A stretch of DNA of 25,548 nt from a virus: positions 1-25,548 of the IMG/VR virus record IMGVR_UViG_3300036770_001482. One strand, 5' to 3'. Under the pieces are notes generated by a model, which saw only the letters and a list, made by a program, of their open reading frames with translations, was not told where the DNA came from and made no database searches. How positions within the stretch are numbered: position 1 is the stretch's first letter; each line of letters opens with the position of its first letter. Below, piece after piece: positions 1 to 25,548 of this stretch. The position numbers and the translations under genes were made by a program.

Positions 1-1047
1 ACAGAAAACCGTTTTGCTGAACTTACACGAGCATTTAACTGGTACAACTACTTCTATGGCAAAAAAGAAGCCAAAGATTTCGTGTGCGCATATCTTGAAA
101 CTCAAAACAAGGCCAAGGAAGCCAAACAAATTCGCAGTTTGTCAGACAGCCAAGTGCGACTAACCACAGGTTGGTTGTGCCGTATGTCCCTTATGGGACT
201 GCAACTTAATGAACACGAACAAATTAAACTAGACAACTTGATTGCTGATCTGCTGGCTATCAAAGCAGAAGCAAAAAAGGAATCAGACACAGCAGAAGAC
301 ACCCAGCCCAAAGTTACTATCCAAGATCGATTGCGTGAAAAAGTTAGCGAGTGCGCAGGGGAGTTGGACGGTTTGTTTGACGACTTTGTGGCCGCGGGTG
401 CCAAAATGTCCGCAGACTGGAAGCCTATTGCTACTATCCGAGGTATGAATGTGGCACCGCAAATGGTATCTACTATTGCCGGTATTTGGCAGCACAAACT
501 TGACGAGTTTACAGCAGTTCAAGAAGGTCGAGACGCCCAACTGGTAGAGGCATACAGCAACTACAACAAAATCCAACTGCGTAATATTATCAAGTTCTGC
601 GAGCAAGTTATTGCAGACTGCGGTTCTTACGTGCAGATTAAAAAGGTTGAACGCAAGCCACGCAAAGTTAAAGCAGTGCCGCCAGAGAAAAAGGCTGCTA
701 AGTTCAAGATTTGTGCCGAATTTGCTGAACTCAAACTCAAGAGTCTCCCGGCTGCACAACTAGTGGACAAGAGCGAAGCCTGGTTGTACGACACTAAAAA
801 GCGCAAACTGATCCACGTTGTAGCCGACGAGTATGCCAAGGTGTTTACGGTTAAAAACAATGCTGTGATTGGGTTTAGCACTGTGGAAACACAGCAAAAG
901 ACTCTGCGTAAACCAGCAGAACAACTCAAACCTATACTAACAGCAGGCAAGCCAGCGGCACGTAAAGCCTACAAGGATATCAAAGCCACAGAAACTGCCT
1001 GGAACGGGCGTGGAACTGAGAACCTTATGGTGCTACGTGCCTGGTAA
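1..1047 (+). CDS. Conserved T4-like phage protein of unknown function, 5'-truncated by window start
   Basis: The frame is open from base 1 (T-E-N-R-F-A-E-L...) to a TAA at 1045-1047, so 348 residues are visible and the true start lies upstream. A GTG at 82 is in frame but is not a likely start, because the sequence before it is coding-like. The protein is soluble, Lys/Ala rich and mostly helical by composition, with no signal peptide or membrane segment. A basic stretch around visible residues 212-226 (KKVERKPRKVKAV) suggests nucleic-acid contact, but this is inference. The sequence resembles a recurrent hypothetical protein of marine T4-like phages; I recognise no enzymatic motif. Its stop codon overlaps the late-promoter word that precedes the gp13-like gene. 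Confidence 0.8.
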   Translation, partial: TENRFAELTRAFNWYNYFYGKKEAKDFVCAYLETQNKAKEAKQIRSLSDSQVRLTTGWLCRMSLMGLQLNEHEQIKLDNLIADLLAIKAEAKKESDTAEDTQPKVTIQDRLREKVSECAGELDGLFDDFVAAGAKMSADWKPIATIRGMNVAPQMVSTIAGIWQHKLDEFTAVQEGRDAQLVEAYSNYNKIQLRNIIKFCEQVIADCGSYVQIKKVERKPRKVKAVPPEKKAAKFKICAEFAELKLKSLPAAQLVDKSEAWLYDTKKRKLIHVVADEYAKVFTVKNNAVIGFSTVETQQKTLRKPAEQLKPILTAGKPAARKAYKDIKATETAWNGRGTENLMVLRAW

Positions 1048-1050
1048 ATA
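1044..1050 (+). promoter_or_regulatory. Late promoter word GTAAATA upstream of gp13-like gene
   Basis: GTAAATA overlaps the stop of the upstream gene and lies 19 nt before the ATG at 1070. It matches the core of the T4 late promoter (TATAAATA) and recurs before many genes here. Transcription would start around 1056. Confidence 0.5.
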
Positions 1051-1052
1051 AA

Positions 1053-1068
1053 GGGGACGGAGATCCCC
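1053..1068 (+). promoter_or_regulatory. Short hairpin presenting the gp13 Shine-Dalgarno in its loop
   Basis: GGGGA (1053-1057) and TCCCC (1064-1068) are perfect complements around a 6-nt loop CGGAGA that contains the Shine-Dalgarno GGAG. The ATG follows at 1070. The predicted late start point (about 1056) lies within the left arm, so only read-through mRNA would form the full hairpin. Confidence 0.4.
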
Positions 1069-1069
1069 A

Positions 1070-1831
1070 ATGGCTGACAATACCCTACAAGTTCTCAAAC
1101 AAGACTTAATCAATTATGTGCAACTGCAACTAGGCAGTGGCATGATTGATGTTGAACTTGACCCTGCCCACTACGAGGCTGCTTATCAAAAGACAATTGG
1201 CACTTATCGCCAACGTGCTCAAAATGCATACGAAGAAAGTTTTAGTTTCTTAGAGTTGGTACAAGACGTAGACGTTTATACACTCCCGCAAGAAGTTATT
1301 AACGTTAGACAAATTTATCGTAGAACTTTTGGTAACAGCCAAGGTCCTTATGCTACTAACTTTGATCCGTTTACGCAGGCAAGCCTAAACGTTTATCTAA
1401 TGAACTTTAACGTAGCAGGTGGTCTTGCTACATACGATTATTACACCCAGTACGTGGAATTAGCCGGGCGCATGTTTGGTCAGTTTGTAGTTTATACCTG
1501 GAACCCAGTGACCAAAAAACTACAAATGAGCCGTGATTGGCGTGGAACAGGCGAAAACGTACTGCTATGGACAGACAACCTAAAACCCGAATTTCAACTG
1601 TTAGGCCACTATCAAACATCACAGTGGATTCGTGATTATATGGTTGCAAATTGTAAGTTTATGATTGGCGAAGCCCGTGAAAAGTTTTCAACTATTGCCG
1701 GTCCACAGGGCGGCGGCAGTCTAAATGGCACTGCTATGAAAGCAGAAGCACAAGTACAAATGGACGCACTAATTGAACAACTTAAAACTTACGTCGACGG
1801 CTCTCAGCCTATTACCTGGGTTATTGGATAA
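1070..1831 (+). CDS. gp13: Neck protein, gp13-like
   Basis: A 253-residue protein resembling the gp13 neck protein of T4-like marine phages (T4 gp13 is 309 aa). In T4, gp13 and gp14 close the filled head and form the neck on which the tail docks. Similarity is seen in an N-terminal helical part (VELDPAHYEAAYQKTIGTY), a strand motif near residues 67-78 (YTLPQEVINVRQI), a C-terminal helix from about residue 186 (WIRDYMVANCKFMIGEAREKF), the loop GGGSLNG near 214-220, and the ending PITWVIG. The start is the ATG at 1070, 7 nt after a GGAG. No gp14 or gp15 gene follows; an SGNH-like gene begins 2 nt after the stop. It could be another connector-type protein of the same fold. Confidence 0.6.
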   Translation: MADNTLQVLKQDLINYVQLQLGSGMIDVELDPAHYEAAYQKTIGTYRQRAQNAYEESFSFLELVQDVDVYTLPQEVINVRQIYRRTFGNSQGPYATNFDPFTQASLNVYLMNFNVAGGLATYDYYTQYVELAGRMFGQFVVYTWNPVTKKLQMSRDWRGTGENVLLWTDNLKPEFQLLGHYQTSQWIRDYMVANCKFMIGEAREKFSTIAGPQGGGSLNGTAMKAEAQVQMDALIEQLKTYVDGSQPITWVIG

Positions 1832-1833
1832 AT

Positions 1834-2556
1834 TTGAAGACACTGATAGTTGGATGCAGTTTTTGCAGTACTCTTGGAGAGCAAAAACCAAACAATTGGA
1901 AACTTAATCCTGATATTAGTGTTCGAGCAACGTCGGGCACAGGCAATCAAGCAATTGCTGCCAGGGTAGCATACGAATGTGCTCAAAATAATTATGATCG
2001 TGTGATTGTAATCTGGACCGGAATTAATAGATTAGACACAGCAATCACTAGAGATCTACACGAAACATTTCCTGGTGCATGGGAAGGAACCCCTAGGTAT
2101 AGTTTTTGTACACCATTGGGAAGAACAATTTGGTATCATTCGGGCGGTCAAGCCGGGTCGTGGACCTGGGATAAAGCATGCCCGCAAGACATAAGACAAA
2201 TTTTCAAAACTCAATATTTAGGTGCAGATTCTGTGTATCTAACTGATATTAGTTTGTTAAACATACTAAACACACAAAATCTTTTAGATCGGTTAGGTGT
2301 TGACTATCAAATGGGATTTATCTACAATCCGTTTGCTGATTATATCCAAACTAAACACGAACATTATTTTGGTACTGTTAATAAAAATTCTCCGTATTTT
2401 AGTCTAGTAGATTGGCAAAAAATCAACACGGAATTAACAGCATTTGAGTGGGCAGAGCAGCAACAAGATCGTTTAGAATCCGATCAATTGCACCCAACAA
2501 GGAATGCAATGAAAGAATGGGTTAAACTAGCCTTTAACATTGACCTACAAGCATAA
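1834..2556 (+). CDS. SGNH/GDSL-hydrolase-like protein (copy 1)
   Basis: A 240-residue protein with the block pattern of SGNH hydrolases: an N-terminal strand leading to GCSF (putative nucleophile Ser9), a GTGN block (G37-N38), a WTGIN block (61-65) in place of GxND, and D217-x-x-H220-P near the C terminus as the likely Asp/His pair. SGNH enzymes are esterases or acetyl-hydrolases often acting on glycans; the substrate here is unknown. The start is a TTG 2 nt after the gp13 stop, with no good Shine-Dalgarno, so translation is probably coupled. The gene looks like an accessory insertion between structural and replication genes. A second SGNH-like protein with the same GCSF/GN/HP signature lies at 21171-21932. 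Catalysis is inferred, not shown. Confidence 0.6.
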   Translation: MKTLIVGCSFCSTLGEQKPNNWKLNPDISVRATSGTGNQAIAARVAYECAQNNYDRVIVIWTGINRLDTAITRDLHETFPGAWEGTPRYSFCTPLGRTIWYHSGGQAGSWTWDKACPQDIRQIFKTQYLGADSVYLTDISLLNILNTQNLLDRLGVDYQMGFIYNPFADYIQTKHEHYFGTVNKNSPYFSLVDWQKINTELTAFEWAEQQQDRLESDQLHPTRNAMKEWVKLAFNIDLQA

Positions 2557-2568
2557 TTTTGCTATAAT
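2540..2568 (+). promoter_or_regulatory. Sigma70-type promoter for dexA-gp1
   Basis: TTGACC (2540-2545) and a perfect TATAAT (2563-2568) are separated by exactly 17 nt, overlapping the end of the SGNH-like gene. Transcription should start 6-7 nt after the -10 box, at about 2575, which is the A of the dexA ATG; no Shine-Dalgarno is present. This predicts a leaderless, host-polymerase (early) transcript. Confidence 0.75.
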
Positions 2569-2575
2569 AGCAAAA
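2557..2575 (+). promoter_or_regulatory. Perfect 8-bp inverted repeat over the dexA promoter and start
   Basis: TTTTGCTA (2557-2564) and TAGCAAAA (2568-2575) flank a 3-nt spacer. The repeat contains the TATAAT box and reaches into the start codon. RNA arriving from upstream could fold it; RNA starting at the local promoter would lack the left arm. Confidence 0.6.
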
Positions 2576-3093
2576 TGGACGCAATGATTGATATCGAGGG
2601 TCTTGCAACAGGACCCGACGCTACTATTTTAACAATCGCAGCACAATGCTTTGATCCCTTTACTCGCGGCTATTATAAACAACAATACTATGCCCGAGTT
2701 ACACTAGAAAGCCAAGACGATCGTAAAATTGAGCAAGGAACGATTGACTGGTGGGCAACTCAAAAAGAAGCACAAGCAGAAGCATTTGCCGAAGACAACA
2801 GAATCCCACTGAAGCAAGCACTAGAAGAATTGCATAAACTTTGCTGGAAATGTAATCGTATCTGGATGAATGGGCCGACGTACGATGCTAACATCCTAGA
2901 GCATGCGTATAAAAGTTATGGGCTACCACTACCATGGCAGTATTACAAAATACGAGATGCTAGGACAGTTTATGGATTAGTTCCAGGCCTTAACAAATAT
3001 CCTGCCAGCCACCATGCACTAGAAGATTGCCGCAGACAGATTGATCTTTTGCACGATGCGTTAGAATATTTAAAAGTAAAAGAATTAGTATGA
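2575..3093 (+). CDS. dexA: DexA-like 3'-5' exonuclease (DEDD, RNase H fold)
   Basis: A 172-residue protein with the DEDDh exonuclease signature: MIDIEGL (D6, E8), a central YDANILE (D104) and HHALEDC (H147, D151). The order and spacing match the T4 exonuclease A / Rv2179c-like family, including the shared segment GTIDWWATQ, comparable to STIEWWKNQ in T4 DexA. T4 DexA is 227 aa, so this is a shorter form. The expected role is 3'-5' degradation of DNA, for example host-derived or replication ends, in the cytoplasm. The next gene (dNMP kinase) overlaps by 4 nt (ATGA), and both sit behind a sigma70 promoter and before an intrinsic terminator, forming a two-gene early operon for DNA/nucleotide metabolism. 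Confidence 0.75.
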   Translation: MDAMIDIEGLATGPDATILTIAAQCFDPFTRGYYKQQYYARVTLESQDDRKIEQGTIDWWATQKEAQAEAFAEDNRIPLKQALEELHKLCWKCNRIWMNGPTYDANILEHAYKSYGLPLPWQYYKIRDARTVYGLVPGLNKYPASHHALEDCRRQIDLLHDALEYLKVKELV

Positions 3094-3638
3094 CCCTACC
3101 TAAACTATTAGTAATTGGCAATGCACGCCACGGCAAAGATACGGTATGCGATATTTTACGTGAGGATCACGGGTTTAGTTTCCGATCTAGTTCAGATTTT
3201 TGTGCTGAACGATTTATTTACAATGAACTAAAACTCAAGTACGGATACAACACTTATACAGAATGTTTCGAAGATAGGCATAATCATCGAGCAGAATGGT
3301 ACGACATGATTCATGCATATTGTCAAGACGATCATGCTCGTCTTGGGCGAGAAATCTTTGCAGAAAATGACATTTACTGTGGCTTGCGAAACAAAGCAGA
3401 ATTCCACGCTATGCGCAATACAGGTGTTTTTGATTATGCTATTTGGGTAGATCGTAGCGACCATTTGCCTGCTGAAGATCCAAGCAGCATGAGTTTAGAA
3501 ATTTGGATGGCTGACTATGTAATTGACAATAATGGTACTGTTGAGCAATTGCGACATAACACTAACAATCTAATCAACATGTTGATTAAGCGTCGGGCTC
3601 AAGGTCTCCAGACTTCCAAACAGAATCACTCCGTTTGA
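3090..3638 (+). CDS. gp1: Deoxynucleoside monophosphate kinase, T4 gp1-like P-loop kinase
   Basis: A 182-residue P-loop protein with an N-terminal strand (KLLVIG) leading into GNARHGKDT (residues 10-18), a Walker A typical of phage dNMP kinases (compare GVKRSGKDT in T4 gp1). It would phosphorylate dNMPs to dNDPs with ATP. A late segment, FDYAIWVDRSDHLPAEDPSS, looks like the strand and flexible lid of NMP-kinase folds. T4 gp1 is 241 aa, so this version is short. The ATG overlaps the dexA stop (ATGA), indicating translational coupling. The 3' end overlaps the convergent minus-strand gene by 53 bp. Substrate specificity cannot be read from the sequence. Confidence 0.65.
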   Translation: MTLPKLLVIGNARHGKDTVCDILREDHGFSFRSSSDFCAERFIYNELKLKYGYNTYTECFEDRHNHRAEWYDMIHAYCQDDHARLGREIFAENDIYCGLRNKAEFHAMRNTGVFDYAIWVDRSDHLPAEDPSSMSLEIWMADYVIDNNGTVEQLRHNTNNLINMLIKRRAQGLQTSKQNHSV

Positions 3639-3933
3639 CTTCCTCTACACAATTCAAGCATATAGTTTTTAGATTACGAACGTCGGTGTTGTGTAAATTA
3701 CCGTCGATGTGAAATACCAGTAACTGCGCTGAATACCTTGCTCTAAACCCACATAAGTCACATGTGGGTTTTTTCTTATAGCCGGATGCTTTCCAGCGTG
3801 GCTCGGGCACCTTAATTTTTTTATTCTTTTTAATGCAGTGCTCACACAGGCGTCTGTACTGCGTTCTTGTATCAGTGTGATAGGCAATTGCCCGTGGTCT
3901 TTGGTTGCAAGCCAAGCATAAAGGTCTAAACAT
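3586..3933 (-). CDS. Zinc-finger / HNH-like protein on the minus strand
   Basis: A 115-residue protein read from an ATG at 3933. It has four CxxC pairs (C6/C9, C30/C33, C58/C61, C92/C95), and its C-terminal half has the look of an HNH nuclease (CDLCGF ... HIDGN ... NLKTICLNC) with H75 as the candidate general base. Similar proteins occur as hypotheticals in T4-like marine phages. An in-frame ATG at 3975 would add 14 residues, but the conserved sequence begins at MFRPLC, and a late-promoter word in minus orientation lies 8 nt before this ATG. It is the only minus-strand gene I support here and converges on the dexA-gp1 operon, overlapping it by 53 bp. It could be a free-standing homing-type nuclease or a structural zinc protein; function is uncertain. 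Confidence 0.7.
   Translation of the reverse strand: MFRPLCLACNQRPRAIAYHTDTRTQYRRLCEHCIKKNKKIKVPEPRWKASGYKKKPTCDLCGFRARYSAQLLVFHIDGNLHNTDVRNLKTICLNCVEEVKRSDSVWKSGDLEPDA
3745..3775 (+). terminator. Intrinsic terminator of dexA-gp1 operon, embedded in the antisense gene
   Basis: AAACCCACAT (3745-3754) and ATGTGGGTTT (3762-3771) form a 10-bp stem with a 7-nt loop, running into a T tract (3769-3774). On the minus strand the same bases encode the Lys-Lys-Lys-Pro-Thr-Cys zinc-knuckle part of the HNH-like protein. The T tract follows the stem only in + orientation, so it terminates + strand transcription. Confidence 0.7.
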
Positions 3934-3951
3934 TTGACAAATATTTATCAA
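3934..3951 (-). promoter_or_regulatory. Late promoter word in a near-palindrome before the HNH-like gene
   Basis: On the minus strand ATAAATA (3948 down to 3942) lies 8 nt before the ATG at 3933, with no Shine-Dalgarno between. The surrounding 18 nt (plus strand TTGACAAATATTTATCAA) is a palindrome except for one position pair. The predicted start point is at or next to the ATG, suggesting a leaderless late transcript. Confidence 0.55.
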
Positions 3952-3999
3952 AAACCTACCCAGTAGGGCAGGCATACAGGCTTCTTTTTGGTTAATCCG

Positions 4000-4006
4000 C
4001 TAAATA
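4000..4006 (+). promoter_or_regulatory. Late promoter word CTAAATA for gp18
   Basis: CTAAATA lies 25 nt upstream of the sheath ATG (4032), with a Shine-Dalgarno AAGGA at 4021-4025 between. Standard leader architecture for an abundant structural protein. Confidence 0.65.
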
Positions 4007-4031
4007 TTAACAGCTTAGAAAAGGATTTACT

Positions 4032-7000
4032 ATGGCACTATTATCACCCGGCGTAGAAGTAACAGTAATTGACGAGAGTCAATATATTCCTGCTGCCACA
4101 AATTCGGTTCCTTATGTACTAATTGCAACAGCACAAAATAAAGTTTCCGGAACAGGAACTGGCGTTGCCGCAGGTACATTAGCAGCCAACGCAAACAAAC
4201 CTTATTTAATCACCAGTCAGCGAGATTTAAGTGCCACTTTTGGCGTTCCGTTCTTTTACAAAACTACTGCTGGTACACCTATTAACGGTTATGAACTTAA
4301 CGAATATGGTCTATTGGCTGCATATTCAGCATTAGGTGTTACAAATCGTTGTTATGTACAACGTGTTGATATTGACTTAAGTGAATTAACTGCAACTCTA
4401 GTACGTCCAACCGGCGATCCAGACAATGGCGATTATTGGTTAGATACTGCTAATTCAACTTGGGGTATTTTCCAGTGGAATCAAACTACTGCGGCTTTTA
4501 CTAACTATGTACCAAATGTGATTACAAGTACAGACGATCTTGTAACATCGTCAACTGTACCATTACAAAGCATTGGCTCTATTGGTGACTATGCAATTAC
4601 AGCCGCAACAAGCGTAACTGTAAACAATCCAATGTATTACAAGCGCGGCGGTCCTAGTACCGACACTTATAGCGCAACAGCAAGTTATTCGTCTTCGTCT
4701 ACATTACTAGACCTATACAATAACTGGGTACTAGTTGGTAGTGACGATTGGAAAACAGCATGGCCTGCAATCACTGGCACTAACGCCTCTCCAACATTAA
4801 CTGCTGGAAATACCTTTTTGATTAACGGTTCGACAATCACTGTTCCGGTATCGCCAAATAACACAGTTGATAAAGTATCTGATGCTATTAATGATGCTGC
4901 AATTACTGGAATTTATTCCGGTGTAATTAGTGGTAAACTAGTAATTTATGCAGACTCTACTGCTACTGCCGACGGCTCTACAGGCGACGAAGGTGCTGTA
5001 ATCATTGAAAATGGCACAGGAACACCGTTAACTGCACTAGGTATTACACCTAACCCAACTGGATCTAACCTTTCTCCTTACTATGCTCCTGCATTCTTTG
5101 CTGGTGCAAACTACAATCAACCACGTTGGAGAAGCACTGATGTTAAGCCAGAACCAACTGGTTCTGTATGGCAAAAAACTAACAACGTAAACCTTGGTGC
5201 TAATCTAGTATTGAAAAAATACAATAGCACACTAGGTACATGGGTACAACAAAGTGTTCCAATTTATGGCACAGACATTGAATACATTGACGCTGTTGAT
5301 CCTTCTGGTGGTGGCTACAACATCCCTGTCGGCGCAACTTGGGCACAATACAACCCAACATATGCCGATCCTGATATTGCACAGTTAAGAATTTTTGAAC
5401 AGTATGCTACTGGTGCAACAGTTGTAACTGGCGATGATTCTACACCTGGCACATTTGCTTCTGGCAACTCGTTTACTATTAGTGCTAACCAAGCAGGAAC
5501 AACTACTCTAAATACAGGCACAGCAACACTATCTGGTAGTACTGCTGCTGACTTTATTGCTGCTGTTTCTTCTGCTGCTGTTCCTTATGTAAGCGCAAGC
5601 ATTGATAGCGACGGCTACATTGTGTTTAGACATGCTCAAGGTGGATTCATTACATTAACTAACGTATCTGGTACTCCAGTGACTGCTGCTGGCTTTAATA
5701 CAGACGTACAAGGCGTTATTCAAGGTTCTGGTAGTTCTCTAATATTAGCAAACTTTGCTAGCACTCCATGGTTTACCTATGAAGCCAGCACTACTGCACC
5801 AAATCAAGATCCTGCTGACGGACGTCTATGGTATTACAGTGCAATTGATCAAGCAGACATCATGATCCAGAACAACGGTTCTTGGCAAGGTTACCAAATG
5901 GTAGACAATGATGTTCGTGGTTATGATTTAACATTGACTAATGCTGCCGGACCGATTTTCAGTGCTACTGCACCAACTACACAAACTGATGCTGCTGCAA
6001 GTGCACTAGAATATGGTGACCTATGGATCGATACAAGCGACTTAGAAAACTATCCAGCATTGTATCGTTGGGAAAGCGTAAACAGTGTTGATCAGTGGGT
6101 ACAGATTGTTACCTCTGACCAAACTACAGAAAACGGTATCTTGTTTGCTGATGCTCGTTGGGCACCAAACGGCACAACAGATCCAATTAGCGATGCTATT
6201 CCGACTATTACTAGTTTGCTAATTAGCGATTATGTCGACCTTGACGCTCCTGATCCTGCATTGTACCCACAAGGTATGTTGTTATTCAACACACGTCGCA
6301 GTGGTTACAACGTTAAGAGTTTCCAAGTTGATTACTTCAATGCAGATAGTTTCCCCGATGATACACTACCTACAGTTACTAATGCTTGGGTCACACAAAG
6401 CGGTAACAAAGCCGACGGTAGTGCATACATGGGACGTCAGGCGCAGCGAGCAATTATTGTTGCAGCACTAAAAGCCGGCATTGATGGTTCTACTGACATT
6501 CGTGAAGAACAACGCCAATTTAACTTAATGGCTTGCCCACAGTATCCTGAACTTATTCCTAATATGGTTCAACTCAATAACGATCGCAACAACACAGCGT
6601 TTGTTATCGGTGATACACCATTGAGATTAGGTCCAACAGGTACAGAAATTAGTTCTTGGGCGTCTGACAACGGCGGCGCAGGCTATCCTAGTGGTGACGG
6701 TCTGACTATCAGTGACACATACCTAGGTGTGTTCTATCCAAGTTGCCAAACTACTGATCTAAGTGGTAGCAGCGTAGTACAGCCGCCAAGTCACATGATG
6801 TTGCGCACAATTTTACGCAGCGACGAAGTTGCTTATCCATGGTTAGCACCAGCAGGTACACGTCGTGGTGTAATTGATAATGCTCTACGTATTGGTTACG
6901 TGAATGCAACTACAGGTGAGTTTACTACATTAGGTGTAAATCAAGGTCTAAGAGACACACTATATGAGTTAGACATTAACCCAATTACGTTTGTTCCTGG

Positions 7001-7397
7001 CGTAGGTATTACTAACTTTGGTAACAAGACTGTGACTAGTGCAACTACATCAATGGATCGCATTAACGTTGCACGTTTAGTTGCTTATGTTCGTAACCGC
7101 TTGCAAGAAATTGGTAAGACATTCTTGTTTGAACCAAACGATCAAATCACACGCAATGAAATCAGCAGCGCAGTTAATTCGCTAATGATTGATCTTGTAA
7201 ACAAGCGCGGTGTCTATGACTACCTAGTTGTTTGTGACTTGACTAACAACACACCTGCACGTATTGATCGCAATGAATTGTGGGTTGATATTGCTATTGA
7301 ACCAGTTAAAGCAGTTGAATTTATCTATATTCCACTACGCTTGAAGAACACTGGTGAAATCGCAAGCGGTGTAAGCACAGTAGCCTCTGCAGCCTAA
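4032..7397 (+). CDS. gp18: Tail sheath protein gp18, enlarged by insertion domains
   Basis: A 1121-residue contractile sheath subunit; T4 gp18 is 659 aa. The N terminus (ALLSPGVEVTVIDESQYIP) and the C terminus (DEVAYPWLAPAGTRRGVID at 931-949; INPITFVPGVGITNFGNKT at 982-1000; NVARLVAYVRNRLQEIGKTF at 1012-1031; TR..I...V motif from 1040) are the conserved sheath core. The region from about 120 to 720 is mostly extra. It holds two related beta-rich modules (about 258-340 and 478-556, both ending GTP[LV]TA.G) and four short aromatic 'D/GxxW...W' modules (about 126-150, 375-405, 590-620, 647-692). These probably decorate the outer surface. Ser/Thr/Ala/Gly-rich composition fits exposed Ig- or fibre-like domains. 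Its own promoter and terminator flank it, giving a single-gene unit. Confidence 0.93.
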   Translation: MALLSPGVEVTVIDESQYIPAATNSVPYVLIATAQNKVSGTGTGVAAGTLAANANKPYLITSQRDLSATFGVPFFYKTTAGTPINGYELNEYGLLAAYSALGVTNRCYVQRVDIDLSELTATLVRPTGDPDNGDYWLDTANSTWGIFQWNQTTAAFTNYVPNVITSTDDLVTSSTVPLQSIGSIGDYAITAATSVTVNNPMYYKRGGPSTDTYSATASYSSSSTLLDLYNNWVLVGSDDWKTAWPAITGTNASPTLTAGNTFLINGSTITVPVSPNNTVDKVSDAINDAAITGIYSGVISGKLVIYADSTATADGSTGDEGAVIIENGTGTPLTALGITPNPTGSNLSPYYAPAFFAGANYNQPRWRSTDVKPEPTGSVWQKTNNVNLGANLVLKKYNSTLGTWVQQSVPIYGTDIEYIDAVDPSGGGYNIPVGATWAQYNPTYADPDIAQLRIFEQYATGATVVTGDDSTPGTFASGNSFTISANQAGTTTLNTGTATLSGSTAADFIAAVSSAAVPYVSASIDSDGYIVFRHAQGGFITLTNVSGTPVTAAGFNTDVQGVIQGSGSSLILANFASTPWFTYEASTTAPNQDPADGRLWYYSAIDQADIMIQNNGSWQGYQMVDNDVRGYDLTLTNAAGPIFSATAPTTQTDAAASALEYGDLWIDTSDLENYPALYRWESVNSVDQWVQIVTSDQTTENGILFADARWAPNGTTDPISDAIPTITSLLISDYVDLDAPDPALYPQGMLLFNTRRSGYNVKSFQVDYFNADSFPDDTLPTVTNAWVTQSGNKADGSAYMGRQAQRAIIVAALKAGIDGSTDIREEQRQFNLMACPQYPELIPNMVQLNNDRNNTAFVIGDTPLRLGPTGTEISSWASDNGGAGYPSGDGLTISDTYLGVFYPSCQTTDLSGSSVVQPPSHMMLRTILRSDEVAYPWLAPAGTRRGVIDNALRIGYVNATTGEFTTLGVNQGLRDTLYELDINPITFVPGVGITNFGNKTVTSATTSMDRINVARLVAYVRNRLQEIGKTFLFEPNDQITRNEISSAVNSLMIDLVNKRGVYDYLVVCDLTNNTPARIDRNELWVDIAIEPVKAVEFIYIPLRLKNTGEIASGVSTVASAA

Positions 7398-7417
7398 TGC
7401 ACACAGTGGCTTATGTC

Positions 7418-7450
7418 AAAAATAGGGTCCTCGCAGACCCTATTTTTTTC
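7418..7450 (+). terminator. Intrinsic terminator after gp18
   Basis: AAAAATAGGGTC (7418-7429) and GACCCTATTTTT (7436-7447) form a perfect 12-bp stem with a 6-nt loop (CTCGCA), followed by further T. The A tract on the left arm makes it potentially bidirectional. It separates sheath from tube transcription. Confidence 0.9.
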
Positions 7451-7463
7451 TCGACTGAAACAG

Positions 7464-7471
7464 TATAAATA
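7464..7471 (+). promoter_or_regulatory. Late promoter TATAAATA for gp19
   Basis: An exact T4 late promoter consensus, TATAAATA, 20 nt upstream of the tube ATG and just after the gp18 terminator. A Shine-Dalgarno GGAG (7481-7484) follows. This is the best-matched late promoter of the window. Confidence 0.85.
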
Positions 7472-7491
7472 ACATATACAGGAGATATAAC

Positions 7492-8145
7492 ATGGCAGTA
7501 GCATCATTAACAAAAATGACAGTGCCTTTGGCAAGCGACCAGAGTCAATCGACTCAGGGCTTGTTAATGCCTAAACTCAAATATAGATTCAGAGTAACCT
7601 TTGACGGCTTCGGCACATCTAACAGTGCATCGCCTACTACAGAAATTACCAAGCAGGTAATGGACTTTAATCGTCCTACAGTTAGTTTCGAAGAAATTGC
7701 AATTCCAATTTACAACTCAACTGTTAAGTTAGCAGGCAAGCATAGTTGGAACGACGTTACATGCACCTTGCGTGATGATGCTAGTGGACAAATTACTCGT
7801 CTAGTTGGCGAACAGTTACAGAAGCAGTTAGACTTTGCCGAACAAGCCAGTGCAGCATCTGGTATTGACTATAAGTTTACAACTATACTACAAGTTCTAG
7901 ACGGCGGCAACGGAGCAAATGAACCAGTTGTTCTTGAAGAATGGCAGATGTATGGTTGCTATCTAAAAGAAGTAAACTACGGCGACATGAACTATGGTAC
8001 TAGTGAACCAGTAACTGTTGCAATGACTATCACTTACGACAATGCAATGCAGATCAACTCTGCTAGCGGTCAGCCTGATGGTGTTGGTTCGCCAATTACT
8101 CGAACACTGGGTACAGTAGCAACCGGACCTAGTACAGTAGCCTAA
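7492..8145 (+). CDS. gp19: Tail tube protein gp19
   Basis: A 217-residue tube subunit (T4 gp19 is 163 aa). After a short N-terminal arm it shows the tube fold: KLKYRFRVTFDGFG, a strand-loop carrying PTVSFEEIAIPIYNSTVKLAG, the segment SWNDVTCTLRDD, then VLEEWQMYGCYLKEVNYGDM and the closing strand PVTVAMTITYDNAMQ. These are hallmarks of T4-type tube proteins and their Hcp-like relatives. Many copies stack as hexameric rings inside the sheath. It directly follows the sheath gene as in T4, with its own consensus late promoter. No terminator lies between its stop and the next ATG, only 12 nt away; the long inverted repeat inside the next gene may serve that role. Confidence 0.9.
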   Translation: MAVASLTKMTVPLASDQSQSTQGLLMPKLKYRFRVTFDGFGTSNSASPTTEITKQVMDFNRPTVSFEEIAIPIYNSTVKLAGKHSWNDVTCTLRDDASGQITRLVGEQLQKQLDFAEQASAASGIDYKFTTILQVLDGGNGANEPVVLEEWQMYGCYLKEVNYGDMNYGTSEPVTVAMTITYDNAMQINSASGQPDGVGSPITRTLGTVATGPSTVA

Positions 8146-8157
8146 TAGGCCTGCACA

Positions 8158-9405
8158 ATGGCATTTGGACAAAACTATAACCTAAAAGGTTTTAGCGGCG
8201 TTGAAGGCGTAGCAGACTACGAACACGCCGCTAAAACCTTTTTAACCAACGGCTACGAGTTTGCCCCTCGCCATAAGTATCTATTTCACGTTTATTTTAC
8301 AATAAACACTGCTTACGTACCTGCGTTAAGAACAGCGTTTGCTAACAATCAAGAAATTGCTACCATTGGATTAATGGTAAAGAACGTTCAATTGCCTAAC
8401 TACAATATTAGTGTAGAGCAAATGAATCAGTACAATCGTAAGCGCCTGGTACAAACAAAGATTGACTATCAACCAGTTCAATTTGAGTTTCACGACGATG
8501 GCGGCGATTTAATACGTGATTTCTGGTACAGTTATTATTCTTACTACTATAAAGATCCTAGTCAGAAGTACGACAACTTGGCTAATAATAATGGAAGCCT
8601 TGGACCATTGATTGGCACACCAAACGGATTTAGTTATAACAGCCGTGACATATACGACAATACACGCACAGTCAACGACTGGGGTTATATTGGCGAAAGT
8701 TATACCGACGGTGCTGACATATTTGGTGTTGGCAATACAGGAAAGTTGCCCTTCTTTAAGGATATTAGAATCTTTGGCTTTAACCAGCACAAGTGGGCCA
8801 GTTATATTTTAATCAATCCGCTGATCACTGAATGGCAGCACGACACATATGATTACAGCCAAAGCAATGGCACAATGAGTAATCGTATGACTATACGTTA
8901 CGAAACTGTCAAGTACGGTACAGGTGCAATTGGTGATGTACGTCCTGATACTAACGCAGTTGGATTTGCTGATCCTAGTTACTACGACACACTAATAAGT
9001 GGAATTACTCGTCCGGGAACCAATGCAACAGTATTTGGACAAGGCGGATTAATTGACACTGGTGTAGGCATTGCTGAAGATTTAGCATCTGGCGGTGTTG
9101 CTGGCTACATTGGTGCTGCACAAAAAGCCATTGCAGCCTATAACACATACAAAGATAAAGATTTAGCCAGCGTTGCTAATCAAGAAGTAAAGACTAGTGC
9201 AAAAGCCGTTGCTAAAGGAGCACTACCTGCAGCCCAACGAGCAGTAATTGGCACACCCGGTACACCCGGTGTCCCTGGCACAGGACAACGTGGTGTGCTA
9301 GATGGTATATTCTTCCCAACGCCGCCTAAGGGCGATACACGCGGTAACGCTACCTCACTAGGTACAACAGCAACACAAATTCTAAATCAAGGTCGAACAG
9401 GATAA
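8158..9405 (+). CDS. Second tail-tube-fold protein, probably baseplate tube cap/initiator (gp48/gp54-like)
   Basis: A 415-residue protein whose first 270 residues match the tube fold: FAPRHKYLFHVYFTIN, the strand-loop VKNVQLPNYNISVEQMNQYN, VQTKIDYQPVQFEFHDDGG, and the closing SNRMTIRYETVKYGTG. It is thus a divergent paralogue of gp19, with an insert of roughly 80 residues between the central helix (DFWYSYYSYYYKD) and the last strands. In T4 the tube-fold baseplate proteins gp48 and gp54 start tube assembly, and this is the most likely role. The C terminus holds an Ala-rich helical part and a short collagen-like GTPGTPGVPGTG near 365-376. No clear Shine-Dalgarno precedes the ATG. Which of gp48 or gp54 it corresponds to cannot be settled here. 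Confidence 0.6.
   Translation: MAFGQNYNLKGFSGVEGVADYEHAAKTFLTNGYEFAPRHKYLFHVYFTINTAYVPALRTAFANNQEIATIGLMVKNVQLPNYNISVEQMNQYNRKRLVQTKIDYQPVQFEFHDDGGDLIRDFWYSYYSYYYKDPSQKYDNLANNNGSLGPLIGTPNGFSYNSRDIYDNTRTVNDWGYIGESYTDGADIFGVGNTGKLPFFKDIRIFGFNQHKWASYILINPLITEWQHDTYDYSQSNGTMSNRMTIRYETVKYGTGAIGDVRPDTNAVGFADPSYYDTLISGITRPGTNATVFGQGGLIDTGVGIAEDLASGGVAGYIGAAQKAIAAYNTYKDKDLASVANQEVKTSAKAVAKGALPAAQRAVIGTPGTPGVPGTGQRGVLDGIFFPTPPKGDTRGNATSLGTTATQILNQGRTG
8184..8242 (+). repeat. Perfect 18-bp inverted repeat inside the 5' end of the tube-like gene
   Basis: AAAAGGTTTTAGCGGCGT (8184-8201) and ACGCCGCTAAAACCTTTT (8225-8242) are exact reverse complements with a 23-nt loop. The repeat starts 26 nt after the ATG at 8158, and the right arm runs into a fifth T. 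It may act as an attenuator between the abundant gp19 and the low-copy tube-like protein, or as a translational control element. Confidence 0.85.
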
Positions 9406-9408
9406 ATC

Positions 9409-9768
9409 ATGGGAACTATCAATGCTATTAATCCTAACCTTGATCAAACTGTTAGGATTTACGATCAATTTTATAACTATGCTGAAAACGTGCCATCGCA
9501 AGAGTACGATGTTGTACTAAGTTATTTTAACAGTGTTTTTAACACAGCAGAACAAGCACAAAATTTTACAGTCGCTGTTTTTAGAGTTGCGCAAGAAAGC
9601 GGTATCGATGCGTTAACTATATTAAGTGATTTGCAAGGCACTACAGGACCACAACTTACTGCAAGTCTTGCTTACTACTTTAACAGTGTTAGAAGTAATG
9701 CTACTTTGCTAGGTGTGTTACAACCTGCTACACCTAACTACTGGACCGCTAGAAACGTGAGACAGTAA
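9409..9768 (+). CDS. Small conserved T4-like phage protein, unknown function
   Basis: A 119-residue protein, mostly helical by pattern, starting MGTINAINPNLDQTVRIYDQ. A protein with similar wording (LDQTVRIYDQFY, a YYFNSVRS-like segment, and an ending with P-N-Y-W-T-A-R-N-V-R) recurs near tail and head-completion genes in marine T4-like phages. I know no assigned function; a small virion or baseplate role is plausible from position between a tube-fold gene and gp4. There is no signal peptide or membrane segment. Its stop overlaps the gp4 start by one base (TAATG), so the two are translationally coupled. A 9-bp inverted repeat (AATCCTAAC 9430-9438 / GTTAGGATT 9451-9459) lies 21 nt after the ATG. 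Confidence 0.8.
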   Translation: MGTINAINPNLDQTVRIYDQFYNYAENVPSQEYDVVLSYFNSVFNTAEQAQNFTVAVFRVAQESGIDALTILSDLQGTTGPQLTASLAYYFNSVRSNATLLGVLQPATPNYWTARNVRQ

Positions 9769-10199
9769 TGCCTAAGTGGGCACAAGGTTCTTACCAAATT
9801 ATAAATCCTGCCAAATATGTAGGACGTGGAACACCACGCTATCGTTCAGGCTGGGAGTTATCGTTTATGCGATTCTGTGATACAAACGAACATGTATTGC
9901 AGTGGGCTAGCGAAAGCATTAACATCCCTTACAGACATCCATTAACAGGCAAGCAAACCATCTATGTTCCTGATTTTTTAGTTGTTTATAGAACTAAAAA
10001 TAACACAGTTAGAGCAGAAGTTGTGGAAATTAAACCTTCAGGACAAAGTATGATTACTGAAAAGCAAAAGCCGCAAGAACGTGCAGTTGTAGCAGTAAAT
10101 CACGCCAAATGGGAGGCTGCCTCTGTATGGTGTAAGCGCCAAGGACTAAATTTTCGAGTCATCACTGAAAAAGAAATGTTTCATAACGGTCGTGCATAA
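9768..10199 (+). CDS. gp4: Head completion nuclease gp4 (TnsA/restriction-endonuclease-like fold)
   Basis: A 143-residue protein with the gp4/gp50 head-completion signature: RYRSGWELSFMRFCD (E30), VLQWASESINIPYRHP, the catalytic-type VPDF (D69) and VEIKP (E87-x-K89), the D...ExK layout of restriction-like and TnsA nucleases. In T4, gp4 is needed to finish filled heads before tail attachment, and the nuclease fold suggests end trimming of packaged DNA. The ATG overlaps the preceding stop by one base. Length is close to that of T4 gp4 (about 150 aa). Confidence 0.85.
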   Translation: MPKWAQGSYQIINPAKYVGRGTPRYRSGWELSFMRFCDTNEHVLQWASESINIPYRHPLTGKQTIYVPDFLVVYRTKNNTVRAEVVEIKPSGQSMITEKQKPQERAVVAVNHAKWEAASVWCKRQGLNFRVITEKEMFHNGRA

Positions 10200-10203
10200 G
10201 CCC

Positions 10204-10210
10204 ATAAATA
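10204..10210 (+). promoter_or_regulatory. Late promoter word ATAAATA immediately before gp16
   Basis: ATAAATA ends only 4 nt before the ATG at 10215 with no Shine-Dalgarno, so the predicted start point falls at or just inside the start codon (leaderless). Confidence 0.6.
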
Positions 10211-10214
10211 TGGC

Positions 10215-10715
10215 ATGACTAAAAAACTTGAAGAAATTTTCGACTTGCCTGCTAGCACGTCTGACAGCGATGATCTGCCGGATTTTGGAAATCTAACAGT
10301 TGAAGATACCGAAGCAATTATTTCCACAGTTGATAATACCATTGACAAAATAGACGCTGCACTAGCCGAAGTGTCTGATGTGGATAAATCGGATGCTGAA
10401 CTCGATGAGATTGCTGCCCTGGCTAAACAAAGTTTTAACGACTTATCAGACTTAGGCATGCAAGTAGACAGCAGATTTGCCAGTGAAATTTTTAACGTTG
10501 CTAGCAGCATGTTAGGACATGCGCTTAATGCAAAAACGGCTAAGATGAATAAAAAACTTAAGATGATTGAACTTCAAATGAAAAAACTGAAGTTAGATCG
10601 AGATCTCGTTAGTGATGAAGGCCCAACAGAAACTGCACAAGGGCAGGTATTAAATCGCAACGATTTGCTGGAACGACTGCTGGCCAGCAGATCTCAAAAC
10701 AATAAATCCTCATAA
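10215..10715 (+). CDS. gp16: Terminase small subunit, gp16-like
   Basis: A 166-residue protein, almost the length of T4 gp16 (164 aa), with the same plan: an acidic N terminus (KKLEEIFDLPASTSDSDD), a central helix pair (SFNDLSDLGMQVDSRFASEIFNVASSMLGHALNA) and a basic coiled-coil (AKMNKKLKMIELQMKKLKLDRD). The small subunit recognises DNA and regulates the gp17 packaging motor. In T4 the genes for gp16 and gp17 adjoin; here gp17 lies about 6.5 kb downstream. No Shine-Dalgarno is visible, and a late promoter word lies 4 nt upstream. Confidence 0.75.
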   Translation: MTKKLEEIFDLPASTSDSDDLPDFGNLTVEDTEAIISTVDNTIDKIDAALAEVSDVDKSDAELDEIAALAKQSFNDLSDLGMQVDSRFASEIFNVASSMLGHALNAKTAKMNKKLKMIELQMKKLKLDRDLVSDEGPTETAQGQVLNRNDLLERLLASRSQNNKSS

Positions 10716-10718
10716 ATA
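10712..10718 (+). promoter_or_regulatory. Late promoter word ATAAATA before the internal-protein-like gene
   Basis: ATAAATA lies 17 nt upstream of the ATG at 10736, overlapping the gp16 stop region. A Shine-Dalgarno AGGGA is at 10725-10729. Confidence 0.65.
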
Positions 10719-10735
10719 TCGTATAGGGAACTGAC

Positions 10736-11344
10736 ATGAAACACTTTAGAGATTATCTTATCGAAAGCGAAAGAACCTACTCTTATCGCATCAAATTCGC
10801 TGGTGACTTACCGGGCGAATTTTTAAAAGCATTTAAAGCAAAGTTAGAACAGTTTGATCCTGTTAAAGTTAGTGATATTAAAACTACTCCTATACAGGCT
10901 CGTACTCCAGACTTTCCGGCATATAGCAATGAACGTGTATCTACAGTAGATGTAGAATTCCGTTATCCTGCTATCGATGCTCAAATTCGACAAATTGCAC
11001 AATTACTAGGCATGGATCCTAATAGAGTGTTAATGCAGACCCTGAACTACAGCGAAAACAATCAAGATGAGCGCTCTGAGATCGAAGATCAGAACAAAGA
11101 CTTGTTAACTGATACTGACTTTCCTGCGCCGGATGCTAAACAAAAAGCACTTAGCAAAGATTATGCAACTGGCCCTTACGACCATGCAGTTCTTAAAAAT
11201 GCATACCGCAGTGATTTTACTATTGCTGGCGCAAAAACAAAACCAGCAGAAACTACAAATGACTTGCCACAAGGTGTTAGAAGCCCTATGAGCACAGTCA
11301 AGCGTCCACCTAAGCCGGCCACAGGTCGCAACCCACGAGGATAA
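10736..11344 (+). CDS. Candidate internal head protein with T4 IP-like N terminus
   Basis: A 202-residue protein of no known family. Its first 11 residues, MKHFRDYLIES, closely match the capsid-targeting sequence of T4 internal proteins (IPIII begins MKTYQEFIAEA), including a hydrophobic-x-Glu site (LIE|S) of the kind cut by the gp21 prohead protease. The following part (YSYRIKFAGDLPGEFLKAFKAKLEQFDPVKV ... VSTVDVEFRYPA ... QIAQLLGM) reads as a small alpha/beta domain like a ferredoxin fold, then a disordered Pro/Lys-rich tail. Targeting to the head interior is inferred from the N terminus and from neighbours with the same feature. It has its own late promoter and Shine-Dalgarno. Confidence 0.75.
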   Translation: MKHFRDYLIESERTYSYRIKFAGDLPGEFLKAFKAKLEQFDPVKVSDIKTTPIQARTPDFPAYSNERVSTVDVEFRYPAIDAQIRQIAQLLGMDPNRVLMQTLNYSENNQDERSEIEDQNKDLLTDTDFPAPDAKQKALSKDYATGPYDHAVLKNAYRSDFTIAGAKTKPAETTNDLPQGVRSPMSTVKRPPKPATGRNPRG

Positions 11345-11349
11345 TTTAA

Positions 11350-12876
11350 ATGACATTTTTCTATAACTTAAACAAAACTCTTGACGCTATTCGCGCCAAA
11401 CCAGAGACTACACACGGCCAGTTAAATGAACGTGCTAACAGTAAACGTAAAGAAGAAGATCTAGAAGAAGGGTTTGTAGACACAGTAAAGTCAGCAGCAC
11501 AAAAAGCATTGAATGTTCTTGGTCACGGCGACGACGAAGCCATGATTAGAGACTTGCAGAAAAAAGCCGGGGTTCCTCAAACAGGCAAAGTTCCTACACA
11601 ACAAAAGCCTGCACAAACAAACCCAACTACTGCTGGACAACAGCCAATGTCTGAAGACGACATGGAAGAAGGTAATAAGTTTACTGGCAATCTAGCCAAG
11701 GCTCGTGCCGCTGGTAAAAAACAAGCCGACCTCGATGGCGACGGCGATATGGAAAAAGTTCGTGAAGCCAAAAAATCTAAACCTGATTTCTTAGACCTTG
11801 ACAAGGATGGCGATCGTAAAGAGCCAATGAAGTCTGCTGCTCGTAAGATTGCTGGCAAGCGTTATGGTGGCGCTGCACAAAAAGACGACGAGCCAGAAGT
11901 TAAGCCAGAAGTACCACGTGGTCGCGGTCGTCCTAAAAAGCCCACAGACACAGAGCAAGGTGCAGAACTCAAGCCAGACTGGTCTGCATTTGGCATTGGC
12001 AAGGTTAAACTACCTGCACACAAAGGTGCTGTAACTAAACACAAACTAAGCGACAAAGAGCCAGGTAAGAAAAAAGCAATGTCTCGTGCAGAAATTGACG
12101 AAGCAATTGCTGCTCTCGAAGAATGTGGTTACAGTGTTACTCCTTTAGAAGAAAAAGCAGTAAGCAAAAAGCAACAAAAGTTTATGGGTATGGTCCACGC
12201 TGCACAAAAAGGCGAAAAGCCTGCTAGCAAAGAAGTTGCTAAAGTAGCCAAGACAATGAAAAAGTCCGATGCTGAAGATTTTGCTGCTACTAAGCACAAA
12301 GGCCTACCAGAAAAAGTTAAAAAGACCAAAGAAGTCGAAGAAACAACAGTTGCTGGCAGCGTTGCTCCTTCTGCTGCTGCCCCAAAAAGCAGCAAAGGCG
12401 GCTTTACTTTTGGTAAAGGTATCTACGACAGTTTAAATCGTGAAGTAGAAGCCATGATTTCTGAGTCTATGAACGTCAGTGTAAACATGACTGTAGACGC
12501 AGACGGTAATCCGAACAAGTCTATTACAGTTAGTGCCGACGGAGAGTCAGCAGATCACCTAGCACAGTTATTAAACTTAGCAGGACTTCCAGCACAGGAA
12601 CAAGAAGCATGCGAAACATGTGGACAAACACCTTGCGGGTGCGATGAAGAAATTGTAGATGAAAATTCTCCCGATTGGCCAACTGACTCTGAAGTTACCG
12701 GTGAAGACGATCCAGAAATGCGTCGTTGGGCAGGTGGCGTAAACGGTCCTAAGTCAACCGGTCAAACTGTTGGTGCTCCGTTTAACCGTCAAGATCAACG
12801 TCAGGGCGTGATGTCCGAGAACAACGATCTTGGTTTATCGTTGTTCCAAGAATATACAAAATACAAGGCAAAGTAA
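11350..12876 (+). CDS. Large low-complexity modular protein, AT-hook and Ca-loop motifs; probable virion or core protein
   Basis: A 508-residue, highly charged protein with recognisable short modules: two EF-hand-type acidic loops (DLDGDGDMEKV 127-137; DLDKDGDRKEP 149-159), an AT-hook PRGRGRPKK (189-197), a segment like DUF3008 (KKQQKFMGMVHAAQKGEK ... DFAATKHKGLPEKVKK, about 273-325), a small beta module (NVSVNMTVDADGNPNKSITV, about 375-395) and a four-cysteine knot CETCGQTPCGC (421-431). LEEG (about 38-41) and MEEG (105-108) resemble gp21-type cleavage sites. It has no membrane segment. The mix of DNA-binding and acidic motifs fits a prohead core or injected DNA-associated protein, but this is inference. 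The stop overlaps the next start by one base. Confidence 0.75.
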   Translation: MTFFYNLNKTLDAIRAKPETTHGQLNERANSKRKEEDLEEGFVDTVKSAAQKALNVLGHGDDEAMIRDLQKKAGVPQTGKVPTQQKPAQTNPTTAGQQPMSEDDMEEGNKFTGNLAKARAAGKKQADLDGDGDMEKVREAKKSKPDFLDLDKDGDRKEPMKSAARKIAGKRYGGAAQKDDEPEVKPEVPRGRGRPKKPTDTEQGAELKPDWSAFGIGKVKLPAHKGAVTKHKLSDKEPGKKKAMSRAEIDEAIAALEECGYSVTPLEEKAVSKKQQKFMGMVHAAQKGEKPASKEVAKVAKTMKKSDAEDFAATKHKGLPEKVKKTKEVEETTVAGSVAPSAAAPKSSKGGFTFGKGIYDSLNREVEAMISESMNVSVNMTVDADGNPNKSITVSADGESADHLAQLLNLAGLPAQEQEACETCGQTPCGCDEEIVDENSPDWPTDSEVTGEDDPEMRRWAGGVNGPKSTGQTVGAPFNRQDQRQGVMSENNDLGLSLFQEYTKYKAK

Positions 12877-13988
12877 TGAGTCTAAAAAAGTACATTGCAG
12901 AGGCAGAAGCAAGACAAGATATCCCCGAAGCCGGGGACAATTTTGCCATTGAACTAGAAGATGGCACACTGCTAGAAACTTATATTATTAGTGTATCCAA
13001 TGACACTATTGTAGTGGATTCAACTCCTCGCATGATATCTGTACTCAGAGAATGGGCGGATCTTGACGGAGAAGCCAGTGATGTATTGTTTGAAGGACAA
13101 TTTAAACAACGCATGTATCAGACTGCTGAACGCATGGAATTAAAAGACTTCGTTGAGAGATTTGGACATTTATTCTCTCAAGGAGAAGCCGAACAGTTTT
13201 GGCGTTCGGTCAACGGTGTTGAAGAGTCAGACTATGACACAGAAATTGAAGTAGTAGATCAAGGCGAGTACGACAACGAAGGCGACATGGCTAAAGATGA
13301 TTTAGCAACTATTATACGTGCCGCCCGTCGACTTACAGGCATGTTAGATGATAATGAAAACATGCCAGAGTGGGTCCAGAGCAAAATCAACAAAGCCGCT
13401 GATTATGTAGATACTGCTGCAGATTATATTGAAAGCAACAAGAGCGATTTTGTAGCAGAAGATAATCATGAAAATAATCCAGTAGCAAATGCTATTACCG
13501 CTCGAATTCTTCGCCAGCGTACTGATTTGTTAGCCAAATACGGTCCGGGCTATGTTACACAAGCAATTGATGATGTTGCCGATTCTATAAACATTGGTCC
13601 CGATGATGAAATTGGCTCAAGTGATGTTAGTTCATGGGTTAGAGCAGTAGAACGTAATTTACAAAGTAAATTAAATCGCTACGACGAACCAATGGACGTT
13701 GGCGATGCGCTAGACGAAGCCGAGTACCAGGGTCGTGAAGTACCGCTAGGCAAACCCATGCGTGGTGATGTCGCCAAATTTAAAGTCTACGTTCGTGATC
13801 CATCAACTGGCAATATTAAAAAAGTAAACTTTGGACATGGGGGCACATCGGCTCGACGTGCCGGTCAAAAGACTATGCGAATCAAGAAAAGCAATCCGGC
13901 TAGAAGAAAATCGTTCAGGGCTAGACATAATTGTGATAATCCCGGACCGAAGACAAAGGCGAGATATTGGTCTTGTAGGGCTTGGTGA
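12876..13988 (+). CDS. Modular virion-protein candidate with IP-like N terminus and basic ARHNC tail
   Basis: A 370-residue protein beginning MSLKKYIAEAEARQ, again resembling a capsid-targeting sequence with cleavage site IAE|A. At least four modules follow: a small beta domain (NFAIELEDGTLLETYIISV, 22-60), a helical module (MAKDDLATIIRAARRL ... KAADYVDTAADYI, 138-185), a second helical module (ITARILRQRTDLLAKYG ... IGSSDVSSWVRAV, 207-258) and a basic C terminus (from about 283) ending in ARHNCDNPGPKTKARYWSC (349-367). I recognise the modules as recurring in different combinations in environmental T4-like phages, without an assigned function. The ATG overlaps the previous stop. A GC-rich hairpin (TCCCCG/CGGGGA, 12922-12937) lies 46 nt after the start. 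Confidence 0.75.
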   Translation: MSLKKYIAEAEARQDIPEAGDNFAIELEDGTLLETYIISVSNDTIVVDSTPRMISVLREWADLDGEASDVLFEGQFKQRMYQTAERMELKDFVERFGHLFSQGEAEQFWRSVNGVEESDYDTEIEVVDQGEYDNEGDMAKDDLATIIRAARRLTGMLDDNENMPEWVQSKINKAADYVDTAADYIESNKSDFVAEDNHENNPVANAITARILRQRTDLLAKYGPGYVTQAIDDVADSINIGPDDEIGSSDVSSWVRAVERNLQSKLNRYDEPMDVGDALDEAEYQGREVPLGKPMRGDVAKFKVYVRDPSTGNIKKVNFGHGGTSARRAGQKTMRIKKSNPARRKSFRARHNCDNPGPKTKARYWSCRAW

Positions 13989-13995
13989 TCTCAAT

Positions 13996-14022
13996 AAGTC
14001 ATACTAAATAAATGTATGACTT
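13996..14022 (+). promoter_or_regulatory. 9-bp inverted repeat with late promoter in its loop and the GIY-YIG start codon in its right arm
   Basis: AAGTCATAC (13996-14004) and GTATGACTT (14014-14022) are perfect complements. The spacer is TAAATAAAT, giving the late word CTAAATA at 14004-14010. The ATG (14016-14018) lies in the right arm. Read-through mRNA would hide the start codon; mRNA begun at the local promoter would lack the left arm and be free. This mirrors the known layout of T4 I-TevI. Confidence 0.7.
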
Positions 14023-14642
14023 CATCGATTTATAAAATTACAAATCAAAATACAAACAAATCCTATATAGGTTGGACTAGTCAGTCTATAGAAGTGCGAT
14101 GGAAGCAACATAAAAAATCTGCTGATAAAAACAAAGATAACAGACCTTTTTATAATGCTTTAAGAAAATATGGTCATGAATGTTGGATAGTCGAATTATT
14201 GGAACAGGTGCCTACTAGAAAAATCGCCAAAGAAAAAGAAATAGAGTATATAGATTATTACAAAACTTATGATGTTGGATACAATGCAACACGCGGCGGC
14301 GATGGCAATAACGGAATTCAAATGTCAGCAGAATCAAATAGTGCTAGAAGTACTGCGTTAAAGGGAAAATCTAAAAATTACGATCGCATGGCAGGCAAAA
14401 AACACACAATTGAATCTCGTAAAAAAATATCCGAGGCCCATACTGGTATGAAAAAGCCTTGGGTTAAATGGACGCCTGAGCAAATAAAAAAACGGGCAAT
14501 GACTAGAAGATCATTAACTGAAGATCAATACAACAAAATACATCAACTAAGGAATGAAGGATATACTATTAAATTCATTGCAGATGCAGTAGATGCTAAT
14601 CCAGATGTTGTAAAAGTTTGGTTAAAGAAAACCTGGAATTAA
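14016..14642 (+). CDS. Free-standing GIY-YIG homing endonuclease (Seg-like)
   Basis: A 208-residue protein with a GIY-YIG nuclease domain at 1-95: SIYKITN (GIY replaced by SIY) and SYIGWT (YIG), R28 in EVRWKQH, and the metal-binding Glu in AKEKEIEYI (E75), followed by GYNATRGGDG. A NUMOD3-type DNA-binding repeat follows (about 127-148, GKKHTIESRKKISEAHTG) and a C-terminal helix-turn-helix (about 169-205, with EGYTIKFIADAVDANPDVV). It sits between two apparently complete genes rather than in an intron, so it is probably a mobile, intron-less endonuclease that spreads by cutting alleles lacking it. A/T-rich codons and AAA-rich stretches differ from its neighbours. The start codon is inside a hairpin that contains a late promoter. 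Confidence 0.9.
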   Translation: MTSSIYKITNQNTNKSYIGWTSQSIEVRWKQHKKSADKNKDNRPFYNALRKYGHECWIVELLEQVPTRKIAKEKEIEYIDYYKTYDVGYNATRGGDGNNGIQMSAESNSARSTALKGKSKNYDRMAGKKHTIESRKKISEAHTGMKKPWVKWTPEQIKKRAMTRRSLTEDQYNKIHQLRNEGYTIKFIADAVDANPDVVKVWLKKTWN

Positions 14643-14644
14643 CG

Positions 14645-14651
14645 CTAAATA
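14645..14651 (+). promoter_or_regulatory. Late promoter word CTAAATA after the endonuclease gene
   Basis: CTAAATA lies 21 nt before the ATG at 14673, with Shine-Dalgarno GGAG at 14661-14664. It restarts late transcription after the mobile gene. Confidence 0.65.
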
Positions 14652-14672
14652 ATCAATAACGGAGTTTTTTTA

Positions 14673-14969
14673 ATGTCAAGTCAAGCAAATGTTTATACCT
14701 CAGTAGCCAACGTAGTTTGGGCAACAGATAAAGTTGAAATTTCAACTGGCAATACCGCTGTAACTTATCAAGTTTGGCTTGCTCCAGACTTTACTAACTC
14801 CATCTACAGCAATGCTGTAAGTGTCCCTGCCTTTAAAACTGAATACAAATACGTAGGCGTTGGTAATTATCTTACAATTACTGGATCAAACTTTACTGCA
14901 TCTGAGTGCGGAACAGCAAGTTCTGGAACTGCTGGCGTACAAGGTGGCGGAAGTTACGTTGGAGAATAA
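14673..14969 (+). CDS. Small beta-rich protein, unknown function (probable virion protein)
   Basis: A 98-residue protein with alternating hydrophobic/polar pattern (VYTSVANVVWATDKVEISTG, TAVTYQVWLAP, YKYVGVGNYLTITGSNF) and a Gly/Ser-rich end, suggesting an all-beta fold. It resembles small structural proteins of marine phages that I cannot name. It has a late promoter and a good Shine-Dalgarno, consistent with high late expression. The next gene starts 2 nt after its stop, using a GGAG that lies in its last codons. A perfect 16-nt palindrome (AGTTGAAATTTCAACT, 14732-14747) lies 59 nt after the start. Confidence 0.75.
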   Translation: MSSQANVYTSVANVVWATDKVEISTGNTAVTYQVWLAPDFTNSIYSNAVSVPAFKTEYKYVGVGNYLTITGSNFTASECGTASSGTAGVQGGGSYVGE

Positions 14970-14971
14970 TA

Positions 14972-15346
14972 GTGCGAGCCCGTGAATTTGTCAGCGAAAG
15001 CAAAGTAGGTAAACTTAGTAAACGTTTGCAGTCTGGCACACGGGGATTAAACACATTCCGAGATCGTGAGTTTTCTGATCGTGTATACGAACTCAACCGT
15101 GTAATGATGGCTGCTGCCTGCAACGACGGTGATGATTTTGTGGAACCAATTGATTCTGAGTCTTGGATCGGGCGCAACAATCTCTCTGCCCCGTACACTG
15201 AAGTCGAGCAGCGTATGCTAGAAAAAGCATACCGGGCAATAGGATCACAATATAAAGATTTAAATCACGGTGATATGGATAGCGAAGAGCATCCAGCAGT
15301 AAACAAAACAAGTCCAGTAAAAGCATTCAAAGGATACCCAAGATGA
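14972..15346 (+). CDS. Conserved marine-phage protein with IP-like N terminus
   Basis: A 124-residue protein. The chosen start is GTG at 14972, 7 nt after GGAG (14961-14964); a longer in-frame reading from 14906 would overlap the upstream gene and lacks conservation-like sequence. The N terminus MRAREFVSES resembles the T4 capsid-targeting sequence with site VSE|S. The rest (GLNTFRDREFSD, VMMAAACNDGDDF, ESWIGRNNLSAPYTEVEQRM, DLNHGDMDSEEHPAVNKTSPVKAFKGYPR) matches a hypothetical protein often seen in marine T4-like phages. Function is unknown. It overlaps the next start as ATGA. Confidence 0.8.
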   Translation: MRAREFVSESKVGKLSKRLQSGTRGLNTFRDREFSDRVYELNRVMMAAACNDGDDFVEPIDSESWIGRNNLSAPYTEVEQRMLEKAYRAIGSQYKDLNHGDMDSEEHPAVNKTSPVKAFKGYPR

Positions 15347-15741
15347 GAATTAATGAAATAGATTTTATGAGAAAGTTGGCTGATTTAATCAATCAACGTC
15401 GCGACGGTTCCGAAGCCGGCGATCAGCCAGCAGGTGCAGAGTCTGGCAGCAACGACCCAAAAGATACGATGTATGACGAAGATGGCACACCACTGGTCAA
15501 ACAACCTGATGACAAAATGGTCCCTCCACTGCAACTTAAACTTGAGTTGTTAAAGCGTGCAGTTGATGTCGAAAATATCTACAGCGAAGACAACTGCGAT
15601 CAAGATCCACTAGCAAGTAATTACAAAACAACTCCAATGAGCGAAGAAGAAACTGCTGCATTAGAGTCAATGAAACGTGCAGCAGGTGTTAACGCATTAA
15701 TTCGTAATGAAATGAGCGACGACGAGCCACTGGATAGTTAA
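15343..15741 (+). CDS. Small acidic protein, unknown function
   Basis: A 132-residue acidic protein. It starts RINEIDFMRKLADLINQRRDG, has a disordered Gly/Ser/Asp-rich linker and a central segment DEDGTPLVKQPDDKMVPPLQLKLELLKRAVDV, then helical acidic sequence. I recognise no domain. Its ATG overlaps the stop of the preceding gene (ATGA), and the Shine-Dalgarno of the following gene (AGGAGA) overlaps its own stop, so the three genes form one tightly coupled unit. An 8-bp inverted repeat (TGGCTGAT 15377-15384 / ATCAGCCA 15422-15429) lies early in the gene. Confidence 0.75.
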   Translation: MRINEIDFMRKLADLINQRRDGSEAGDQPAGAESGSNDPKDTMYDEDGTPLVKQPDDKMVPPLQLKLELLKRAVDVENIYSEDNCDQDPLASNYKTTPMSEEETAALESMKRAAGVNALIRNEMSDDEPLDS

Positions 15742-15752
15742 GGAGAACTACA

Positions 15753-16523
15753 GTGGGAAGCGTTCAAAATTTTTATACAAGTCGAGATAATAACACTGAT
15801 CCTGACACCTATGTTGGGCAGTTGGACCGTCTCTGGTATAATCCCGATCTAAATTCAATATATGTCAGCGACGGAAACACTGCTGGGGGCATTCCGGTAG
15901 CATTAGCCACTGGTGCTAACATAACAGCCAACATTATTACAGTTAATACAGTTACTTCCGCTAGTGGTGATGTTAACGTAACTGGTAATCTTGCTGTTAC
16001 GGGTAATATTGCTGTAACTGGCCATGTTAGTTCCAATCCGATATATGGATGCCTTCATAAAAGAGCCAACGTTGTTGCTAACGTAGCAAACACAGTGGCT
16101 AATTTTGATTGGTACGCTAATACTCATGTACATCCTGAATCTAACGGTGTCACAGTTTCCGCTGGTGAACCTACCAGAGTTGTTGTATCCACTGCCGGAG
16201 ATTATCAAGTCTCTGTTGAAATGCAAACAAAAAATGTAGATAATGCCGAACGAACTGCTTATATTTGGCTAGCACAAGATGGCACAGATTTAGAAGACAC
16301 ATCAATAAGAATCGGATTAAGACCAGCAGGCGGCGGAGTGCCTACTTATACTAGTGTGTTTAATTCGTGGACCGTAACGAATCTTTCGGCAAATTCGTAT
16401 ATTGAATTGCGTTACGCTGTTGATAATACTTCTGGTATAAGTTTAGAATACACAGCAGGCATTTCGTCTCCGTATGTAAGACCAAATACTCCAAGTGCAA
16501 CAATTACCGTAGTGCCTGTTTAA
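15753..16523 (+). CDS. Fibre-like or decoration protein with hexapeptide repeats and a C1q-like C-terminal domain
   Basis: A 256-residue protein starting at GTG 15753, after AGGAGA. The N terminus (GSVQNFYTSRDNNTDP ... LWYNPDLNSIYVSDGNT) resembles attachment regions of marine phage fibres. Residues about 76-93 are three tandem hexapeptides (VTGNLA, VTGNIA, VTGHVS) encoded by 18-nt DNA repeats, typical of trimeric beta structures. The C-terminal 150 residues are a beta-sandwich pattern (TRVVVSTAGDYQVSVEMQT, RTAYIWLAQDGTDLEDTSIR, WTVTNLSANSYIELRYAV) like C1q/TNF-type heads used for trimerisation or receptor binding. It may be a short fibre, whisker or head decoration; receptor binding is inferred. 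No chaperone or adhesin partner is visible next to it. Confidence 0.7.
   Translation: MGSVQNFYTSRDNNTDPDTYVGQLDRLWYNPDLNSIYVSDGNTAGGIPVALATGANITANIITVNTVTSASGDVNVTGNLAVTGNIAVTGHVSSNPIYGCLHKRANVVANVANTVANFDWYANTHVHPESNGVTVSAGEPTRVVVSTAGDYQVSVEMQTKNVDNAERTAYIWLAQDGTDLEDTSIRIGLRPAGGGVPTYTSVFNSWTVTNLSANSYIELRYAVDNTSGISLEYTAGISSPYVRPNTPSATITVVPV
15978..16031 (+). repeat. Three 18-nt tandem repeats in the fibre-like gene
   Basis: Units at 15978-15995, 15996-16013 and 16014-16031 (first unit GTAACTGGTAATCTTGCT) differ at several positions but keep the reading V-T-G-[NH]-[LIV]-[AS]. Such repeats can vary in copy number by slippage or recombination. Confidence 0.8.
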
Positions 16524-16541
16524 TCAAATCAAGGAACACCA

Positions 16542-16985
16542 ATGAAATTATTTGTCTCTACAATTACACTGATATTTGGCATGCTAGGATCAGCATTAGC
16601 ACAAAAAACGCCACAAGGTGTTACATATGACGCACAAATTGTTAAAGTTAACGACGGAGACACTGTGGTTATTGCTGCACCATTTTTACCAGCACCTCTA
16701 AAGCCACAATTGGCAGTTCGCATATACGGTGTCGATACTCCCGAAAAGGGTTTCCGCGCACAATGTCCACAAGAGGATGCTCGTGGCAAAGCAGCCACAG
16801 AGTTTACAACCAAGGCAGTAGCAGCATCGCAAAAGCGTCAAGTTACACTATATGCTTGGGACAAATTTGGTGGTCGTGTGCTAGGCGATATCATTCTAGA
16901 CGGTCGCAGTCTGCGTCAGGGCTTAATTGCCAACGGCTTTGCTCGTGAATACTATGGTGACGCCAAACAATCTTGGTGCCAATGA
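16542..16985 (+). CDS. Secreted thermonuclease (SNase/micrococcal nuclease family)
   Basis: A 147-residue protein with a clear Sec signal peptide (MKLFVSTITLIFGMLGSALA|Q) followed by a complete SNase domain. Catalytic and calcium residues line up with staphylococcal nuclease: D40 in VNDGDTV (D21 in the reference), R60 in RIYGVDTPE (R35), D65/T66 (D40/T41), E68 (E43) and R112 in FGGRVLGD (R87). The enzyme cleaves DNA and RNA non-specifically in a calcium-dependent way; the signal peptide implies action in the periplasm or outside the cell. C75 and C146 could form a disulfide. ATG at 16542 follows AAGGA (16531-16535). It is unusual cargo between virion genes and terminase. Confidence 0.88.
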   Translation: MKLFVSTITLIFGMLGSALAQKTPQGVTYDAQIVKVNDGDTVVIAAPFLPAPLKPQLAVRIYGVDTPEKGFRAQCPQEDARGKAATEFTTKAVAASQKRQVTLYAWDKFGGRVLGDIILDGRSLRQGLIANGFAREYYGDAKQSWCQ

Positions 16986-17254
16986 CAAGAGAATTAAAAT
17001 TTTCTACTAGTAACTTAAGTTATAGCAGTCCCGATGAGGACTGCTATCTAGATCCCATTGATCCTATACATCAACTAAAAGGGTCGGGTACATTAGGTAC
17101 ATTAACACCGGCGGCAGTTAGCGCAGCATACGATGCGCACAAGCGGCAACAAATAGCAGATCAACATTTTCAACTAAGAGATGAAGCAAAACAGTTAGGT
17201 ATAAGACCAGGTACACCCGCCTGGTTTGCACTTAACCAATCTAGATCACGTTAA
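16982..17254 (+). CDS. Small protein of unknown function upstream of gp17
   Basis: A 90-residue protein whose ATG overlaps the SNase stop (ATGA); a GTG at 16973 is a less likely start. The sequence is acidic at the N terminus (SSPDEDCYLDPIDPIHQLKG) and helical and charged at the C terminus (AAYDAHKRQQIADQHFQLRDEAKQLG). I recognise no family. A perfect 10-bp hairpin (ATAGCAGTCC 17022-17031 / GGACTGCTAT 17038-17047) lies 40 nt after the start. Its stop overlaps the late-promoter word for gp17. Confidence 0.7.
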   Translation: MTRELKFSTSNLSYSSPDEDCYLDPIDPIHQLKGSGTLGTLTPAAVSAAYDAHKRQQIADQHFQLRDEAKQLGIRPGTPAWFALNQSRSR

Positions 17255-17257
17255 ATA
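17251..17257 (+). promoter_or_regulatory. Late promoter word TTAAATA immediately before gp17
   Basis: TTAAATA ends 5 nt before the ATG at 17263 with no Shine-Dalgarno between, giving a predicted leaderless start. Confidence 0.55.
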
Positions 17258-17262
17258 TAGCC

Positions 17263-18834
17263 ATGAGCACTCTCGAAGGCGTATTAGTTAAAGCACCACA
17301 CAAAAAACAAGTTTTTACTGAAGAACAACTTGGCGAATTTTTGGCATGTGCGGATCCGGATACAGGTCCGGAATACTTTATGGATCACTTTTTCTACATC
17401 CAGCACCCAACTAGGGGCAAGATGTTGTACCATCCGTACGAGTATCAAAAGAAGTTGATACACACTTATCATAACTATCGATATTCAATATCGTTGATGC
17501 CACGACAAACAGGCAAATCAACTAGTGCTGCTGGCTATCTGCTCTGGTACGCAATGTTCGTTCCCGATTCAACTATTCTTATTGCTGCACACAAGTACAC
17601 AGGTGCGCAGGAAATTATGCAGCGTATTCGATTTGCTTATGAGTTATGTCCTGACCATATACGTGCTGGCGTTGTAAGTTATAACAAAGGTAGTATAGAT
17701 TTTGAAAACGGCTCGCGTATTGTTAGTGCTACAACAACTGAAAATACCGGTCGTGGTATGTCTATTACGCTCCTATACGCTGACGAGTTTGCATTCGTAA
17801 GACCGGGTATTGCTAAAGAATTTTGGACTTCTATTAGTCCTACCTTGGCAACTGGTGGTAAAGCAATTATTACATCAACCCCAAACAGTGACGAAGATCA
17901 GTTTGCCTACATTTGGAAGTTGGCTAACAAGTGCGAAGACGAGTACGGAAATCCCACTGAAGTAGGTAAAAACGGATTTAAAGCATACAGAGCCTACTGG
18001 CAAGAACACCCCGATCGTGACGAGCAGTGGGGCAGAGATATGGAAGCGCAGTTAGGAACAGATCGTTTTCGACGAGAAATTGGCTGCGAATTCATTATCA
18101 ACGACGAAACACTAATTGCTCCTACTACGTTAATTGACCTAGAAGGCATAGAACCTACAAATAAAACAGGACAAGTTCGCTGGTATAAGCAACCTGAGCC
18201 TGGAAAAATTTATGTAGTAGGATTAGATCCTAGTCTAGGAACCGGCGGTGATCCCGCTGCTATTCAAATATTTGAAGCCAACACAACTACGCAAGTTGGA
18301 GAGTGGCGTCACAATAGAACTGACATTCCCACGCAAGTTAAAATTTTAATCGACGTAATCAAGTATATTAACAGTTTTGTTAAAGATAAAAACTCTATCT
18401 ACTACTCGGTTGAAAACAATACCATTGGTGAAGCCGCATTGATTAGCATTGCTGAATTTGGTGAAGAAAATATCGAAGGATACTTTTTAAGTGATGGCAC
18501 AGTTACTGCATCTACTGGGCGCCGCTGGAGAAAAGGATTTAATACCAGCCACAAAGCCAAGATTACAGCATGTAACAAACTTAAAGTGTTAGTTGAATCT
18601 AAGCGAATGAAGATTAACAGCAAGCCCTTGATTTCTGAACTTAAAACGTTTATTGCGGCAGGAACTAGTTATGCTGCAAAGCAAGGCGAAACAGATGATT
18701 TAGTTATGTCTACGCTGCTAGTAGTGCGCATGATGCAATTACTTCAAAGTTACCATATGGATCTAGATCAACAAATGCGAGATCATAATGCAGAAGTTAT
18801 GATTGAACCATTACCGTTTATTTTAATGACCTAA
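17263..18834 (+). CDS. gp17: Terminase large subunit gp17 (packaging ATPase-nuclease)
   Basis: A 523-residue large terminase (T4 gp17 is 610 aa). The ATPase half carries Walker A MPRQTGKST (79-87, K85), Walker B LLYADEF (170-176; D174, E175) and coupling motif TSTPN (204-208). The RNase-H-like nuclease half carries D322 in VVGLDPS, E384 in YSVENN and D478/D479 in GETDDLVM, matching the acidic triad of T4 gp17. It pumps genome DNA into the prohead and cuts the concatemer. All motifs are intact, so the phage should package by a T4-like headful mechanism. The gene is separated from its partner gp16 by about 6.5 kb. Confidence 0.96.
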   Translation: MSTLEGVLVKAPHKKQVFTEEQLGEFLACADPDTGPEYFMDHFFYIQHPTRGKMLYHPYEYQKKLIHTYHNYRYSISLMPRQTGKSTSAAGYLLWYAMFVPDSTILIAAHKYTGAQEIMQRIRFAYELCPDHIRAGVVSYNKGSIDFENGSRIVSATTTENTGRGMSITLLYADEFAFVRPGIAKEFWTSISPTLATGGKAIITSTPNSDEDQFAYIWKLANKCEDEYGNPTEVGKNGFKAYRAYWQEHPDRDEQWGRDMEAQLGTDRFRREIGCEFIINDETLIAPTTLIDLEGIEPTNKTGQVRWYKQPEPGKIYVVGLDPSLGTGGDPAAIQIFEANTTTQVGEWRHNRTDIPTQVKILIDVIKYINSFVKDKNSIYYSVENNTIGEAALISIAEFGEENIEGYFLSDGTVTASTGRRWRKGFNTSHKAKITACNKLKVLVESKRMKINSKPLISELKTFIAAGTSYAAKQGETDDLVMSTLLVVRMMQLLQSYHMDLDQQMRDHNAEVMIEPLPFILMT

Positions 18835-18860
18835 CGCACCTTGCTCAATTGCACATAGAA

Positions 18861-18867
18861 CTAAATA
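18861..18867 (+). promoter_or_regulatory. Late promoter word CTAAATA before the 484-aa gene
   Basis: CTAAATA lies 7 nt before the ATG at 18875, in the short gap after gp17; no Shine-Dalgarno is present, so the late mRNA would be leaderless or nearly so. Confidence 0.6.
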
Positions 18868-18874
18868 TAACATT

Positions 18875-20329
18875 ATGTCCCAGAATACCTCAAATCAACA
18901 ACTGTATGATCTTTTGATCACTAAAAATTTCGATATTCAAGCATTGAATAGCGCAACTGGTAAGCCACCAGTTGATGATCAAGGAAATTCAGATATTGCA
19001 GCAGCAGATGAGTTTAGATTCGATTTTGTTGCACAGTCTGGGAAGAATTACGGTACAGTTGTTGTCATGTTAAATTCAGACAACGAACTAATTTTATTCT
19101 TTGGCGACAATGTAGGCAAAACAATGGAAGGGCAGGACAAGAAAGATTGGTTTGATTTCTTGTTCCAACTAAAACAATTTGCCACAAAAAACTTTTTAAC
19201 ATTCAGTCCTGAAAACATCAGCAAGTTAAAATATGCCAAGCAAGGGCAAGCATCGATTAGTGAAGGCTTATTTGAATCTTGGCAAGGACGAGGACGTACA
19301 AGTTGGAACGGAAACCCTACGGAAGCACGTCTGGTGATTAAGCATAAAAAGGCACTTGGCGAAGGCGAAGCACGCTTCCGATTCATTGAAAGCATTTATA
19401 TCGAAACTGCCGATAGCGAACGTTTTAAAATGAAAACTCGTAGTTTGACCGCAGCCAAAGCCATGTTAGAACATGTAAAGCAAGGTGGTAATCCGTACGA
19501 TCCACGCGGTTTGCACATCAATGAAATAGTTGAAGAATTATCAGTATTAAGTCGTTTCCGCAGAGCCAGCGCCGGGCAAATCTTTGAAGGCGATACTAAA
19601 AATCTTGTTGAGCAAACTGATTCATACTACAAAAATATGCACAGTGTACTCAAACACTTGGGTACAAGCCGCGGATATAACACTTATTTCGAATCCTGGA
19701 ATCCTGCTGAGATTAACGAAGGCGAATTAGTTATTGAAGACATTAAAGATTTGTTTGTAAAACAAACAATAGACCATAGAATTGAAGAAGCATTGCCATT
19801 GTTGGCACGTATCACACAAGAGGCCAACCAAATGAAAGAAGCACAAATTTTTGAATCTTGGATTAATAATCTAACCGAAGGCACTTGGGCATTACCTGAA
19901 ACTCCCGAACAAAAACAAACATTAGTTGACTTAATGTCTAAGGATTTTCCAGTAGGAGCCGATGCTACAAACGCCACAGAACAGTTGTATGATGTATTTG
20001 GCGACGATGTGTTATTTGATCAACTGCAAGATCTTGCAGCCGCTGATGCAAACGCCGACGCTAGAAGTGTAGTAATGACTCGCATGCAAGAACTTTCTTC
20101 AAACAGTCCTGACATTGAATCAGTATTGGGACAACTACAAACAACAAACCCCGAAGAGCCAATAGTTGCACAACCAGACCAACTTGCCCAAACCGTAGCA
20201 GGCGATGAACAATTACCGCAAAGTGTAGAGGAAGAAGAAATACAAGAATACACTGGTAACTGGACTAATTTTGGTTTAGAAGAATCTGATTCAATTAGTC
20301 AACTACGGAGACTTGCACTTGGTAAGTAA
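18875..20329 (+). CDS. Large conserved phage protein, unknown function, with three FESW/xEG motifs
   Basis: A 484-residue protein of a family I recognise from marine phages only as hypothetical. A beta-rich N-terminal domain (FDFVAQSGKNYGTVVVMLNS, NELILFFGDNVGKTM, WFDFLFQLKQFATKNFLTF) is followed by the conserved segment EARLVIKHKKALGEGEARFRFIESIYIETADSERF (split around residue 165) and then helical sequence with an acidic C terminus. FESW occurs three times (133-136, 272-275, 327-330), each near a hydrophobic-x-Glu-Gly sequence (ISEG 128-131, INEG 280-283, LTEG 333-336) resembling gp21-type cleavage sites. That could mean processing in the prohead. Position after gp17 and late promoter suggest a virion role. 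Confidence 0.75.
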   Translation: MSQNTSNQQLYDLLITKNFDIQALNSATGKPPVDDQGNSDIAAADEFRFDFVAQSGKNYGTVVVMLNSDNELILFFGDNVGKTMEGQDKKDWFDFLFQLKQFATKNFLTFSPENISKLKYAKQGQASISEGLFESWQGRGRTSWNGNPTEARLVIKHKKALGEGEARFRFIESIYIETADSERFKMKTRSLTAAKAMLEHVKQGGNPYDPRGLHINEIVEELSVLSRFRRASAGQIFEGDTKNLVEQTDSYYKNMHSVLKHLGTSRGYNTYFESWNPAEINEGELVIEDIKDLFVKQTIDHRIEEALPLLARITQEANQMKEAQIFESWINNLTEGTWALPETPEQKQTLVDLMSKDFPVGADATNATEQLYDVFGDDVLFDQLQDLAAADANADARSVVMTRMQELSSNSPDIESVLGQLQTTNPEEPIVAQPDQLAQTVAGDEQLPQSVEEEEIQEYTGNWTNFGLEESDSISQLRRLALGK

Positions 20330-20332
20330 TAG

Positions 20333-21178
20333 GTGAACATTGATCGAATTGTACTAACAACATTTCCGGGTTACTTTTTTACCCAAATATTAAGCCTGCG
20401 CAGCATACAACAACATGCCGCAGGCTTTCCTATTGACATTATTATTGATGACATCGATCTAAAAAATTGGCCAACATATGTAGAAGATTGTCAACAATAT
20501 ATTAATCAAAATTTCCCCGGGGTCGAAATTGCATATCATAGAGTTAGTGATTTTAAGGGTATGTACGATGTTAAGCCCGGGGGTTGGTTTAGACAACAAT
20601 TAGTTAAACTGTATCTAGATTATTTTGTCCCAGGCAGTCGGTGGTTACTTGTAGACGCCGACGTTTGTTTTGAAGAACCCCCGAAATTAGATAGAATTAG
20701 TGCCACTGTTATGCCCCCGGTACCCGGCCCTATTGAAATTGGTAATAGAAAATATGTTGGGTACATGTTGATTTGTGACACACCCTGGATCGGCAATCCA
20801 GATCATTGGTGGTGTTTTAGCAGTGTACCTTTTAGACCACTGGATAAAGATTTATTGATTGCACTAAGACAAAGGATTGAAGCCTTGCACGGAAAGTCAG
20901 TATTTGATTTACACATGTCTTTGTTCGAAACCAATGAATTAGTAGCATATGATCCTGACGCCCGCTCAATGATAATGAGTGAGTTTCAGTTAATTGAGGT
21001 GTTTAGACATAGGTATACCGATCAAAAATTACCGGTTGGCATAAATGCAGCCAGCAATTTTAGTCATACATCGCGTAAAGATTGGATATTCGCCCGAGAA
21101 TGGTTTGAGCAACGACATGTTACAGTGCCTGACCAGTACTGGAACTCGAGTCAAGCATACGGAAAACACTATGTCTAA
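20333..21178 (+). CDS. Putative glycosyltransferase (GT-A-like, DUF6492-like)
   Basis: A 281-residue protein starting at GTG 20333. An N-terminal strand and loop (IDRIVLTTFPGYFFTQILSLRS) is followed by GGWFRQQLVKLYL (83-95) and the WLLVDADVCF strand with D108-A-D110, the DxD-type motif that binds metal and sugar nucleotide in GT-A transferases. The W-x-Q-Q/K-L pattern before the acidic strand is typical of DUF6492-like proteins. The acceptor is unknown; phage capsid, host surface glycan or DNA are possible. It overlaps the next SGNH-like gene by 8 nt, and that gene abuts a methyltransferase, suggesting a co-translated modification cassette. A 9-bp inverted repeat (AAGCCTGCG 20392-20400 / CGCAGGCTT 20419-20427) lies 59 nt after the start. 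Confidence 0.6.
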   Translation: MNIDRIVLTTFPGYFFTQILSLRSIQQHAAGFPIDIIIDDIDLKNWPTYVEDCQQYINQNFPGVEIAYHRVSDFKGMYDVKPGGWFRQQLVKLYLDYFVPGSRWLLVDADVCFEEPPKLDRISATVMPPVPGPIEIGNRKYVGYMLICDTPWIGNPDHWWCFSSVPFRPLDKDLLIALRQRIEALHGKSVFDLHMSLFETNELVAYDPDARSMIMSEFQLIEVFRHRYTDQKLPVGINAASNFSHTSRKDWIFAREWFEQRHVTVPDQYWNSSQAYGKHYV

Positions 21179-21932
21179 ACTCTATACATTCGGTTGTAGT
21201 TTTACTCAATATTGGCGCTGGCCAACGTGGGCAGACGCACTAGGACGAGAATACGATCAATTTGAAAACTGGGGACTGTGTGGCGCAGGCAATAGTTATA
21301 TACTGTGGAGTCTAATTGAGTGTAATCAACGCAAAAAACTAGGACCGGATGATACAGTATGGATAATGTGGACTAACACTAGCAGAGAAGATCGTTATGT
21401 TGGATCACGGTGGCTAGAAGGTGGGAATGTCTACTGGAGTGCCGGCAGTTCATTGCCTGCAGAGTATGTAAAAAAGTTTGCCTGTGAGCGCGGATACTTA
21501 ATTAGAGACATGGCAAACATAGCAGCAGCAAAAAATCTACTGGATCATTGGGGTTGCAAATATCGATTCTTGAGCATGGTTCCTCTAAAGGAAACAAATG
21601 AGACCACAGGGTTAGGATTTAACCCCGGTGACACAAAACAAGAAAACACTGATGTCTATTCGTTATACAGCAATGTGTTGTCTGATATTGGACCTAGTGT
21701 ATTAGACGTAGTGTTTAACGGTGAATGGTGGTCTCGCCCAGGGATTAAAGATAATTTTGATCCTAAAAACAGAGATTTTCATCCTACCCCCGACGAACAT
21801 GTAGAATACTTAAACTCGATTGCACCAGGACTACTAAGTGATGCTACTGTTTCCTGGATGAATGAGTGCACAGTGCAAGCAGAAAATAATACGTTAAATT
21901 GGAAAGAGCCTAATAGGCCAGAAAGACTATAA
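21171..21932 (+). CDS. SGNH/GDSL-hydrolase-like protein (copy 2)
   Basis: A 253-residue protein. The ATG at 21171 is chosen because the fold begins at once (KLYTFGCSF); earlier in-frame starts would read through the upstream gene. SGNH-type blocks: GCSF with S10, GLCGAGN (35-41), IMWTNT (65-70) and DFHPTPDEH (D202, H204). It shares this signature with the protein at 1834-2556, but overall sequence is divergent, so they are distant paralogues or independent acquisitions. Likely chemistry is de-esterification such as removal of O-acetyl groups, which would suit its place between a glycosyltransferase-like and a methyltransferase gene. Substrate unknown. The start overlaps the preceding stop by 8 nt and the stop overlaps the next ATG by 1 nt. 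Confidence 0.65.
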   Translation: MSKLYTFGCSFTQYWRWPTWADALGREYDQFENWGLCGAGNSYILWSLIECNQRKKLGPDDTVWIMWTNTSREDRYVGSRWLEGGNVYWSAGSSLPAEYVKKFACERGYLIRDMANIAAAKNLLDHWGCKYRFLSMVPLKETNETTGLGFNPGDTKQENTDVYSLYSNVLSDIGPSVLDVVFNGEWWSRPGIKDNFDPKNRDFHPTPDEHVEYLNSIAPGLLSDATVSWMNECTVQAENNTLNWKEPNRPERL

Positions 21933-22567
21933 TGGAATTTTTAACATCAGGACCAAATCAATACCGGGTACAATACGACAGTTGGATGGACGGCGGCGGC
22001 ACCTGGTTTGGACAAGAATACATTAACATTATAAAACAACGATACTCTAAACCATTTGAACGTTGTTATGAATGGTGTGCTGGCCCGGGCTATATTGGGT
22101 TTGGTTTGCTGGACCACGGATTATGTAAAAGTTTGTGTTTAAGCGATGTATACGATGAGGCTATGGCTCGAGCACAAGAAACAGCAGCAGTTAATAAACT
22201 AAACAACGTGTCTGCTTATGTAACCGGTGCAGTAGCAGGACTGCCTGAACAAGAAAAATTTGATTTGGTGGTAGCAAACCCACCGCATTTTTTACAATGT
22301 CCCGGTGATGATAACTATCAACGTATTGCCGTAGATCAACAGTGGTCAGCACACCAGGAATTCTTTTCTAATATTGGGCGATATTTACAACCGGGTGCAG
22401 TTATTTTGCTGCAAGAAAACCAAGCAGGTTCGTTAAATAGAGAAAAAGATTTTGAGCAGTTTATAGATGCTGCTGGCTTACAGATAACGGATGTGTTTAA
22501 CAGCCCAACACACTATACACCAGATCACTACACGCAAATCTATTATATTGAAATTAGACAAAAGTAA
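21932..22567 (+). CDS. Class I SAM-dependent methyltransferase (NPPH type)
   Basis: A 211-residue Rossmann methyltransferase. Motif I is EWCAGPGYIG (47-56), binding S-adenosylmethionine; an acidic D72 ends strand 2 (CLSDVYD); motif IV is DLVVANPPHF (111-120), the NPP[YHF] signature of enzymes that methylate planar nitrogen, as in PrmC/HemK-type and N6-adenine methyltransferases. The small size and lack of a DNA-recognition domain favour a protein, RNA or small-molecule substrate over site-specific DNA methylation, but this is inference. Translationally coupled to the SGNH-like gene (TAATG). Confidence 0.75.
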   Translation: MEFLTSGPNQYRVQYDSWMDGGGTWFGQEYINIIKQRYSKPFERCYEWCAGPGYIGFGLLDHGLCKSLCLSDVYDEAMARAQETAAVNKLNNVSAYVTGAVAGLPEQEKFDLVVANPPHFLQCPGDDNYQRIAVDQQWSAHQEFFSNIGRYLQPGAVILLQENQAGSLNREKDFEQFIDAAGLQITDVFNSPTHYTPDHYTQIYYIEIRQK

Positions 22568-22581
22568 TTTAGTCTTTCTAG

Positions 22582-22611
22582 TTGACTGCACTAAATACTA
22601 TCGCATATACT
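22582..22611 (+). promoter_or_regulatory. Sigma70-type promoter for gp32, overlapping a late word
   Basis: TTGACT (22582-22587) and TATACT (22606-22611) are 18 nt apart, so host polymerase could transcribe gp32 early. CTAAATA (22591-22597) lies between the boxes and could serve late, giving two nested modes. Confidence 0.55.
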
Positions 22612-22616
22612 AAGCA

Positions 22617-22676
22617 CTGTGTATGCACAGGCAACTTAAGATCTAATTTTTAGATAGGCAACACAACATAGGCAAC
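22617..22676 (+). promoter_or_regulatory. Structured gp32 leader with three AGGCAAC repeats
   Basis: The leader holds a small hairpin (CTGTG 22617-22621 / CACAG 22626-22630), an inverted repeat (ATCTAA 22641-22646 / TTAGAT 22650-22655) and three direct repeats AGGCAAC at 22629-22635, 22656-22662 and 22670-22676. T4 gp32 represses its own translation through a leader pseudoknot and adjacent unstructured sequence; this may be a functional counterpart. Shine-Dalgarno AAAGGA is at 22682-22687. Confidence 0.5.
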
Positions 22677-22695
22677 TTTTGAAAGGAAATATACT

Positions 22696-23697
22696 ATGGC
22701 ATCATTAGCAGAAATTCGAGCAAGACTACAGGCAGCTGAAAACAAAGGCTCAAGCAACAGCACAGGCGGTGGAGATCGCTCAATTTATGCACACTGGAAT
22801 ATGGAAGAAGGCCAAAGCGCCACACTACGCTTCCTCCCAGACGCAAATCCCAAAAACACATTCTTCTGGATCGAGCGAGCAATGATCCGATTGCCATTTA
22901 GCGGCATTAAAGGAGAAATGGATAGTAAACAAGTAATGGTCCAAGTTCCATGTATGGAAATGTGGGGCGAAACTTGTCCTATTCTAACCGAAGTACGTAC
23001 CTGGTTCAAGGACAAGAGTCTTGAGGACATGGGTCGTAAGTATTGGAAAAAACGCTCATACATCTTCCAAGGTTTTGTTCGCGAAAACCCACTAGCGGAT
23101 GATGTTACACCCGAAAACCCAATCCGTAAGTTTATCATTGGTCCTCAATTGTTCGCCACAATCAAAGGCGCACTAATGGATCCAGAGTTGGAAGAACTAC
23201 CAACTGACTACCTACGTGGTTTGGACTTCCGTATCACCAAGACCAGCAAAGGTGGCTATGCTGACTACTCTACTTCAAAGTGGGCACGTAAAGAGTCGGC
23301 TCTAACCGAAGCAGAACAAGCAGCGGTTGACGCACACGGTCTGTTTGATCTAAGCACCTTCTTGCCCAAGAAGCCAACTGATGTAGAGATCAAGGTTATC
23401 AAAGAAATGTTTGAAGCATCAGTTGATGGACAACCGTACGATCCAGATCGTTGGAGCCAGTACTTCCGTCCTGCTGGACTACAAGCACCTGCTGGCGCTG
23501 CTAGCAGCGCAGATGAAGATACTCCTGCTCCTGCACCACGTGCGGCCGCACCAGCGGCACAACCAGCAGCGGTAAATGAAGATCCACCATTTGATGTGGA
23601 TGACGCTGCTCCTAGCGCACCTGTACAGACTGCTGCTAAACCAGCACAAAAAGCCGAAGACATTTTGGCTATGATCCGTGCTCGTCAGCAGAAGTAA
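22696..23697 (+). CDS. gp32: Single-stranded DNA-binding protein gp32
   Basis: A 333-residue gp32 (T4: 301 aa). The core reads HWNMEEGQSATLRFLPDANPKN (split around 33-54), FFWIERAMIRLPF, VQVPCMEMWGETCPI and SYIFQGFVRENPL, the OB-fold core of T4-type SSBs. Only two cysteines (C86, C94) remain of the zinc site, which in T4 uses one His and three Cys, so zinc binding is doubtful. The C-terminal third is an Ala/Pro/Asp-rich flexible tail. Both ends carry a similar peptide: LAEIRARLQ (4-12) and LAMIRARQQ near the C terminus. gp32 coats replication intermediates and coordinates replication, recombination and repair. It has its own promoter, structured leader and terminator, so it is a separate transcription unit. 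Confidence 0.95.
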   Translation: MASLAEIRARLQAAENKGSSNSTGGGDRSIYAHWNMEEGQSATLRFLPDANPKNTFFWIERAMIRLPFSGIKGEMDSKQVMVQVPCMEMWGETCPILTEVRTWFKDKSLEDMGRKYWKKRSYIFQGFVRENPLADDVTPENPIRKFIIGPQLFATIKGALMDPELEELPTDYLRGLDFRITKTSKGGYADYSTSKWARKESALTEAEQAAVDAHGLFDLSTFLPKKPTDVEIKVIKEMFEASVDGQPYDPDRWSQYFRPAGLQAPAGAASSADEDTPAPAPRAAAPAAQPAAVNEDPPFDVDDAAPSAPVQTAAKPAQKAEDILAMIRARQQK

Positions 23698-23748
23698 TCA
23701 CTAAGTGAACCACTCACTTATGAGTCCGCTGAGAACTTTTTAAGTACA

Positions 23749-23786
23749 GAATTGCAGGCCGTCACGGCCTGCAATTCATTGTATTT
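23749..23786 (+). terminator. Intrinsic terminator after gp32
   Basis: GAATTGCAGGCCG (23749-23761) and CGGCCTGCAATTC (23765-23777) form a perfect 13-bp GC-rich stem with a 3-nt loop, followed by a T-rich but interrupted tract (ATTGTATTTT). A weaker 7-bp hairpin (TAAGTGA 23702-23708 / TCACTTA 23714-23720) precedes it. No gene is seen in the 161-nt gap. Confidence 0.85.
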
Positions 23787-23858
23787 TGATTTCTAATTTA
23801 GTTGATTTTAATATTGAATTAATAACCATTCTGCATTAAATTTGGTTAAGATTGAATT

Positions 23859-24818
23859 ATGAAATCTAAGAATATTTACTATCCGTATACTGATGCAACC
23901 TCAATGACTGAGATTGACTCAAATATAAACTTAATCGATCATTTAACCGGGTTTGATTCGGAACTTAATAATTCTGTACTTGCACATTTAAATACTTGTA
24001 CTAACACCAACAATTATAAAATATTTTATCATAACATTTTAGAAAAAACAGTTATAGAAAAATATCCTAACTTAAAAATACAATTTTCTGCTGGATTACA
24101 AGACTCGTTAAATTTTAGTAACTTTAAAAATTATAATCAGCACCCAGGTATAGATTTTAAAAACTTTGTTTGTAGTTTTAATGGATCAGAACATGTAAGT
24201 AGAAAACTATTAGTTGGGACTTTGAAAAGATTTAATTTTTTCAATAAAGAATATTCAAGCAAAAATATAGCATTCTCGGCAGATACATTATACGGGCATG
24301 TATCGAGTTTAATTTCCGACGAACACGAAATCTACACAAAATTTATTGTTGACTACAATGCTGAAGAATTTTACAACACATTGTATAGTTTTAAATATAC
24401 ACGGTTTAATCACAGACAAAATATCCGTGTGCTCGAAAACAAACTAACTGAAAGTTTTTTACATATTGTAAGCGAAACAATGGCTACAAGTTATTATCCG
24501 TTTGTCACCGAAAAGTTTCTGTACAGTATCGTAACTCGTGGATTATTTTTAGCGTATGCCCAGCCGGGGTGGCACACGCACTTAGAAAAATATTACGGTT
24601 TTAAACTGTACACTAAATTGTTTGATTACCGTTTCGATGCGATTCAAAATCCAATTGAACGTCTAGTAGAACTTATGTCAATGATATCAAAGTTTAGTGT
24701 ATTATCTACTACTGACTGGCATGACCTATATTTGTTGCAACAAGACGAAATTGAATACAATTACAACCACTACTATAGCGGTAATTATCTAACATGTCTT
24801 AAAAAATATGAACAATAA
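23859..24818 (+). CDS. Putative glycosyltransferase-like accessory protein, AT-rich
   Basis: A 319-residue protein with markedly more A/T, Asn, Tyr and Phe than its neighbours, suggesting recent acquisition. The segment from about 214 (PFVTEKFLYSIVTRGLFLAYA ... YYGFKLYTKLFDYRFDAI ... PIERLVELM) resembles the C-terminal nucleotide-sugar binding half of phage glycosyltransferase-like proteins, where F-x-T/S-E-K precedes a Gly/Pro loop and a G-F-K-x-[FY] helix. The N-terminal half is not recognisable. The start is ATG at 23859 with no clear Shine-Dalgarno; the preceding 80 nt are AT-rich with only a weak sigma70-like pair (TTGATT 23786-23791, TAATAT 23809-23814). It overlaps the next gene by 11 nt. 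Function is tentative. Confidence 0.6.
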   Translation: MKSKNIYYPYTDATSMTEIDSNINLIDHLTGFDSELNNSVLAHLNTCTNTNNYKIFYHNILEKTVIEKYPNLKIQFSAGLQDSLNFSNFKNYNQHPGIDFKNFVCSFNGSEHVSRKLLVGTLKRFNFFNKEYSSKNIAFSADTLYGHVSSLISDEHEIYTKFIVDYNAEEFYNTLYSFKYTRFNHRQNIRVLENKLTESFLHIVSETMATSYYPFVTEKFLYSIVTRGLFLAYAQPGWHTHLEKYYGFKLYTKLFDYRFDAIQNPIERLVELMSMISKFSVLSTTDWHDLYLLQQDEIEYNYNHYYSGNYLTCLKKYEQ

Positions 24819-25548
24819 TCCGTTTATAATTCTAAGTTTTCCAAGATTTGCTGGGGGGAAATTTATTTCCAATTGCCTTTCGTTAAGCAAGCATTGCTGC
24901 CCTCAAGATTACAAATCGGCGTGCTATTTGTTAGACAGACCCGATGACTATGATTTTAGATTAAATGCAGTTATATCTACACTGCCTAAAAAGCAGGAAG
25001 ACATGAAAGACTGGATTAATAAGTTTGAATTCGGCGATCGGCAGATATATGGTCAGCGTGCTGTTGAACATTGGCATCGGGGCGAAACAACTAAAATGTC
25101 GACGTTTTTACAAAAACTAATCAATAGTAAATTGAAATTGTTTCTAAATGCGCACGGTGGCGATCAGGCAGTAAGAAACCTGTACAATGTTTGGCCTGAA
25201 TCGCCTATTATAAAACTAATTAATCATACATCATTTAGTAAGATTTCTCAACAATTAAAGTCCAACAACGAGCAAACCCTTGATGCGTATGCCGGAAATT
25301 ATTGTAAATCAAAATACAGTCAGATATCCGGACCTAGTTGGCCAACCTGGGACATGTTTGAGTCAGTTGGCTACGATCCTAGATTAGTACAGGGCATCGA
25401 TTCTAATATACAGAACGAGATGCTTAATTTTTATAACTGGAAAGACATAAACGGTCAGATCTTTATTGTTAATGTTGATGATTGTTTTTTTAATCGAGAT
25501 AAATTTTTATCAATGATTAAGATGTTATATAACTGGGCTAGATTAAGT
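24808..25548 (+). CDS. Sulfotransferase-like / P-loop-like accessory protein, 3'-truncated by window end
   Basis: An open frame runs from ATG 24808 to the last base (247 residues, no stop). The N terminus NPFIILSFPRFAGGKFISN followed by CLSLSKHC resembles the start of P-loop sulfotransferase folds, where a strand leads into a phosphosulfate-binding loop, though the loop is not a canonical Walker A. The visible C-terminal part (NGQIFIVNVDDCFFNRDKFL then an amphipathic helix) also resembles late sulfotransferase elements. The start is chosen because the first strand begins right after it. It overlaps the upstream gene by 11 nt and shares its AT-rich composition, so both probably came in as one cassette. 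The identification is weak. Confidence 0.55.
   Translation, partial: MNNNPFIILSFPRFAGGKFISNCLSLSKHCCPQDYKSACYLLDRPDDYDFRLNAVISTLPKKQEDMKDWINKFEFGDRQIYGQRAVEHWHRGETTKMSTFLQKLINSKLKLFLNAHGGDQAVRNLYNVWPESPIIKLINHTSFSKISQQLKSNNEQTLDAYAGNYCKSKYSQISGPSWPTWDMFESVGYDPRLVQGIDSNIQNEMLNFYNWKDINGQIFIVNVDDCFFNRDKFLSMIKMLYNWARLS

Follow-up and report, generated by a model that had tools for sequence, protein, structure and literature searches.

A late promoter inside a start-codon hairpin at a phage homing endonuclease gene, with probable leaderless translation

Start hairpins in T4 and Aeh1

Inhibitory structures at the translation start have been described in phage T4 for gene e, gene 49, the three I-Tev genes, and segB (PMC2988022, PMC3014915). 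Hairpin-type control has been reviewed for the homing endonuclease genes (HEGs) I-TevI, I-TevII, I-TevIII, and segB of T4 and mobE of phage Aeh1, along with e and others that are not HEGs (PMC2988022, PMC3014915). In gene e, transcripts from local late promoters lack the structure's 5' half (PMC3014915). The segB gene has been grouped with I-TevI-type regulation (PMC2988022).

The locus examined here lies in a 25,548-nt viral sequence (IMG/VR record IMGVR_UViG_3300036770_001482, positions 1 to 25,548; hereafter the window), where a hairpin at 13996-14022 covers the start of a GIY-YIG endonuclease gene. It resembles segB as a free-standing GIY-YIG gene with the late promoter and ATG in a strong hairpin. 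On re-folding, segB gave a structure of -19.4 kcal/mol whose left arm carries the late promoter (CATAAATA) and whose right arm carries the ATG. Unlike the window gene, segB has a Shine-Dalgarno (SD) sequence, a promoter 22 nt from the ATG, and tRNA genes as neighbours. The window gene has a promoter spacing of 5 nt and no SD, is predicted to be leaderless, and is located among late structural genes.

With I-TevI, I-TevII, and I-TevIII, the window gene shares a hairpin that contains the promoter and, in longer RNA, masks the translation start (PMC2988022; I-TevI and I-TevII were also folded here). Those genes differ in being intron-encoded, in having an early or middle long RNA, and in sequestering the SD rather than the AUG alone. 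Aeh1 mobE is also a free-standing HEG, and its RNA structure has been shown to lower translation initiation (PMC3014915, PMC2988022). This Aeromonas phage gene is likened to the window gene by its description only and differs in encoding an HNH enzyme, in sequestering the ribosome-binding site, and in having further layers of control. An earlier note on this DNA had presented the free-standing gene as a contrast to T4, a claim that segB and mobE already contradict (PMC2988022, PMC3014915).

The same note proposed the logic of T4 I-TevI. As in I-TevI and SegB, a helix joins RNA upstream of the local 5' end to the translation start, and a T4-type late-promoter word lies within the hairpin, such that locally started RNA would lack the left arm. 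The proposal holds for this promoter within a start-hiding hairpin. It fails for the SD that is sequestered and then freed, since at 14016 only the AUG is paired.

The hairpin at the endonuclease start

The elements of the locus are listed in Table 1. Direct reading of the sequence confirmed what the note had reported, namely a perfect 9-bp inverted repeat with the late word in its loop and the start codon in its right arm. The C of CTAAATA closes the stem, and TAAATA makes up most of the loop. A pattern search for the 27-nt hairpin gave one match in the window and none in 100 shuffles. This 27-mer folds at -9.5 kcal/mol (z -6.6, with no shuffle equal), and its 65-nt context folds at -11.1 (z -3.7). 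Three of the nine pairs are G-C and no T run follows. An intrinsic terminator was considered for 13996-14022 and rejected: a terminator scan gave no match there, and a GC-rich stem and T run are lacking.

Table 1. Features of the endonuclease locus in window coordinates
Feature	Position	Strand	Basis or remark
Upstream gene, 370 aa, structural gene cluster; stop codon 13986-13988	12876-13988	+	
Conserved 3' coding module of upstream gene (...ARYWSCRAW*)	13914-13988	+	
Left hairpin arm AAGTCATAC	13996-14004	+	Direct reading, pattern match, fold
Late-promoter word CTAAATA	14004-14010	+	Enrichment before starts, near spacing class; 5 nt to ATG
Hairpin loop TAAATAAAT	14005-14013	+	Direct reading
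Right hairpin arm GTATGACTT, with start codon ATG 14016-14018	14014-14022	+	Direct reading, fold
Predicted 5' end of local RNA	14016-14017	+	T4 geometry and ATG peak; uncertain by about 2 nt
Free-standing GIY-YIG HEG with NUMOD3, 208 aa	14016-14642	+	PF01541, PF07460, phrog_314
Second CTAAATA, past HEG stop codon; presumed promoter of downstream gene	14645-14651	+	
Downstream gene, 98 aa	14673-14969	+	Directly 3' of upstream gene in several HEG-less relatives

On its own the 13996-14022 repeat says little, because perfect 9-bp repeats are not rare in the window. About 9 distinct ones are present, several of them terminator-like, against a shuffle mean of about 2 in a count that includes nested repeats. 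What counts is placement on both the promoter and the start codon. Two of the perfect repeats touch a start codon, those at 13996-14022 and 2556-2576, and only the former contains a promoter word. The latter, ATTTTGCTA/TAGCAAAAT, has its end at the start codon of the gene beginning at 2575. When the promoter word and coding bases were held fixed and the flanks alone were shuffled, pairing across the transcription start site (TSS) as strong as that of the window (-9.5) arose in about 1% of shuffles (z -3.1).

The endonuclease gene and its neighbourhood

The 208-aa product matches PF01541 (1.2e-9), PF07460 (2.6e-5), and the homing endonuclease group phrog_314 (4e-31), and the GIY-YIG residues are invariant across its family. 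An Rfam scan gave no match near 13996-14022, and thus there is no sign of a known intron. Judged from the conserved residues, the NUMOD-type DNA-binding part, and the lack of an Rfam intron match, the gene at 14016-14642 is a free-standing GIY-YIG homing endonuclease gene.

Its neighbours are head and tail (structural) genes in synteny with phage PA5oct, where the annotation records mass-spectrometric detection of several products of the syntenic region. Members of the HEG family adjoin the 3' end of the ...ARYWSCRAW* module in diverse phages, and the DNA of this coding module may be the homing target of the family. In the form ...ARYWSC..W*, the module terminates different genes in different phages (13914-13988 in the window; L003-L018). 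At the corresponding junction, a CTAAATA-type word was found in 0/17 HEG-less relatives. For this reason the cassette seems to supply the promoter of the downstream neighbour as well as its own. Promoters of downstream genes also lie within T4 HEGs (PMC2988022).

A second candidate nuclease gene is present on the minus strand of the window (3586-3933), opposite structural genes. It encodes a small HNH protein with a weak PF01844 match, and GATAAATA stands just 5' of the internal ATG at 3933, the likely true start. Small HNH genes with near-class promoters (defined below) also occur in G001, G002, G010, and G016.

Late promoters and leaderless starts

Reading TAAATA as a late-promoter word, as the earlier note did, agrees with two results. 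The word NTAAATA is about 10-20x enriched upstream of gene starts (within 60 nt), both in subsets and across the full 1.78 Mb made up of the window and related viral records, and a gp55-like late sigma gene was found in 6/6 large relatives searched. Sigma-70-like promoter matches in the window did not exceed chance.

Computed without a gene caller, the distance from TAAATA to ATG shows two peaks, at 4-7 nt and 17-24 nt. The 4-7 nt peak is absent for GTG and TTG, and a control word of the same composition gives no comparable peaks before ATG. The T4 genome shows mainly the distant peak. SD-like words precede 4/124 near-class genes compared with 137/191 distant-class genes. Late-promoter words before ATG therefore appear as two classes: one at 4-8 nt without an SD, probably leaderless and not evident in T4, and one at 17-28 nt with an SD. 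Words of these classes occur in the window at 4000, 7464, 10203, 10711, 14004, 14645, and 18861, and also in relatives. In PA5oct, a distant relative by terminase, the 45 kb checked contained a single clear start-proximal promoter word.

In T4, the late TATAAATA sits at about -13 to -6; by this geometry, near-class RNA would start at the AUG. The endonuclease promoter has near-class spacing, and direct reading finds no SD upstream of the ATG at 14016. Its local mRNA is consequently predicted to be leaderless, with the AUG itself as the probable 5' end. No description of leaderless T4-like late mRNAs was found in the open-access literature, within the part covered.

Start hairpins at other endonuclease genes

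For each gene preceded by NTAAATA at no more than 60 nt, a free energy was computed for pairing of the RNA on one side of the expected 5' end with the RNA on the other, with the promoter-to-5'-end distance taken from T4. Shuffles kept the promoter word and coding bases. Endonuclease genes were defined by HMM, blind to hairpins, and include small HNH proteins that are perhaps not all homing enzymes. When the score was applied to T4 as a positive control, gene 49, I-TevIII (from the caller's start, an internal one), e, I-TevI, and segB filled the top five places of 37; soc and segE did not stand out. Genes e and 49, with their inhibitory structures at the translation start, resemble the window gene in this respect and differ as phage lysis and recombination genes rather than HEGs.

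A cross-TSS helix at p<=0.01 was found at 8/23 endonuclease genes and at 23/370 other late-type genes (Fisher 1.3e-4). With the window excluded, it was found at 7/22 endonuclease genes (Fisher 5.8e-4). Because the endonuclease genes are partly related, these p-values are optimistic and approximate. The records had been selected for carrying this GIY-YIG HEG family or its neighbour gene, and comprise metagenomic contigs, some fragmentary, with gene starts from a simple caller. An earlier, smaller comparison with 14 HEGs pointed in the same direction. At the remaining 15/23, more than half of the endonuclease genes with this kind of promoter, no helix was significant. Among non-endonuclease genes with a promoter at most 8 nt from the start, 2/110 reach a strong helix; the hairpin therefore does not simply come with the near promoter class. 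An AUG hidden in read-through RNA and a local RNA without the left arm, as the earlier note envisaged, are supported in silico, and the design is far commoner at endonuclease genes than at others.

Start hairpins occur in unrelated families, including HNH (G001 L131), zinc-finger-like NUMOD3 (G004, G015), and GIY-YIG (G010, G003). In two other endonuclease families, with orthologue sets gathered by protein similarity alone, each left arm pairs better with its own start region than with those of relatives. In arm-swap permutations, the matched pairing was reached by 2/5040 and 66/20000.

Several individual cases extend this picture. L242-L249 (about 900-1700) encode an endonuclease family with a zinc-finger-like N-terminus and NUMOD3 within tRNA clusters, often with an apparent 5' tRNA half before the gene and an intact tRNA after it; their start hairpins carry the late promoter in the left arm. 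L183 (start 18788) encodes a protein with a GIY-YIG-like N-terminus that the HMM searches did not pick up. Its CTAAATA lies between TGACAAC and GGTTGTCATG, the latter holding the start codon, in the same layout as in the window. GC-rich hairpins with a late promoter in the loop also precede non-HEG genes at L218 (about 4079), L206 (about 6134), and L134 (about 2916, minus strand), where they possibly combine a terminator with a promoter or exert the same start control on structural genes.

Orthologues and the wider family

A search of viral contigs for the exact hairpin context returned 22 matches, of which only L001 and L002, the latter on a 337-kb contig, are true orthologues, the other matches being to unrelated sequence. 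These two show 69% identity to the window gene, and TCAATAAGTCGTGCTAAATAGAGCATGAC precedes the gene in both. Relative to the window stem, 7/9 pairs are kept; one A-U pair has become G-C by a double change and another has become G-U, and outer pairs are lost (one in L002, two in L001). The chance of 2+1 substitutions sparing all seven inner pairs ranges from 0.03 (any base) to 0.29 (transitions only). Pair counts in L001 and L002, which form one lineage, do not exceed those of shuffles (178/500), and the arms are interchangeable between the window and L001. Comparative evidence for the window's own stem, drawn from one diverged orthologue lineage, is thus weak. Compensation in relatives, for which the earlier note had called, is hinted at by the seven pairs and the double change; the loss of outer pairs, the single lineage, and the lack of significance weigh against it.

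About 30 different upstream regions from the family came out of a profile search. Most members have no promoter of their own and start at, near, or overlapping the upstream stop codon. TAAATA at promoter spacing was found in three lineages (the window, L001/L002, and L016), in all of which it is embedded in a hairpin. L270 was left out of this count, as the 1 nt between its word and its ATG leaves too little room for RNA to start at the AUG. In L016, a more distant member, the hairpin is unrelated, with GATAAATA inside and an SD-like AGGA in the right arm. Searches of bacterial genomes for HEG orthologues gave distant matches only, and named phages held no close relative, with about 27-38% identity among the matches listed.

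Proposed mechanism and rival explanations

The hairpin, the promoter word, the missing SD, and the way the design recurs at this group's endonuclease genes are all read directly in the sequence. From them we infer, with moderate confidence, that the endonuclease is translated from a local leaderless RNA and not from read-through RNA. The HEG cassette would carry its own T4-type late promoter within a hairpin whose right arm holds the start codon. Read-through RNA from the upstream structural genes would contain both arms and, with its AUG paired and no SD, would yield little endonuclease. A late (gp55-type) polymerase would start at CTAAATA, producing RNA whose 5' end falls on or beside the AUG; this RNA would be free of the left arm and be translated as a leaderless mRNA. 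Endonuclease output would in this way be limited to the cassette's own promoter and decoupled from the late operon.

The simplest competing account is an ordinary late promoter with a leaderless start, in which the inverted repeat is incidental and irrelevant to expression. The window's fairly common perfect 9-bp repeats, the pairing-prone AT-rich promoter word and start-proximal bases, and the retention of only 7 pairs in the orthologue are all compatible with it. Even without a hairpin, moreover, the absence of an SD would leave read-through RNA poorly translated and its AUG weak. Against these points stand the roughly 1% of flank shuffles that reach the observed pairing, the double change in the L001 stem, and the difference between 8/23 endonuclease genes and 2/110 same-spacing non-endonuclease genes, and we regard an incidental repeat as unlikely. 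Translational coupling, with a ribosome finishing at 13988 opening the hairpin and tying endonuclease output to upstream translation, would draw on the left arm starting 8 nt past the upstream stop codon and on the other family members, most of which overlap or abut that stop. A ribosome ending there could indeed melt the left arm, which counts against the hairpin model. Coupling is nevertheless very improbable given the missing SD near 14016 and the 27 nt from stop to start, unlike the overlapping members, and it would make the cassette's own promoter unnecessary.

Even less credence is given to a DNA operator, in which the endonuclease or another dimeric protein would bind the palindrome and repress the late promoter, like I-TevI. 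The I-TevI operator overlaps its own late promoter and resembles the homing site (PMC2988022), and the window repeat likewise overlaps the promoter. Yet the repeats at other endonuclease genes are unrelated in sequence and are positioned on the start codon or SD and the promoter, as the RNA model predicts. A boundary element, where the hairpin terminates the upstream operon and the loop promoter restarts transcription, appears the most remote of these options. GC-rich hairpins with a loop promoter before non-HEG genes, some of them followed by T-rich sequence (L218, L206, L134), provide a precedent, but the window hairpin has three G-C pairs and no T run.

For the preferred reading of start-codon sequestration with local leaderless expression, the early-versus-late timing suggested by the earlier note is doubtful in these surroundings. 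Since the neighbours are structural genes, read-through RNA is itself expected to be mostly late, although some of it may be early, and the likely benefit is therefore insulation of dose from the operon rather than early silencing. Insulation from operon read-through likely fits better than an early/late timer.

Implications for late gene control in T4-like phages

For this group of large T4-like phages as a whole, the case is evenly balanced that a sizeable share of late genes is leaderless and that unrelated HEG families have repeatedly gained a promoter within a hairpin, with the bare AUG or both SD and AUG hidden in read-through RNA and with a local RNA, leaderless or with a short leader, that lacks the left arm. 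The earlier note had left convergent and inherited control side by side. The differing stem sequences and geometries among unrelated nuclease families favour repeated origin of start-hairpin control, and inheritance is less favoured. As far as found within the literature searched, the AUG-only, probably leaderless form is new, as is the recurrence of such hairpins across several HEG families in large T4-like phages from the environment.

Together, these results suggest that T4-type late genes include a leaderless class, one not apparent in T4 itself, and that the start-adjacent arms of the recurring HEG hairpins are matched to each gene. They further suggest that a mode of control known from a few HEGs of T4 and Aeh1 is widespread and evolved repeatedly across nuclease families and phages.
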